Origin: Psychromonas sp. MME1 | Lineage (GTDB): Bacteria > Pseudomonadota > Gammaproteobacteria > Enterobacterales > Psychromonadaceae | DNA length: 64,000 nucleotides | Assembly (NCBI RefSeq): GCF_041080865.1 | Contig: NZ_CP160906.1 | Coordinates: 186,001 to 250,000 of the forward strand | Direction: 5' to 3' | The notes under the pieces: generated by a model | What the model was told of the DNA's origin: nothing | Seen by the model: the letters and a program-made list of their open reading frames with translations, nothing else | Database searches by the model: none | Program-made: the position numbers and the translations under genes | In this document: piece after piece, positions 1 to 64,000 of the stretch | Position numbering within the stretch: the stretch's first letter is position 1 | Layout of the letters: every line of letters begins with the position of its first letter

Positions 1-249
1 TTCGAGTGCTTGTATATCTTCAGCGAGGGTTCTTGGGTAATTTTGTAAATCCTGTGCGTTATTAAATTGCATTGGATTAACGAAAATGCTGACAACGATA
101 ATGTCTGCTTTTTTCTTAGCCTCATCCACTAACTGTAAATGGCCTTGGTGTAAGTTGCCCATGGTAGGCACGAAGGCAACACTTTTCCCTTGTTGCTTCA
201 ATTGCTTTATCTTTTCCCGCAATTGTAAAGGATTCTCAATAGTCAGCAT
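1..249 (-). CDS. panC: pantothenate synthetase PanC, N-terminal part (runs off window)
   Basis: Condenses pantoate with beta-alanine using ATP, the last step of pantothenate synthesis in the cytoplasm. The reverse strand reads 83 codons from the ATG at 249 down to the window edge with no stop. The start [11 protein letters not shown] is followed by the family signature [18 protein letters not shown], which includes the HxGH-type nucleotide-binding motif, and then [11 protein letters not shown]. It lies 15 bp downstream of panB on the same strand, so the two are probably co-transcribed. The C-terminal two thirds are outside the window. Confidence 0.93.
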
Positions 250-264
250 GTCGGTATTCTTTTT

Positions 265-1059
265 TTAGTAAAAACTGTGTTCAGCGGTAGGGAAAGTGCC
301 GTTTTCCACCTGTTCTTTATAGAGTGCAACAGCTCGGCGAATATCACCGGTCTCAATTAAGAAATTTTTGGAAAATTTGGGGCAGAAGCCGGCTGAAATA
401 CCAAAGGCATCATGCATCACCAAAATTTGTCCATCGGTTTCATTGCCTGCACCAATACCAATAACGGGTATTTGCAATGCCTCACTGACACGCGCGGCCA
501 GCGGAACGGGGACGCATTCTAATACTAAAAGTTGAACGCCTGCTTTTTCTAGTTGTAATGCATCTTTAATTAGTAAATCGGCTTGCTCTTCACTGCGCCC
601 TTGTACTTTGTAACCACCAAAAACATTGACCGATTGTGGGGTTAGACCGAGATGTCCACATACGGGGATGCCTCGTTCGACTAAACCTTTTATGCTTGAC
701 GCAAGCCATTCTCCACCTTCTAATTTAACCATGTTGGCACCAGAGCGCATTAGGGTCGCTGCATTGCTATAGGTTTGCTCTGGTGTGGCATAACTCATAA
801 AAGGTAAGTCTGCGATAATAAGTGCATTTTTTGCGGTACTGGCAACGGATTGGGTATGATATTTAATATCATCAACCGTCACGGGAAGTGTGGAATCATG
901 CCCTTGAAGTACCATTCCTAATGAATCACCTATTAATAGTACTTGAATACCAGCTTGATCGAAAATGGCAGCAAAACTTGCATCATAAGCTGTAATACAG
1001 GTTATTTTTTGCTTGTTTTGTTTCATTTTTACTAAACCAGAAACGCTAATTTTAGCCAT
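265..1059 (-). CDS. panB: 3-methyl-2-oxobutanoate hydroxymethyltransferase PanB
   Basis: Transfers a hydroxymethyl group from methylene-THF to ketoisovalerate to give ketopantoate, the committed step of pantothenate synthesis. At 264 aa it has the family's usual length. It reads [16 protein letters not shown] near the N-terminus, then the metal-binding [26 protein letters not shown], the LECVPVPLA stretch with the catalytic Glu, and [16 protein letters not shown]. It sits between folK (33 bp upstream) and panC, giving an operon-like order pcnB-folK-panB-panC on the minus strand. Confidence 0.97.
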
Positions 1060-1092
1060 GATGACTCCTAAATAAGAAATGTATTTTATTTT

Positions 1093-1575
1093 CTATTCGT
1101 TAATGATGGTTAAGTTGTTTCTATCACATTGTTTTACTAATTGTGATAGCACACTACCATCGGGTAGTTGTAGATCTGCTGCTATTTCTAATAGGGGGTA
1201 AAGAACAAATTCACGTACTTTCATTCCATAATGCGGAACGGTTAGGCGCGCGTTATTTATCTGTTCATCGCCATACAATAAAATATCCAGATCTAAGGTG
1301 CGCGGTCCCCAGCGGTTTTCCTTGCGTACTCGTCCTTGTGTTTGTTCTATTGCTTGCAAGTTGTCTAATAATTCAAGTGCCGACAATTGCGTGTTAAGGT
1401 GCGCCACTGCATTCACGTAATCAGGCTGGTCTTGCGGTCCCATCGGCGTGCTACTGTAAAGCGAAGAAACCGTCACTAGCTCTGTGTTAGGCAGCGCTTT
1501 TAGTGCTTCAATAGCCTGTTTTATTTGCAAGATGGGCGTCGCTTGATTGCTACCTATACCGATATAACTATTCAC
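1093..1575 (-). CDS. folK: 6-hydroxymethyl-7,8-dihydropterin pyrophosphokinase FolK
   Basis: Transfers pyrophosphate from ATP to hydroxymethyldihydropterin in folate synthesis. The 160-aa product has the expected length and begins MNSYIGIGSNQ. It carries RWGPRTLDLDILLYGD, the family signature with the Mg-ligating Asp pair, followed by LTVPHYGMKVREFVLYPL. Its start overlaps the end of pcnB by 8 bp, which suggests translational coupling. This order is also found in E. coli. Confidence 0.96.
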   Translation of the reverse strand: MNSYIGIGSNQATPILQIKQAIEALKALPNTELVTVSSLYSSTPMGPQDQPDYVNAVAHLNTQLSALELLDNLQAIEQTQGRVRKENRWGPRTLDLDILLYGDEQINNARLTVPHYGMKVREFVLYPLLEIAADLQLPDGSVLSQLVKQCDRNNLTIINE

Positions 1576-2980
1576 TTTTATTTACCGTTTTGTCTGCACG
1601 TTTAGGCTTATGGTATCTACGTTTTTTAGGCCTTTTGTTTGCGTCAGGTTTATATTCAGTGGCCTTATTAATTTGCTGGCGACCGTGGTCATGCTCAGGC
1701 AATTTATTATGCAGTTGATACTCCTGCCACCAAGCGGTTAACTCTGCTAATTCAGTCGTCTGTTCGACTTTCGCTCGCAAGGATAAGAAATCGAAGGCCG
1801 CTCGGAATTTAATATGTTGATAAACGCGCTGTGCACGTTTTCCGCCAAAACGAGGTAAACGCAACTGTAGCATCCAAATATCACGAATTGTCGCCGTAAA
1901 ACGTTTCGGGATAGCAATCGTTTTTACTTGAATATTGAGCACTTCATTCATGGCTAATAAAAAGGCGTCGTGATATTCAATGCCACTTTCAAAGCTCATC
2001 TCTTGCGCACGTTGCTCAAGCGGATACCATAACATAATGGCGTAAATATAGGCCGGGGTAACTCGCTGCCTTGCTTTTATGCGCGCATCACTGTCACGTA
2101 GTGCTTGCTCAATGATAGCGGTCGCTTTATCGTCTTCCCCATCTTTAAATAGAATGGGGAATAGCATCTGTAGTAGCTTGTATTCTTTTAATAGTCGGTA
2201 GGTTGTTAAACCATGTCCAGAAAGTAGCAATTTAATGACTTCATCAAAATGACGCGCTGCTGGAATATCTTGTAGAAGCGGTGCTAAACGTCGGATCGGC
2301 TCAGCACACTCTGTACTGATGGTTAGATCCAATTTTCCTGCAAAGCGGATCGCTCGTAGCATGCGCACGGGATCTTCTCGGTAACGTACTTCGGGATCGC
2401 CAATCAGCGTTAATTTTCGTTCTGCTAAATCGTCCATACCACCGCAGAAATCATAAAGGGCGAAGTCTGCTATATCATAGTAGAGGGCGTTAACGGTGAA
2501 GTCGCGTCGTTCTGCATCTTCCTCTAATGAGCCATAGACATTATCGCGGAGTAACATGCCTGCTTGAGATTGTTTAACTTTTTGTTTATCTTGGGCATGG
2601 TTGTCATCGTGATGACCACGGAAAGTGGCAACTTCAATGACTTCGCGTCCAAATAGAATATGAGCTAAGCGGAATCGGCGACCAATTAAGCGACAGTTAC
2701 GAAATAAGGCTTTCACTTCTTCGGGGGTTGCATCTGTTGTGATATCGAAATCTTTTGGTTTCAAACCAAGTAGTAAATCGCGAACGCCACCGCCAACCAA
2801 TAAGGCACGAAATCCGGCATTATGCAGTCGATACAGTACCTTTAGGGCATTTTCATCGATATTTTTGCGTGAGATAGAGTGTTGCTCACGTGGAATTTTG
2901 TATTGCTCTAACGTTGCCGTTGGTGTTTGCTTCTGTTGCTTGCTAAACACTTTTTTAACGAATGTAGTTAATCGTTTAAT
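1568..2980 (-). CDS. pcnB: poly(A) polymerase I PcnB, probable AUU start
   Basis: Adds 3' poly(A) tails to RNA, which promotes decay. The nucleotidyltransferase head shows LLVGGGVRDLLLG and DFDITTDATPEEV, then RRDFTVNALYYD and the RNA-binding REDPVRMLRAIRFA. The tail is basic (KRPKKRRYHKPKRADK). The first ATG/GTG-type start is GTG at 2950, but the frame stays open upstream: an ATT at 2980 is preceded by GAGGA seven bases away and gives IKRLTTFVKKVF. That closely parallels the E. coli N-terminus, which is known to start at AUU. I chose 2980 for that reason. The 3' end overlaps folK. Confidence 0.93.
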   Translation of the reverse strand: MKRLTTFVKKVFSKQQKQTPTATLEQYKIPREQHSISRKNIDENALKVLYRLHNAGFRALLVGGGVRDLLLGLKPKDFDITTDATPEEVKALFRNCRLIGRRFRLAHILFGREVIEVATFRGHHDDNHAQDKQKVKQSQAGMLLRDNVYGSLEEDAERRDFTVNALYYDIADFALYDFCGGMDDLAERKLTLIGDPEVRYREDPVRMLRAIRFAGKLDLTISTECAEPIRRLAPLLQDIPAARHFDEVIKLLLSGHGLTTYRLLKEYKLLQMLFPILFKDGEDDKATAIIEQALRDSDARIKARQRVTPAYIYAIMLWYPLEQRAQEMSFESGIEYHDAFLLAMNEVLNIQVKTIAIPKRFTATIRDIWMLQLRLPRFGGKRAQRVYQHIKFRAAFDFLSLRAKVEQTTELAELTAWWQEYQLHNKLPEHDHGRQQINKATEYKPDANKRPKKRRYHKPKRADKTVNKSE

Positions 2981-3070
2981 AACTTTATCCTCGAAGACTG
3001 CGATTCATGTAGCTTAAAAAAAATCAAGCGCTTATTTTATGTGCGTGGCTCATTAAAAACAAATTAATTT

Positions 3071-3973
3071 TTAAATTTGAATTTCTAACTGTTTTGTTAT
3101 TTTCTGTAAAGACCAATTAGCAACGGCCGATTTTAGTATATTTTCACAACTGCTTACGTCTGTGTCCGCTGATACCGGGTTGCCGAGAAAGCTGAGTGCC
3201 TTAAGCAATGTGGGAATAGGATCTCTGCGGTCAATCGCTAGGGCATGATTTTGTTTGGATAATTTTTTACCCGGTGAGGTAACTGCAACGGGTAAATGAA
3301 TATAGTTTGCTGCAGGTGCATCTAATAATTGGTATAAAGATAACTGCTTGCCCGTTGTCTCTAATAGGTCAGCGCCACGTACTATTTCTGTTATGCCCTG
3401 CTCAATATCATCGATGACAACAGCGAGATTATAAGCATATAGGCCATCTTTACGTTTAATAATAAAATCTTCTTCGGCTTGCCTTTTATTAAAGTGTACC
3501 TCGCCCTGCAGTTGATCATAAAAATAGCTAATAGGATGGGATAATTTACTTAAATTTATCCGTAAGGCATTATTTGTTATGGGTAAATTTTTTTCTCGGC
3601 ATTGGCCAGAGTAGATGCCGCCCTGTTGCTTAATCATTTGTCGAGTGCAGCTACAACCATAACACATTGCTTGTTTATTAAGTTGTGAAAGAATCTCTTC
3701 ATAGGCCTCACTGCGCTCGCTTTGATAAACAACCTTGCCATCCCAATGTAATCCATAGGCTTCTAAAGTCCGGAGAATATCATCACTTGCACCTGTGACT
3801 TCACGAGGTGGGTCGATATCTTCAATGCGCACATGCCAAAGGCCTTGTTGTGATTTGGCTTGTAAATAGCTACCTAGGGCGGCGATAAGAGAGCCAAAAT
3901 GCAAACTTCCTGAAGGAGAGGGGGCAAAACGTCCTCGATAGCTTATTTTTGGGCTGGATAGGGAATGAGACAA
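3071..3973 (-). CDS. gluQ: glutamyl-Q tRNA(Asp) synthetase GluQ
   Basis: Activates glutamate and attaches it to the queuosine of tRNA(Asp). It is a truncated GluRS paralogue without an anticodon-binding domain. It has GRFAPSPSGSLHFGSLIAALGSYL with the HIGH-like HFGS, IEDIDPPRE, a cysteine cluster CYGCSCTR of the zinc site, and KKLSKQNHA as the KMSKS-like loop. The open frame extends to a TTG at 3994, but that lies inside the dksA terminator. A TTG at 3973 preceded by AAGG nine bases upstream fits better. It follows dksA, as in E. coli. Confidence 0.92.
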   Translation of the reverse strand: MSHSLSSPKISYRGRFAPSPSGSLHFGSLIAALGSYLQAKSQQGLWHVRIEDIDPPREVTGASDDILRTLEAYGLHWDGKVVYQSERSEAYEEILSQLNKQAMCYGCSCTRQMIKQQGGIYSGQCREKNLPITNNALRINLSKLSHPISYFYDQLQGEVHFNKRQAEEDFIIKRKDGLYAYNLAVVIDDIEQGITEIVRGADLLETTGKQLSLYQLLDAPAANYIHLPVAVTSPGKKLSKQNHALAIDRRDPIPTLLKALSFLGNPVSADTDVSSCENILKSAVANWSLQKITKQLEIQI

Positions 3974-3992
3974 AAGTTGATACCTTGTAAAC

Positions 3993-4024
3993 AAATACGG
4001 TTAACCTAAAGCTAACCGTATTTT
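3993..4024 (-). terminator. hairpin between dksA and gluQ
   Basis: An 11-bp perfect stem (AAATACGGTTA against TAACCGTATTT) with a 9-nt loop lies 19 bp past the dksA stop. It could end dksA transcription or attenuate read-through into gluQ. A long T run is lacking, so strength is uncertain. Confidence 0.65.
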
Positions 4025-4042
4025 GGCATAGACTATTCGTGA

Positions 4043-4492
4043 TTAACCAATAATTTGTTTTTCTTTAATTTCAGCTAATGTTTTGCAATCGATACATAAA
4101 TCAGCAGTTGGGCGCGCTTCTAAGCGGCGAATACCAATTTCAATGCCACAAGATTCACAGTAACCAAAATCATCTTCTTCTATTTTTTTCAGTGTTTTAG
4201 ATATTTTTTTAATTAAACGACGTTCACGGTCACGAGCACGTAACTCTAGGCTGAACTCTTCTTCTTGTGTTGCTCTGTCAACAGGATCAGGGAAGTTCGC
4301 TGCTTCATCTTTCATGTGATCAACGGTGCGGTCAACTTCTTCGCGCAGTTGTGTACGCCATGCTTCTAAAATTTTAGTAAAGTGCTGGCGTTGCGCTTTA
4401 TCCATGTATTCTTCGCCGCTTTTTGCTGTATACGGCTCCACACCGGCAAGGGCTAAAATACCTAAAGTTTTTTTACTATCGTTAGTGGGCAT
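4043..4492 (-). CDS. dksA: RNA polymerase-binding transcription factor DksA
   Basis: Binds the RNA polymerase secondary channel and, with ppGpp, adjusts transcription of rRNA and amino-acid promoters. The 149-aa product matches family length. It has a helical coiled-coil centre whose tip carries [12 protein letters not shown], including the DxxDxA tip motif, and a C-terminal four-Cys zinc finger (CESCG and CIDCK). The start [18 protein letters not shown] is well placed. The gene heads the dksA-gluQ-pcnB-folK-panB-panC series. Confidence 0.97.
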
Positions 4493-4941
4493 TGAAAATT
4501 CCTTAATAAATGCTTAATCGCGTGAAGTTGCTGGCATCATTCAGTGGTAAATAGAATTAATATTGCAGAAAATTGCCATAAAATGACTCTGCTTATTTTT
4601 TGCGGCTATCTATAGCAAGTATTAACCACCTAGTCAAATTAAATGCATAATTAGGCATTAATTTGATCTGTTTTTATGTGAGAAGGCAAACATTAGATAA
4701 TTGCCTTAACTTATTTTCTATTGGTTGATATTGCCGCGATGTCACCACTCAATTTTTATATTAGCAGCGCCTTGTAAATCTATTTTATTGATGATAAAAC
4801 CGCTATTAATTCCCTCATTATATAGCTTATATCAAGCTTTGCCTCATTGAGGTGACGAAATCTACGTTAAGTTAGCGTAAGCTAGCCCGATATCGCATAG
4901 ATACGAATTAATACCATTCACTTACTTAGGCTATTTTAGAC
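4493..4941. other. intergenic gap between divergent dksA and hrpB
   Basis: About 450 AT-rich bases with no convincing coding frame. It should hold the promoters of both flanking genes, but I could not assign them securely. In E. coli this interval carries sfsA and ligT; no trace of either is visible here. Confidence 0.6.
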
Positions 4942-7449
4942 GTGCTTCCGATCCATCATTTTATTACGCAAATACAGACAGAGCTTACTCAATCCAACGC
5001 ATTGGTACTTCAGGCTGAGCCCGGTGCGGGTAAATCAACAGCTGTGCCATTGGCATTACTCGATGCGCCTTTTTTAGGTGGGAAAAAGATTATTTTATTA
5101 GAGCCGCGACGTGTCGCTGTTAAGTCGATCGCCTTCTATCTCGCGAAACAGTTGGGGGAAAGTGTCGGCCAACGCATTGGTTATCAGATTCGTAACGAGT
5201 GTAAGCGTTCTGCTAATACGCAGCTGGAAATTGTTACTGAGGGGGTATTAACGCGTCGTTTGCAAAAGGACCCAGAGTTGAGTGGGGTGGGGTTGATTAT
5301 TTTTGATGAATTTCATGAGCGGTCAATTCATGCTGATTTAGCATTAATGTTAGCCTTGGAAGTGCAACAAGCCTATCGCGATGATTTAAAATTATTAGTC
5401 ATGTCTGCGACGATAGATGCTGATTTACTTGCCAATTACCTGAATAACGCGCCGATTATTAGCTGCCCTGGGCGAACTTACCCCGTTGCCATTGACTATA
5501 TCAATAATCCTACAACTTACCTTGAACAGCAAGTGATGCAGGCGCTGAGAGTTGTTTTAAATGAGATTAATATGGGCGATATATTAGTTTTTTTACCCGG
5601 GCAAGGGGAGATAAAACGGCTGTTAAAATTGGCTAAGGAGCAATTAGATTCGAACATCGAGTTCCTGCCATTATATGGCGCATTACCACTGGCACAGCAA
5701 GAGTTGGTGCTTAGTAAAACAGTTGAGCATCAACGTCGAGTGATATTTTCGACGAATATTGCTGAAACCAGTTTAACGATTACAGGTATTACTTGTGTCA
5801 TTGATTCTGGTTTAGAAAAACAGTTAAATTTTGATGTTAAAAGCGGATTGTCTCGGCTAGATACAACGCATATATCTAAAGCGTCAGCCACACAACGAGC
5901 TGGGCGAGCCGGACGTTTACAAAATGGACGTTGTATTCGCCTATGGAGCGAAGCAAAACAGCATGGATTGCATGAATTTCAAGCCGAAGAGATCACCAAT
6001 AAAGATTTAAGTAGTTTAGTGCTAGAGCTTTCTGCGTGGGGCGTGACGCAGTTTGATATGGTGAACTGGTTAACGCCTCCTCCTGAACATCACTTTGATG
6101 TCGCCTGCACGTTGAATCGATCATTGTCGCTAATGGCGGATCATAATAAGCTAACTCAGCAGGGGGAGTTGGCGCTAACAATGGGGCTAGAACCAAGATT
6201 AGCGAGTATGTTGCTGCACTGTGATTCAGCATCGCAACAACATGTCGCCTCTGTTTTGGCGGCATTATTGAGTGAGCGTGATATTTTATTCAATGCCGAT
6301 AGCGCTGATATTATGGAGCGGGTGATCCTGTTTAATGACTATCTTAAGGATAGAAGAATAGCCAAGCAAAATCAGCGCATTAATATTCACGTATTAGATC
6401 AAGTTATCACCTTAGCGAGATCCTTTGCTAAATCGCTGCGCATAGCGATGTTACACGACCCCATGAGTTTGCCAGAATTGAATGCGCAGGTCGGCACCTT
6501 GTTACTAAGGGCATATCCTGACCGTCTAGCGAAAATACGCAATGTAAATAGTAATCGCTATTTGCTTGCCAATGGTCGCGGAGTGACGCTTCGTGAGGGT
6601 GACGCTTTGCAGGGGTCGCAGTGGCTTGTTGTCTGTGACTGCGATGGTAAAAATAAGGATGGTTACATTTATAGTGCAGCGACCGTTTCCATGGCGCAGA
6701 TTAACAGTGTGCTGGCATCGTCGTTTAAGACAAATCACCATTACCTATTAGATGATAAAAAAGAGAAGGTGATTGGTAGAGAGCAATTACTTTATCACTC
6801 ACTGCTGCTGCAAGAAAAAATAGTCAATACCATTCCTGAGAATGATTTTGTAAAATGCGTTGCTGATATTGTAAAGCAGGAGGGGCTTGGGTTTCTTAAT
6901 TGGACGAAAAAATGTGCAGGGTGGTTAGCAAGGGCTGAGTGGCTAGGCGGCGTAATGGATAGCTTTCCGCCGATTAATGAGCGTTATTTAATGAATGAAT
7001 TGGAAAACTGGTTTTTGCCTTACATTAGCCACATTAAAACGATTAAACAGCTGAGACAATATCATCTTATCGATTTACTGATGGCAACCTTAACTTGGCA
7101 GGAAAGGGAGATGTTAGAGAGCCATGCCCCTGAGTTCTATCAAGCCCCTAGTGGAAAATCGATTGCCATTCGCTACGATCCTCATCAAGGGCCGACAGTA
7201 TCAGTTGTGTTACAGGAGATGTTTGGTCAGTTGTCTTCACCTAAATTAGCCAATAATAGCATAGCAATTCGCTTTGAATTACTTTCTCCTGCATCACGTC
7301 CGATTCAAACAACCAGTGATATAGCTAATTTCTGGTGCACCTCCTACTTTGATGTTGCCAAGGAGATGCGTGGACGATACCCGAAACATCGTTGGCCTGA
7401 AAAACCCCTCGAGGAACGCCCAGGGCGTTCGATTAAAGTTAGCAAATAA
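4942..7449 (+). CDS. hrpB: ATP-dependent RNA helicase HrpB
   Basis: DEAH-box helicase of the HrpB family whose physiological role is poorly defined. The 835-aa product shows Walker A EPGAGKST, the TEGVLTRRL stretch, the DEFH box DEFHERS, SATID (motif III), SLTITGITCVIDSG and the motif VI region ATQRAGRAGR. The C-terminal half is the HrpB-specific region ending RYPKHRWPEKPLEE. It starts at a GTG. It is followed by mrcB, the same neighbour order as in E. coli. Confidence 0.95.
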   Translation: MLPIHHFITQIQTELTQSNALVLQAEPGAGKSTAVPLALLDAPFLGGKKIILLEPRRVAVKSIAFYLAKQLGESVGQRIGYQIRNECKRSANTQLEIVTEGVLTRRLQKDPELSGVGLIIFDEFHERSIHADLALMLALEVQQAYRDDLKLLVMSATIDADLLANYLNNAPIISCPGRTYPVAIDYINNPTTYLEQQVMQALRVVLNEINMGDILVFLPGQGEIKRLLKLAKEQLDSNIEFLPLYGALPLAQQELVLSKTVEHQRRVIFSTNIAETSLTITGITCVIDSGLEKQLNFDVKSGLSRLDTTHISKASATQRAGRAGRLQNGRCIRLWSEAKQHGLHEFQAEEITNKDLSSLVLELSAWGVTQFDMVNWLTPPPEHHFDVACTLNRSLSLMADHNKLTQQGELALTMGLEPRLASMLLHCDSASQQHVASVLAALLSERDILFNADSADIMERVILFNDYLKDRRIAKQNQRINIHVLDQVITLARSFAKSLRIAMLHDPMSLPELNAQVGTLLLRAYPDRLAKIRNVNSNRYLLANGRGVTLREGDALQGSQWLVVCDCDGKNKDGYIYSAATVSMAQINSVLASSFKTNHHYLLDDKKEKVIGREQLLYHSLLLQEKIVNTIPENDFVKCVADIVKQEGLGFLNWTKKCAGWLARAEWLGGVMDSFPPINERYLMNELENWFLPYISHIKTIKQLRQYHLIDLLMATLTWQEREMLESHAPEFYQAPSGKSIAIRYDPHQGPTVSVVLQEMFGQLSSPKLANNSIAIRFELLSPASRPIQTTSDIANFWCTSYFDVAKEMRGRYPKHRWPEKPLEERPGRSIKVSK

Positions 7450-7692
7450 CAGGCAATTAATTTTGTCTATGAAGTAGGCGATTAGGGGGATTTAAGGCGT
7501 CGCTATCACGATTTACTGTGCAAATTAGTAATTGTAGCAATATGCTTGTTACAATTGTGAACATAGGGATAAATGGGACGCTCTCTCGGTAATTTTTTGT
7601 CTATTAAAGCCGATGTCACTGGTTGAGTGAACCGCATCGCGGTTATCGCTAAGTAAAAATATTAATAATAAATACAAGTGGTTGGAAATTGG

Positions 7693-9840
7693 ATGTCACA
7701 AAAAAGTCGTGTTACAAAGAAAACAACGAGCAGTAAAAAGAAAGTAACAGCTAAAGGGAAAACGATTAAGCAAACTATTTTGCATTTTATCTGGTCCTTT
7801 TTGTGGAAAAGTTCACTCGCTTTGATCGCGGTAATGTTTCTTTTAGGTATCTATTTTGATCGTAAAATTGAACGTAAATTTGATGGTGCAACATGGGCAT
7901 TGCCAGCGCAAGTTTATGCTCGACCGTTACATTTGCAAGTCGGCAAGGAGTTATCGCCGACATTATTGATAAGTGAATTAAAAACACTCAACTATCGTCC
8001 TGTAGAAATAGTGCAAAGTCGAGGGCAGTTTTCAGTTGCAGGCGATCAGGTGACGATTTATCGTCGTGCTTTTACGTTTTCAGATAGACCAGAAAGCGCT
8101 GTTAAGATAAATATCCACTTTGATGTTGACAAAATAGTCGCGATTAAAGATAGCAAAGGGCGAGAAATACAATCAATTCGTCTCGACCCATTGCTCTTAA
8201 CCCGTTTACACTCACAACAGATTGAAGATCGAGTATTTGTTCCCTTTGAAAAAATTCCAGATCTATTTATTGATACATTATTATTGATGGAAGATAGAAA
8301 TTATTACCATCATCAAGGGGTTTCTCCCTTTGCAATTTTGCGTGCTTTTTTGGTTAATTTTCAAGCCGGGCGGACGGTTCAGGGAGGGAGTACGCTGACC
8401 CAGCAGTTAGCTAAAAATGTATTTTTAACACAAGAACGTAGCCTTTGGCGTAAATTTCAAGAAGCCTATATTGCTCTATTATTGGATAGTAAATATAGCA
8501 AAGACTTGCTTTTGGAAGCCTATTTAAATCAGGTTTACCTTGCTCAAAATGGCGCAACGGGGATTTACGGTATCGGGCTTGCCAGTGATTTTTATTTTGC
8601 TCGTCCGATCAATGAATTACGTATCGAACAGATTGCGTTGCTGGTGGCTATCATTAAAGGACCTTCCTATTATAATCCGCGTCGTAATCCCGAACGGGCG
8701 CTCGCGCGGCGAGATCTTGTGTTGCGTGAAATGGTCGATAATAATTTAATATCGGCTGCGGATTATCAATATGCCGTTGCAGACAAGCTTAATTTGAGCG
8801 ATAGCGGTGCCCTTAATGACCGTGCAAATCCAGCTTTTATTAGTTTGTTGTATAGAGAGTTGCAGGGGAATGTGCCCTCAGCGGTTCGCAATAAAAGTGG
8901 TTTACATATTTTTACCTCTATTGATCCGCTTTCACAGTTGCATGCTGAGTATGCTGTACAAAATGGGATAAAGCGCGTTGCTAAAAAGAATCAGCCAGAT
9001 CTGCAAGGTGCAATGGTCGTTAGTGATAGAGAACATGCAGAGATCCATGCTGTCGTATCGGGTAAAGATGTCAAGTTTAGTGGTTTTAATCGTGCTTTAG
9101 ATGCCATTAGACCGATCGGTTCATTAGTGAAACCCGTTGTTTACTTGACCGCCCTAGAGGAGGGCTATGGATTAGATTATATTTTAAATGACACTGCTAT
9201 TGTCCTTAAAAATTCAACTGGGCAGCGCTGGCAGCCGAAAAATTATGATCGTAAATTCCGTGGGCAAGTTACGCTTGAATATGCCTTAGTACATTCTTTA
9301 AATGTCCCAACGGTTAATTTAGGGATGCAGGTTGGATTAAACAATGTGATTGATAATCTCCATAAGATGGGGGTGAAAGAAAAAATATTACCTTATCCTT
9401 CCTTGGTATTAGGCAGTGTTTCGCTTTCGCCGATACAGGTTGCACAAATGTACCAAGCGATCACGATGCAGGGGGTGTATGAACCCTTAACAATTATTCG
9501 CGCCATTGTATCTAGCGATGGGGAGTTATTATATGCAAGAAAAAATAAAGCATCGCGGATATTTTCCAAGCAAGCCGTCGACAATTTAAATCAAGCATTA
9601 CATAAAGTTACTAGCGAAGGAACTGCGCGCAGCTTGCGTTGGCGCAATTCTGGCGAGGTGTTTGCAGGTAAAACCGGCACAACAAATGACCTTAATGATA
9701 GCTGGTTTGTGGGCTTTGATAACGATGAGTTGGTCACGACCTGGGTGGGTAAAGATAATAATGACAGTGCAGAGCTAACAGGCAGCAGTGGCGCCTTGGT
9801 GCTTTTCTCTGATTATATGAAACAGAAAAATAGGCATTAA
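7693..9840 (+). CDS. mrcB: penicillin-binding protein 1B (bifunctional)
   Basis: Inner-membrane peptidoglycan synthase with transglycosylase and transpeptidase activity. It has a Lys-rich cytoplasmic tail, one membrane segment (SSLALIAVMFLLGIYF), a UB2H-like region, and a GT51 domain with EDRNYYHHQGVSP and QGGSTLTQQLAKN. The transpeptidase domain carries the catalytic SLVK tetrad, SLN in VHSLNVPT, and KTGTT. The frame extends to a GTG at 7678, but the ATG at 7693 has a better upstream GGA-type site. It is shorter than the E. coli enzyme (715 against 844 aa), mainly at the termini. Confidence 0.96.
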   Translation: MSQKSRVTKKTTSSKKKVTAKGKTIKQTILHFIWSFLWKSSLALIAVMFLLGIYFDRKIERKFDGATWALPAQVYARPLHLQVGKELSPTLLISELKTLNYRPVEIVQSRGQFSVAGDQVTIYRRAFTFSDRPESAVKINIHFDVDKIVAIKDSKGREIQSIRLDPLLLTRLHSQQIEDRVFVPFEKIPDLFIDTLLLMEDRNYYHHQGVSPFAILRAFLVNFQAGRTVQGGSTLTQQLAKNVFLTQERSLWRKFQEAYIALLLDSKYSKDLLLEAYLNQVYLAQNGATGIYGIGLASDFYFARPINELRIEQIALLVAIIKGPSYYNPRRNPERALARRDLVLREMVDNNLISAADYQYAVADKLNLSDSGALNDRANPAFISLLYRELQGNVPSAVRNKSGLHIFTSIDPLSQLHAEYAVQNGIKRVAKKNQPDLQGAMVVSDREHAEIHAVVSGKDVKFSGFNRALDAIRPIGSLVKPVVYLTALEEGYGLDYILNDTAIVLKNSTGQRWQPKNYDRKFRGQVTLEYALVHSLNVPTVNLGMQVGLNNVIDNLHKMGVKEKILPYPSLVLGSVSLSPIQVAQMYQAITMQGVYEPLTIIRAIVSSDGELLYARKNKASRIFSKQAVDNLNQALHKVTSEGTARSLRWRNSGEVFAGKTGTTNDLNDSWFVGFDNDELVTTWVGKDNNDSAELTGSSGALVLFSDYMKQKNRH

Positions 9841-9841
9841 T

Positions 9842-10243
9842 ATGAGCAGTTCATTAATGAGTATCGAGCAGTTGATCGACGCCTTTGCCGAAAATAGAGG
9901 CTGGGATAAACAGTATCGTTTAATTATTCAGCTAGGTAAGCAGTTGCCTGCCTTGCATGAAGATGAAAAGAACGATGAAAATCAAGTTAAGGGGTGTGAA
10001 AGTCTTGCGTGGTTAGTTGTCGAGCAGCAAGGTGAAGGCTATCATTTTAAAATGGCCAGTGATACGCGAGTGGTGAGTGGTTTAATGATGATCTTATTTA
10101 TTCTCTTTGAGGGTAAAAATGCACAGCAAATTAAAGCGCTAGATAGTGATGCTGTTTTTCAAAAATTAGGGTTGTTACATCACCTCAGCCCTTCGCGAAC
10201 CAATGGTCTCGTTGCTATTGTTAATAAAATAAAGAGCTTGTAA
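9842..10243 (+). CDS. csdE: SufE/CsdE-family sulfur acceptor protein
   Basis: Accepts persulfide sulfur from a cysteine desulfurase for Fe-S or other sulfur transfer. The 133-aa product has the SufE-fold pattern with the acceptor Cys in VKGCESLAWL and the C-terminal LGLLHHLSPSRTNGL signature. It starts 1 bp after the mrcB stop, so translation is probably coupled. No desulfurase (csdA or sufS) is in the window, so CsdE versus SufE is an inference. Confidence 0.85.
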   Translation: MSSSLMSIEQLIDAFAENRGWDKQYRLIIQLGKQLPALHEDEKNDENQVKGCESLAWLVVEQQGEGYHFKMASDTRVVSGLMMILFILFEGKNAQQIKALDSDAVFQKLGLLHHLSPSRTNGLVAIVNKIKSL

Positions 10244-10244
10244 T

Positions 10245-10988
10245 GTGTTAAAAAAAACGTCTGTTATTGTTGTTTTTTTACTGTCTGCCATGACGCCGTT
10301 TTTTATACAGGCTAAGCAGGCTGTTGGTTTTAAAGATTCAAAGCAGCACTATGTTTATAATATTTATTATAAAAATTATTTTATTGGTGAAATTAGCCGC
10401 GACATAAGCTATTACAATAACCATATCAGTATCACTAGCCATGCGGATTTATCCTTTTTAAGCTACGATTTTTTTGCCAGCCAAGACTCTCAGCTTTATT
10501 GGAGTATCCCTTTACAGCAGGTTTTCGTTAAAAAATTTAATCGGGTGAGTGATGGCTTCGGAATAAGCTACATCCAAGCCGATTTTTTCGATGATGGCCA
10601 CCGCACTCGGCTTGTCAATAATGGTAAAGAGAGTGAATATATCAGTGAAGTGGGGCGTATATTAGATTTTAACGGGTTAAGCTTGCAGTTAGTTGAGGAA
10701 TTAAAAAGCGGGCAAGTCAGTTTTGACTATTATATGCAGACGTCCAAGGCCATTATGCACTATTTTTTTGCCGTTAAGGGGCAAGAAGTGATCGATAGTA
10801 AATTTGGTAAGCTGACCACATTACGTGTGGAACAAATAAAAAAAAATGATCGAACATTAGTCGCTTGGTTTGCACCGGAGTTAAATTATCAAATGGTGAA
10901 ATTTCATTATAAGCGAAAGTTATTAGATGTTAGTGGTGTGCTAAGTGAATACTCCGTGATACCAATGGGTATTAACCCTAAACCATAA
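10245..10988 (+). CDS. DUF3108-type exported protein of unknown function
   Basis: The 247-aa product begins at GTG 1 bp after csdE. The N-terminus (LKKTSVIVVFLLSAMTPFFI then QAKQA) looks like a signal peptide. The rest is beta-rich: YNIYYKNYFIGEISRDISYY, a central FNGLSLQLVEELKSG, and a C-terminal LTTLRVEQI...LVAWFAPELNYQMVKFHY. This matches the DUF3108 family as I know it, thought to be periplasmic. Function is unknown. Confidence 0.75.
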   Translation: MLKKTSVIVVFLLSAMTPFFIQAKQAVGFKDSKQHYVYNIYYKNYFIGEISRDISYYNNHISITSHADLSFLSYDFFASQDSQLYWSIPLQQVFVKKFNRVSDGFGISYIQADFFDDGHRTRLVNNGKESEYISEVGRILDFNGLSLQLVEELKSGQVSFDYYMQTSKAIMHYFFAVKGQEVIDSKFGKLTTLRVEQIKKNDRTLVAWFAPELNYQMVKFHYKRKLLDVSGVLSEYSVIPMGINPKP

Positions 10989-11013
10989 AAAGATTAAATA
11001 GTTTTGGAAATTG

Positions 11014-11955
11014 ATGAAAAATAAACAACAGATTGAAAAAGGTAGGCTACATCCAAGAAATTTACACTCACAAGGGTATGATTTTAAAAAGCTATGCACT
11101 ATTAGTCCTGCGTTAACGGAGTTTGTTATTCGCAATCCAGATGGTCGTGATACTATCGATTTTGCTAATTCTAATGCGGTGTTAGCTCTTAACCAAGCGC
11201 TATTAAAGTGTTTTTATCATGTTGATTTTTGGCAAATACCGACCGGATATTTATCTCCTCCTATTCCTGGTCGTGCCGATTATATTCATTATCTTGCTGA
11301 TTTATTGGCAGAGTGCAATAACGGCATTGTGCCAACAGGGAAGCAGATCAAAGTTCTTGATATAGGCAGTGGTGCCAATTGTATTTATCCTATTCTTGGT
11401 AGCCAACTCTATGGCTGGTCATTTCGTGGCAGTGATATCGATTCGTTAGCCGTTAAAACAGCTAATTTAATCGTCACCTCAAACCCACAATTATCACCCT
11501 TTGTGAAGTTAGTTTTACAGAAAAATAAAAATGCAATTTTCGATGGTATTATTAAAAAACAAGATCGCTTTGCATTAACGATGTGTAACCCACCATTTCA
11601 TGCCTCTAAAGCCGAGGCAATGGCGAGTAATGCAAGAAAGGTCAATAATTTAAGTAAAGATAAAAAAACAGTTGATGTATCGCTTAATTTTGCAGGGCAA
11701 GATAATGAGTTATACTGTGATGGCGGTGAAATTGCATTTTTGAAAGAGATGGTTCGTGAAAGCAAAAATTATGCAGAACAGGTTGTTTGGTTTACTAGCC
11801 TTGTTTCCAAGTCTGAAAATATTGCTGTACTTAAAAAATATCTGCTAAAAATGGGTGCGATCCAAGTTAGAGTGATTAACATGTCTCAAGGGCAAAAAAT
11901 AAGTCGTTTGATAGCATGGAGCTTTTTATCTGAAGTAAATCTACAGTTAAATTGA
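11014..11955 (+). CDS. rlmF: 23S rRNA (adenine1618-N6)-methyltransferase RlmF
   Basis: SAM-dependent N6 methylation of A1618 in 23S rRNA. It shows LHPRNLHSQGYDF near the N-terminus, the SAM-binding VLDIGSGANCIYPILG (motif I), GSDID (motif II) and the catalytic NPPFHAS (motif IV, NPPF). The frame extends one codon upstream to TTG; the adjacent ATG is preferred. Flanked by the DUF3108 gene and a GGDEF-like gene on the same strand. Confidence 0.94.
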   Translation: MKNKQQIEKGRLHPRNLHSQGYDFKKLCTISPALTEFVIRNPDGRDTIDFANSNAVLALNQALLKCFYHVDFWQIPTGYLSPPIPGRADYIHYLADLLAECNNGIVPTGKQIKVLDIGSGANCIYPILGSQLYGWSFRGSDIDSLAVKTANLIVTSNPQLSPFVKLVLQKNKNAIFDGIIKKQDRFALTMCNPPFHASKAEAMASNARKVNNLSKDKKTVDVSLNFAGQDNELYCDGGEIAFLKEMVRESKNYAEQVVWFTSLVSKSENIAVLKKYLLKMGAIQVRVINMSQGQKISRLIAWSFLSEVNLQLN

Positions 11956-11974
11956 ATGCGAAAAAGGAGGGGCT

Positions 11975-12706
11975 ATGCTTAGTAATAAACTGCAAATTAA
12001 TAAAAAAATAGTAATAGATATCCTGCTTATTACTTTGTTAAACCTCTTTTTCGGTTTTTTATTTTCATCAATAGATATACTCAAATTGGTGCAAGATTAT
12101 GCCATTAATTATCCGAGTTCTCGCCTGCATATTATTATTCCATTAACTATTACGCTATTAATGAGTGGCTTTTTTTTTGTTCTTCGTCGTTGGCATGATA
12201 GTACTAACCTGAATAAATTAGCTAATCAACGTGTAACTAATGACGGTTTAACTAAGCTATACAATCGCCGTACAATGGAGTCAAAAATACAGGAAGAGTG
12301 GTGGCGTTTTGTTCGTTATAAGCAGCCCTTTTGTTTGATGCTACTCGATATTGATGATTTTAGAGCGATTAATGATAACTTCGGTCATCGAGATGCGGAT
12401 CGTCTGATTGTTGAGATTGCCGATAAATTAGTTAAAAATGTCCGCCAGACAGATTTTTGTTCTCGTTGGAGTGGTACTGAATTTTTGATTCTGTGCCCGG
12501 TCAGTGAAGTAAGTGCGATGCATTTGGTCGCAGAAAGAGTGCGTACAGATATTTATGGTTTATTAAAGGATGGTGTGGAATTGAGTGTCAGTATTGGCAT
12601 TTCTGAAGCAGATTTGGATAAATCGCTTGAAGAGTTAATTAAGAATGTTGAATTTGCTATTTATAAAGCTAAAAAAATTGGTGGTAATACCGTTGTTGCT
12701 TATTAA
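11975..12706 (+). CDS. membrane GGDEF-domain protein with degenerate SGTEF motif
   Basis: The 243-aa product has two hydrophobic segments (about residues 14-33 and 51-70) followed by a GGDEF domain from about residue 85: DGLTKLYNRRTMES, LLDIDDFRAINDNFGH, then RWSGTEFLIL where active enzymes have GG(D/E)EF, and VSIGIS near the end. The substitution removes the catalytic acid at the third position, so diguanylate cyclase activity is doubtful. It may act as a receptor or structural protein. A GGAGG ribosome-binding site precedes the ATG. There is no separate sensor domain. Confidence 0.85.
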   Translation: MLSNKLQINKKIVIDILLITLLNLFFGFLFSSIDILKLVQDYAINYPSSRLHIIIPLTITLLMSGFFFVLRRWHDSTNLNKLANQRVTNDGLTKLYNRRTMESKIQEEWWRFVRYKQPFCLMLLDIDDFRAINDNFGHRDADRLIVEIADKLVKNVRQTDFCSRWSGTEFLILCPVSEVSAMHLVAERVRTDIYGLLKDGVELSVSIGISEADLDKSLEELIKNVEFAIYKAKKIGGNTVVAY

Positions 12707-12740
12707 TACCCATTATCAAGCAATTGCATGATAATGGGTA
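12707..12740. terminator. bidirectional hairpin between convergent GGDEF gene and serA
   Basis: A perfect 12-bp stem (TACCCATTATCA against TGATAATGGGTA) with a 10-nt loop lies exactly between two converging genes. T runs are short on both sides. Confidence 0.65.
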
Positions 12741-12753
12741 TGATAGGCATTGC

Positions 12754-13983
12754 TTAGTTAAGCAAACGTGCGCGGATAGTGCCTTGGATCTCTTTTAACT
12801 TGTCTAATGCTACCTGTGCATCTTCACTGTTTACATCAATAACCACATAACCAATATTTTCATTTGTTTGTAGATATTGCGCGGCAATGTTGATATTGCT
12901 TTCTGCAAAGGCCAAGTTGATCTTAGTTAAGATACCCGGTTGGTTTTGGTGAACGTGTAATAAACGACTCGCGCCCTTATGCAGAGGTAATGAAACTTCA
13001 GGGAAGTTTTTAGAAGATAGAGTCGAGCCATTGTCAGAGTATTTAACTAATTTCCCTGCGACTTCATAACCAATATTTTCCTGTGCTTCCTGCGTGCTAC
13101 CACCAACGTGTGGCGTTAGGATGACGTTATCAAATTCGCGTAATGGCGATTCAAATTCTTCATTATTTGATTTTGGTTCAATCGGAAAAACATCCACTGC
13201 CGCGCCAGAAATCTTTTTGCTTTTTAGTGCATCACATAACGCTGGAATATCAACCACAGTACCGCGTGCTGCATTCATGAAAATCGCACCATCTTTCATT
13301 TTTGCGAACTCTTTTGCACCCATCATGTTTTTAGTTGAATCAAGTTCTGGTACATGTAGGCTTATCACATCAGATTGTGCTAATAATTCATCTAATGTCG
13401 CAACTTGTGTTGCATTACCAAGTGTTAATTTATTTTCAATATCGTAAAAAGAGACTTTAAAACCTAAGTTTTCAGCTAAAATACCAAATTGTGTGCCAAT
13501 ATGGCCATAACCAATAATGCCTAAATTTTTACCGCGTGCTTCATAGGAACCATTTGCTGATTTATCCCATTCACCTCGATGCGCTTTAGCATTACGCTCT
13601 GGTATGCCGCGTAACAATAGTAATGCTTGTCCTAGGACTAATTCAGCTACACTGCGTGTATTTGAAAATGGGGCATTAAATACTACAATCCCTTTTTTTT
13701 GCGCGGCATCTAAATCAACTTGGTTGGTTCCGATACAGAAACAACCAATTCCGACTAATTTATCCGCAGCTTCGAGAACCTTTGCATTAATGTTACTGCG
13801 TGAGCGAATACCAATAAAATGAACATCTTTTATTTTTTCTATTAGCTCTTCTTCGCTTAATGAGGTTTTAATCGATTCAACGTTCGTGTAGCCCGCTTGG
13901 GTGAATGTATCGACTGCGCTGTGGTGTAATCCTTCAAGCAGTAGAACTTTAATTTTATCTTTACTGAGTGAAAACTTAGTCAT
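12754..13983 (-). CDS. serA: D-3-phosphoglycerate dehydrogenase SerA
   Basis: First step of serine synthesis: NAD-dependent oxidation of 3-phosphoglycerate. The product shows the NAD-binding LGIIGYGHIGTQFGILAE, substrate residues in GIRSRSNI, the catalytic LTPHVGGSTQEAQENI, and a C-terminal ACT domain (HVHQNQPGILTKINLAFAE) for serine feedback. The open frame runs 31 codons further upstream, but MTKFSLSKDK at 13983 has an AAGGAAA ribosome-binding site and matches the family start, giving 409 aa. It is followed on the same strand by a gap and is preceded by rpiA, as in E. coli. Confidence 0.97.
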   Translation of the reverse strand: MTKFSLSKDKIKVLLLEGLHHSAVDTFTQAGYTNVESIKTSLSEEELIEKIKDVHFIGIRSRSNINAKVLEAADKLVGIGCFCIGTNQVDLDAAQKKGIVVFNAPFSNTRSVAELVLGQALLLLRGIPERNAKAHRGEWDKSANGSYEARGKNLGIIGYGHIGTQFGILAENLGFKVSFYDIENKLTLGNATQVATLDELLAQSDVISLHVPELDSTKNMMGAKEFAKMKDGAIFMNAARGTVVDIPALCDALKSKKISGAAVDVFPIEPKSNNEEFESPLREFDNVILTPHVGGSTQEAQENIGYEVAGKLVKYSDNGSTLSSKNFPEVSLPLHKGASRLLHVHQNQPGILTKINLAFAESNINIAAQYLQTNENIGYVVIDVNSEDAQVALDKLKEIQGTIRARLLN

Positions 13984-14147
13984 TTTATTTCCTTGGGTCT
14001 TAGATAAGGTAACTGAACAATCAATTGTGCTAGTAAAATAGCAAAAACAATAGGATATGTGAATTTTTATGCACATATCGAGATATAAAAAATCACACTA
14101 ACATATGATGAAAAGTGAGATAACTAAATCACAAAACTATTCTGGAA

Positions 14148-14804
14148 TTATTTTAAAGTTTTTACGCCCTCTGGCGTGCCGACCAAAACAACATCTGCGC
14201 CACGAGCTGCAAATAGACCATTGGTGACGACACCAACGATAGCATTGATTTGTGCTTCAAGTTTAAGTGGCTCGGCAATTTTCATGTTATATACATCTAA
14301 AATAACATTGCCATTATCAGTTACTACACCTTGGCGGTAGACAGGGTCGCCGCCTAATTTAACTAACTCTCGTGCTACATAGCTACGTGCCATTGGGATC
14401 ACTTCTACTGGGAGTGGAAATTCCCCTAATACATCTACATTTTTAGTATTATCAACAATACAGATAAAGTTATCGGCAACCGCGGCAACGATTTTTTCAC
14501 GCGTTAATGCTGCACCACCACCCTTAATCATGTGGTTATATGGGTTTATTTCATCTGCGCCATCAACATAAATACTTAATTCAGATATCTCGTTAAGTTC
14601 AAACACATCAATACCGTAAGCTTTTAATTTTTCAGTTGATGCGATAGAGCTTGATACGGCTCCCTTAATGTCATATTTGATGGTCGCTAGTGCATCAATA
14701 AAATGATTAACTGTTGAGCCTGTACCAACACCAACGATCGAATCCTTTTCTACATATTGTAATGCTGCATAGGCTGCCGCCTTTTTCATTTCATCCTGTG
14801 TCAT
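14148..14804 (-). CDS. rpiA: ribose-5-phosphate isomerase A
   Basis: Interconverts ribose-5-phosphate and ribulose-5-phosphate in the pentose phosphate pathway. The 218-aa product is canonical: [16 protein letters not shown] phosphate loop, [19 protein letters not shown] with catalytic acids, [15 protein letters not shown] and IVDNTK. It lies between ygfA and serA on the same strand, the usual enterobacterial context. Confidence 0.97.
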
Positions 14805-14897
14805 CTTGAACCTTATCGAAGAAGCGATTTAAAGTGTCGAGATTATATACCGAAGTAAATTAGAAATACAGATGTGCATTAGGTGGGATGGTTGATA

Positions 14898-15512
14898 TTA
14901 CCATTTGAAATGGTTACTTGGAGTGATAATCTCAGGCAGTGGTACATCCCATTCAAGTGTAGGTATAGTCGCTGCTTTTTGGCAGTCATGGGCAAGACCA
15001 ATGGGGTAAGGGCCACTTTGATTTTTAAACCAAGGTGCGAGTGTGCGGTCGTAATACCCGCCACCCATGCCAATGCGATTACCTTTAAGGTCAAAGGCGA
15101 CTAAGGGAGTAAATATCAGCTCTAATTCTTTTACAGGACAGGCGTTTAATTGATCTAATTTAGGTTCATAAATGCCATAGCGATTAAGCACCATTTCAGA
15201 CGTTTCACTATAGGCTAAAAAAAGCAGATGTCCCTGACTAAAAGGGTGGACTACTGGTAAATAGAGTTGTTTATGATTTTCCCAGCACCATTGTATAAAT
15301 GGTTGCGTATCTATTTCACCATCATTGGCCAGTGATATTGCAATTTTAGTGGCTTGCGTGATCCGTTCATGTTTAATCAAGCGTGCAAGCAATTTATTAG
15401 CATCATCTTGTTGTTGTAATGAAGGTAAATTACGGCGGGCATGGCGCATCTGCGTTCGTATTTCTGTCCGCGCTTGCATTATGTTTTGCGTTTCAATTGA
15501 ATTTTTCATCAC
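14898..15512 (-). CDS. ygfA: 5-formyltetrahydrofolate cyclo-ligase (YgfA)
   Basis: ATP-dependent conversion of 5-formyl-THF to methenyl-THF. It shows the basic N-terminal RTQMRHARRNL, the LYLPVV segment, ELIFTPLVAFDLKGNRIGMGGGYYDRTL (the family signature with the glycine-rich ATP loop) and the C-terminal PIGLAHDCQ. Two adjacent Met codons open the frame, and either may serve. It sits directly downstream of 6S RNA, as in E. coli where the two are co-transcribed. Confidence 0.93.
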   Translation of the reverse strand: MMKNSIETQNIMQARTEIRTQMRHARRNLPSLQQQDDANKLLARLIKHERITQATKIAISLANDGEIDTQPFIQWCWENHKQLYLPVVHPFSQGHLLFLAYSETSEMVLNRYGIYEPKLDQLNACPVKELELIFTPLVAFDLKGNRIGMGGGYYDRTLAPWFKNQSGPYPIGLAHDCQKAATIPTLEWDVPLPEIITPSNHFKW

Positions 15513-15609
15513 TGCGTTATTTTTATAAAAAGGAAAATAGAGAATAACATTAATGAAAGCTTGATTAAAATAAACTCTGTAGAGAAAGGGGGGATTTTAC
15601 ATTGAAGGA

Positions 15610-15793
15610 GCAACCCAAGGATACCGTTATTGACTGTTGACCTTGAACCCGAAGGTCAAAGTCGGTGTCTTAGTGTTTGCCTTAGGCTTCTCGATACTAG
15701 CCGAGCTTGCACAATAGCATTCATGCCAAGTCACCAGGATAAAGCTTATCGGCTCAGGGACGTAGTCAAGATTAGCGAATATCCGAGGGTTAA
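15610..15793 (-). ncRNA. ssrS: 6S RNA (SsrS)
   Basis: Global regulator that mimics an open promoter and sequesters sigma70 RNA polymerase. On the minus strand the segment contains the conserved blocks CCTGAGCCGATA, GAGAAGCCTAAGG and the terminal-region hairpin GACCTTCGGGTTCAAGGTC. The ends pair as a closing stem (AACCC..GGATA against TATCC..GGGTT), which set the boundaries. Location between zapA and ygfA on the same strand is the classic position. Ends are accurate to a few bases only. Confidence 0.92.
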
Positions 15794-15897
15794 AAATACT
15801 TTACGACAATTTTGCTCATTTGCATAGTGATTTTTGTTAGATTATTTGTCTTATATCAACTCTAATTGAACTTTTTTGACCGTCAATTTTACAGTGC

Positions 15898-16206
15898 TTA
15901 ATCGTGTTTTCTATTTTTATCCAATGGTTGCAATGCACTCTCTATTGACTCTTGCAGTGTTTGAATTCGACTATTGAGCTGTTCCATTTGTTGTTTGTTT
16001 TTTGCTTTTTCACTGTTAAGTTCATGGCAAAAATTTAAAGCGGCCATCACAATTAATTGCTCACTACGTAACGCGCGGGCATTCGCTTTAATGCTTTTTA
16101 ATTTTTCGTTAAATTGTTCAACCGTGTTGTGTAAGGTTTCTTCTTGTCCATCAGGGCATGCAATTTTGTACTGCTGTCCTAAAATTGATATCTCAACATT
16201 TGCCAT
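15898..16206 (-). CDS. zapA: cell division protein ZapA
   Basis: Promotes FtsZ protofilament bundling at the division ring. From the ATG at 16206 it reads MANVEISILGQQYKIACP, the standard ZapA opening, followed by a C-terminal helix suited to coiled-coil formation (SEKAKNKQQMEQLNSRIQ). An in-frame ATG nine codons upstream (16233) has a weaker context. It lies upstream of 6S RNA on the same strand. Confidence 0.94.
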   Translation of the reverse strand: MANVEISILGQQYKIACPDGQEETLHNTVEQFNEKLKSIKANARALRSEQLIVMAALNFCHELNSEKAKNKQQMEQLNSRIQTLQESIESALQPLDKNRKHD

Positions 16207-16430
16207 AATTCGCTCATACAATATAAAGGTCAAATGAGCGTTACAATAGATTACATGTGAGGCCGCTCGCTAAAGAGAAAATAACTTCAGAACTATAGAC
16301 ATCTAGTTGTCAAGTTTCAAGTACTTACTGGAAGCTAAATAGGCTCAGTGTTAGAATAAATGAGATGTAAGCATGTAACCGAGTTAAAAAGTCACTAAAA
16401 GCGTATTCATTACTATAAAGAGTCAAACAA

Positions 16431-17000
16431 ATGAGTAAAGTATCATTACCAAGTTTAAAAAAAATAAATCAGGTATTTGCTGCTGCAGATTTATTTACAA
16501 ATGCATCGGAAGCCCATGGTGTTTTATCTGGGTTGGTTTGTGGTGGTGTGAAACTGGACGATGAAAGTTGGCGTTCGCATTTTAATGATGTGGTTAACGA
16601 GGGAATGGGCTTGCCACATGAGGTAAAAAAAATGGTTGAGTCGATTTATCTGCAAGTCGTAAAGCAGATTACTGATGATGGCTTAGGTTTTAGGTTATTA
16701 TTACCCAGTGATAATGTTCCCCTTGATGAGCGAGCTGAAGCGATGGCGCAGTGGGCGCAAGGGTTTCTCGTCGGGTTTGGCTTGGTCCAGCAAGCCCTTA
16801 ATCAAGCCTCTGATGAGGTGCAAGAGGTAATTAGAGATATTAGCGATATTTCACAAGTCTCACTGGATTTTTCCCAAGAAGATGAAGAATCAGAGATCGC
16901 TTTTTCTGAAATTGTTGAATATTTACGTATCGGTGCGATGCTCTGTTTTGATACATTCTCGCGTCAACCCATTAAACCTATTTCTAAAACACTCCACTAA
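16431..17000 (+). CDS. ygfB: UPF0149 family protein YgfB
   Basis: Small helical protein of the YgfB/UPF0149 family, molecular role poorly defined. The 189-aa product has the family features AHGVLSGLVCGG near the N-terminus, the central AEAMAQWAQGFLVGFGL and the C-terminal EIVEYLRIGAMLCF. It is divergent from zapA and begins the ygfB-pepP-ubiH-ubiI cluster. pepP follows after 11 bp. Confidence 0.94.
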   Translation: MSKVSLPSLKKINQVFAAADLFTNASEAHGVLSGLVCGGVKLDDESWRSHFNDVVNEGMGLPHEVKKMVESIYLQVVKQITDDGLGFRLLLPSDNVPLDERAEAMAQWAQGFLVGFGLVQQALNQASDEVQEVIRDISDISQVSLDFSQEDEESEIAFSEIVEYLRIGAMLCFDTFSRQPIKPISKTLH

Positions 17001-17011
17001 AAAGAGATATT

Positions 17012-18328
17012 ATGAGTGAATTTCAAGAGCGAAGAGCGCGTTATTTAGCTCAAATGAGCGATAATAGTATGGCTATTTTTCCTGCTGCGGCTGAGCAGCT
17101 ACGTAATAATGACTGTGAGTACCCGTTTCGACAAAATAGTGATTTTTATTATTTAACAGGATTTAATGAACCTGATGCCTACCTATTACTGATTAAGAAA
17201 AGCGAAGCAAACCAAGCAATTCTTTTTAATCGTAAAAAAGATAAAAGTGCTGAAATTTGGCATGGCTATCGACTTGGGCAAAGTGCAGCCGTGAGTGATC
17301 TTGGCTTTGATAGTGCCTATGAAGTCAATGAATTTGAACATCACTTACAAGCGTTGATGAATGGCTTGTCAGGCCTCTATTTCCCGATGTTTCAAGATAC
17401 TCAATTGTATGACACCTTGAGTGGTGTGGTTAACCATTTACGAGCCGGTGCGCGTCGCGGTAGTGTCGCCCCTGTTGCTTTTTTTGATAGCTTAGCTATT
17501 TTGCATGAAATGCGTCTATTCAAGTCAGAATTAGAAATTGAATTGCTCTCTGAGGCGGCTGAAATCAGTGCTTCTGGCCATATTCGTGCGATGCAGAGCT
17601 GCCATCCCGGTATGTGGGAATATCAATTACAGGCAGAAATCGAGCATGAGTTTGCCATGCAGGGGTCACCGCAACAATCTTATAATAGTATTGTGGCTGG
17701 CGGGCACCATGCCTGTGTTTTGCACTACACCGAAAATAATAAGCAGCTACATAATGGCGATTTAGTGTTGATTGATGCTGGCGCAGAATATCAAAATTAT
17801 GCGGGTGATATTACCCGTACTTTTCCTGTTAATGGTGTTTTTTCTGAACAACAAGCGACGCTTTATCAACTTGTATTAGATACGCAAATTAGCGCAATTA
17901 GTCAGCTTAAACCTGGCGTGGCGATGGCCGATGTTAACAAGCATGCGATTCGATTGTTGGTGGATGGTTTGCTTGAACTGGGATTATTACAGGGTGAAAG
18001 TGAGCAACTGATTAAAGATGAGGCCTATAAAGCTTTCTATATGCACGGTATCGGTCATTATATTGGCTTGGATGTCCATGATGTTGGCAGTTATGGCTCC
18101 TTAGAAGCCCCACGTCCACTTGAGGCGGGGATGGTCGTTACCATCGAGCCGGGACTCTATGTTAGTCTTGATGCTGAAGTTGATGATTGCTGGAAAGGAA
18201 TAGGCATTCGTATTGAGGATGATGTGTTAATTACCGCACATGGTGCGCAAGTATTAACGGCGAGCGTACCTAAGGATATTAACGAAATTGAAGCCTTGAT
18301 GGCCGCTAATAAAAAAGGTAAAAAATAG
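17012..18328 (+). CDS. pepP: Xaa-Pro aminopeptidase PepP
   Basis: Dimanganese M24B peptidase that removes an N-terminal residue ahead of proline. The 438-aa product has the N-terminal AMP_N domain (RQNSDFYYLTGFNEPDAYLL) and a pita-bread catalytic domain with the metal ligands in LIDAGAEYQNYAGDITRTFP, HGIGHYIGLDVHD, TIEPGLY and GIRIEDD. It is 2 bp from ubiH. This pairing with the ubiquinone hydroxylases is conserved in enterics. Confidence 0.96.
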   Translation: MSEFQERRARYLAQMSDNSMAIFPAAAEQLRNNDCEYPFRQNSDFYYLTGFNEPDAYLLLIKKSEANQAILFNRKKDKSAEIWHGYRLGQSAAVSDLGFDSAYEVNEFEHHLQALMNGLSGLYFPMFQDTQLYDTLSGVVNHLRAGARRGSVAPVAFFDSLAILHEMRLFKSELEIELLSEAAEISASGHIRAMQSCHPGMWEYQLQAEIEHEFAMQGSPQQSYNSIVAGGHHACVLHYTENNKQLHNGDLVLIDAGAEYQNYAGDITRTFPVNGVFSEQQATLYQLVLDTQISAISQLKPGVAMADVNKHAIRLLVDGLLELGLLQGESEQLIKDEAYKAFYMHGIGHYIGLDVHDVGSYGSLEAPRPLEAGMVVTIEPGLYVSLDAEVDDCWKGIGIRIEDDVLITAHGAQVLTASVPKDINEIEALMAANKKGKK

Positions 18329-18330
18329 TC

Positions 18331-19566
18331 ATGCAGGCATCGACTGAACTTGATTACGATATTGTTATTGTTGGTGCCGGTATGGTTGGCTGTTTGCTTA
18401 CCTATGCTATTTTAAAAAGCTCACCAACGGTGCGTATTGCTTTAGTTGATGAAAACCCTGCTCGTGCCGTTACGGGTAAACACCCCGGATTTGATGCCCG
18501 TAGTATCGCCTTAAGTGCAGGGAGTGTTGAGTTGCTTGAAAAGCTTGGCTTGTGGGCTGAGTTGCGTGTTAATGCGCAGGCCATTGATGATATACATATC
18601 TCCGATCGCGGAGGTTGTGGCATGGTTGATTTGTGTAGCGTCGACAGTCAGTTAGGGAAACACAAACAATCCTTTGGTTTTGTGGTTGAGTTGCAGGATG
18701 TTGGTGCCGTTATTGATAAACAGCTCGCACGTTATACAGAGTTAACACGTCTGTATGATAGCCGTTTACAGGCAATAGAAAAATATACGGATAAAACGAC
18801 TTGCCAGTTTGAAAATGGTCCGTTATTAAGTTGCCAATTGGTTGTTGCGTCGGATGGTGGCGATAGTATGACGCGTGGGCTACTCGGTATTGCCGCGCAA
18901 CATTCAGATTATCACTGCAGTGCGATTATTGCCAATCTGCGCTGTAGCGAACCTCATCACAATAAAGCCTTTGAACGTTTCACTGAATTCGGTCCCATTG
19001 CATTGTTACCGCTTCGAGACAATCGTTATTCCTTAGTTTGGTCCGTGGCGAATGTCGATGTAGATAGATTGTCTGCACTAAATGATGCTGATTTTTTAGC
19101 TGAGTTACAACAGGCATTTGGTTATCGAGCGGGTATTTTTAGGGAGGTGGGTAAACGTGATATTTATCCACTGACCTTGATCCAAACAACTAAAGCGGTC
19201 ACTCATCGCGGAGTCTGTGTCGGTAATGCCGCGCACAGCTTACACCCCGTTATGGGGCAAGGTTTTAATCTGGGAATGCGTGATATTTATGTATTGGCTC
19301 GCGTTATTGCCGAACTAGATAATAATGAGCAAATTGGTCGTTTTACCATGCTTAATCACTATTGGTTAGCACGAGAAAGAGATCATAAAAAAACCATTGC
19401 GATGACGGATTCGATAGTGCGGGTGTTTGCAAATAGCAGCTTGCCATTTATTATCGGCCGTAACATAGCACTGCAAGCAATGAGTGCTATTCCTTCATTA
19501 TCAATGCCTATTGTGAAACAAGCAAAAGGGCAATTTAATTTATTTAGTCGAGACCACAACGCATGA
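18331..19566 (+). CDS. ubiH: 2-octaprenyl-6-methoxyphenol hydroxylase UbiH
   Basis: FAD monooxygenase of ubiquinone synthesis. The 411-aa product has the Rossmann FAD motif IVIVGAGMVGCLL, the DG motif VVASDGGDSMTRGLL and the second FAD motif GVCVGNAAHSLHPVMGQGFNLGMRD. It starts 2 bp after pepP and its end overlaps ubiI by 4 bp. UbiH versus UbiI is decided from order (pepP-ubiH-ubiI) and sequence flavour, so the pair are confidently hydroxylases but individual labels rest partly on context. Confidence 0.92.
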   Translation: MQASTELDYDIVIVGAGMVGCLLTYAILKSSPTVRIALVDENPARAVTGKHPGFDARSIALSAGSVELLEKLGLWAELRVNAQAIDDIHISDRGGCGMVDLCSVDSQLGKHKQSFGFVVELQDVGAVIDKQLARYTELTRLYDSRLQAIEKYTDKTTCQFENGPLLSCQLVVASDGGDSMTRGLLGIAAQHSDYHCSAIIANLRCSEPHHNKAFERFTEFGPIALLPLRDNRYSLVWSVANVDVDRLSALNDADFLAELQQAFGYRAGIFREVGKRDIYPLTLIQTTKAVTHRGVCVGNAAHSLHPVMGQGFNLGMRDIYVLARVIAELDNNEQIGRFTMLNHYWLARERDHKKTIAMTDSIVRVFANSSLPFIIGRNIALQAMSAIPSLSMPIVKQAKGQFNLFSRDHNA

Positions 19567-20768
19567 TGCAATCCTATGATTTAGCGATAGTCGGAGGGGG
19601 CATCGTTGGGCTAACGTTAGCGGCATCCCTTGCCGATAGTTCAATATCAATAGCCCTAATTGAAGCGCATAATGACCAACCATTAACGATTGAACCGAGT
19701 AATCGAGTGAGTGCGATTAGTTATGCTAGCCGTGCTATTTTCGAAAAAATTGGAATTTGGCAACAAATTGATCCGCAACGTGTGACCGCCTATGACAGCA
19801 TGCATGTCTGGGAGAAGGATAGCTTTGCAAAAATAGACTTTAATGCGCAGCAAGTTGATTGCTGTGAGCTTGGCTACATTATTGAAAATAATCAAATTCA
19901 AGCAGCATTATTACAATTCGTAAAAAAACAGCATAACGTTACCCTATATGCCCCCGATCAACTAACCAATATTGCGATGGGAGAAGGGGAAGCTTGGCTA
20001 ACCTTAAAAAGTGCCAATACCTTAACCTGCAAATTAATTGTCGGAGCCGATGGTGCAAATTCATGGTTACGTAAAAAAATGGATATTCCGCTCGTTCACT
20101 GGGATTATAATCACCATGCCTTAGTCGCGACGGTGAAAACAGAGTTACCCCATGCTCATTGTGCTCGGCAGATATTCACCTCTGAAGGGCCGTTGGCATT
20201 TTTACCGCTTTTTGAGCAAAATATCTGCTCTATCGTCTGGTCGGTCCCGCCAGAAAAGGCGCAACATTTGTTAACACTGCCAGCTGAGGAGTTTAATAAG
20301 GCGTTAACTCGAACCTTTGATAACCAGCTCGGCAGTTGCACATTGCAGGGTGACATCGGCAATTATCCCTTGACCATGCGCTATGCTCGTGATTTTGCGC
20401 AACATCGCGTGGCACTCATTGGTGATGCTGCACATACCATTCACCCACTCGCGGGACAAGGCGTCAATTTAGGTTTGCTTGATGCATTGAGTTTGCAGCA
20501 AATTATTTTACAGAATAGTGCCGAGCAAAAAGATATTGGTGCGTACGCGAATCTACGCTTTTTTGAGCGTTGGCGCAAAACCGAGGCAACAGAGATGATT
20601 GCTTCGATGGAGTTATTAAAACGGTTATTTCAGGGGAATAATCCGTTACAACAGTTATTACGTGATGTCGCTTTAGTCGTGACTGATAAGGCAACGCCAC
20701 TTAAAAAACAATTTATAAAACAAGCGATGGGGTTAAGTGGTGAATTGCCTCGGGTGATTAAGCCTTAA
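19563..20768 (+). CDS. ubiI: 2-octaprenylphenol hydroxylase UbiI (VisC)
   Basis: Aerobic C5 hydroxylase of ubiquinone synthesis. It has the FAD motif LAIVGGGIVGLTLA, the DG motif IVGADGANSWLR, and RVALIGDAAHTIHPLAGQGVNLGLLD. The 401-aa length is typical. It overlaps the end of ubiH (ATGA-type coupling) and closes the cluster that starts at ygfB. Confidence 0.93.
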   Translation: MMQSYDLAIVGGGIVGLTLAASLADSSISIALIEAHNDQPLTIEPSNRVSAISYASRAIFEKIGIWQQIDPQRVTAYDSMHVWEKDSFAKIDFNAQQVDCCELGYIIENNQIQAALLQFVKKQHNVTLYAPDQLTNIAMGEGEAWLTLKSANTLTCKLIVGADGANSWLRKKMDIPLVHWDYNHHALVATVKTELPHAHCARQIFTSEGPLAFLPLFEQNICSIVWSVPPEKAQHLLTLPAEEFNKALTRTFDNQLGSCTLQGDIGNYPLTMRYARDFAQHRVALIGDAAHTIHPLAGQGVNLGLLDALSLQQIILQNSAEQKDIGAYANLRFFERWRKTEATEMIASMELLKRLFQGNNPLQQLLRDVALVVTDKATPLKKQFIKQAMGLSGELPRVIKP

Positions 20769-20871
20769 TGCACTTATTTTGAGCCATTAAAAAAAAAGTG
20801 TATATTACCCCCCATTAACCAAAATCATCTGATTAACAGATTGAATTAATATATAGAGAAGAGCAAATATT

Positions 20872-22074
20872 ATGATCATTAAACCAAAAATTCGTGGCTT
20901 TATTTGTACAACGACTCACCCAGTGGGTTGTGAAAAGAATATTCAAACACAAATTGAATACACTAAACAACAGGGCAAAATTGCAAATGGTCCTAAGCGT
21001 GTATTAGTGATTGGCTCTTCTGCTGGTTACGGGATGTCCTCTCGTATTGCAGCTGCATATGGCTCTGATGCTGCCACTATTGGTGTGTTTTTTGAAAAAC
21101 CTGCAACGGATAAGAAACCCGGCTCTGCAGGCTGGTACAACAGTGCTGCCTTTGAAAAACAAGCGAAAGCAGATGGCCTGTATGCGAAAAGCGTTAATGG
21201 CGATGCCTTCTCTCATGAAGTGAAAGCAAAAGTGATTGAATTGATCAAAGCAGATCTTGGTCAAATTGATGCAGTCATCTATTCCGTTGCTGCACCCGTA
21301 CGTAAATTACCTGATACGGGTGAGATCGTTCGTTCAAGCTTAAAACCTATTGGTGAAACCTATGTATCAACGGCGATTGATACCAATAAAGATTGCATTA
21401 TTGAAGCTTCCGTTGAACCTGCAACCGCAGAAGAAGTTGCTAACACGGTTACCGTTATGGGCGGACAAGATTGGGAACTTTGGTTAAATGCATTGGCAGA
21501 AGCTGGCGTATTGGCAGAAGGCGTTAAAACCGTTGCTTATTCATACATTGGTACCGAGTTAACTTGGCCTATCTATTGGGATGGCGCTTTAGGACAGGCG
21601 AAAGTCGATTTAGATCGTGCTGCAACCGCTATTCAAGCGCAACTCGCATCATTGCAAGGCGAAGCCTATGTGGCAGTACAAAAAAGTGTTGTAACGCAAG
21701 CAAGTTCAGCAATTCCAGTTATGCCGTTATATATCTCCATGGTCTTTAAGATCATGAAAGAGAAAGGGCTGCATGAAGGTTGTATGGAGCAAATTTATCG
21801 TCTATTCAATACACGTCTTTACCGAGAAGATAGTCATGCAGCAGAAACCGATGATATGCGCCGTTTGCGTTTAGATGATTGGGAATTGCGTGATGATGTA
21901 CAACAAGCATGTAAAGATTTGTGGCCGCAAATAACCACAGAAAATCTATTTGAATTAACGGATTACAAAGAATATAAAGAAGAGTTTTTACAACTATTTG
22001 GTTTTGGCGTAGATGGGGTTGATTACGACGCCGATGTTGACACCTTAGTTGAGTTTGATTGCCTAACAGCTTAA
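20872..22074 (+). CDS. fabV: trans-2-enoyl-ACP/CoA reductase FabV
   Basis: NADH-dependent final step of fatty-acid elongation, and a triclosan-resistant alternative to FabI. The 400-aa product begins [20 protein letters not shown], has the NADH motif [17 protein letters not shown], and a catalytic Tyr-X8-Lys arrangement: [11 protein letters not shown] supplies the region and [10 protein letters not shown] the Lys. Single gene with its own hairpin downstream. Confidence 0.96.
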
Positions 22075-22087
22075 CTTAATTCTACTC

Positions 22088-22124
22088 AACAATGAGGTAC
22101 CTGTGAATAAGGTATCTCATTGTT
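22088..22124 (+). terminator. fabV terminator hairpin
   Basis: A 14-bp stem (AACAATGAGGTACC against GGTATCTCATTGTT, one mismatch) begins 13 bp after the fabV stop and is followed by ATTTAAT. Confidence 0.75.
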
Positions 22125-22255
22125 ATTTAATGTTCAATTTTTGCATAATTACTAACCGTATTATGCGGCTTCTCTGAAAAATAGTAATTTTTTAACGTTT
22201 TTTAGTGATTTTCTATTGCATCTTATAAATATATTATTAGACTTGCCTCATTATT

Positions 22256-22332
22256 CGGTATGTAGCGCAGCTTGGTAGCGCACTGCTCTGGGGGAGCAGG
22301 GGTCGAAGGTTCAAATCCTTTCATACCGACCA
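22256..22332 (+). tRNA. tRNA-Pro (anticodon GGG)
   Basis: The 77-nt cloverleaf has acceptor arms CGGTATG and CATACCG, a D arm with GCGCAGCTTGGTAGCGC, the anticodon stem CTGCT/AGCAG around loop CTGGGGG (anticodon 22290-22292, GGG, reading CCC/CCU), the T arm with GGTTCAAATCC, and an encoded CCA end. Confidence 0.97.
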
Positions 22333-22381
22333 TCTTTTTTCTATCAATACCAATCTCAACCTTTTCATTTAAGGTGTTCTT

Positions 22382-23340
22382 ATGACAGAACTATCTCTTT
22401 CTAAAGCAGAACTAATTCAAGAAGTTCGTACTGTTTTTGATGTGCAAAGTGCCGCTATTTCACTACGTAGTAAAGAAGTGGGCGATGAATATATTCAGGC
22501 GCTTCTGTTAATGAAAAATTGCACTGGGCGTGTCATAGTCTGTGGAATGGGAAAGTCTGGCCATATTGGTAAAAAAATATCAGCTTCATTGGCATCTCTG
22601 GGTACTCCTTCTTTTTTATGCACCCCGGTGAAGCTTTTCATGGCGATTTAGGCATGATCATGGCCGATGATCTTTTACTGCTTATCTCCTATAGCGGTGA
22701 AACCGATGAGTTGTTAAAAATTATCCCCTCGATTCAGCATTTTGGTAATAAGATCATCTCTATTACTGGTGGTATGGATTCCACCTTAGCAAAAAATTCC
22801 GACGTGGTATTAGATGCTAGTGTTGAAAAAGAGACATGCCCCAATAATTTAGCGCCGACCACCTCGACCACATTAACCTTGGTGATTGGTGATGCGTTAG
22901 CGTCAACCTTAACTTTGGAAAGAAAATTTAGTCCGATGGACTTTGCTAAATTTCATCCCGGAGGCAGTCTTGGTAAGCGTTTACTCACTTTTGTTAAAGA
23001 TGAGATGCGTAGTGAGAACTTACCCTTTGTTGATTGCGATACCTCATTGACCGATGCTCTGATGGTGATGACGGAAACACGTACTGGTCTCGCCTTGGTT
23101 ATGCAAAATGAAAAGCTACAAGGTGTCATTACCGATGGCGATGTTCGTCGTTTTCTTATCTCAGGAAAACCCATCACGGCGTGTTTAGCAAAAGATTTAA
23201 TGAATACTTCCCCGACGTTTATTTCGCAAAATACGCGCTTAACCGAAGCGGAAGAGATCATGCGAGCAAAACATATTAAATGGTTAATCGTCAGTGAAAA
23301 TGGGGGGGATATAGATGGTATTATCGAATGGGGGCAGTAA
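22382..23340 (+). CDS. kdsD: arabinose-5-phosphate isomerase KdsD, frame interrupted by 1-nt deletion
   Basis: Converts ribulose-5-phosphate to arabinose-5-phosphate, the first step of KDO synthesis for LPS. It is an SIS domain (VIVCGMGKSGHIGKKISASLASLGTPSF) plus two CBS domains (EMRSENLPFVDCDT and KDLMNTSPTFIS). The reading frame breaks at a run of six Ts at about 22612-22617: the first frame ends at 22651 and homology resumes as MHPGEAFHGDLGMI from 22618. One extra T would restore a protein of about 319 aa, close to the family's usual length. Either a real frameshift or a homopolymer sequencing error. Residues on both sides are well conserved. Confidence 0.85.
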
Positions 23341-23346
23341 CCTATT

Positions 23347-25362
23347 GTGATCATTAGTCAGAAAGTAAGGTGTTATTTATTAACGGCTTTATTTATACTG
23401 ACGACCCCGACTTTGGCTTATGCTCAATCGCCAGCTAAGCCATTCGCTATCAATCTTCCTTTTTTTAATGGTGATGTTGAGCGAATAATTCCTAATCAAG
23501 ATTGCCCACAAAATCAAATTCACTCGATTCACATTAACAATCAGCAAGGTCAACTCACAGGAGACATTGCAAGTATAAGTTGGGATCTCGACTGTCCAAT
23601 CAAGCAAACTGAAAAAGTAGTCACAGTGAAGCAACCCAAAGCGTCTCTATTAGTGGCTCAAAAAAGTGTGATAGATAAACAGATTGCAGCGTTTATCGCT
23701 TTTTTACACGGTTTACCCGATAGTAATATTCGTATTCATGAGTTGAAACTGAGTACGCTAAATATAACCAATAGCTTGTCTGTCGCGGTGGAGATTGAAA
23801 AAAAAGCGCAACAACTGCATATTAATTTAACATCAGATCTGTTCACCGCCATGTTAAAACTCAATTTAACCAATCATGATATGCATATTGATAGCCATAT
23901 CAACGTGGCTAAGCTCAATCATTTTATCTCCATTGATAAGGCATTGCAGCGATATTTGCCAAGTCAACTTAACCTTGTATACACGACGAATCTAAATACT
24001 TGGCAGCAAGGCATGTTAACCGTTAAGCATAGCGATAAGTTAGATAATATCGCTGAACAGGTGCGTGTTGACTTCACTGGTAAACTTAACTTATTAACAG
24101 AGCAGGTGCAGATCACTGTGTTAGATATTGATCTAGCCGATTTAAATTATCCTCTTAACGATAAAAAAATATGGCAAACATCTTATATTAAACTCGCATT
24201 AGCGCAGCCAGCACTGCTCAATTTCAGTGATTTGTCGCTACATGGATTAGCGCTGCAATTACGAATAGGTAAAAGCAATTTATTAACACAAGTCGCACGC
24301 GGGAAAAGTCAGCGAATACGCATTGATAAACAGAAACTTCCCGCCGTTTTTATGGCCATCGAGGGGCAAGGCTCTGCACAAAAATTGCAAATGGATTATC
24401 GATTGGCGTTATTAAATCAAGCGTTCACTGGGCATATTGACTATGCTAAAAATAACGTGCAATTAACGATGGCAGAGCAAACGTTATCAGTCAAAAGTAT
24501 CTTTGAAGCATTACGAACTTACCTTCCAGAGATTGCTTTACTCGAGGTGAAGGAGGGGGATATTAAGATTGCCTTGTCTGCGCAATACGACTTAGAAAGA
24601 AAACAGGCGGCCATTAAAAGTGCTGTTAACGTACTAGAGTTAGCCGGACAATATGAAAATATTCTCTTTGATGGTGTCTCTGCGGATAGTGAACTAGATT
24701 ATCTATTAGCAGGGGATAAGTTGACGGTTTTATCTGATAAGCAAAAGATAAATGTAGATAATCTATTTGTCGGCTTGCCGATTCAGGCCATCCAATTGGA
24801 TGCACAATTAAATGGTGGTGACGCGATTGTTAACCATTTTAAAGCGCGATTGTTAGGTGGACGCGTTGATTTTGATGATTTTGCGGTACATGCACCGAGC
24901 CACACGCAGATAAATATTGCCGGAATAGAGTTGAGTGAGATAATTAAATATAGTGCTTACCCAGAGATTGATAGCAAAGGGGTGATTGATGGCATGTTGC
25001 CTTTTTCTTTGACTGAGCAGGGAATGTCGATTGAAAATGGCGCTGTTTTTGCTCGTCCCCCTGGTGGTTTTATTAAAGTACCAGAAAGTACGGTTGTTAC
25101 TGCGATGGGCAAGGCGAATCCGGCATTATCAGTCACGATGCAATTATTATCGGACTTTCAATTTGATACATTACAGGGGGTAATCGGTTATACTGCTGAT
25201 GGTGAAAGTGTAATCAACATCAAGCTAAAAGGGAGTAACCCAACCGTGACTGGCGTACAACCTATTAACTTTAATTATTCACACCAAGAGAATATTTTAA
25301 AATTGCTTAAAAGTTTGCGTTTTAATGACCAATTAATACGCCAAATCAAGGAGAACTATTAG
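23347..25362 (+). CDS. ydbH: YdbH-family inner-membrane/periplasmic AsmA-like protein
   Basis: Large protein (671 aa) with an N-terminal signal-like segment (YLLTALFILTTPTLAYAQ), then a long beta-rich region resembling bridge-like AsmA-family lipid transporters. The C-terminal GVIDGMLPFSLTEQGMSIENG and ARPPGGFIKV are typical YdbH features. It starts at GTG and overlaps ynbE by one base. The ydbH-ynbE-ydbL trio is known in E. coli, where it is linked to phospholipid transport to the outer membrane. Function here is by family. Confidence 0.88.
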   Translation: MIISQKVRCYLLTALFILTTPTLAYAQSPAKPFAINLPFFNGDVERIIPNQDCPQNQIHSIHINNQQGQLTGDIASISWDLDCPIKQTEKVVTVKQPKASLLVAQKSVIDKQIAAFIAFLHGLPDSNIRIHELKLSTLNITNSLSVAVEIEKKAQQLHINLTSDLFTAMLKLNLTNHDMHIDSHINVAKLNHFISIDKALQRYLPSQLNLVYTTNLNTWQQGMLTVKHSDKLDNIAEQVRVDFTGKLNLLTEQVQITVLDIDLADLNYPLNDKKIWQTSYIKLALAQPALLNFSDLSLHGLALQLRIGKSNLLTQVARGKSQRIRIDKQKLPAVFMAIEGQGSAQKLQMDYRLALLNQAFTGHIDYAKNNVQLTMAEQTLSVKSIFEALRTYLPEIALLEVKEGDIKIALSAQYDLERKQAAIKSAVNVLELAGQYENILFDGVSADSELDYLLAGDKLTVLSDKQKINVDNLFVGLPIQAIQLDAQLNGGDAIVNHFKARLLGGRVDFDDFAVHAPSHTQINIAGIELSEIIKYSAYPEIDSKGVIDGMLPFSLTEQGMSIENGAVFARPPGGFIKVPESTVVTAMGKANPALSVTMQLLSDFQFDTLQGVIGYTADGESVINIKLKGSNPTVTGVQPINFNYSHQENILKLLKSLRFNDQLIRQIKENY

Positions 25363-25553
25363 TGCTTAAAAAATTGAATATGCTGGTGGCCGTGTTATCG
25401 CTGATGCTCGCCGCTTGTACGCCCCGGGTCGAGTTAGCGATGCCTAATGAGCCGATCACCATTAATTTAAATGTGAAAATAGACCATGAAATCCGAGTGA
25501 AAGTAGACAAAGAATTAGATTCCCTATTTGAAGAAGATAGTGGCTTGTTTTAA
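25362..25553 (+). CDS. ynbE: YnbE-like outer-membrane lipoprotein
   Basis: The 63-aa product has a lipoprotein signal with lipobox LAAC (MLAACTP) and the short conserved tail MPNEPITINLNVKIDHEIRVKVDKEL. It begins at a GTG overlapping the ydbH stop. It is the small partner between YdbH and YdbL in the conserved trio. Confidence 0.9.
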   Translation: MLKKLNMLVAVLSLMLAACTPRVELAMPNEPITINLNVKIDHEIRVKVDKELDSLFEEDSGLF

Positions 25554-25583
25554 AGTAAATAATAGATAGATTAAGGAGAGCAA

Positions 25584-25898
25584 ATGAAAAAGTTAGCATT
25601 ACTATTGAGTTTATTAATGAGTTTTTCGGCATTGGCATTGGACTTGTCAGAGGCGAAGGAACTAGGCCTTATTGGAGAGAAAAAAAATGGCCTATTGGGC
25701 GTGGTTAAAGAGTCATCAGAGGCCGCGACATTAGTTAAAGAGATTAATGAAAAACGCTTAGTTGAATATAAAAAAATAGCAGCAAAAAATAGTATGTCGT
25801 TAGAGCAAGTGGCGATTCTCGCTGGCGATAAAACCATTAGCAAAACGGCACCGGGACAATACATTGAAAATAGCTCAGGGCAGTGGGTCGTTAAATAA
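25584..25898 (+). CDS. ydbL: YdbL-family (DUF1318) periplasmic protein
   Basis: The 104-aa product has a cleavable signal peptide (MKKLALLLSLLMSFSALA) and a short mature region with LSEAKELGLIGEKKNGLLGVV and a C-terminal GQYIENSSGQWVVK, typical of DUF1318. It is the third gene of the ydbH-ynbE-ydbL cluster and has an AAGGAGAG ribosome-binding site. Confidence 0.9.
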   Translation: MKKLALLLSLLMSFSALALDLSEAKELGLIGEKKNGLLGVVKESSEAATLVKEINEKRLVEYKKIAAKNSMSLEQVAILAGDKTISKTAPGQYIENSSGQWVVK

Positions 25899-25948
25899 TC
25901 ACACCGGATGAGCCTATTTAAGCTATTTGTGATAATGAGAGAGGTAAT

Positions 25949-26638
25949 ATGAAAACGATTGGACTGTTAGCAGGAATGAGCTGGGAAAGCTCGATTAGCT
26001 ATTACCGCGCGATTAATGAGGGGGTAAAAGCCTCTCTTGGCGGCCTGCATTCCGCCAAAATCATCATGTATAGCGTTGATTTCGAGCCCATCGAAAAACG
26101 GCAGCATGTGGGGGATTGGCAAGGCACTGCCGATATACTGATTGCTGCCGCGAAAAATGTGCAAGCGGGTGGTGCGGATTTTTTACTTATTTGTACCAAC
26201 ACCATGCATAAAGTCGCACAACAAATAGAAGAAGCGATTGATATTCCCCTGCTCCATATCGCCGATGCAACCGCGCAGGAGTTGGTTAAAAGAGGGGTTA
26301 CTAAAGTCGGTTTACTTGGTACCCGCTTTACCATGGAAGAAGATTTTTATAAAAGCCGTTTAAGCGATAATTACGGTTTAACGGTTGTCATTCCAGAGCA
26401 AGGTGACCGTGATATTGTCCATCGCGTTATCTATGAAGAGCTTTGTCTAGGGAAAACTATTGCCGCTTCCAGAGCTGAATACTTGCGTATTATTGACGAT
26501 TTAGCAAGTCAAGGTGCGCAAGCGGTGATCCTTGGTTGTACGGAAATTGCCATGTTAGTTAAGCAAACGGATAGCAAGGTGATGCTTCTTGATACCACTG
26601 CGCTGCATGCTCAGAAAGCCGTTGAATATGCAATATAG
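25949..26638 (+). CDS. aspartate/glutamate racemase family protein (YgeA-like)
   Basis: PLP-independent racemase of the Asp/Glu/hydantoin family. The 229-aa product starts MKTIGLLAGMSWESSISYYR and has both catalytic Cys motifs, LLICTNTMHKVA and VILGCTEIAML. The substrate is not decidable from sequence; broad-specificity amino-acid racemases such as YgeA have the same layout. It has a GAGAGGTAAT ribosome-binding site and no obvious operon partner. Confidence 0.88.
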   Translation: MKTIGLLAGMSWESSISYYRAINEGVKASLGGLHSAKIIMYSVDFEPIEKRQHVGDWQGTADILIAAAKNVQAGGADFLLICTNTMHKVAQQIEEAIDIPLLHIADATAQELVKRGVTKVGLLGTRFTMEEDFYKSRLSDNYGLTVVIPEQGDRDIVHRVIYEELCLGKTIAASRAEYLRIIDDLASQGAQAVILGCTEIAMLVKQTDSKVMLLDTTALHAQKAVEYAI

Positions 26639-26813
26639 CCAAACCTTCCTGCCGCGCGTATTTGTTGGTTAACCCAATATCAACAATGTGTAAGCTTAAA
26701 TATCAGCAACTGACTCCGTTGATTGCTGTTTTCTCTTTATTTTGCTTGAGATTCAGCTGCTAATATACGATGATTGCTTCTATTTTTTGATTTTACTATT
26801 TTAGAGGTAAGTA

Positions 26814-28475
26814 ATGACTACGCTGGAAACTAGCCCAAGCAATTTTATTCGCAATATTATCGATGAAGATCTTAGAACGGGTAAACATAAGTCTATCCAG
26901 ACACGCTTTCCTCCTGAGCCAAATGGCTATTTACATATCGGTCATGCAAAATCTATCTGCTTGAATTTTGGTATCGCTGAAGATTATCCTAATGCGCTTT
27001 GTAACCTACGTTTTGACGATACTAATCCGCTTAAGGAAGATGCCGATTATGTTGCTGCCATTGAAAAAGATGTACTATGGTTAGGTTTTCAATGGGCTGG
27101 CGATGTTCGCTACTCCTCTGATTATTTTGAACAGCTTTATAATTATGCCGTTGAACTGATAGAAAATGATAAAGCCTATGTTTGTGAGCTTAACGCGGAA
27201 CAAACTCGCGAATACCGGGGTACGTTAACGTCACCGGGTAAAGATAGCCCATTCCGCAATCGTCCGATTAGCGAAAGTTTAGATCTTTTCGCGCGTATGC
27301 GTGCCGGTGAATTTGCCGAAGGTAGCTTGATGCTGCGTGCAAAAATCGACATGGCATCACCGAATATGAAAATGCGTGATCCAGTGATTTACCGTATCCG
27401 TTTCGCACATCACCACCAAACGGGTGATAAATGGTGTATTTATCCGATGTATGATTTTACTCATTGTATTTCGGATGCAATAGAAGGGATCACTCATAGT
27501 TTATGTACCTTAGAATTTGAAGATCATCGCCCATTATACGATTGGGTGTTAGCCAATATCAGCATTGCTTGTAAACCGCGTCAAATTGAGTTTTCGCGTT
27601 TAAATTTACAATATACCTTAACCTCGAAACGTAAACTGAATGCCTTGGTGACTGAAAAAATTGTAAGCGGTTGGGATGATCCTCGTATGCCGACTATTTC
27701 GGGCATGCGTCGTCGTGGTTATCCTGCTGCCTCTTTGCGTGAATTTTCAAAACGTATTGGTGTAACCAAGCAGGAAAATACCGTCGAATTTGCCTCTTTA
27801 GAAGCCTGTGTACGTGAAAATCTAGAATCAAATGCACCACGTGCAATGGCGGTGATTGATCCCGTTAAGGTGATCATCACTAACTACGATGAAAATCAAA
27901 GCGAACAGTTAATTGCACCTGCGCATCCGAAAGATGAAAGCATGGGAACGCGTACTTTACCTTTCTCTGCGCAGCTCTATATTGATAGAGAAGATTTCAA
28001 AGAGAGTGCTAACAAACATTACAAACGTTTAGTGTTAGGCAAAGAAGTGCGTTTACGTAATGCCTATGTGATTAAAGCGGAAAATGTTGTAAAAGACGAT
28101 GCGGGCAATATCACCGAAATTCACTGTACATATGATCCTGAAACACTAGGTAAAAACCCAAGTGATGGTCGTAAAGTGAAAGGAGTTATTCATTGGGTTG
28201 ATGCAACATCGAACCATGCTGCCGAATTCCGTATTTATGAACGTCTGTTTTTAGTTGCTAACCCTGGCGCTGCGGAAGATGTTCATGAGGTGCTAAACCC
28301 AAAATCTTTAGTTATTAAACAAGGTTTTGTTGAAATTGGATTAGCGCAGGCTGAAGCGGAAAAAGCGTACCAATTTGAGCGTGAAGGGTATTTCTGTGCC
28401 GATAGTAAAGAGTCAACTGCTGACCATTTAGTCTTTAACCGCACCGTTGCATTACGCGACTCTTGGGCGGGTTAA
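26814..28475 (+). CDS. glnS: glutaminyl-tRNA synthetase
   Basis: Class I synthetase that charges tRNA(Gln). The 553-aa product (E. coli 554) reads [23 protein letters not shown] with the HIGH motif, RFDDTNP, the LTSKRKLN loop in place of KMSKS, and [17 protein letters not shown]. The C-terminal beta-barrel anticodon-binding domain is complete. It is followed by a clear terminator. Confidence 0.98.
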
Positions 28476-28499
28476 TTTCACCTCTTTATACCAATATAA

Positions 28500-28520
28500 A
28501 AAGGGCCTATTAGGCCCTTT
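28500..28520. terminator. terminator between convergent glnS and exonuclease gene
   Basis: An 8-bp GC-rich perfect stem (AAAGGGCC against GGCCCTTT) with a TATTA loop lies between the converging ends. The stem's own A and T runs allow function in both directions. Confidence 0.85.
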
Positions 28521-28521
28521 G

Positions 28522-29202
28522 TCATTTTAGCAGCTCTATTACCTTTATTTTTTGTTTATCACCTAACTGACTCAATTGCGCTAAAAAAAGTTCTGCACAA
28601 GCGAGCGCATCAATTAAAGCATTGTGGGCGTTATAAATAGGTAAATTGTAGCGATGACGAACACTCCCCAAACGTAACTCTCCCTGTTGAATATGATCCT
28701 GTTGCCGTAACAGTCGTTGCCGCTCTATCTGTAGTGTGTCGATGGCAAAGAGTTTACATTTTTCATGCAATACTTGTTCTATGGCAGTTTCTATAAAACT
28801 AAGATCTAATGGCGCATGGTGGGCGATAATGACTTTTCCTTGTATCTCATCGAGTAACCAATATATCGCCTCTTCTAATGAGAGGGCGCTATCAAGATCT
28901 TTGTCAAGCAAGCCATGAATAGTGGCACTCTGCCCGACACTGCCTGTAATTCTAAGTAAGCGTTGCTTCGCTTGATTAAGTTGGATTTGCCCATCAATAA
29001 TTGGTACAACGGCAATGCTGACAATTTGATCCTGTTTACTGTTGAGGCCCGTCATCTCTAAATCAATGGCCACTAGCGGTATTAGGGCAATGGGAGTTTT
29101 AAGTTGGTCAAACAGGGCGTCGTAATAGCGCTGCAAGTGAAGGGATTTGAGTGACCACTTTTGCCAACGAATATCGAGGGCAATGGAGCAGAGGCTAAAC
29201 AT
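28522..29202 (-). CDS. DEDDh 3'-5' exonuclease, PolIII epsilon/DnaQ-like
   Basis: The 226-aa product has the three exonuclease motifs: VAIDLEMTGLNSKQDQIV (Exo I, DxE), IIAHHAPLDLSFIE (Exo II) and YNAHNALIDALACAELF (Exo III, H-x4-D). The N-terminal 30 residues are extra. It overlaps the stop of the DUF294 gene upstream by 1 bp. This exonuclease is frequently found beside the CBS/DUF294 protein and acetate permease genes in marine Gammaproteobacteria; its substrate is unknown. Confidence 0.87.
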   Translation of the reverse strand: MFSLCSIALDIRWQKWSLKSLHLQRYYDALFDQLKTPIALIPLVAIDLEMTGLNSKQDQIVSIAVVPIIDGQIQLNQAKQRLLRITGSVGQSATIHGLLDKDLDSALSLEEAIYWLLDEIQGKVIIAHHAPLDLSFIETAIEQVLHEKCKLFAIDTLQIERQRLLRQQDHIQQGELRLGSVRHRYNLPIYNAHNALIDALACAELFLAQLSQLGDKQKIKVIELLK

Positions 29203-31058
29203 TAATACAGCCTTAAAAATTTTAATTTAAGACCGACTTGTGCTTCATGAACAATTTTAAAGGCCGCTTTTAATTGATGACGACTCAGCGAGGAGAGACT
29301 ATCCGGTCGTAGGTAATTGTTGATGGGAAGATTATTACTAAACTGTTCGCCTTGATTGGCAAGACGTTGATGAGCGATAAACTCACTGGCATCACGTAAA
29401 TTTTTCACATCTTGATGGTTGAGTTGATCATTCTTCAATAGCGCTTCAAGGCGTTTGTGTGTGCTTACTTCTTTAGATCCTATGGATAATGCGTAAACGC
29501 GTACAATATCGTTAATCAAGGCGTTGCCTCGGTGTTTTAAATCAATTCCCTTGACCTCACGTCCATCCCGCTCAACGACAAAATCACGGAAGAAACCCAA
29601 AGGTGGACTGCGATCCAGTGCGGTACTGGTCATGGCCGCTAGAAATATATCATTTCCTTTGGTTTCTGCTAACACACTGTTTTGTAGTTGAGTAAATAAT
29701 TCCTGAGGGCCGAAAATAGCGCGCATATCAAAAAAGATAGAAGCATGTAATAACGCTTTGGGTTGTGGGGTTCGTATCCAATCGCGAAAAGCTTGTTGCC
29801 ATTGTTGCAAGGATTTTTGCCACTTTTCATTGCTAGCCATAATTTCACCCGGGCAATAGGGGAAACCGCAGGCATTTAAACCATCGCAGACCATTTTGGC
29901 GAGTTGCTGAAAATAGATTTTTTCCTCATTATCGAGCTCTCTGGCGAGTAATAGGGCATTGTCTTGATCCGAGCCCGCGGCTTGATCTTGACGCGCCTGT
30001 GAGCCAAATGCTAGCCAACAAAAGGGCACTGGCGCAATGCCTAAAGAGTCCTGTGCGAGGGTGATTAAACGTCGTGTTAAACTATCAGTCACCGTTGTTA
30101 AAGTGCGGCCAATCTCATGGGGTTTGGCATCACTACTAATGAGGTTTTGCAGTAGCATAGGTATTTGTTGGCTGACCTTAACAAGTTCAGATAACCTATT
30201 CTGCTTATTAATTTGCGCCATTAATAAAATTGGTTGCGAGCTTTGATTGCGCATTAAATCGGTGCTACTAAGCATACCAATGACTTGCTCCTGTGCAACA
30301 ATTGGCAGATGGTGAATGTTATTCTCACTCATGGTTAATATCGCTTCAAAAACCAAAGCGTTAGCGGGCAGTGTTTGTGGCTCTTTCGTCATCACCTCTG
30401 CGATACTAATCTCACCATTTAAACCTCGTGCAAGTACACGATTACGTAAATCTTTATCGGTTAAAATACCGACTAATTTTTCATTATCAATGATTAATAG
30501 CGAGGAAACGCGGTTTTCTGACATCTGTTGTGCGGCTTGATAGATGGTGGCTTGGCTATTCAATGCAATAATCTTCTTACAGAGTAAATTGTCGATACGA
30601 TTGCTCGACATTTTTTCACTATTGATAGCGCCCTGGTGACGAATGCGTTGCGCAAAGGCTTGATTAAAAAAACGGTCAAAGGCATAGCAATTTGCGCGCA
30701 GCTGATCAAAGGCTTGTTGCGGTAAAATATAGACTAAACCATCTTCGAGGATACGTACTTTATTAACGACTTTTTCACCAGAAAGCATGCCACTAAAACC
30801 AAAGTATTGCCCATCGGAAATGCGATCAATTAATTCTCCTTTCGGGGTGACAACTTCAAAGGCACCCGTGCGGACAATATAAAGTTGTGAGGGATTGCTA
30901 TCGACGTGAACCAATTGCTCATTTTTGCTGTAGTAGACAACTTTGAGCGCAAGGCAAGTTTGATTGATCTGTGCCGTATCCAACGAATCGAAGGGGGGAA
31001 TTTTGGCAATAAATTCATGTACGGGTTGCAGTTCACTACTATCCATCATTCCCCCCAT
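29202..31058 (-). CDS. cyclic-nucleotide-binding/CBS/DUF294 nucleotidyltransferase-like protein
   Basis: Signal-type protein of 618 aa. The order is a cNMP-binding domain (about 15-130, with YIVRTGAFEVV and YFGFSGML), two CBS domains (about 165-275, ending IIGML-type strands), a DUF294 nucleotidyltransferase domain with GSQARQDQAAGSDQDNAL (the G-S-x9-D-x-D pattern), and a helical C-terminal domain. The target of nucleotidyl transfer is unknown. It lies downstream of actP/yjcH and overlaps the exonuclease gene, consistent with a four-gene group. Three Met codons near the 5' end leave the start uncertain by up to 12 bases. Confidence 0.88.
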   Translation of the reverse strand: MGGMMDSSELQPVHEFIAKIPPFDSLDTAQINQTCLALKVVYYSKNEQLVHVDSNPSQLYIVRTGAFEVVTPKGELIDRISDGQYFGFSGMLSGEKVVNKVRILEDGLVYILPQQAFDQLRANCYAFDRFFNQAFAQRIRHQGAINSEKMSSNRIDNLLCKKIIALNSQATIYQAAQQMSENRVSSLLIIDNEKLVGILTDKDLRNRVLARGLNGEISIAEVMTKEPQTLPANALVFEAILTMSENNIHHLPIVAQEQVIGMLSSTDLMRNQSSQPILLMAQINKQNRLSELVKVSQQIPMLLQNLISSDAKPHEIGRTLTTVTDSLTRRLITLAQDSLGIAPVPFCWLAFGSQARQDQAAGSDQDNALLLARELDNEEKIYFQQLAKMVCDGLNACGFPYCPGEIMASNEKWQKSLQQWQQAFRDWIRTPQPKALLHASIFFDMRAIFGPQELFTQLQNSVLAETKGNDIFLAAMTSTALDRSPPLGFFRDFVVERDGREVKGIDLKHRGNALINDIVRVYALSIGSKEVSTHKRLEALLKNDQLNHQDVKNLRDASEFIAHQRLANQGEQFSNNLPINNYLRPDSLSSLSRHQLKAAFKIVHEAQVGLKLKFLRLY

Positions 31059-31070
31059 TTATTTACATAA

Positions 31071-31090
31071 AAAAGCGCCGCAGCGCTTTT
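31071..31090 (-). terminator. hairpin between actP and the DUF294 gene
   Basis: A perfect 8-bp stem (AAAAGCGC against GCGCTTTT) with a CGCA loop lies 12 bp after the actP stop on the minus strand. It probably ends or attenuates the yjcH-actP transcript before the DUF294 gene. Confidence 0.8.
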
Positions 31091-31101
31091 ATCCTTAGCG
31101 A

Positions 31102-32820
31102 CTAATGGTCATGCGCATCGCCCGCTCCTTTAGGGAAACGGATTGATTCGACCATATCTTGAACTGCCAGTGGTACGACAGCCGTCATTTTGCATACGAT
31201 AATTGCCACTATAAAGTTGACCACCATCCCGAGCATGCCAATCCCTTCTGGAGAAATACCAAATAACCAGTTATCGGGTATGTTGCCAGCAGGGTTAACA
31301 AATTTAAAGTAAATGATGTAGATAGCGGTAAAGCTTAAGCCTGCTACCATCCCGGCAATCGCGCCCTCTTTATTCATCTTTTTAGAAAAAATCCCCATCG
31401 TAATGGCTGGGAAGAGAGAGGATGCTGCAAGACCAAAGGCAATAGCGACCACCGCAGCCACAAAACCAGGAGGATGAATACCAAAGTATCCCGCAACGAC
31501 AATACCAATCGCCGCCGCCAAACGCGCGAAGAGGAGCTCTTTTTTATCGGAGATATTCGGTAAAAAGTTTTTCTTCAATAGGTCATGGGAAACGGAAGTT
31601 GAAATAACCAGTAATAATCCCGCCGACGTGGATAGTGCAGCAGCAAGGCCTCCCGCAGCAACTAAGGCGATTACCCAAGCTGGTAAATCGGCAATTTCAG
31701 GTGTCGCCAAGACGATAATATCGCGGTCTATTTTCATCTCATTGGCATCGCCTTTTGTATAAAACATTTTGCCATCACTGTTTTTATCATCAAATGTGAT
31801 TAAACCCGTTTTCTCCCAACTTTTAATCCAGCTAGGAGCCTCTGAATAGGCAACACCTTGACCGTCAGGCCCATTGATGGTGTTAATCATATTAACACGA
31901 GAAAAGGCCGCTAACGCTGGGATGGTTGTGTACATTATCGCGATGAAGACTAATGCCCAGCCCGCAGAGCTGCGCGCATCTTTAACCCGTGGTACAGTGA
32001 AAAAGCGGACGATAACATGAGGTAAACCAGCCGTACCAAACATTAATGCACCAGTAATAAAGAACACATCAATGGTACTTTTTGCCCCTTCAGTATACTG
32101 TGCAAAGCCCAATTCTGTGGATAAACCATCAAGTTTATCGAGTAAAAAAATGCCTGTGCTATTACCCGCTGCATCAATGAGTTCGGATCCAAATCCTAAT
32201 TGAGGAAGGATATGGCCAGTCATCATTACCGATAGAAAAATAGCTGGCACCATAAAGGCAAAAATCAAAACACAATATTGTGCGACTTGGGTGTAGGTGA
32301 TCCCTTTCATACCGCCGAGCACGGCATAAAAGAATACAACCGCCATGCCGATATAAACACCCGTATTGACGTCCACTTCGAGGAAGCGTGAAAAGACCAC
32401 GCCAACACCCCGCATTTGCCCTGCGATATAGGTGAAGCAGATAAAAATAGCGCAAAATACAGCAACGGTACGAGCCGTTTGTGAATAGTAACGGTCTCCA
32501 ATAAAATCAGGTACAGTAAACTTGCCGAATTTACGCAGATAGGGTGCCATTAATAGCGCCAGTAACACATAGCCTCCCGTCCAGCCCATTAGGTATACCG
32601 CACCATCATAACCAACAAATGAGACAATACCAGCTAGTGAGATAAAGGATGCCGCTGACATCCAATCCGCAGCGGTTGCCATACCGTTAACAACGGGGTG
32701 GACACCGCCACCTGCAACATAAAACTCTTTTGTTGTGCCTGCGCGAGACCAAATTGCGATACCAATATAGAGTGCAAAAGTGAGACCCACAATTAAATAG
32801 GTTAATGCTTGAACATCCAT
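31102..32820 (-). CDS. actP: cation/acetate symporter ActP
   Basis: Sodium:solute symporter-family permease of the inner membrane for acetate and similar monocarboxylates. The 572-aa product has many hydrophobic helices, YVAGGGVHPVVNGMATAADWMSAASF, GTAGLPHVIVRFFTVP and the DLPAWVIALVAAGGLAAALSTSAGLLL stretch that carries Na-site residues. It follows the DUF485 gene by 11 bp, the standard yjcH-actP pairing. No acs gene is in the window. Confidence 0.93.
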   Translation of the reverse strand: MDVQALTYLIVGLTFALYIGIAIWSRAGTTKEFYVAGGGVHPVVNGMATAADWMSAASFISLAGIVSFVGYDGAVYLMGWTGGYVLLALLMAPYLRKFGKFTVPDFIGDRYYSQTARTVAVFCAIFICFTYIAGQMRGVGVVFSRFLEVDVNTGVYIGMAVVFFYAVLGGMKGITYTQVAQYCVLIFAFMVPAIFLSVMMTGHILPQLGFGSELIDAAGNSTGIFLLDKLDGLSTELGFAQYTEGAKSTIDVFFITGALMFGTAGLPHVIVRFFTVPRVKDARSSAGWALVFIAIMYTTIPALAAFSRVNMINTINGPDGQGVAYSEAPSWIKSWEKTGLITFDDKNSDGKMFYTKGDANEMKIDRDIIVLATPEIADLPAWVIALVAAGGLAAALSTSAGLLLVISTSVSHDLLKKNFLPNISDKKELLFARLAAAIGIVVAGYFGIHPPGFVAAVVAIAFGLAASSLFPAITMGIFSKKMNKEGAIAGMVAGLSFTAIYIIYFKFVNPAGNIPDNWLFGISPEGIGMLGMVVNFIVAIIVCKMTAVVPLAVQDMVESIRFPKGAGDAHDH

Positions 32821-32831
32821 GCTTATTATCC

Positions 32832-33098
32832 TTAATCTTCGTGAACACCATATTTTTCATCTAATGCATTTGCTTTTGCCACGTAGACAAAAATAAGTGC
32901 GACAAATACATACATAGAACCTTGTTGAGCAAACCAAAATCCCAATTTAAAGCCCATAAAGGTAATATCGTTGAGAATATCTACTAATAAAATTCCACAA
33001 CCAAAGGAGACCAGTGCCCAGATTGCAAGCAGAGTCAGGACGAGTTTTATATTTTCATTCCAATACTCACTTGCGCTGTTTTGATTTTTAAAAGCCAT
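32832..33098 (-). CDS. yjcH: DUF485 membrane protein YjcH
   Basis: Small two-helix membrane protein that accompanies ActP. The first Met codon is at 33116, but an AAGGA site inside that stretch precedes the ATG at 33098, giving MAFKNQNSASEYWNENIKLV and 88 aa. Two hydrophobic segments (LVLTLLAIWALVSFGCGILL and FWFAQQGSMYVFVALIFVYV) match the family. Confidence 0.92.
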   Translation of the reverse strand: MAFKNQNSASEYWNENIKLVLTLLAIWALVSFGCGILLVDILNDITFMGFKLGFWFAQQGSMYVFVALIFVYVAKANALDEKYGVHED

Positions 33099-33116
33099 TT
33101 TTATTTCCTTTTTCAC

Positions 33117-33516
33117 TCTATATAGATGAAAAAATGTACTAACTAATAATAAAGTTAATACAAGCTACTATTGGTTATCCACATAATGGTATGTTTTATG
33201 TACAAATAAATAACCATGTTAAGAGTATGTTAAAAACGATTAATTGTTAGGCGATTAGCGTGTATAGATTATATTTTTAGCACAATAAATTGTGCGCTAG
33301 CTCTAAAAAAATCAAAAGCAGTTGCTAAGCTAAGAAAATTGAGGGGGATTTAAAAATAAAAGGGTGTCATTAATTGAGTTAGTAAAATCACTATTTCAGA
33401 GAACAAACGAAGCGTTAAATGATGTGATGAGTTATAGTTAAACCATCCAGTTAAGGTCCTTACTGTGAGACAGTCAGACTTATTTATTACCATATTATGC
33501 AGTATTTAGGAGTTAA
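33117..33516. other. intergenic region between divergent yjcH-actP and pilU
   Basis: About 400 AT-rich bases without a coding frame. It should contain promoters for both directions. A TAGGAG site precedes pilU. I see no convincing operator or RNA element. Confidence 0.5.
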
Positions 33517-34677
33517 ATGATGGAATTTGAAGAGATGCTAACGATCTTGTCGAGTCGCGATGGCTCGGATCTTTATTTGTCCACTGGGGCGCCTGCTTCC
33601 GCAAAATTTCAAGGTGTATTAGAAGCACTTACCGATAGCCCTTTAAAGTCCGGTGAAATTGCATTGATCGCAGATGCCATAATGGATGGCGAACAAAAAA
33701 TAGCCTTTGAGCAAGATTTAGAAATGAACTTAGCGATCTCCATTTCCAAGGTGGGGCGTTTCCGTGTCAATATTTTTAAACAACGTAATGAAGTGTCGAT
33801 CGTTGCCCGTAATATTAAAATTGATATCCCCAAATTTGCCGATTTACGCTTACCAGAAATTCTCAAAGATGTGATCATGGCAAAACGAGGCTTAGTGCTC
33901 TTTATTGGTGGCACGGGATCGGGTAAATCAACCTCACTAGCTGCATTGATTGATCACCGTAATACGAACTCTTCTGGGCATATTATTACCATTGAAGATC
34001 CCGTTGAGTATGTCCATCAGCATAAAAAAAGTATTATTAATCAACGCGAAGTTGGGGTTGATACGCGTAGCTTTCATGCCGCATTAAAAAATACATTACG
34101 TCAAGCACCCGATGTTATTTTAATTGGTGAAATACGTGATAGAGAAACCATGGAGCATGCTTTAGCGTTCGCCGAAACAGGGCACTTAGCGATATCGACG
34201 TTACATGCGAATAATGCGAACCAAGCATTAGATCGTATTATTAACTTTTTCCCAGAAGAGCGTCGTCCACAATTGCTAAGCGACTTAGGTAATAATTTAC
34301 AATCATTTATCTCACAGCGCTTAATTCCAACCGTTGATGGTAAACGATGTGCTGCGATAGAAGTGATGATGGGCACCTTAACGGTACGCGACATGATCAA
34401 ACGTGGTGAGTTCGGTTTATTAAAAGAGATAATGGAAAAATCTAAACAGCTCGGTATGCAAACCTTTGATGGGGCATTATTTGATTTAGCAGTAGAAGGG
34501 CGTATCTCCGAAGCGGAAGCAATAAAAAACTCGGATTCACCGACCAACTTAGCGCTTAAATTTAAACTACATCATGGCGGTGTTGCCGAACATGCTGCTG
34601 AGAATGAGAAAAAAAGTGGCGGCTTAACCTTAGAGCCATTATCACCAAAATCAACGGATGATTTGAGTTTTTCTTAA
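33517..34677 (+). CDS. pilU: type IV pilus retraction ATPase-like PilU
   Basis: Hexameric PilT-family ATPase for twitching and pilus retraction. The 386-aa product has Walker A GGTGSGKST, the Asp box IITIEDPVEYVH, the Walker B region APDVILIGEIRDRETMEHAL and the His box AFAETGHLAISTLHANNA. The start MMEFEEMLTILSSRDGSDLYL and long C-terminal tail favour PilU over PilT. No pilT or other pilus gene is adjacent in the window. It is the last core gene before the accessory island. Confidence 0.9.
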   Translation: MMEFEEMLTILSSRDGSDLYLSTGAPASAKFQGVLEALTDSPLKSGEIALIADAIMDGEQKIAFEQDLEMNLAISISKVGRFRVNIFKQRNEVSIVARNIKIDIPKFADLRLPEILKDVIMAKRGLVLFIGGTGSGKSTSLAALIDHRNTNSSGHIITIEDPVEYVHQHKKSIINQREVGVDTRSFHAALKNTLRQAPDVILIGEIRDRETMEHALAFAETGHLAISTLHANNANQALDRIINFFPEERRPQLLSDLGNNLQSFISQRLIPTVDGKRCAAIEVMMGTLTVRDMIKRGEFGLLKEIMEKSKQLGMQTFDGALFDLAVEGRISEAEAIKNSDSPTNLALKFKLHHGGVAEHAAENEKKSGGLTLEPLSPKSTDDLSFS

Positions 34678-34731
34678 TCCGTTTGATACAAAAGGGGCGG
34701 ACTTTCATCTGCTCCCTAAACATGAACGCCC

Positions 34732-34851
34732 CCCTAACCAACTGTGATTTTTATTGTTTTTAAAATGAGATAGGTGGCGCGGTGTTTTACGTCACCGTGT
34801 AGGTTATATTTGTTAACATTCTAATTTGCTTTATAAATTAGTTGGTTAGGG
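34732..34851. repeat. 12-bp inverted repeat with attC-like ends
   Basis: The arms CCCTAACCAACT (34732-34743) and AGTTGGTTAGGG (34840-34851) are perfectly complementary across 120 bp. The outer ends resemble the R'' (YAAC) and R' (GTTAG) core boxes of integron attC sites. A smaller hairpin lies inside. Identification as attC is tentative. Confidence 0.45.
34766..34797. repeat. REP-like hairpin copy 1
   Basis: TGAGATAGGTGGCGCGGTG leads into a hairpin CGGTG (34780-34784) against CACCG (34793-34797). The same core, with few changes, recurs at 34976-35010. Confidence 0.55.
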
Positions 34852-34868
34852 CATGATTTCAAAAAGGT

Positions 34869-34893
34869 GATAGGTGGCAGTGTCATGCCTATC
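34869..34893. repeat. REP-like hairpin copy 2
   Basis: GATAGG(TG)GCA pairs with TGCCTATC around a GTGTCA loop: an 8-bp stem with a two-base bulge. The strand-reversed form with its flank (TTTGATTTGAGATAGGCATGA) also occurs at 54973-54993 near nth. Confidence 0.6.
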
Positions 34894-34975
34894 TCAAATC
34901 AAAGTTTATGCAAATAGTTAGCGAACTGATTGATTAAATGATGATTAATAGATATTGTGATGATCATTTTAAATA

Positions 34976-35010
34976 AGATAAGTGGCGCGGTGCATTACAT
35001 CATGATGCCA
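34976..35010. repeat. REP-like hairpin copy 3
   Basis: AAGATAAGTGGCGCGGTGCATTACATCA closely follows copy 1 and continues into ATGATGCC. It ends a few bases before the GTTATGTG box at 35022. Confidence 0.5.
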
Positions 35011-35134
35011 TTTATAAAGCTGTTATGTGTTTGATATTTTTGAAGCCTTTGTGATAATTAATTGCCTTTCTTGCTTTTAAGACTTATTATGTCCGCAAGT
35101 TTTATCTGGCTATATTTTTAAAAGGGAATGATGT

Positions 35135-35422
35135 ATGCAGTTTTTAATAGGGTTAGGGGTTTTAGTTGCCGTATGTGCTTTTTACTATTATGTATTGTAT
35201 TCTCCAGCTCAACAAGGTGACTGGGAAAAGCTACCAACATTACCTGAATATTTAACTAAGCATCCTGAATGCAAAACTAGCGATGATGAAAATGCTAAAT
35301 GCTATTCATGTGGTTCTGATAAAGTCATTTTTCAACCATTAACTGCTCACAATGACCCAAGGTATAAGCATATTTGTTTATCATGCAGTCGTACTTTATT
35401 TAGAAGTAGGTCAATTATTTAA
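35135..35422 (+). CDS. small membrane-anchored zinc-ribbon-like hypothetical protein
   Basis: I do not recognise this 95-aa protein. It has an N-terminal hydrophobic helix (FLIGLGVLVAVCAFYYYVLY) and a C-terminal domain with two CxxC pairs, CYSCGSDKVIF and ICLSCSRTLF, that could bind zinc. It begins with ATG behind AAAAGGGAATG. It is flanked by GTTATGTG at 35022 and CACATAAC at 35435, inverted boxes of the kind that bound integron cassettes, so it may be a cassette gene. Confidence 0.65.
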   Translation: MQFLIGLGVLVAVCAFYYYVLYSPAQQGDWEKLPTLPEYLTKHPECKTSDDENAKCYSCGSDKVIFQPLTAHNDPRYKHICLSCSRTLFRSRSII

Positions 35423-35446
35423 CTCGCGGAAAAACACATAACAAAC

Positions 35447-35638
35447 AAGAATAGGTGTCGCGCAGCCGACACCTTATTCGGGTGTTGAACAAGCCCGATC
35501 GGGAATTGCTTCTCTTTATAGTAAATAGTGGATTTTGCTGAAGGCTAAATTTAATTTGTCACTTTTCTTTAGGCGAGTTTCGCTAATATACAATTGATAG
35601 TTCAATTATATCAATCTGTTATCTTTTTTGGTTGAATG
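35447..35638. repeat. 192-bp direct repeat, left copy
   Basis: This segment recurs at 38864-39055 with only two differences (GGG/GGA near 35500 and TTT/TTA near 35578). It opens with AAGAATAGGTGTCG and an 8-bp hairpin (AGGTGTCG against CGACACCT, 35453-35474), and ends GGTTGAATG. The two copies bracket the transposase and the retron gene. Confidence 0.9.
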
Positions 35639-35793
35639 CCAATACACCTCTTTTTATTCGCTTTCTGTTATGAATTCTTCGTAGAAGATCACGCGTGATG
35701 AGTGTAGTGCAGGACACCCACACCTTTTTGACTAAATAGAATATTATACCTATTATATAAACAGTGTTTTTGTTTACAGTTGTGGGGTTTGGT

Positions 35794-36789
35794 ATGACAC
35801 AATCACGTGCTTCGTTAATTTCTCTTGTGGACACACCTTATTATCATTGCATTTCTCGATGTGTTCGCCGTGCATTTTTGTGTGGCGAAGATAATTACAG
35901 CGGTAAAAACTATTCACATCGCCGGCAATGGATGGTCGATCGCATTCGGCAATTAAGTGATATCTTTGCCATTGATGTTTGCGCTTATTCGATTATGTCT
36001 AATCACTATCACCTTGTTTTACATGCAAATGAAGCCGAGATTAGCGCCTGTAGCGATGAAGAAGTTTGCCGACGTTGGTATCAACTTTATTCCGGCTCAG
36101 AAATAGTTTCGCGATGGCGCAAAGGGGAGCTGACTTGCGCAGGTCAAATAGAGGTGGCGCTTGAGATAATCAGCAAATGGCGTCATCGCCTGCTTGATAT
36201 CTCTTGGTTCATGCGTGCGTTAAATGAATTTATTGCCCGCAAAGCGAACGCCGAAGATAACTGTAAAGGACGCTTTTGGGAAGGGCGCTTTAAGTCGCAA
36301 GCATTGCTTGATGAAAAAGCACTATTAACTTGTATGGCTTATGTTGATTTAAACCCCGTGCGGGCAAAAATGTCAGAGAGTGTGGAAACATCGGAATTTA
36401 CGTCCATATTTGAGCGTATCCACAGTAAATGTAGTCACGATGAAGCGTTGCATTGCCATGATAACAGTAAACCCTTATTTGGTTTTGTAGCGGCAGAATG
36501 TGATGCGCCCCACGAAGGTATTCCCTATGCCTTGCTCGATTATCTAGAGCTTGTTGATTGGACTGGGCGAGCGATTCGAGAGGATAAGCGCGGCGTGATT
36601 TCGAGCCAACTGCCAAGCTTATTAAGTACCCTTGGTTTAGAGAGTGACACGTGGTTAGCCTTAGCCGTGAGTTTTGGTAAAGATTACCATGGTGCAGTGG
36701 GCTCACTTGAAGAGCTTGCCTTGTTTGCCGAACACACTGGTCGCTGTTGGGTATCTGGGCAAAACAAACTAAGTTGTATGCTGCATTAA
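35794..36789 (+). CDS. REP-associated tyrosine transposase (Y1/IS200-like, RAYT)
   Basis: HUH single-strand nuclease of the TnpA_REP type, thought to mobilise REP-like hairpins. It reads SLVDTPYYHCISRCVRRAFLC, the HUH motif in MSNHYHLVLHAN, and the catalytic Tyr region ACMAYVDLNPVRAKM-type (here TCMAYVDLNPVRAKM), with GRFWEGRFKSQ before it. The open frame extends to a GTG at 35764, but the ATG at 35794 behind GTGGGG matches family starts, giving 331 aa. It lies inside the pair of 192-bp repeats and next to hairpin repeats that are candidate substrates. Confidence 0.9.
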   Translation: MTQSRASLISLVDTPYYHCISRCVRRAFLCGEDNYSGKNYSHRRQWMVDRIRQLSDIFAIDVCAYSIMSNHYHLVLHANEAEISACSDEEVCRRWYQLYSGSEIVSRWRKGELTCAGQIEVALEIISKWRHRLLDISWFMRALNEFIARKANAEDNCKGRFWEGRFKSQALLDEKALLTCMAYVDLNPVRAKMSESVETSEFTSIFERIHSKCSHDEALHCHDNSKPLFGFVAAECDAPHEGIPYALLDYLELVDWTGRAIREDKRGVISSQLPSLLSTLGLESDTWLALAVSFGKDYHGAVGSLEELALFAEHTGRCWVSGQNKLSCMLH

Positions 36790-36895
36790 CTCCCAATCAT
36801 TTGTTTTTTTATTAACTATTAGCGCTTCGTTAAGGAGGCTCTGTGCGTTGATTTTAATAAAACTTGTTTAAACATATTGGATTGAGTCTCAAGTG

Positions 36896-37001
36896 CTGGA
36901 ATCTAACTATTTCATTACAGCAAAGTGCGGATTAAGATTATTTTTAAAAGAATGGCTATTAGTTTTTTTATAAATGAAAAGGTATGGATGTCCCCGTTCT
37001 T
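36896..37001 (+). repeat. 106-bp repeat, copy 1
   Basis: Reads CTGGAATCTAACTATTTC through to GATGTCCCCGTTCTT and is identical, as far as I can read, to 39160-39265. It lies 106 bp after the transposase stop. A TGTCCCCGTT-type tail is a feature I associate with RAYT-linked sequences in marine Gammaproteobacteria. Confidence 0.85.
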
Positions 37002-37040
37002 TTCGTTCTTTCCGTTCTTTTATGCGCCGTTTATTGCAGC

Positions 37041-37048
37041 GTTAGCAC
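37041..37048 (+). other. attC-like R' core box upstream of the retron
   Basis: The octamer GTTAGCAC, preceded by TATTGCAGC, resembles the 3' end of an integron attC site (consensus GTTRRRY). It stands 61 bp before the candidate retron RNA. No paired R'' box was identified, so this is weak evidence. Confidence 0.3.
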
Positions 37049-37108
37049 TATTTGCATCACTGTAAATCATCCTTCCAAGCATTTGATAACTAGTGTATTA
37101 TTCAATTC

Positions 37109-37251
37109 GGTTTCAACCTAAAATGTCTGAAGTTGTTACTGCTTTGGACTAGAAACTCAGGGTGACATATGCCCCTGCAGCCGACTTTAGCAGATTGTTT
37201 AATGTTTCTGTATTGCCTCTCGAGGTAGCGCAAGGTGATTGGGTTGAAACC
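37109..37251 (+). ncRNA. candidate retron msr-msd RNA
   Basis: Directly upstream of the retron RT a 10-bp inverted repeat, GGTTTCAACC (37109-37118) and GGTTGAAACC (37242-37251), could form the a1/a2 stem of a retron ncRNA about 143 nt long. Between the arms, CTGAAGTT pairs with AACTCAG (one bulge) and CAGGG pairs with CCCTG. The usual branching-G context (AGC right after a1) is not obvious, so boundaries and folding are tentative. Confidence 0.5.
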
Positions 37252-37274
37252 ACTTTTATCTAACGAGAATTTTC

Positions 37275-38871
37275 ATGGTTAAAATATTAGATATTCTATC
37301 ATTTAGCTCGGCCTCATTTGAGCCAGTTAAAATTTCATCAGAAAACACTTATGTTTGGAAAAACCCAAAACTTCACCCTCAACTAACTAGGAATGAGGAA
37401 CTCGCAAAAGAAAAATTTATTGGATTACAGACCGATAATGATGTCGCTAATTTATTGGAAATTCCTGTAGGCCAACTTCTTCACATTCTTTATTCCCAAG
37501 ATAAAAAATATAATACTTTTACAATAAAAAAGAGATCGGGTAAAAGCCGCATTATTGAAAGTCCACAACAATCAATTAAAATTTTACAAAATAAAGTAAG
37601 GTCTTTAATAGAAGCCCACTATAGAGTTAAAAAAAATGTACATGGTTTTGTGGGCAATGGAAAAGGCATTATATCTAATGCTGAACAACATAAAAAAAAG
37701 AAATATGTTTTAAATCTAGACTTGCAGGATTTTTTTCATTCAGTGAACTTTGGCAGGGTTCAAGGTATATTCAGAAATATACCATTCAATATGGGAGTGC
37801 CAGCTGCAACGGTACTTGCTCAGTTATGCACTCATAATGGTAGGCTTCCTCAAGGTGCAAGTACCTCACCTGCTTCTTTCCAATTTGGCATCAACGACCT
37901 TAGATAAAAAGCTTGTACAAATAGCAAAAAAGTACCATTTAACCTATACCCGATATGCTGATGATATTACTTTTTCAAGTAACAAGCCTTTTCCCCATTC
38001 TATTGTGGAAAAAGAAGAATTGGAAAATGGTGAATATAAGCATAAGGTTGGGATATTTTTAGAGCGGTCTATTAAAAGCTCTGGATTTAATATTAATCAT
38101 AGTAAAACTCGCCTACAACATAAGTCACAAAGGCAAGAAGTCACTGGATTAGTTGTAAATGAGGGCGTTAATATAAATCGGAAATTTATTCGCAAAACTC
38201 GGGCCATGATACATGATTGGAGGAAAGACTTACTTGAAGCTGAAAAGCGTTTCATCAAAATTCGTTATCATGCAAAGGAATCTGAGCTTAATGCCAGTAA
38301 ACTCGATGGTTCTATATATAAAAGAGCTGTATATGGAAATCTTAGCTTTATAAAAATGGTTAAAGGGGAAGAACATTCTCCTTATTTAACATTATGTAAA
38401 CAGGTATTAGAGTTAGACAATACTCCGCCTGATTTTGTTGGAAAATTAAAAGGTATATTTGATATGTATGATATTTTTATTTGTCACGCTTCTGAAGATA
38501 AAAATGAGGTTGCACTGCCTCTGTATGAATCACTTAAACAACGTAAGATAAATGCATTTATTGATTGTTTTTCTATAGGTTGGGGTGACTCGCTTGTTGC
38601 AAAAATTAATACTGCACTTCAAAAATCGAAGTATGTTATTGCAATTATTTCAGAAGACTCGGTAAATAAGTCGTGGCCAATGAAAGAACTAAATGCTGTA
38701 CTTTCTGCCGAAATTAGCTCTGAGCAAACAAAACTATTACCGCTTATGGTTGGTGACGGAGAAGCATTAATAGAAAAACTTCCTCTTTTGGCTGATAAGC
38801 TATTTGTTAGTTACGATAATAATATTAATGAAATTGCAGAAAAAGTTGAAGCTCACCTTGCAAAAGAATAG
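37275..38871 (+). CDS. retron reverse transcriptase fused to TIR domain, frame interrupted once
   Basis: Predicted anti-phage retron effector. The RT part shows the retron-specific NAEQH (NAxxH, residues 135-139), LDLQDFF (148-154), LPQGASTSP (191-199), YADD in TRYADDITFSS, GFNINHSKTRL and VTGLVVNEG (VTG motif). From about residue 397 a TIR domain follows: YDIFICHASEDK, FIDCFSIGWGDSL and SWPMKELNAVL with a candidate catalytic Glu. The frame ends early at 37907 and continues one frame over; an extra T (or two missing bases) near 37873-37879 explains this, since homology runs on as SNLASTTLDKKL. Repaired length is about 531 aa. TIR-linked retrons are known from defence screens; this one is untested. 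Confidence 0.85.
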
Positions 38872-39055
38872 GTGTCGCGCAGCCGACACCTTATTCGGGT
38901 GTTGAACAAGCCCGATCGGAAATTGCTTCTCTTTATAGTAAATAGTGGATTTTGCTGAAGGCTAAATTTAATTTGTCACTTTTCTTTAGGCGAGTTACGC
39001 TAATATACAATTGATAGTTCAATTATATCAATCTGTTATCTTTTTTGGTTGAATG
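38864..39055. repeat. 192-bp direct repeat, right copy
   Basis: Two mismatches from 35447-35638. Its first bases AAGAATAG include the stop codon of the RT-TIR gene, and its hairpin lies immediately downstream, where it could act as that gene's transcript end. The copies are 3417 bp apart. Confidence 0.9.
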
Positions 39056-39056
39056 T

Positions 39057-39155
39057 TAACTATTTCATTACAGCAAAGTGCGGATTAAGGTTATTTTTAA
39101 AAAGAATGGCTATTAGATTTTTTATAAATGAAAAGGTATGGATGTCCCCGTTCTT
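39057..39155 (+). repeat. ~100-bp repeat, copy 2 (diverged)
   Basis: Begins TAACTATTTCATTACAGC and ends CCCCGTTCTT. It matches copy 1 except for a G/A change, one extra A and an A/G change. It abuts the right 192-bp repeat. Confidence 0.85.
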
Positions 39156-39159
39156 CCCA

Positions 39160-39265
39160 CTGGAATCTAACTATTTCATTACAGCAAAGTGCGGATTAAG
39201 ATTATTTTTAAAAGAATGGCTATTAGTTTTTTTATAAATGAAAAGGTATGGATGTCCCCGTTCTT
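39160..39265 (+). repeat. 106-bp repeat, copy 3
   Basis: Identical by eye to copy 1 at 36896-37001. Only 4 bp separate it from copy 2, forming a short tandem pair. Confidence 0.85.
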
Positions 39266-39391
39266 CCTAAAGCATTTACTGAGGCTGGTTTGGAGGCCAG
39301 CAGAAGAGTAGTGAGGCTCATTGACAGTAAAGCTGTAATTAATAAAGAATTGCTACTTACAGAGCAATTTTGCGAATTAAAAGGTGCATAA
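39248..39391 (+). pseudogene. 3' fragment of an unrecognised gene, fused to repeat copy 3
   Basis: A 47-codon frame starts at an ATG inside the repeat and continues as KAFTEAGLEASRRVVRLIDS and ends EQFCELKGA. The part after 39266 looks like a genuine protein C-terminus. The stop lies in GCATAACAAACAA, the same motif that follows the zinc-ribbon gene (CACATAACAAACAA), so this may be the end of a disrupted cassette gene. Confidence 0.4.
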
Positions 39392-39572
39392 CAAACAACA
39401 GTTGGTGTCTACTGTGTAGGTATTTCAATATGTTATTGATTTGCGCCTATTAAAAGATTTGGCTGCTGAGGTTATCTTTAAAATAATAATGGTTAATGAG
39501 TTAAGCCATAGTGACAGAAATGACAGCGGTGTTATTATATTTTCACATTTAATGCTCTAAGAGATAGTTACC

Positions 39573-40412
39573 ATGTGGAATGCCAAAGTTGTTTACCAAA
39601 CCAGCTGTGAATTGGCTGATATCGCCATTGCTCAGCAAAACAAATTGGTCACCGAAATTAAACCCGATAATAGTATCGTTACTCAAGCTGATAAAATGGT
39701 TGAGCAACGTGCGATTGAATTGCTTGCTAAACCTGATAAAAAAATTTTTGTGATTGGTGAAGAGACAGTAAAAGAGCTTTCTCAGCAAGCGCTAGACGCT
39801 GCACTAAAAGGCAACAGTTATTTAATTGACCCGATTGACGGTACCGTCCCTTATACGTCACTTACCCCGGTTTGGGGGATTTCGATTGGTTATGCGGAGC
39901 AGGGTAAAATTGTTGAAGGTTGTATTGTTCTGCCCGGCACCTTTGAAGTGATACTGACTGATAACGGTGTGACCTATTACGGCAAAGGGGGCGATAAATT
40001 ACCGGATTTTGATAGTTTACAGCCGTTATCTCTTCAATTAAAAGAGAACTGCACAACACCTTCTCGCGTTTTAGCCATTAGCCAACACACCGCAAAAAAT
40101 AGAAATGTCGCTAAACTGAAACGTGGTGTCGGTTGCTACTTCAGTGTGGTTTTCCCTTTTGTTTATTTGGCTCTGGGGCGAATGGCTGGCATCTACGCAA
40201 GCCTTAATGTGTGGGATAGTGGTGCTGGTTTTGCCATTTTGAAAAATTTAGGTTTTCATTTGGCCTTTGAAGACGGTCAAGCGGTGACCTTTGATGTTAC
40301 AAAAGACTTTGATTTTTCCACTTATAAAGAGGGCAAAATTATGTCACGCCAAGCGATGATCATGTCACCAAGCAAAGCCTTTAGTGATGAGCTATTAGCA
40401 ACGATTGAATGA
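39573..40412 (+). CDS. inositol monophosphatase/CysQ-superfamily phosphatase
   Basis: Mg-dependent sugar or nucleotide phosphatase fold. The 279-aa product has SIVTQADKMVE, the metal-binding FVIGEET, and DPIDGT (metal motif) followed by PYTSLTPVWGISIGYAE, and a C-terminal WDSGAGFAIL where the family normally has WDxAAG. Substrate cannot be set; candidates are inositol phosphate, PAP or histidinol phosphate. It is a single gene between the island and the porin and has its own hairpin downstream. Confidence 0.8.
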   Translation: MWNAKVVYQTSCELADIAIAQQNKLVTEIKPDNSIVTQADKMVEQRAIELLAKPDKKIFVIGEETVKELSQQALDAALKGNSYLIDPIDGTVPYTSLTPVWGISIGYAEQGKIVEGCIVLPGTFEVILTDNGVTYYGKGGDKLPDFDSLQPLSLQLKENCTTPSRVLAISQHTAKNRNVAKLKRGVGCYFSVVFPFVYLALGRMAGIYASLNVWDSGAGFAILKNLGFHLAFEDGQAVTFDVTKDFDFSTYKEGKIMSRQAMIMSPSKAFSDELLATIE

Positions 40413-40418
40413 GTTATA

Positions 40419-40443
40419 CCCATACTATCTTTAATAGTGTGGG
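40419..40443 (+). terminator. hairpin after the phosphatase gene
   Basis: CCCATACTAT pairs with ATAGTGTGGG (one G-T) around a 5-nt loop, 6 bp after the stop codon. No T run follows. Confidence 0.55.
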
Positions 40444-40731
40444 CTATATTGGGTGTAGTAGTTTCTTTGTTTTCCTCTAGATTAATTTATTAAGAACGAC
40501 ACTAATGAGTGCCCATCAAGAGATAATATGCGGTGTCCGAACATCACTTGAAATATTAGTTGGGGGATTTAATCTGCAGAGAAAAGAGTCTAGCTCAAAT
40601 TCAATCTGACAGTTATCACAAATGAAATGGATAACTATCAGGTTAAATATGAGCTAGTATAAATAATTCACACGTTAATCAAGTCAACCAGAGTTAGCTG
40701 TAAAAGCGTGTCATTATTTTTGTTAAATAGA
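40444..40731. other. intergenic region between convergent phosphatase and porin genes
   Basis: About 290 bases without a coding frame. A short imperfect inverted repeat (GAGCTAGTATAA region against TAGCTCAAATTC) is present around 40590-40660, but I cannot assign a role. Confidence 0.4.
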
Positions 40732-41997
40732 TTACCACCAAGCTTCTACCATAGCGCCAAATTTAGTAACGTCAGTAGAGGAGTTGTCAATATGATCTAC
40801 AGATCCTGTTACAGCATAAAAGCGAACTACGGGACGAGACCACATGAAGTGACCAAGTTGGAAGTTTTGTGACAAGGTCACTTTCCAAGCGTTACTATCA
40901 TTATCTGAGTTATCAAGTTCTGCGTATTGGTAACCAACTTCTAATGCAGTAGCCATGTAATCATTCCAGCTGATTTGTGGGCGTACAGTTGCGCTGTATT
41001 CTGTTCTATCATCAAAACTTTGCCAACCACAGCCTTCATCATCTTTACAGTCAATGTATAGGTATGAACTAGCGTATTGCATTGCCATCATATCGTTAAA
41101 GTCAACTGAACCATTTAAGAATAGCATGTAACCTGCAGCGTCATGATCTGCATTTGGGCCAACTTCCCATCCTGCAGCATTTGCACCAGAAAGTGCTAAT
41201 GCATCTGTTTCATAACGTGCTGATAATTGTAACCAGCCATTCGAAAAACCGTGATGATAGGCAGTATATAATTGCATTGCTTTGTCGTTCTCAATGTCTC
41301 TATTATCTGCAATATTTCCGCTTAGGCCAGCGTATGTTGCACGAAACTTTAATTTGCCTGATTCGCCAACTTTAATGTCATGTAGATGCATTAAAAATGC
41401 GGAAATATTACCATCATTCTGGTTCGCACTCCCTGCACCATTACCACCTTGTACCCAGCTTGTATCAAATTTTGCCCATCCAAAATCAAGATTATCAATA
41501 CCAGCACCACCACCATCAGCACTCATCATAAAGTAATCGTTGATATCGGTTTGTTCGCGTCCATTAAATCGCTTACCTGCCCAGACATAAGCTTCGGGTT
41601 GAGATTCAAAAATGCCTTTACCGCCGCCGTAAAACTGCGCAATCTTGATGTCGGCATTACGCCATCCTTCATTAATGACCACTCCACCATTACCGTCCAA
41701 GTAACCGGTTGTTTCTGTAGTATATCCAGGAGTGTCGATCATCACATTGATATCGAACTTAGCTTTTTCCATTTCGAATCCTTGGGAAAGCATCCACTCC
41801 ATCCAGTTGCCTTCGTTACCTAGACGTCCTGGGCCGTTGACAGAAGCATGATCCGCTTTTATGGCAATGATTGTGTCGTCAGATGCTTCTGATGCATAAC
41901 GACCATAACCTGAAAAGTTGGGTGTGCCAGCGTGTGAGCTAATTGATGTTAAAGCGCATCCAAGAACAACTGATATAGTAAGTATATTTAATTTCAT
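40732..41997 (-). CDS. LamB/maltoporin-family carbohydrate porin
   Basis: Outer-membrane trimeric beta-barrel for oligosaccharide diffusion. The 421-aa product has a signal peptide (MKLNILTISVVLGCALTSIS, then SHAG), FSGYGRYASEA near the start of the barrel, GRLGNEGNWMEW, and the LamB block VWAGKRFNGREQTDINDYFMM followed by GAGIDNLDFGWAKFD. It ends with the aromatic-rich GAMVEAWW typical of barrels. It is divergent from the GH8 xylanase, so xylo-oligosaccharides are a plausible substrate by inference. Confidence 0.87.
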   Translation of the reverse strand: MKLNILTISVVLGCALTSISSHAGTPNFSGYGRYASEASDDTIIAIKADHASVNGPGRLGNEGNWMEWMLSQGFEMEKAKFDINVMIDTPGYTTETTGYLDGNGGVVINEGWRNADIKIAQFYGGGKGIFESQPEAYVWAGKRFNGREQTDINDYFMMSADGGGAGIDNLDFGWAKFDTSWVQGGNGAGSANQNDGNISAFLMHLHDIKVGESGKLKFRATYAGLSGNIADNRDIENDKAMQLYTAYHHGFSNGWLQLSARYETDALALSGANAAGWEVGPNADHDAAGYMLFLNGSVDFNDMMAMQYASSYLYIDCKDDEGCGWQSFDDRTEYSATVRPQISWNDYMATALEVGYQYAELDNSDNDSNAWKVTLSQNFQLGHFMWSRPVVRFYAVTGSVDHIDNSSTDVTKFGAMVEAWW

Positions 41998-42185
41998 AGT
42001 ATTAATTCCATATAATATGATTTGTTAATGTGGTTTGAAATTCGTTGTTTTATATCAATGACGAGTAGGTCATTGGAATAGCCATATAAATTCCTATTTA
42101 TCGGCTAATCTAGTTTCGTGTAATTTTTCATCAAAAACAGTGCAAAATCTGGTTTGTTGATTATCTTTTTTTTACCAGCTATTGG

Positions 42186-42205
42186 TTATGTGATTTGGCA
42201 CATAA
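42186..42205. promoter_or_regulatory. candidate CRP site between porin and xylanase
   Basis: TTATGTGATTTGGCACATAA is a near-perfect palindrome matching the CRP pattern TGTGA-N6-TCACA with one half degenerate. It lies 189 bp upstream of the porin start and 258 bp upstream of the xylanase start. Confidence 0.55.
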
Positions 42206-42463
42206 AATTTAAACATTCAATTATTCACATCCTGTTAATGCGATAATCAAGCGTTTTAGCTCAAAAAACAGACAAGGTAAATTGTGTTTTTTTGCTTTTT
42301 ATTTGTTGCTTTTTGGATTTTGTTCGTTTTTTTTAATATTCGTAAGTGGATTCACTATTTCAATATAAACTCTGAAATTTGATGATCTATAACCAGTTAT
42401 TATTGCTATTCTTTTTGCTCTATTAAACATGCAATTGCTGATAATTGTAAAAAAGGATTTATT

Positions 42464-43741
42464 ATGCCATTAACAAATAAATGTGATTTATTGATCAAAA
42501 CTGCTGCTGCGATGCTACTACTTAGCAGTTTTTCTGCTTATGCTAAATTCGATAATACGCCTCCGACAACGGGGGCCTATGAGTCGGGAAATTACCGAAA
42601 TTTGGCTGTAGAAATGGGTAAAAAAGATGGATGGACAAAGCTAAAAACTGGTTTTGATAATATGTTCGGCAGTAACGGTAAACAACAGTTATATTATGGA
42701 TATAAAGAAAACGGCCAATACAAGGGGAGTTATATAAAAACAACGTCCACTAATGATATCCGTACTGAAGGTCAGTCGTGGGGGATGACCATAGCCGTTA
42801 TGATGAATAAGAGAAGTGAGTTTGATAATCTATGGCGTTTCGCCAAGAAATATCAGAAAAATTCGACCAATCATCAGGATCCGAAAAAACAGGGAACTTA
42901 TGCATGGCTATTAGCGTTTAATGAAAATGGCGTTGTATATAAAAAAGATGATGGCCCAGCGCCTGATGGTGAGGAATATTTTGCTTTTGCTCTATTAAAT
43001 GCTGACGCCCGCTGGGGGAGTAGTGGAAGTATTAATTATTATCAAGAAGCATTAACAATGCTAACGACGATAAAAAATAAGTTGATGAAAAACCAAGTGA
43101 TTGTTTTTTCGCCTTATGTTGATAATGTGACAGATCCTTCTTACCATATTCCTGCTTTTTATGATTACTTTGCGGATCGAGTAACTAAAGCAACGGATAA
43201 AACGTACTGGTCTGCCGTGGCGACTAGAAGCCGCAAATTCTTAAAGGACCATTTCGCTAAAGTAAATGGTGATCCTCACTGGAACTTGCCTACTTACTTA
43301 GCTAGACCTTGGGGAACTCCTGTTGCGGGTGAAATTTTTGCTGGTCAGAGTAATCCTGGTGATTGGTATGAATTGGATGCTTGGCGTGTAGCAATGAATG
43401 TTGCGCTTGATGCCCACGTGATGGGAGCTGAGCAATGGCATAAGGATGCTATCAATGGTATTTTGGGCGCGTTGAGTTATGACAAATCAGTAAACGGTGA
43501 CGGTTGCTATAAGCAAGTATATGGATTTGGTGTTGCTGAAAGTCCTTATTGTGCTGGTGAAGGGCAAAAAGCAGCGAATGCAGTGGCATTACTTGCGTCT
43601 ACAAATTCAACGGAAGCATCAAGCTATTTCAACGATTTTTGGAATACGCCACAACCCACTGGAAAATATCGTTATTACAACGGATCGCTCTACATGTTAG
43701 CTATGCTTCATGTTACTGGACACTTTAAATTTTATAAATAG
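42464..43741 (+). CDS. GH8 family endo-xylanase (secreted)
   Basis: Inverting glycoside hydrolase of family 8, predicted to cut beta-1,4-xylan. The 425-aa product has a signal peptide ending SAYA and the GH8 core: RTEGQSWGMTIAVMM with the catalytic acid Glu, the GPAPDGEEYFAFALL Asp, and WYELDAWRVAMNV with the catalytic base Asp. It resembles, from memory, the cold-active xylanase of Pseudoalteromonas haloplanktis almost throughout, including the C-terminal YRYYNGSLYMLAMLHV. Adjacent xylR/xylA and a porin support a xylan-use role. Confidence 0.92.
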   Translation: MPLTNKCDLLIKTAAAMLLLSSFSAYAKFDNTPPTTGAYESGNYRNLAVEMGKKDGWTKLKTGFDNMFGSNGKQQLYYGYKENGQYKGSYIKTTSTNDIRTEGQSWGMTIAVMMNKRSEFDNLWRFAKKYQKNSTNHQDPKKQGTYAWLLAFNENGVVYKKDDGPAPDGEEYFAFALLNADARWGSSGSINYYQEALTMLTTIKNKLMKNQVIVFSPYVDNVTDPSYHIPAFYDYFADRVTKATDKTYWSAVATRSRKFLKDHFAKVNGDPHWNLPTYLARPWGTPVAGEIFAGQSNPGDWYELDAWRVAMNVALDAHVMGAEQWHKDAINGILGALSYDKSVNGDGCYKQVYGFGVAESPYCAGEGQKAANAVALLASTNSTEASSYFNDFWNTPQPTGKYRYYNGSLYMLAMLHVTGHFKFYK

Positions 43742-43776
43742 CCCGTAGGCTGCTTACTTGAAGTTTAAATGACTTT

Positions 43777-43808
43777 AATACTAGCTTTTTTAAAGCTAGT
43801 ATTTTTAT
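43777..43808 (+). terminator. xylanase terminator
   Basis: A perfect 12-bp stem AATACTAGCTTT against AAAGCTAGTATT with a three-T loop, followed by TTTAT, 36 bp after the stop. Confidence 0.85.
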
Positions 43809-44189
43809 CTATTTATCATCAGTTAGTACAATAAACGGTACACATATCCCTCCTTATTTATTTTAACATTACGCCTTTTCATAATGATTCTCACTGGGTT
43901 GCTGATTGAGTTCTGCTTCACAAAACAAAGACTTAAAAAGCTCAATATGGATTGTTTTATGGTAAAAATATAACAATTACATAACATTGAAGCGAAATTA
44001 AGTCTCTGCAATCTATCCATATAGCTATTTAATTAATAATAATAATGAGCGGAGTAACGCATTTTAGGCTCAGTTTTCCTACTTCTTTGTTATAACTGTG
44101 AATAATTTTTAATTTAGGTTGAAGAGAGTTATTTTTCATATTCTCTTTGTATTTTTAACCGTTATTAAATATCGCTAAAGGTTTCTTTA
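43809..44189. other. intergenic region upstream of xylR
   Basis: About 380 AT-rich bases with no convincing gene. It should hold the xylR promoter. No clear operator was identified. Confidence 0.4.
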
Positions 44190-45383
44190 TGAATAAAAAT
44201 TACCGCATCATGCTCTTATTTAATGCTAATAAGGCTTATGATCGTCAAGTCATTAAAGGTATCGGAGAGTATTTACAGGCAACTCAATGTGATTGGGATA
44301 TTTTTTTTGAAGATGATTTTTGTACTCATTTATCCCATATAAAGGATTGGGAGGGGACGGCATTATAGCTGATTTAGATGATCCGGAAATTGAATCATTA
44401 ATATCTACTTTAACTGTTCCTGTGATTGGCATTGGTGGTTCATATGAAAATGAAGAGGATTACCCTAAGATACCTTATGTTGGTACAGATAACGTTAGTT
44501 TAGTTGAAACCGCTTTTAATCATCTGAGAGATAAAGGGTTAGAGAATTTTGCATTTTATGGTCTCCCTGAGCATCCTTCAATGCGCTGGGCTAATGAGCG
44601 AGAAAAAGCATTTAATAATATTATTAATCGAGAGAAATATTATGGTTCGGTCTATAGAGGGAACATAACAACCGCAGAAACTTGGCAATATGATATGAAT
44701 CGTTTAGCTGATTGGCTTCAGCGTTTACCATCACCGATTGGTATTATTGCAGTGACCGACGCTCGTGCTCGACATCTTCTTCAGGTGTGTGAGCATTTGC
44801 AATTAATCGTGCCTTATAAAATTGCGATTATAGGTATCGATAATGAAGAGCTAACACGGTATTTGACTCGTGTATCCCTTAGTTTGTCGGACAAGGGTGC
44901 AAGTCAATGGGCTATACGGCTGCAAAGATGCTACATAATCGGTTAACGAAGTTAGAGCAAGCAGCACTTAAGGGCAGTTTGGAAAACAGTTCTCCTCGTA
45001 TCGTTGTCCCTGCTGTTAAGGTGTTTGAGCGACAAAGTAGTGATTTTCAAGCGATCAAAGATCCTTATGTAATTAGAGCCATGCATTATATTCGTAATAA
45101 TGCTTATAACGGCATTAAAGTTGATCAGGTATTAAGTTATTTACGAATTTCTAGATCCAATTTAGAGTTGCGCTTTAAGGAAGAAAGAGGTCACTCGGTG
45201 CATTGTGAAATTCATAACGCTAAGCTCAAAAGGGCGTGTCAGTTACTGATTTCTACTACGATAACTATTGCAGACATACCAAGCCTATGTGGTTATCCAT
45301 CATTGCAGTATATGTACACCGTTTTTAAAAAAGAGATAAAGATGACTCCGAAAGAATTCCGTTTAAAAAGCATGTTATCTTAA
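44190..45383 (+). pseudogene. xylR: xylose operon regulator XylR, two frameshifts
   Basis: AraC-family activator with a LacI-like xylose-binding N-terminal domain. The frame opens at ATG 44190 (MNKNYRIMLLFNANKAYDRQ) and breaks at about 44350-44354, where one G seems missing from a run of Gs (DWEG then DGIIADLDD). It breaks again at about 44906-44908, where one A seems missing (GASQ then MGYTAAKMLHNRL). With both restored the whole protein, including ARHLLQVCEHLQL and the C-terminal HTH (LRISRSNLELRFKEE, CGYPSLQYMYTVFKKE), is about 398 aa and colinear with E. coli XylR. Either a recent pseudogene or two homopolymer errors. Confidence 0.85.
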
Positions 45384-45536
45384 TTCCATATTATTTTAAG
45401 GCACTTTACTTTGGAGGAACAAAAGTTATTTAAAATAAGAAGATGAATTCTTTGTGATTATCTGTTTAAAAATAAAGCGTACTGTTCGCGCGTTAAGTTT
45501 ATTCGCATTAAATTTGACTTATATCAAGGAAATAAA

Positions 45537-45552
45537 TGTGATATTGCGCACG
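45537..45552. promoter_or_regulatory. candidate CRP-type site upstream of xylA
   Basis: TGTGATATTGCGCACG matches a TGTGA-N6-(T)CACA pattern with a weak right half, 120 bp before the xylA start. A separate TTGACTTATATCAA palindrome lies at 45513-45526. XylR sites could not be identified. Confidence 0.4.
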
Positions 45553-45671
45553 TTAGTTAATTCCATGAACGCTCTTATCAAATTTCATAATTGAATGTAT
45601 TACATAAAAAGAAAAAGATAGGTTGTATTGATAAACAACCGCTTTTTTAATCAAACAATGGAATCATCATT

Positions 45672-46991
45672 ATGACTGAATTTTTTAAAAATGTATCCCC
45701 TATACAATTCGAAGGTATAACTTCGACAAATCCATTAGCATTTCGCCATTATGATGCTGACCGCATTATTATGGGTAAATCAATGAAAGATCACCTGCGT
45801 TTTGCTGCGTGTTATTGGCATAACTTCTGTTGGACTGGTTCAGATGTCTTTGGTGCAGGAACATTTGATCGTCCGTGGCATAAACCGGGTAATGTGATGG
45901 ATATGGCGAAGATGAAAGCGGATGCCGCTTTTGAATTTTTTAAAAAACTGAATGTACCCTATTACTGTTTTCATGATACGGACGTAGCACCTGAAGGTAA
46001 TTCTTTAAAAGAGTATCAAAATAACTTTGCTGAAATGGTTGATGTGCTAGAAGGCAAGCAAGAAGAAACAGGCCTCAAGCTCCTTTGGGGCACGGCTAAT
46101 GCGTTCTCAAATCCACGTTATATGAACGGTGCAGCAACGAATCCTAATCCAGAAGTATTTGCCTATGCAGCAACGCAAATATTCAATGCAATGGCGGCAA
46201 CAAAACGCCTTGGTGGGGAAAATTATGTTTTATGGGGCGGAAGAGAAGGGTATGAAACCCTGCTAAATACAGATCTACGTCAGGAAAGAGAGCAACTAGG
46301 TCGTATGATGCAAATGGTGGTTGAGCATAAACATAAGATAGGCTTTAAAGGCGCTATTCTTATTGAACCAAAACCACAAGAGCCTACTAAGCATCAATAT
46401 GATTACGATACAGCAACCGTTTACGGCTTCTTAAAACAGTATGGTTTAGAGAATGAAGTAAAGGTCAATATTGAAGCGAATCATGCCACACTTGCTGGCC
46501 ATAGTTTTCACCATGAAATTGCTACTGCAACATCCTTAGGCTTATTCGGATCTGTTGATGCTAATCGTGGCGATCCTCAACTAGGTTGGGATACAGACCA
46601 ATTTCCAAATAGTGTAGAAGAAAATACTTTAGTAATGTATGAAATTCTTAAAGCAGGAGGCTTCAGCACTGGTGGCTTTAATTTTGACGCGCGTGTACGT
46701 CGCCCCTCTATTGATGGTGCTGATCTGTTCTTAGGGCATATCGGTGGTATGGATGTTATGGCATTATCGTTAGAACGCGCTGTTGCTATGATTGAGAATG
46801 ATGTGCTTGGGAAAAATATCGCGAATCGTTATGCTGGTTGGAATAGTAAAATGGGCAAAGGTATCTTAAACGGTGACTTGTCTTTAGAATTAATCGCTAA
46901 GCAAGCCGTTGCCGATAATATTAATCCAGTGCCTGTAAGCGGTGCTCAAGAATATCTTGAAAACGTGGTTAATGGATTTATTTTTAAATAA
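45672..46991 (+). CDS. xylA: xylose isomerase
   Basis: Converts D-xylose to D-xylulose. The 439-aa product shows the catalytic His region [29 protein letters not shown], the metal-binding [41 protein letters not shown], and [17 protein letters not shown]. It is downstream of the broken xylR on the same strand. No xylulokinase (xylB) follows, so that step must lie elsewhere. Confidence 0.97.
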
Positions 46992-47006
46992 TATATTCGT
47001 TATTTT

Positions 47007-47071
47007 AGGGGCCGCTTAGCTTCACTATTTTTCCTGTTGAGAGTAAAAATAGTGAAGCTAAAACGGCCCTT
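47007..47071 (+). terminator. long hairpin after xylA
   Basis: AGGGGCCG and TTAGCTTCACTATTTTT pair with AAAAATAGTGAAGCTAA and CGGCCCTT: a stem of about 25 bp with a two-base interruption and a 12-nt loop. It starts 16 bp after the stop. It is longer than a usual terminator, and could also stabilise the 3' end of the mRNA. Confidence 0.7.
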
Positions 47072-47304
47072 AATATAAAATGTTAAAGTAAATGTTATTG
47101 CTAGATGAGATCATGTGAGTAACCTATTTTTAGCAATTTGACACTTCTAAATAGTATTACAAACGATCTCATTGATTCGTTTTTTCATTATGATTTCTGT
47201 AATGAGTTGGTGTTTGTTCCATTATCTCTTTGAACATTGAGTGAATTCAATTTGAAGTCATGACTGTCTTTTGCTTTTAATCCCCCTTCGGGCTTTTTAT
47301 CATT

Positions 47305-47343
47305 AAATAAAAAAGCCCAATCGGTTTAATAACGATTGGGCTT
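47305..47343 (-). terminator. amylase gene terminator
   Basis: AAGCCCAATCG (47313-47323) pairs perfectly with CGATTGGGCTT (47333-47343). Read on the minus strand the hairpin is followed by a run of six Ts, the form of an intrinsic terminator, 40 bp past the amylase stop. Confidence 0.9.
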
Positions 47344-47382
47344 CATCAATTAACCTTCTTATTTAATATCTTTACTTAACGA

Positions 47383-50300
47383 TTAGTAAGTAACCGTTAA
47401 TAGTGGCTCAGTTAATAAAGCCCCTTGCGTTAAGCTAAACTGGTAGCTACCATCTTCTTGATAAGTTAATGGATTATCTGTTCCCCAACCATTCATACCG
47501 CCACGAACGTATAAAGGAACTTGATAAGGGCCGAGTGGTGTAATTGTCATCAGAGGAACAGACTCTTCATTATTAGCATCAATGCTAAATTTGAAGTAAC
47601 CCGTTGTCGCAACGGTTAAACTGAAGTTATTTGAGCTACCGTCATATAAAGGAAAAGCTTCTCCCCATACAATTGCATCACCATTACCACCAAAGTTAGT
47701 GCCCGCACTCCAAGCGCTATCAGCTACTTTAAACTCATGTGTTACTGGTGCGCCAGTTTCATTGTTAATAAGCATAATGACTTCATAAGTACCATTACCT
47801 AAATACTCAAATTGATCAATCGCTCCCCAACCATTCATGCCGCCACGAAGAAAGACAAGTTCAGCAAGTGGACCATTATCAGATTCAACACCCGTTGGTA
47901 CCTCACAGTAGTCGATCCAACTATCAGCAACAAAACAACCAGCGCCTTCACGATAAAGGTTAGCAGTCTGGTTGCCGTTATTATCATTGAAGATTAAGTC
48001 ACTTGCGTTAATTCCCGCTGGGAACGTATATGCAAACCAACCTTCACCACGGTTTTCAGCTGCATTGCCAGGCCAATCTGTATTTGATTCTCCCCAGTGA
48101 TGTACATGGATATCATCAGCCCATGCCTCTGGTTTCTGGAAATAAACCGTCATTGGAGCTGCGCAGTTATCTGACCAGCTAGCATTGTCGTAGTCATAAC
48201 AACCATCGCTATTGCGAGGCAGACTATCTGTTTGAGCACCATTGCCACCGTTATTAAAGATAACAGTTGCAGAAGAAACACCTTCAGGTAATGCGACACG
48301 GTACCAATCATCCCCAGCGGCTAGCATTGGTAAACCAGGCCAAGCAGGTGCTGCGATAGAAGAGTCATACCAATATGCGCTAGCTTCAGTCCAATTAGCA
48401 GGCTTCTTGAAGAATAAAGTTAAGCCTTCTACTGTATCAATAGTTAATGATTGCACAATTGAAACACTTTGACCTGCTTTATTGGTGGCTGTTGCGCGAA
48501 CTTCTGCAGTCGTTCCATATTCAATGTTGCTGCTGTCCCAAAATACACGGTAATCAGGGTTTTTATCAGTTCCTAAAGAAGTCCACTCGCCATCGTCAAC
48601 TTTGACTTCAAAACTCACATCGTATAAAGGTAAAACTTGTTCAACGTCACTGCTAACCGTTACTTTTAACTCAACTTGACCATTAACAATTGCGCCGTTA
48701 ATTGGTGAAGCAAAGCTAAGTTGCAGTTTTTCTTCAACGACAGGCATTGCCGTTCTAGCTTTATAAATAACAAAACCAAGTGCGGGAACAGTCACATTTA
48801 AGTTACCTTGCAAATCTGTTTTTACGTAGCTCAAAGGACGATTAGGCCATATTGAGTCGTATGCTTTACTGGTTCCTGCAATCGTGAACTCTTTTTCCGT
48901 TGTTGCTGTATTAAATGCAACCAAGTATTCGCGGTTAGTGTCTGGATCAACTCGAGACATCGCATAGATACCATTACCTTCTTCTACAAAACGCTCAACT
49001 TGAACACCGCGACGTAATGCTTTGTGATACTTATAAATATGGCTGTAGTTTTTAAAGGTTTTATACAATGGATGACGACGGTCAAAGTTATTATCAGCCG
49101 TTGTTGCATCGGTACCAATTAAAGAGTCTGCATTATACTCCGCAACCAAACTTGGCATCATGTCTTGACGAGATCCTTCACCATCACCTTGGCCTGTGAA
49201 ACCTTGTTCATCGCCAAAGTAAATAACAGGAATACCTCGAGCAAAATACATAATGGCATGCGCTAACTTAGTACGCGCTAATTTTTCTTCATCAGTCGCA
49301 GTAGGATTGCTAGTATTGATATGATGACCAATACGTCCCACATCATGGTTACTAACAAAGTTCATTAGCGTACTTGCATCAGAATCCGCATCGGTATAAA
49401 GGTCATCAAGGCCAAAGATATAGCTAAAGTCAGTATTGTTTGATGGCTGAGTGACACCTCGCATAGTTGGGTAATAAAGACCAAAATCTAGAACCGATTG
49501 CAATTTCCCAGTTGTAGTATAGGTAGATGTCTCATAGGCATTACCACTAAATACTTCACCAAAGATAAAGAAATCTTCTTTACCGACACTTGCTGCATAT
49601 TTTTGTACTGCAGGTGACCATTGTTGCCAAAATTCCATACCCACGTGCTTAACTGTATCTACACGTAAACCGTCAATATTAAATTTATCAATCCACAATT
49701 TGCTCAGTTCAATCATGCCATCAACAACACGAGGATCTTCCGTATTCAAATCATCTAAACCATAAAAATCGCCATTGAGTGAGTTTTCACCAGAGAAGCT
49801 ACTGTCACCTTGGTTATGATACATGCTTGGATCATTCAACCATGACGGTGTTTTATATTCTTCTTTTCCTGCGGGAATGAAAGGCGTGTAAGCATTGGTT
49901 AAGCTTTCTTCGATAGTTCGGTATGCGCAGTTTGATAGGCCATCCAACAGTGTGCCATCTGCGTTATGACATTCATCATATGCAATAACGTCAGCAGTGT
50001 GATTAAGCACCACATCTAAATACACTTTCATACCACGGCGATGTGCCGCTTTTACTAAACGTTCTAATGCTGCATTGCCACCTAAGTGTGCATCCACGTT
50101 AGTGTAATCAGTTATCCAGTAACCATGGTAACCAGCAGAAGCTGTCTCACCAGAGCCTTGTACAGGTTGATTTTCAAATACAGGCGTTAACCAAATAGAA
50201 GTGATACCCATACCTTGAAGATAACTTAACTGTTTACGTACCCCGTCTAAATCACCACCATGGTAATATTTACGGTTAGTTGGATCAAAACCATCTTCGC

Positions 50301-50577
50301 TGAATTTGCTATCTATGCTGGTGTCATTACCAGGGTTACCATTATAAAAACGGTCGGGTAAGACAAAATAAAAGACTTCATCTCTGACATCACTTTTACG
50401 TTTTGGAAGATGCCAGTGAAATGGTGGATTAGACGCTGAAAATTGCTCAAATTTTTGTTTAATATCATTTAAAAAATTTGAAAAGTCGTAGGGTTTTGCT
50501 TGTACAGCTTGAACATTTAATAAGCTACAGCAAAGTACACTACTTGTGAGAATGGCCTTTTTAAAGGTCGACTTCAT
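47383..50577 (-). CDS. secreted multidomain GH13 alpha-amylase
   Basis: Extracellular starch-degrading enzyme of 1064 aa. After a signal peptide (ILTSSVLCCSLLNVQAVQA) comes the GH13 barrel: YLDVVLNHTADV (region I), GLRVDTVKHVG with the nucleophile Asp, FIFGEVFSG with the acid Glu, and NFVSNHDVGRIGHH. A C-terminal beta domain ends near residue 610, then an Ig-like domain (about 620-720). Two related starch-binding-like modules follow (LTLFFKKPANW and MTVYFQKPEAW), then two RGGMNGWG modules, of which the last is clearly shorter. No partner amylolytic gene is adjacent. Confidence 0.92.
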   Translation of the reverse strand: MKSTFKKAILTSSVLCCSLLNVQAVQAKPYDFSNFLNDIKQKFEQFSASNPPFHWHLPKRKSDVRDEVFYFVLPDRFYNGNPGNDTSIDSKFSEDGFDPTNRKYYHGGDLDGVRKQLSYLQGMGITSIWLTPVFENQPVQGSGETASAGYHGYWITDYTNVDAHLGGNAALERLVKAAHRRGMKVYLDVVLNHTADVIAYDECHNADGTLLDGLSNCAYRTIEESLTNAYTPFIPAGKEEYKTPSWLNDPSMYHNQGDSSFSGENSLNGDFYGLDDLNTEDPRVVDGMIELSKLWIDKFNIDGLRVDTVKHVGMEFWQQWSPAVQKYAASVGKEDFFIFGEVFSGNAYETSTYTTTGKLQSVLDFGLYYPTMRGVTQPSNNTDFSYIFGLDDLYTDADSDASTLMNFVSNHDVGRIGHHINTSNPTATDEEKLARTKLAHAIMYFARGIPVIYFGDEQGFTGQGDGEGSRQDMMPSLVAEYNADSLIGTDATTADNNFDRRHPLYKTFKNYSHIYKYHKALRRGVQVERFVEEGNGIYAMSRVDPDTNREYLVAFNTATTEKEFTIAGTSKAYDSIWPNRPLSYVKTDLQGNLNVTVPALGFVIYKARTAMPVVEEKLQLSFASPINGAIVNGQVELKVTVSSDVEQVLPLYDVSFEVKVDDGEWTSLGTDKNPDYRVFWDSSNIEYGTTAEVRATATNKAGQSVSIVQSLTIDTVEGLTLFFKKPANWTEASAYWYDSSIAAPAWPGLPMLAAGDDWYRVALPEGVSSATVIFNNGGNGAQTDSLPRNSDGCYDYDNASWSDNCAAPMTVYFQKPEAWADDIHVHHWGESNTDWPGNAAENRGEGWFAYTFPAGINASDLIFNDNNGNQTANLYREGAGCFVADSWIDYCEVPTGVESDNGPLAELVFLRGGMNGWGAIDQFEYLGNGTYEVIMLINNETGAPVTHEFKVADSAWSAGTNFGGNGDAIVWGEAFPLYDGSSNNFSLTVATTGYFKFSIDANNEESVPLMTITPLGPYQVPLYVRGGMNGWGTDNPLTYQEDGSYQFSLTQGALLTEPLLTVTY

Positions 50578-50922
50578 TACTATGTTCCTTATAGTTATGT
50601 AGGGAGATGGAAAAAATAATACTAAATATATTAAGTATGCGGTCTAAAATTTGTGTAGAAAAAGCATCTAAATTCAATGCGTTAGTTACAGTAAGTGGTA
50701 ATTTTCTTTACAAAACTGACAACGCAGAATTGAGCTGTTTTAACAAAGTTGGCAATCATACAATGCTAAATTTATAAATTTACTGTTTCACTTCAAACAA
50801 TTGAAAAATATCAAATACAATGCAACTTAAAGTCAAGGTAGCTTTGTGAAGCCGTAAGAAAAGGAGCGATGCAATTATACTGAGAAGAATAGGTGTGTGA
50901 TGAAGAGTTTGACAGGAGCTAA
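50578..50922. other. intergenic region upstream of the amylase gene
   Basis: About 345 AT-rich bases without a gene. It should contain the amylase promoter. I see no convincing MalT-type or CRP-type box. Confidence 0.4.
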
Positions 50923-51033
50923 CTAATGGATGGCCTTAATGGCACTTCTCAAAATAGATATTTTTCGACCATTTCCACGGGAAGTAATGTGATAAAGTGC
51001 ACCAGCAAACTCTAATCGTAAAGGGCGGCTCAT
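50923..51033 (-). pseudogene. N-terminal remnant of a second RAYT/Y1 transposase
   Basis: The minus strand reads MSRPLRLEFAGALYHITSRGNG, the typical opening of IS200-like/Y1 transposases (PLR.EFPGALYHVTSRGN), then goes out of frame near 50960. Adding one A there would continue as RKNIYFEK. The rest of the gene is missing. It lies between the amylase and agarase genes, showing past transposition at this point. Confidence 0.7.
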
Positions 51034-51152
51034 AAGATCCCTTGTCAATCATTGAACATATATAAAAGGTAGTCCAACGTCATTGGGAATCAGAATTAAA
51101 GACCTGCCCCTAATGGCACTATAGTCTGAGCTAATACACTTAAGTAACAACT

Positions 51153-52250
51153 TTATTCGTCAACTAACGTCCAAGTACGGATCCAGTCCACTTTCATTGT
51201 ATTGTTATTATCATTTAATAAATCATTCTTCGCAGGTAGACCACCAATCCAATTTGAATCCTGTGTCCACAAATCCCAGATAATAGACTGTTCAAGTGAG
51301 AAAGCTGTGATTGTTTGCACACTACCAACAGGTTCGCCATTGAGGTAAAACTGTACATTGTGTTCATCTTTCCACCACATACCAAATACATGGTAATCAT
51401 CGATCCAACGCACGCCATGTAATGTATTGTTAGCCGATAAGTCACTGTCATCAGGCTTGTTAATCGAGTTACCTTTATCACGTTCAGTATTTACTTCTCC
51501 ACCTTGCACAATGAAATACTGAGAATGCATTTCCCATGGGTAGTCCGCATATACGTATTCACCTCGGGTGCCTGTATAGGTTGGCGCTGGATTAATTTCA
51601 ATGATGTCAATCTCATCACGATTGTTAATGTCACCATTATTTAACCAGTAGGTGCTGTAAGCTGAAATATTTGCTACTTTAATGCGGCTTTCTGTATACA
51701 TCGGGAACTTTATTTTAGCTTTAGAGCGCACTCGAGAGGATTCAAACCATTGATCAGCAGTTTTTCCGATTGCGTCATTACTTTCTTCGTTTAACGTAGC
51801 TTTAATCCAAAGATTACCGGCTGTCACTCCTGAATTTTGATTCTGCATAAATACAGGGGTATTACCATAATTCCAAGTTGTCTTTTGCCATTTTGATGCA
51901 TCCCAAGATGCAAATTCATCGGATAAGTTTTCAACTTTTTGCCATTTTTTACCAGCAGGCGTTGTATCATTAAAGGTCGTAAAAGAAGGCCAAGCAGGAT
52001 TGGCATTATTCACATTAATCTCGTCGCCTTCATATTCAAAGTCGCAACCGGTTTCATCTACGACTGTACCAGCAACTGTATCAGGACACTGATCAAGTGC
52101 ATCACTGATTCCATCATTATCGGCATCAGGTCCCTTAACGACTTCAGAAGGACTTGACGTACCACCACTACCACATGCTGTTAAAACAGATCCAAATAGT
52201 AGAACGATGGATGTTTTTTTAAGGTTTGTTAACATATTAGCTGTATCCAT
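51153..52250 (-). CDS. GH16 beta-agarase-like lipoprotein
   Basis: Predicted to hydrolyse agar-type galactans at the cell surface. The 365-aa product has a lipoprotein signal (TSIVLLFGSVLTACGSGG, lipobox LTAC), then an acidic thrombospondin type-3-like calcium motif (DADNDGISDALDQCPDT) and a GH16 domain with GKKWQKVENLSDEF and WDASKWQ. The catalytic motif DEIDIIEI fits ExDxxE of the beta-bulge type (nucleophile and acid Glu). The exact substrate (agarose, porphyran or other) is not certain. A separate promoter must lie upstream in the 350-bp gap. Confidence 0.85.
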   Translation of the reverse strand: MDTANMLTNLKKTSIVLLFGSVLTACGSGGTSSPSEVVKGPDADNDGISDALDQCPDTVAGTVVDETGCDFEYEGDEINVNNANPAWPSFTTFNDTTPAGKKWQKVENLSDEFASWDASKWQKTTWNYGNTPVFMQNQNSGVTAGNLWIKATLNEESNDAIGKTADQWFESSRVRSKAKIKFPMYTESRIKVANISAYSTYWLNNGDINNRDEIDIIEINPAPTYTGTRGEYVYADYPWEMHSQYFIVQGGEVNTERDKGNSINKPDDSDLSANNTLHGVRWIDDYHVFGMWWKDEHNVQFYLNGEPVGSVQTITAFSLEQSIIWDLWTQDSNWIGGLPAKNDLLNDNNNTMKVDWIRTWTLVDE

Positions 52251-52600
52251 GTATTAAATAACTGCTAATTCCATTTAATATTAGAAGTTATTTTGATTAT
52301 TATAAAAATGAAAGAATGAAACGAACAGGATTATAGCATTTTAGTAGACAAAAAATTTCATTGTGTCAAATTTACAGTTGTAATGTGAGTCGAAGCACAG
52401 TAAAGGCTGTCAGTGCCCGTTAACTTTTGCTAGTAAAACGCTAACCCCCTTGACGCATCCTAATCAGTTAAGTTAGATTTTACTGAAGTCTACAGACAGA
52501 TAAAAAAGTGATCGCATCAAATGTTATCCGAGCTGCATCATGTTAATACGCAGTCTTACCCTAAATTTGAAAATAACAAGCTTAAACAAGGTCGATAACA
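52251..52600. other. intergenic region between divergent agarase and mdaB
   Basis: About 350 bases with no coding frame. It probably holds promoters for both genes. No clear operator was identified. Confidence 0.4.
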
Positions 52601-53185
52601 ATGAAAAACATCTTAATTATAAATGGCGCTAAAACCTTTGAGCACTCGAAAGGTGCGCTCAACAAAACAATGGCAGATACCGCACACCAGCATCTCTCAC
52701 AGCTAGGTCATAATATTCAAATAACGACAATTGAAGATGGTTATGATATTGAAGAGGAAATACAAAAGTGGGTTTGGGCAGATACTGTTATTCAACAAAC
52801 ACCCGCATGGTGGATGGGGGCTCCGTGGATTGTAAAAAAATATATCGACGAAGTATTCACTAATGGGCATGGTCGTTTGTACCAAAGTGATGGCAGAACA
52901 CGTAAAAACAGTGATCACAAATATGGCTCTGGTGGTTTACTACAGGGGAAAGAGTATATGCTTTCAGTTACTTGGAATGCGCCCGCAGAATCATTTACTG
53001 ATCCTAAGCAGTTTTTTGAAGGTGCTGGTGTCGATGGTGTTTATATGGCAATGCATAAAGCACATCAATTTTTAGGCATGTCACCGCTTGAAACTTTTAT
53101 GAGCAATGATGTTATTAAAAACCCAAGCATCGAGGGCGACGTAGCGCGATATAAAGCGCATTTAGATACACAATTTATACGTTAA
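52601..53185 (+). CDS. mdaB: NADPH quinone reductase MdaB (flavodoxin-like)
   Basis: FAD-dependent two-electron quinone reductase of the MdaB family. The 194-aa product begins MKNILIINGAKTFEHSKGALN and has IQQTPAWWMGAPWIVKKYIDEVF, GSGGLLQGKEYMLSVTWNAP and AHQFLGMSPLETF, all standard for the family. The region immediately downstream holds a decayed lysR gene, which may once have regulated it. Confidence 0.92.
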   Translation: MKNILIINGAKTFEHSKGALNKTMADTAHQHLSQLGHNIQITTIEDGYDIEEEIQKWVWADTVIQQTPAWWMGAPWIVKKYIDEVFTNGHGRLYQSDGRTRKNSDHKYGSGGLLQGKEYMLSVTWNAPAESFTDPKQFFEGAGVDGVYMAMHKAHQFLGMSPLETFMSNDVIKNPSIEGDVARYKAHLDTQFIR

Positions 53186-53337
53186 AAAGTAGCAGGAGAT
53201 AATTTAATTGCAGTATATAAGTATGATAAAAAATAGATTGTTTAACGTCATACTTGTCACTGCAATTTAGACAAAACTGTATTAATTAAGCACATGGTTT
53301 GTAAATGCAACCAATGTGCTTATACAGAAGCTTTATT

Positions 53338-53999
53338 TTGAGTAGCGCTTCATATTCATTGTTGAAGCATCTATATGACCCATGAATTCAGCGGCAGCCG
53401 GAGCACTCATAAAGTGTATTAGTTCAGAAAGTAAATTACATATTCGCTTATTAAATAGAACGACACGTAAAGTCAGCTTAACTGAAGCGGGGATGGAGTA
53501 TTACCACCGTTGCCAACAAATTTTAGATGATATTGAAGAGATGGAGGGGGCATTAACTAACCTACACCAAAATATTTCTGGTCTATTAACAATCAGTGCC
53601 CCTCCAGAATACCTCGCAAAAAATGGCACACCGAATACGGCAGCGGAACTTCAGGGACATAGCTACCTAAAATACAGTGGTTCAGACCAAGATATGATCT
53701 TTTCTAAATTTGATATTGAATATAAGAAACTGAGATTAAAAGAGAAGATAGTGACCAATAATGGGGATTTCTTAGTCAATGCCGCTATTTATGGGGGAGG
53801 CTTCATCATACAACCTACTTTTATTACAGGTGAAGCAATGGCAGAGGGTAAATTACAACAGATATTAATCGGTTACGAACCCCCACCTTTGGCACTTTAT
53901 GCGCTTTATGCCAACAGAACTTTTCTAGCAGGGAAAGTACGTAGTTTTATTGATTTTGCCAGTCAATTTTATGGTGATACCCCCTATTGGGATGACTAA
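53338..53999 (+). pseudogene. LysR-family regulator, decayed
   Basis: Recognisable parts are an HTH start (IVEASI..MNSAAAGAL), RLLNRTTRKVSLTEAGMEYYHRC with the typical linker helix, ILDDIEEMEGAL, and a piece of the effector domain (EYLAKNGTPNTAAELQGHSYL). There are in-frame stops at 53343-53345 and 53376-53378, a deletion inside the HTH between AAAGAL and the helix, and a larger deletion joining TISAP directly to EYLAKNG where about 80 residues are normally found. The longest clean frame is 53382-53999. It is not expected to be functional. Confidence 0.8.
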
Positions 54000-54011
54000 C
54001 GGGCTTTGCAT

Positions 54012-54140
54012 CTAATTACTATTTTTGGATTTCAGCTGATTAAAATATTCAGGCAAACTAATATTCTCACGGCCTGCTGCTTGGTAGTAGTGGCTAGTAT
54101 AATCAGTAAGTTCATATTGCGATATTGTTTGTCCATGTAA
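54012..54140 (-). pseudogene. C-terminal fragment of an unrecognised gene
   Basis: The minus strand carries an open stretch reading DRLHGQTISQYELTDYTSHY and then QAAGRENISLPEYFNQLKSK before a TAG. The composition looks like real protein. The upstream part runs into stops, so this is probably a remnant. I do not recognise the family. Confidence 0.35.
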
Positions 54141-54493
54141 ACGGTCAGAGCTTGATCTTTAATTTTGATATTATTTTGGGCTGATACGCGCAGTACGGTC
54201 AGGGCATGATCCCGTTAACTTACAGTTGTACCATTAAATAAATCTTATAGAGAAAGAGTTTGGTTCAACGTGGGTTTTTCGTAAATGGTTATTCTCTTCA
54301 CGAAAAATTTAATGAAAAAATAAATTATTTTAAACAAAAATAGATTAGCCTATTATTGTAATTGATATTAGGCTTCAGAAAGAAAGTGATAGAGGTCTCT
54401 TTTTATATATAGCGCTTTCCTTTTGTATAAGGCTGAGGTGGCAAATTGTCTTTGGGGTTATTTAAGAAGATGTTTTTGTATCGAAAAGGGTAA
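54141..54493. other. non-coding stretch upstream of the 54.5 kb hypothetical gene
   Basis: About 350 AT-rich bases. I see no gene, repeat or operator here. The next gene has a poor AAAGGG ribosome-binding site at 54485-54490. Confidence 0.4.
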
Positions 54494-54895
54494 ATGATGA
54501 AAGAGCATGGAAGTTATAAAATTGAGCTATATGAGCAAGTGATTATTGTCCGTTTTATATCGAGTTGGAATAGAGAAACCTCTGAAAATATGTGCAAGGA
54601 ATTTATGCAAATTGCATCAACAATTACGGATAACCCCTGGGCCTGCTTAATTGACTTAACGCAGTGGGGATTAGGTGGTCCGGAAGTATGGGGACCCATT
54701 TTGGATACTAATCACTGGTGTGCAAAAAACAACCAAATGCACGAAGCCGTTGTTTGCTCTCAAGTTATCCAAGAGCATATTTTAAGAGAGTTACAAACGG
54801 CGCTTCCTACTACTAAGAGTGGGTTTTTTAAAACAGAAGCCGATGCCGAAATTTGGCTAAATAGTAAAGGTTATAAAATCCTCAAAGAAGCTTAA
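54494..54895 (+). CDS. hypothetical protein, possibly STAS/SpoIIAA-like fold
   Basis: I do not recognise this 133-aa protein. It opens with beta-strands (SYKIELYEQVIIVRFISSW), then an amphipathic helix (ENMCKEFMQIASTI), PWACLIDLTQWGLGGPEVW, and a C-terminal EADAEIWLNSKGYKIL. The alternating strand/helix pattern and the LIDLT strand are reminiscent of SpoIIAA-like or STAS domains. No membrane segment or signal. Single gene between a fragment and nth. Confidence 0.65.
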   Translation: MMKEHGSYKIELYEQVIIVRFISSWNRETSENMCKEFMQIASTITDNPWACLIDLTQWGLGGPEVWGPILDTNHWCAKNNQMHEAVVCSQVIQEHILRELQTALPTTKSGFFKTEADAEIWLNSKGYKILKEA

Positions 54896-54972
54896 ATTAA
54901 GTGATGTCTAGTAACATGGGTATAGTATAGGCTGCCCACAATAAGCAAAACAGTCAGGTTCAACTCTTCAAT

Positions 54973-55000
54973 TTTTGATTTGAGATAGGCATGATACTCG
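54973..55000. repeat. dispersed REP-like sequence, copy near nth
   Basis: TTTGATTTGAGATAGGCATGA matches the reverse complement of the hairpin flank around 34880-34902 exactly over 21 bases, continuing with ACT after one mismatch. The two are 20 kb apart. Confidence 0.6.
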
Positions 55001-55087
55001 CACTATGCGGATTGAAGTACAGCCCCTAATCCTCGACCTTACAACCATATTTCATCGCTTAATGCGATGTGGCAGGGGAGTTATTTT

Positions 55088-55723
55088 TTACTCTTCTGTT
55101 TTATCTTTGTATTCGCATAAATCTTCTATCAGGCAAGAACTACAACGCGGTTTACGCGCAATGCAGGTATAGCGCCCATGTAGTATTAGCCAGTGGTGTA
55201 CGTCCACTTTAAACTCTCTAGGAATGACCTTTAGTAGTTTTTCTTCAACTTGGTCGACATTTTGTCCCATCGCCAGCTTAGTGCGATTGCTAACGCGGAA
55301 AATATGGGTATCAACGGCAATGGTGGGCCAGCCAAAGGCGGTATTGAGTACTACGTTGGCGGTCTTTCGTCCGACACCGGGTAGCGCTTCTAGAGCTTCG
55401 CGATTTTCGGGTACTTCACTGTTATGCAGTGCTATTAACATTTCACAGGCTTTAATAACATTGGTTGCTTTACTGTTAAATAGGCCAATGGTTTTAATGT
55501 AGTTTTTCAGCCCATCGACCCCTAATGCGGCAATCGCTTCAGGGGTATTGGCGACGGGGTAGAGTTTATCCGTGGCTTTATTGACGCTAACATCGGTTGC
55601 CTGTGCTGATAAGATAACCGCGATCAATAATTCAAAGGGCGAGCTGTAATTGAGCTCTGTTTTTGGATGCGGATTGGCATCTCGCAGGCGTGTTAATATT
55701 TCTAGGCGTTTTATTTTGTTCAT
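55088..55723 (-). CDS. nth: endonuclease III
   Basis: DNA glycosylase/AP lyase for oxidised pyrimidines. The 211-aa product has the HhH motif EALPGVGRKTANVVL with the catalytic Lys, VDTHIFRVSNR with the catalytic Asp, and the four-Cys [4Fe-4S] loop CIARKPRCSSCLIEDLC. It closes the rsx operon on the minus strand, 10 bp after rsxE, as in E. coli. Confidence 0.97.
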   Translation of the reverse strand: MNKIKRLEILTRLRDANPHPKTELNYSSPFELLIAVILSAQATDVSVNKATDKLYPVANTPEAIAALGVDGLKNYIKTIGLFNSKATNVIKACEMLIALHNSEVPENREALEALPGVGRKTANVVLNTAFGWPTIAVDTHIFRVSNRTKLAMGQNVDQVEEKLLKVIPREFKVDVHHWLILHGRYTCIARKPRCSSCLIEDLCEYKDKTEE

Positions 55724-55732
55724 TTATAATAC

Positions 55733-56416
55733 TTATTTATCGATAAAATTTTTCAGCGCAATAATTAACCCCATGATCATAAAGGCACCCGGTGGTAAAG
55801 CGGCCAGTAAAAAATGGCTATCGCTATGATAAACCTGAAGTGTCATAAAGGTAGCCCACTCGCCAAGCAGTGTTTCAATACCATCAAAGAGTGTCCCCTG
55901 AGCGAGCAGTTCACGGCTCGCACCTAATAGTAGCAAAACGGCTGCAAAACCTAATCCCATCATTAAACCATCAAAGGCGGCATGTTTTACGCTATTTTTC
56001 GAGGCGAAGGATTCGGCGCGGCCAATGATGATGCAGTTGGTGACGATTAATGGGATAAAAATACCCAAAGATAAATAGAGTTCATAGGTAAAGGCATTCA
56101 TTAGTAATTGCACACAGGTGACTAGGGAGGCAATGATCATGACAAAAATCGGAATTCGGATCGCTTTCGGAACATGCGCACGGATCAAGGAGATCAAGCT
56201 GTTTGATGCCACTAAGACGCACAGTGTTGCAAGCGCTAAACCTAAGGCGTTAGTTGCGGTATTGGTTACTGCCAGTAGTGGACAGAGCCCTAATAATTGC
56301 ACGATACCGGGATTGTTCTTCCATAAACCTTGTAGCATCAGCTCTTTGTAGCTGGGGGCTGTGTTTGCGGCTGCGTTGCTTTCTGTGTCGGCAGGGGATG
56401 TTAACGGTTCACTCAT
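55733..56416 (-). CDS. rsxE: electron transport complex subunit RsxE (RnfE)
   Basis: Membrane subunit of the Rsx/Rnf ion-translocating ferredoxin:NAD or SoxR-reducing complex. The 227-aa product has several membrane segments, [20 protein letters not shown], and [22 protein letters not shown], an Rnf signature. It lies between rsxG and nth. Confidence 0.95.
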
Positions 56417-56418
56417 TA

Positions 56419-57045
56419 TTATGCTCCACAGTTTGCTGGTTGATTTAACAAATTGACTTTGTTTTTATCGAAGTAGATCAAGGCATCCTTGACCGCTAAG
56501 ACAACGGCTCTGGGGGTGATCGATGCACCTGTAAAGGCATCAAAGTTACCGCCATTTTTGCTTACTTCCCACTGCTTATCGTCGCTAGGAGTGTAGATCG
56601 TGTCATCAAAGGAATAGATCCATTTGGATTTGTTAGTTTGAATTTTGTCGCCAAGTCCGGGGGTTTCTGAGTGGCGAATAACGCGTACACCCGCGACTTT
56701 GCCATTAGTATAAACACCGAGGACTAATTTGATTTCACCTGAATAACCACGGAAGGTGGTGGTCTCTAAGATGGCTGCGACGGGCACGTTATTTTTTTTG
56801 GCAATAAATACCTGCTGCTGCTCGCCTGCACCTAGTAAATCATCACTGACGTTAAAACAAGTGCTGAATACATCGTTATTGTAGCTGCTTTCAGGGATGA
56901 TTTGGTTAATGATTTTGATCAATGCTTTTTGCTCCTGAACCGCAATAATCGGGGTAGTAAAGGCATTTACAATGGCAACGCATGCTGTACAAACGATGGC
57001 AAACGCCGCTAATAAAAAACCGTTACGAGTGATAGTTGGAATCAT
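56419..57045 (-). CDS. rsxG: electron transport complex subunit RsxG (RnfG)
   Basis: Periplasm-facing flavoprotein subunit. It has one N-terminal membrane helix and [10 protein letters not shown], and the covalent FMN attachment motif in [15 protein letters not shown]. The open frame extends to 57102, but the ATG at 57045 ([10 protein letters not shown]) overlaps the rsxD stop as TAATG and fits the family start, giving 208 aa. Confidence 0.95.
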
Positions 57046-58097
57046 TAGCGAACTCTCCCATAGGCTTTGGGTTGTGTGTAATAGTCGATGAGTGGGACAC
57101 ACATATTACCCAGTAAAACGGCAAAGGCAACGGCATCGGGGTAGCCCCCGATATTACGGATAACAACGACAATTAGCGCAATTAGCAGGGCATATAAAAC
57201 TCGCCCCTTTGCGGTGGTGGATGCCGTGACTGGATCGGTCAAGATAAAGAAAGCGCCGAGCATGGTGGCACCTGAAAAAAGATGGTACATGGGGGATATG
57301 TTAAGATCCGGATTATAAGCAAAGGCGATAAATGAAAATACGCATATACCCGCTAGAAAACTGATTGGGATATGCCAATGGATCACACGTTTGCTGAGCA
57401 TGATTAATCCACCTACTAAAAAGGCCACATTAACCCATTGAATCGCTTGCCATGAGGCGTGTTTATACTCGGCGCTATGCAGTAATTCAGTGATGGTATG
57501 CCCTGAGTTGAGTGCTGTGCGCGCGGTATCAAGGGGGGTTGCCATGGTTAAACCATCAACACTAATGCTAAGTTGTTTGACGGAATAGCCATCGAGTGTA
57601 AACCCGCTAATAAAGGTGTTTATTTGATCCATAAAGCTTAACGTAAATGGATGTAGCGATTGTACTGGGATCCAAGATGTCATCTGCACGGGAAATGAGA
57701 TAAGTAACAGCACGTAAGCTGCCATCGCAGGATTAAATAGGTTATTACCTAGCCCCCCATATAGCTGTTTGACAAAAATTATCGCAAATAGGGTGCCGAT
57801 AACGACTATCCACCAAGGTGCTAAAGGCGGAATGGAAATGGCAATTAAAATGGCGGTGACCAAGGCACTGCCATCCTTTAGGGTATGAATAATAGCGCGT
57901 TTGCGGAGCTTTAATACGAATGCTTCACTTAGCAATGCCACTAAACAGGCTAAGGCTATTTGCAATAGGTTACCTATACCAAAGAGATAGCTTTGCGTGG
58001 CTATGCCGGGTAATAAACATAAGGTGACTAACCCCATTATTTGCGAGGTGCTACGGCGAATACGTTGGTGTGGTGAACTGGAATTAATAAATGCCAT
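57045..58097 (-). CDS. rsxD: electron transport complex subunit RsxD (RnfD)
   Basis: Membrane subunit with covalently bound FMN. The 350-aa product has multiple hydrophobic helices, YGGLGNNLFNPAMAAYVLLL, and FSGATMLGAFFILTDPVTAST with the FMN-attachment motif S(G/A)AT. It starts MAFINSSSPHQRIRRST and follows rsxC by 2 bp. Confidence 0.96.
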   Translation of the reverse strand: MAFINSSSPHQRIRRSTSQIMGLVTLCLLPGIATQSYLFGIGNLLQIALACLVALLSEAFVLKLRKRAIIHTLKDGSALVTAILIAISIPPLAPWWIVVIGTLFAIIFVKQLYGGLGNNLFNPAMAAYVLLLISFPVQMTSWIPVQSLHPFTLSFMDQINTFISGFTLDGYSVKQLSISVDGLTMATPLDTARTALNSGHTITELLHSAEYKHASWQAIQWVNVAFLVGGLIMLSKRVIHWHIPISFLAGICVFSFIAFAYNPDLNISPMYHLFSGATMLGAFFILTDPVTASTTAKGRVLYALLIALIVVVIRNIGGYPDAVAFAVLLGNMCVPLIDYYTQPKAYGRVR

Positions 58098-58099
58098 CT

Positions 58100-60339
58100 C
58101 TAAAGATCCTCTGCTGCGGCTTTTTTCGCTTTTGCACGAGCAATAGCGGCTGCGATTTTTGCTTTACGACTATCATCGGGCGTTTTTTCTGCGTGGCTCT
58201 CTTGCTCATCGGACGATGCTGGTGCTATTGCTGGCTCCATATTCTGGTCCGATTGTTCCGCTTGTTTTTGTTGTTTTTTTAAACGAGCTTGCTCTTTACG
58301 TTGTTGACGTGCAGTGATTGCCGCTTGGTTTTGAGCAATGATTTGCTGTTCATCAACTGCGCTGTTATTACGATCTTGGGAAGCGGCCTCCACATTCGCC
58401 GCTTTTTTTGCTTTAGCGCGGGCGACAGCCGCTGCCACGGCATCTTTTCGGGTATCGCTTGTTGGTGTTGAGGAGCCTTCGTTACTCGCTGCTTTTTTCG
58501 CTTTCGCACGGGCTACAGCCGCTGCCACGGCATCTTTGCGGGTATCGATTGTTGGTGTTGCGGAGCCTTCGTTACTCGCTTCTTTTTTCGCTTTCGCACG
58601 GGCTACAGCCGTTGCCACGGCATCTTTGCGGGTATCGATTGTTGGTGTTGCGGAGCCTTCGTTACTCGCTTCTTTTTTCGCTTTCGCACGGGCTACAGCC
58701 GCTGCCACGGCATCTTTGCGGGTATCGCCTGTTGGCGCTTCAGTGCCTTCGTTGCTTGCTTCTTTTTTCGCTTTAGCGCGAGCCAATGCAGCTGCGATAA
58801 GGTCTTCCCCACCATTTTGCTGTTTAAGTTGCTGTTGACGTTTCTGCGCCGCTTCTTTGTGTTTTGCTTGGCGATCTCTTTTTTCTTGCTCTAATCGTGC
58901 CGCGCGTTTTTCAAAACGTAGACGGGCTTTTTCTGATTTTTGTGCTTCCTCTTTTGCCGTTTTTATTTCAGCTTTGGCGACGCGATAATATTCCACTAAG
59001 GGAATATTGCTTGGGCAAACAAAGGCGCAGGCACCACACTCGATACAGGCTGACAGGTTATATTCCGCTAAATTGCCATGATCTTTGCTCTTTGCGTACC
59101 AAAAAAGTTGCTGTGGTAATAGTTGAACTGGGCAGACTTGTGCACATTCCCCACAGCGAATACAGGCTCGCTCTGGCGGTGGAGCAGGAAGCTCTTTTGT
59201 CGTTGCTGCAAGAATGCAGTTACATATTTTGCTGACGGGAATGTTGCTATGGCTAATCGAAAAGCCCATCATCGGCCCGCCAATAATTAATTGTTCTGCC
59301 TGTTTCTCATCAAATTTATTTCTATCGAGTAAATATTGGATAGGGGTACCGATGCGGACACTCAAATTGCCTTTTTGAGAAAATGCATCGCCGGTTAAGG
59401 TGACAATACGGGAAATAAGTGGTTTACCATCAATGATTGCCTCTTTAATCGCAAACACGGTGCCAACGTTTTGCATGACAATGCCAAGGTCAGTCGGGTG
59501 CTTATCATGGGGCGTTTGTTGACCGGTAATAATTTCGATTAGCTGTTTTTCACTGCCTGAAGGATAGCGTGTCGCAATGGTCCGAATGATTATGTTACTT
59601 TCTTGTTCAACTGCGACTTTTTGCACTGCTTCATTTAATGCCAATGTTGCTTGTGGTTTATTATCTTCAATGGCGATAACGGTCAGTGTTGGTTTGAGTA
59701 TATGCTGTAATATTTGTATCCCCTTGATGATCTCGTCACTATGCTCTTGCATTAGTCGATCATCTGCGGTGATATAAGGCTCACATTCGACTGCGTTAAT
59801 AATAAGCAGTTTGATACCTTCTTTATGAAACAGTTTTAAATGCGTTGGAAAACCCGCGCCACCTAAACCCACAATGCCAGCTTGATAAATTTTTTCAATG
59901 AGTTGGACATTGGCTTGTGCTTGGTAATCCTCACATCTCTCATAATTTACATGCCTATCTAAACCATCGGTGGCGATCACCACTGAGAAACGGGGAGTCC
60001 CGATGGATGTAAATCAGTACGTTTTTCTATTGCATGCACGGTTCCTGAGCTAGAGGCATGTTGTGTCACCATTGCGCCATAGACTTTGGTTAATGGTTGC
60101 CCCTTTAAAACCGGATCGCCAACTTTTACTAATAACTCAGGAGTGTGGCCCTTATGCTCAACGGCAATGATTAAAAAGGGAGGAATACCCGCATCTTCAA
60201 TGGCAGTTTGGTTACTTTGTTGTTTATTTTCTTGAGGATGAATCCCCCCATGAAATGACCACTGTTTGCCAGAGGAAATTAGTGCGAGTTGATCGTCGCT
60301 AAGTAGATTGATAGGCATTATTGACATACTAAGACTCAA
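58100..60339 (-). CDS. rsxC: electron transport complex subunit RsxC (RnfC), frame interrupted once
   Basis: Peripheral Fe-S/NADH-binding subunit of the Rsx complex. The N-terminal part (60339 to about 59980) has [11 protein letters not shown] and [12 protein letters not shown]; the main part has [18 protein letters not shown] (here [15 protein letters not shown]), [16 protein letters not shown], and two [4Fe-4S] motifs [12 protein letters not shown] and [12 protein letters not shown], then a long repetitive Ala/Lys-rich tail. The frame breaks at 59983-59990: ending as SGLPVSQW and resuming as [11 protein letters not shown]. Two surplus bases (TCTC for TC) or one missing base explain it. Start of rsxC overlaps the end of rsxB. 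Confidence 0.9.
58411..58800 (-). repeat. 90-bp tandem repeats within rsxC
   Basis: The block beginning CTTTCGCACGGGCTACAGCC (or its variant) recurs with a 90-bp period at about 58411, 58501, 58591, 58681 and 58771. Each unit encodes 30 residues with the core AVARAKAKK, then ASNEGS and T.DTRKDA. The two central units are nearly identical at DNA level. Confidence 0.95.
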
Positions 60340-60886
60340 TACTGTTTTTAGTTGGAATACGGTTGAGATCCCATTGCCAATTTTGTGTAGTTAAAGCAAT
60401 TGGAATCATATCAATACAATCAGTTGGACAGGGAGCAACGCAGAGTTCACAGCCTGTACATTCATCGCTGATCACGGTATGCATCTGCCGAGTTGCGCCT
60501 AAAATGGCATCGACAGGGCAAGCTTGAATACATTTCGTGCAACCAATGCATTCATCTTCACGAATAAAGGCAACCAATTTCGGTTTTTCTTCACCTTCTA
60601 ACTCTTTCGGTTCAACGCCCATACGCGCAGCAAGTTGACGCATAACAGCATCACCGCCCGGGGGGCACTTATTAATATCATCGCCATTTGCGATGGCTTG
60701 CGCATAGGGTTTACAACCGGGATAACCACATTGGCCACACTGTGTTTGTGGTAAGATGGCATCGAGTTCTTCAACGATAGGATCTTCTTTAACTTTAAAT
60801 CGTAATGATGAATATCCCAGTAGCACGCCAAAAATGGCTCCGAGTACCCCCAATGACAAAATAGCGATAGCAATGTTTGTTATCAT
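60329..60886 (-). CDS. rsxB: electron transport complex subunit RsxB (RnfB)
   Basis: Ferredoxin-like membrane-anchored subunit. The 185-aa product has an N-terminal hydrophobic anchor, the [13 protein letters not shown] iron-sulfur motif, and two 4Fe-4S motifs, [12 protein letters not shown] and [12 protein letters not shown]. It lies between rsxA (14 bp upstream) and rsxC, with which it overlaps by 11 bp. Confidence 0.97.
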
Positions 60887-60900
60887 TATATCTTTCTCTA

Positions 60901-61479
60901 TTACTTAATTAGGCCTGTAAAGCCCATAAAGGCAAGTGACATTAACCCTGCGGTGATCATTGCTATCGATGCGCCCTTAAAAGGTAAAGGAACATCGGCC
61001 GCAGCGAGGCGCTCGCGCATGGATGAAAATAGCACCAAGACCAAGGAGAAACCAACCCCAGCACTAAAACCATAAATAATGGATTGCACAAAATTGTGTT
61101 GCTCATTTATGTTTAGTAACGCGAGACCTAAAATAGCGCAGTTGGTGGTGATTAAGGGCAAAAATATGCCTAATAAACGGTATAGCGTTGGGCTAGTTTT
61201 ATGCATTACCATTTCTGTAAATTGCACAATCACTGCGATCACTAATATGAAGCTTAACGTTTGTAGATAGAGTAAGTCGAGTGGTATCAGTAAATAAGTA
61301 TTGACGACATAGGACAATGCTGCTGTTAATGTTAAAACAAAGGTCGTCGCAAAGGACATGCCAACGGCAGTTTCAACTTTATTTGAGACACCCATAAAAG
61401 GGCATAAGCCAAGAAACTTTACTAAAACAAAGTTATTAACTAACACTGTGCCAAAAAAAAGTAAAAAATAATCGTTCAT
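60901..61479 (-). CDS. rsxA: electron transport complex subunit RsxA (RnfA)
   Basis: Polytopic membrane subunit of the Rsx complex, homologous to RsxE. The 192-aa product begins [20 protein letters not shown] and has [11 protein letters not shown] and [17 protein letters not shown]. First gene of the rsxABCDGE-nth operon, divergent from nrdD. Confidence 0.97.
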
Positions 61480-61748
61480 AACAATTTAATTCCACTGGAA
61501 AAATAGGGGTAATGCGTGGTTAACTCTAACTTGTTATAATAGCAATAAAATACCTTCTGGTCAGTGTCTAAATAGTGCATTTTATAAAGTTAATCGTTAC
61601 GCTTTTATTGTTATCACTTATACAGCGATAGTGGCTACTATCAGCCTTTTATTTTATCTAAAAGCCTTCTTAAAATAGCAACAAAAAATCATCAAAAATG
61701 TAGTCGATGAGCAATTTTAAGATACTAAATTATCACCTGAATTGAAAA

Positions 61749-61762
61749 TTGATTTATATCAA
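61749..61762. promoter_or_regulatory. FNR-type operator upstream of nrdD
   Basis: TTGATTTATATCAA matches the FNR consensus TTGAT-N4-ATCAA perfectly. It lies 76 bp upstream of the nrdD ATG. Anaerobic induction of nrdD by FNR is known in E. coli; here it is inferred. Confidence 0.75.
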
Positions 61763-61764
61763 GG

Positions 61765-61812
61765 CTCAATATCTAGTGTTATGTATCATGCGCACCCACA
61801 ATATATAGTATG
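61765..61812. promoter_or_regulatory. tandem NrdR boxes upstream of nrdD
   Basis: CTCAATATCTAGTGTT (61765-61780) and CACAATATATAGTATG (61797-61812) both resemble the NrdR box (ACACWATATATWGTGT-like). Their starts are 32 bp apart, about three helical turns, the usual NrdR arrangement. They lie just downstream of the FNR-type site. Confidence 0.75.
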
Positions 61813-61837
61813 TTGCTGGTGATTTTGGAGCGTTGTG

Positions 61838-63955
61838 ATGAAACCTGTTGTAATTAAACGAGATGGAAGTCAAGTACCATTTAATTCCTTGCGTATAGCG
61901 GAAGCTATCTTAAAAGCATCGGGCGCAGCGCGTTGTAAAGGCGTTGACGCTTTTGCCATTGCAGCGGAAGTCGAGTTGCAATTGCAGGGGCAGGTTGAAG
62001 TAGATATTCATGATATTCAAGATGCCGTTGAAGTTTGTTTAATGAAAAGTGGGCATAGTGAATTAGCCCGTGTTTACATTGAATATCGTCACGATAGAGA
62101 CATTGCCCGTGAACGTAAAAGTCACTTAAATAGTGAGATTTATGGGTTGATTGAGCAAAGCAATGCCGCATTACTAAATGAAAACGCCAATAAAGATAGT
62201 AAAGTTATCCCGACCCAGCGCGACCTCTTAGCGGGGATTGTCGCTAAGCATTATGCTAAATCTTATATATTACCTCGCGATGTGGTGCGTGCGCACGATA
62301 AAGGTGAATTACATTATCACGATTTAGATTATGCGCCTTTTTTCCCAATGTTTAACTGTATGTTGATCGATATAAAGGGGATGTTTACGCAGGGCTTTAA
62401 AATGGGCAATGCTGAAATTGAGGAGCCAAAATCAATTTCAACGGCGACGGCTGTTACGGCACAAATTATTGCACAGGTGGCTAGCCACATTTATGGTGGA
62501 ACCACTATTAATGGGATTGATACTACGCTCGCACCCTATGTCAGCATGAGTTATAAAAAACATCTTGTGATAGCTAATAAGTGGAATATTGCCGAGCCGC
62601 AAAACTATGCTGCTGAACAGACAGAAAAAGAGTGCTATGACGCCTTCCAGTCACTCGAGTATGAGGTGAATACCTTACATACGGCTAATGGTCAAACGCC
62701 TTTTGTTACCTTTGGTTTAGGATTGGGCACCAGTTGGGAAGCGCGTTTAATTCAAGAGTCAATCTTTAAAATTCGTATCGCTGGTTTGGGTAAAAATCGC
62801 AAAACCGCCATTTTCCCTAAATTGGTATTTGCGATTAAAGAGGGGGTTAACCATAAACAGGGCGATCCCAACTACGATATTAAACAATTGGCATTGGAAT
62901 GTGCCTCAAAACGGATGTACCCAGATATTTTGAATTTCGATAAAGTGGTGGAAGTCACTGGGTCATTTAAAACCCCAATGGGATGCCGCAGTTTCTTGGA
63001 TGCCTATAAAGAAAATGATGAGCTGATCCATGATGGTCGTAATAATCTTGGCGTTGTAAGTGTTAACTTACCTCGTGTTGCTCTTGAATCTGGCTGTGAT
63101 GAAGAACAGTTCTACAAATTATTAGATAGTCGTTTAGCCTTGGCGAAAAAAGCATTAGATACGCGTATTGAAAGGTTGTCGGAAGTGAAAGCCAGTGTTG
63201 CTCCTATCCTTTATATGGAAGGTGCCTGTGGGGTACGTTTAAAAGCCAATGATTGTGTTGCCGATATATTTAAAAATGGCCGCGCTTCTATTTCATTGGG
63301 CTACATCGGTTTACATGAAACAATTAATGCATTGTACGGTACAGATGATCACCTATTTGATAACACTGAAAAACAACAAAAAGCACTTGCTGTCATTAGT
63401 TATTTAAAAGAGGCGACTAAACGTTGGACTGCGGAAACTGGCTATGGCTTTAGTCTATACTCAACGCCTTCAGAAAATTTATGTGACCGTTTCTGCCGCT
63501 TAGATGCGAAGCAATTTGGTGTTTTAGATGGGGTGACCGATAAAGGCTATTATACAAATAGTTACCATTTGGATGTTGAAAAAATCGCGAATCCATATGA
63601 TAAACTTGATTTTGAGATGCCATACCCTGCGATTGCTAGCGGTGGATTCATCTGTTATGGCGAATATCCAAATATGCAACATAACCTTAAAGCGTTAGAA
63701 GACGTTTGGGATTACAGCTATTCACGCGTCCCTTATTACGGTACTAACACCCCCATTGATGAGTGTTATGAGTGTGGATTCCATGGCGAATTTGACTGTA
63801 CCAGTAAAGGGTTTGTATGCCCTAGTTGTGGTAACTCCGACTCTGAAAAAGTGGCGGTAACACGCCGTGTATGTGGCTACCTAGGTAGCCCCGATGCGCG
63901 CCCATTTAATGAAGGCAAGCAAGAAGAAGTGAAGCGTCGCGTTAAACACCTTTAA
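61838..63955 (+). CDS. nrdD: anaerobic (class III) ribonucleotide reductase large subunit
   Basis: Glycyl-radical enzyme that reduces NTPs to dNTPs without oxygen. It starts with an ATP-cone (VVIKRDGSQVPFN) and contains MEGACGVRL, the zinc site CYECGF...CPSCGN, and the glycyl-radical motif RRVCGYLGSPDARPFNEGK. The frame extends to a GTG at 61835, but ATG at 61838 is 7 bases after GGAG. At 705 aa it is normal length. The activase nrdG is expected downstream, outside the window. Confidence 0.97.
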   Translation: MKPVVIKRDGSQVPFNSLRIAEAILKASGAARCKGVDAFAIAAEVELQLQGQVEVDIHDIQDAVEVCLMKSGHSELARVYIEYRHDRDIARERKSHLNSEIYGLIEQSNAALLNENANKDSKVIPTQRDLLAGIVAKHYAKSYILPRDVVRAHDKGELHYHDLDYAPFFPMFNCMLIDIKGMFTQGFKMGNAEIEEPKSISTATAVTAQIIAQVASHIYGGTTINGIDTTLAPYVSMSYKKHLVIANKWNIAEPQNYAAEQTEKECYDAFQSLEYEVNTLHTANGQTPFVTFGLGLGTSWEARLIQESIFKIRIAGLGKNRKTAIFPKLVFAIKEGVNHKQGDPNYDIKQLALECASKRMYPDILNFDKVVEVTGSFKTPMGCRSFLDAYKENDELIHDGRNNLGVVSVNLPRVALESGCDEEQFYKLLDSRLALAKKALDTRIERLSEVKASVAPILYMEGACGVRLKANDCVADIFKNGRASISLGYIGLHETINALYGTDDHLFDNTEKQQKALAVISYLKEATKRWTAETGYGFSLYSTPSENLCDRFCRLDAKQFGVLDGVTDKGYYTNSYHLDVEKIANPYDKLDFEMPYPAIASGGFICYGEYPNMQHNLKALEDVWDYSYSRVPYYGTNTPIDECYECGFHGEFDCTSKGFVCPSCGNSDSEKVAVTRRVCGYLGSPDARPFNEGKQEEVKRRVKHL

Positions 63956-64000
63956 ATTTTATATTTAATAACAGCAAGATAAAAACACCTCGCTTAACGT

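Follow-up and report, generated by a model that had tools for sequence, protein, structure and literature searches.

A retron reverse transcriptase-TIR gene in two reading frames, with an upstream msr-msd candidate RNA, in Psychromonas sp. MME1

The region at 37109-38871 of the window, as we call the whole stretch of 64,000 nucleotides that was analysed (bases 186001-250000 of a 3.59-Mb contig of Psychromonas sp. MME1), raises the question of whether a reverse transcriptase (RT) and a TIR domain encoded side by side form a retron with an RNA of its own, and of whether the gene, assembled in two frames, is intact in the cell. The order of elements is an RNA with paired ends followed by two overlapping open reading frames, which jointly make up an RT-TIR protein (Table 1). 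A -10-like box just 5' of the RNA, a candidate found by reading, is kept in the Pseudoalteromonas locus L029 and similar in L189. The G+C content of the RT-TIR gene was 33.4% compared with 40.1% for the window, and the two halves of the gene were the only matches to the RT family RVT_1 (E <= 0.001) in the genome, which consists of that one contig. The names borne by relatives of its KdsD protein agree with the genus Psychromonas.

Table 1. Positions of the features discussed in the text, numbered within the window
Feature	Positions	Strand	Remarks
kdsD/gutQ	22382-23340	+	frame-split; KdsD profile 9-84, then 81-311
R192, first copy	35447-35638	+	end of IS91-like element; attC-like palindrome with flank at 35436-35490
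TIRYT-like element (RAYT-like Y1 transposase)	35712-36993	+	1282 bp; transposase gene 35764-36789
R106	36896-37001	+	right-end region of the TIRYT-like element; more copies at 39057-39155 and 39160-39265
-10-like TATTAT (candidate)	37096-37101	+	just 5' of the RNA
msr-msd candidate (retron non-coding RNA)	37109-37253	+	covariance models R1 and R2; lone fold
a1 arm of closing helix	37109-37119	+	pairs with 37241-37251
First hairpin	37125-37149	+	conserved GUUGUU in loop region
a2 arm of closing helix	37241-37251	+	pairs with 37109-37119
Open frame 1	37275-37907	+	N-terminal half of retron RT (NAEQH, LPQGASTSP); homology stops at about 37874
Open frame 2	37750-38871	+	C-terminal RT half (YADD, VTG) and TIR; homology begins at about 37876
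TIR domain (Pfam TIR_2)	38473-38829	+	PF13676, 74.2 bits; WxxxE glutamate 38686-38688
R192, second copy	38864-39055	+	overlaps end and stop codon of RT-TIR; without TAACAAAC flank
xylR	44320-45383	+	sugar-binding part, then AraC-type HTH, spread over two frames
rnfC	60339-58100	-	frame-split; profile 2-96, then 100-554

Family assignment of the two halves

The RT motifs that the original prediction had read from the letters were all recovered, namely NAEQH (37677-37691), LPQGASTSP (37845-37871), YADD (37954-37965) and VTG (38140-38148), as were FICHASEDK and SWPMKEL in the TIR domain, the latter with its W at 38674-38676. In the profile searches RT-TIR_XII was the top PADLOC model for both the first (251.1 bits) and the second half (387 bits), ahead of RT-Protease_XI with 192.8 and 181.7 bits, respectively. 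Likewise, NF042941 (Retron_TIR_antiphage) was the top NCBIfam model and was matched by the first half at profile positions 3-149 and by the second at 150-464. Among the marks of type XII, a retron RT with NAxxH, YADD and VTG and a TIR domain C-terminal to it were found, while a single chain scoring more than 600 bits, the curated NF042941 cut-off set for the whole protein, was not, the two frames giving 221.7 and 422.8 bits. The end of the RT and the TIR domain do lie in one frame, that of the second half. Thus the fusion of a retron RT to a TIR domain that had been predicted stands on profiles and tree, whereas the one continuous chain also predicted is in the assembly spread over two frames.

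That the gene codes for a non-retron RT of the group II or Abi/DRT kind, fused to a TIR domain by chance, has practically no chance of being correct. Although Pfam RVT_1 by itself cannot separate the two kinds of enzyme, the retron-TIR model scored about 200 bits above the group II model for the first half and about 400 bits above the Drt2 model for the second, and a covarying msr-msd lies 5' of the gene. These profile scores (19.3 bits for the group II maturase model TIGR04416 and 22.7 bits for Drt2) rule out a group II or Abi RT, so that the grouping which the original prediction had named as speaking against it was not observed. The phylogeny proposed at the same time placed both halves inside the RT-TIR branch: one fork with an SH-aLRT support of 97 held 16 of the 17 RT-TIR rows together with both halves and nothing else, in a quick tree of 35 rows that were chosen from the available loci and proteins and labelled by PADLOC scans where these were run, that was supported by SH-aLRT only and gave long-branch warnings among other retron types, and that, containing no non-retron rows, bears only on retron type. 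The sole RT-TIR row outside this fork was that of L048 from Chloroflexi, and given its position the TIR domain may have been joined to an RT more than once. L034, L038 and L048, from Chloroflexota and Balneolota, are RT fusions near type XII; the best models of L038 were RT-TIR models, with the match limited to its RT part.

In comparisons with solved structures, the chain closest to an RT-TIR profile was that of retron Ec67/Eco2 (E 9e-79, based on sequence), the best chain named as a group II maturase reached an E-value of 9.9e-10, and no chain spanning RT and TIR together was present among the structure matches listed. The best alignments of the TIR part were to bacterial TIR structures, among them that of the NAD+ hydrolase AbTIR, and the W and E of the WxxxE motif, whose glutamate we take to be the catalytic residue of TIR NADases, were kept in the alignments to 7uwg, 8g83 (AbTIR) and 4lzp. 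When the second half was used as a database query, 1684 proteins were returned at E <= 0.001; among the best 120 of these, 44 were at least 58% identical to it, of which 34 had 520-550 amino acids in a single frame and the other 10 had 221-519, some of them perhaps cut by contig ends.

The upstream RNA

The msr-msd RNA that had been proposed as a candidate 5' of the gene was substantiated by covariation, by a model made independently of the window and by co-occurrence with RT-TIR genes. Folded alone, positions 37105-37255 gave a z-score of -2.81, and none of 200 shuffles was equally stable. Similar sequence was found 5' of the RT-TIR genes of L029 (Pseudoalteromonas FUC4, an intact close relative), L189 (genome G098), the viral contigs L109 and L110, and L214, an E. 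coli plasmid. Across six sequences (A3) the closing helix was paired in 100% of cells, with 7 of its 11 pairs changed on both sides, and the first hairpin in 94.4% of cells, with 3 of 9 pairs changed on both sides; a third small helix was weak (82.6% of cells paired). The RNAalifold structure comprised 26 pairs, 12 of them with double changes, and, being derived from the same six sequences as the counts, which favours the structure, it was paired in 95.5% of cells compared with 80.6% after shuffling and at most 48.4% when slid; 28 cells were changed on both sides where 11.9 were expected from shuffles. Pair types were less telling (27 compared with 22.9, a value reached by 20 of 500 shuffles).

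Model R1, made from six sequences with that of the window included, scored 113.4 bits at the window copy and recovered two copies outside its training set, L219 (E 5e-24) and L111 (E 2e-22). Over 394 genomes of the order it matched in 27 at E <= 1, and the strong matches were those in G098 (1.6e-27), G000, the genome of the window (3.3e-27), and G034 (1.5e-22), followed by one at 0.0025. In what is apparently one and the same sample, G098, G000 and G034 were also the only genomes that NF042941 matched through the TIR part, out of 16 matching at E <= 1e-60. The RNA was not seen apart from an RT-TIR gene in the 394 genomes at E < 0.002, a search whose strict filters lose weak matches. The covariance search suggested by the original prediction was run with model R2, made from seven copies without that of the window, which found 37109-37253 with 91.3 bits and an E-value of 1.8e-22, the next match within the 64 kb having an E-value of 2.2; the E-values of both models are rough. 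Over 31 other RT loci, three of which are distant RT-TIRs, R2 gave a single match at E <= 1 (L032, 0.58). Since it missed the distant RT-TIRs L030, L031 and L048, the RNA as modelled is tied to a large portion of the RT-TIR family, which it accompanies, and not demonstrably to all RT-TIRs. When Rfam 15 was run over the window, only 6S and tRNA reached their gathering scores, and at the RNA only implausible matches below threshold were obtained. In known retrons, reverse transcription begins next to a2, and the conserved GUGAUUGGG beside a2 should, by this analogy, mark the expected start. In summary, a real RNA that is a convincing msr-msd candidate is well supported by these comparisons of sequence.

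The frame change near 37.87 kb

The reading frame changes at about 37.87 kb, in the stretch that separates LPQGASTSP from YADD, and no open reading frame of the assembly holds a whole RT plus the TIR domain. In the first product, the family model is matched as far as residue 200; in the piece translated from 37867, the match sets in again at residue 4. Being nearly contiguous across the seam, this homology indicates that the halves are separated only by the frame change, which, if real, would abolish the RT. The window copy is therefore either a recent pseudogene or an intact gene with an assembly error. Another contig in the database (the second contig in what follows), 828,961 bases long, carries a protein (P0003) that shows 100% identity with the second half and reads through the seam of the window, together with an N-terminal piece (P0125) of 98% identity whose end lies upstream of the seam, apparently at an A-run.

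We give an even chance to a sequencing artefact in a gene that is intact in the cell. Such an error is suggested by the continuity of the second contig across 37.87 kb and by three further conserved genes of the window: kdsD/gutQ and rnfC are split between frames at nearly contiguous profile positions, XylR lies in two frames, and KdsD has 240 amino acids here compared with the usual 316-322 (113 of 120 rows among the matches listed). However, the seam does not lie within any homopolymer of six or more, and the second contig is broken as well, if at another place. A real pseudogene, in which the RT of an acquired retron underwent a frame change that left the RNA and the fragments behind, falls slightly short of an even chance in our estimation. 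Decay of this kind is found among relatives, as G034 has its RT-TIR in two pieces about 1.2 kb apart, N-terminal fragments occur on long contigs of Agarivorans litoreus (P0124) and Shewanella baltica (P0127), the 10 relatives shorter than 520 amino acids may be degraded in so far as contig ends did not cut them, and six of the 60 E. coli places listed (H71, H72, H73, H101, H128, H130) are split or interrupted by insertion sequences, a count that is based on annotation and covers 60 of 83 records, the query having matched in 82 of 5426 genomes. The break of the second contig at a different site points the same way, although the second half, identical to the matching part of P0003, has kept its motifs and the three other genes are split likewise. 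Because of these three split genes, and of a second contig that is intact here and broken elsewhere, we rate an assembly error and a pseudogene as roughly equally probable. Besides their bearing on the retron, the splits in kdsD/gutQ, rnfC and xylR suggest an indel-prone assembly.

Programmed frameshifting, by which the fusion protein would be made from the two frames, has hardly any chance of being the explanation: the frames overlap and homology is kept up to the seam in both, but 34 of the 44 close relatives encode the protein in one frame, and in the second contig the frame is open across this site without any shift. A broader reading holds that breaks within the RT part silence RT-TIR retrons again and again in marine gammaproteobacteria, perhaps reversibly; it derives from the breaks at different places in two near-identical assemblies, one of them apparently at an A-run, and from relatives broken by apparent frame change or insertion. 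We regard it as quite improbable; if true, a suicide effector would be shed or phase-varied under low phage pressure. In E. coli 13P484A (H71, H74) the RT-TIR gene is annotated as whole on the chromosome and as split on a plasmid record.

Mobile surroundings, proposed mechanism and known relatives

The gene lies between remains of two mobile elements. On its left is a unit with a Y1 transposase gene that scored 41.6 bits with NF047646, REP_Tyr_transpos (cut-off 80), and 20.7 bits with Y1_Tnp (cut-off 23). Similar units were found in seven places (the window, L020, L021, L023, L024, L025 and L026) with pairwise identities of 94.5-97.6%; their left ends are identical or one to two bases apart, and their right end is TATGGATGTCC in six places, L026 being without the last three bases. 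These shared ends are comparative evidence that the element has probably moved. The exact left-end pattern was not found in the viral contigs; some units apparently lie inside other genes, and L021 holds a cluster of partial copies. In the sources on TIRYT/TIRtron elements a RAYT-like Y1 transposase gene is described with terminal inverted repeats and a right-end motif GGGGWSAS (PMC3733652, PMC6006769). With its transposase gene flanked by terminal inverted repeats, the multicopy element of the window, distinguished by its seven places with common ends and a right-end motif (GGGGACAT) one letter off the published one, appears to fit TIRYT/TIRtron better than REP/RAYT.

The second element is represented by the R192 repeats. 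Their outer 55 bases form an attC-like palindrome, from TAACAAACAAG to GTTGRAC (GTTGAAC in the window copy), and TAACAAAC precedes this palindrome in 12 of the 17 R192 copies listed, which include other species of the genus. An IS91-like transposase and a tyrosine recombinase lie beside R192 in L023 and L024, those of L023 being typed as Zn_Tnp_IS91/Y2_Tnp and Phage_integrase. Palindromes of this kind were observed at IS91-like ends across the genus (35436-35490, 38864; L208, L211, L212 and others). The genome of the window has two integron integrases over cut-off (G000:C1:1301511-1302449 and 68373-69314), and a rough script found few attC-like sites beside them. The palindrome may thus be either an IS end or an integron site. 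With the two integrases it could suggest an integron-cassette reading of the retron, but it is also an IS91-like end, and the R192 copy after the retron has no TAACAAAC flank.

No RT-TIR gene was found in the other genomes of the genus within the order sample, and when 369 genomes of the class were searched at E 1e-120, this genome alone was matched. The neighbouring phosphatase (E limit 1e-60) was likewise matched in one of 24 genomes of the genus, namely this one. Scans with P0002 for viral or other carriage returned no relatives. Among 160 loci, the best 80 of 581 genome stretches and the best 80 of 369 viral stretches, the TIR end was matched only in L029, L030, L031, L048, L109 and L110; the match of L111 extends to residue 426, at the end of its contig, and the viral contig L216 gave a pattern match but no RT-TIR match. 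The lack of RT-TIR matches in the other genomes of the genus and the low G+C content agree with the accessory nature of the region that had been predicted, whereas the repeats, attributed there to a REP/RAYT system, belong to the TIRYT-like transposon and to IS91-like ends.

What the analysis establishes is the anatomy of the locus: the order of its domains, their motifs, the RNA and the joint occurrence of this RNA with RT-TIR genes. Very likely the best explanation is a type XII retron acquired horizontally by Psychromonas, a marine genus, between the debris of the two mobile elements, which would act by msDNA-gated abortive infection through NAD+ cleavage by the TIR domain. For msDNA synthesis, gating, NAD+ cleavage and defence we infer from named relatives the following course. 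In a cell with an intact gene, the msd part of the RNA would serve the RT as template for msDNA, and the TIR domain would be kept inactive, as in the Eco2 fusion, by the particle that RT, msDNA and RNA form together. Once a phage alters the msDNA or the particle, the TIR domain would be set free or assembled and would then cleave NAD+, bringing the infected cell to a stop. The nearest TIR structures are those of AbTIR, TcpB and similar bacterial TIRs, some of which produce cyclic ADP-ribose isomers, and the TIR domain could instead signal by making such a compound rather than simply deplete NAD+; we consider this unlikely, as no obvious receptor gene adjoins among the neighbours scanned, which were mobile-element genes, an inositol-phosphatase-like gene and a small open reading frame without a family.

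The original prediction had treated NAD depletion by TIR-linked retrons in anti-phage defence as known. A second-hand account reports retron-TIR as anti-phage (PMC7699616) and the table of a review places Retron+TIR under NAD+ depletion (PMC10952713), which carries the defence part, and depletion is better worded as presumed. In the open-licence literature no primary measurement of NAD depletion by a retron-TIR was found, and no title pointed to structural or biochemical work on one.

Among known systems, the solved bacterial TIRs AbTIR and TcpB share the TIR domain with the protein of the window, with WxxxE kept in the alignment to AbTIR, but are not fused to an RT. Eco1 (Ec86) is likewise a retron RT and is reported to act via NAD(P)+ hydrolysis, with NAD+ hydrolysed and the msDNA as switch (PMC12948488); it differs in its separate ribosyltransferase effector and its filament. 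A closer parallel is Eco2 (Ec67, type I-C), a single-chain fusion of RT and effector with its own RNA and the closest solved RT, in which the msrRNA is described as locking a self-inhibited trimer; its effector is a Toprim RNase (PMC12405507), whereas that of the window is a TIR domain. According to the same source, about one third of retron RTs carry a fused domain, TIR being one of those named (PMC12405507). The closest likeness is to the NF042941/RT-TIR_XII family itself, with its NAxxH and VTG RT, C-terminal TIR domain and 5' msr-msd, whose model the two halves jointly match from end to end; the second half shares 46% identity with the Salmonella relative P0119, and the window copy stands apart from the family in being frame-broken as assembled. 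The kind of system is thus already known, and the locus is, judged by its sequence, a further RT-TIR retron, one that extends retron-TIR to Psychromonas and supplies for part of type XII, in marine and enterobacterial members, a covariance-tested RNA unmatched by Rfam 15, from which the priming and template regions can be placed and the restraint of a fused TIR domain by an RNA/msDNA particle can be tested.
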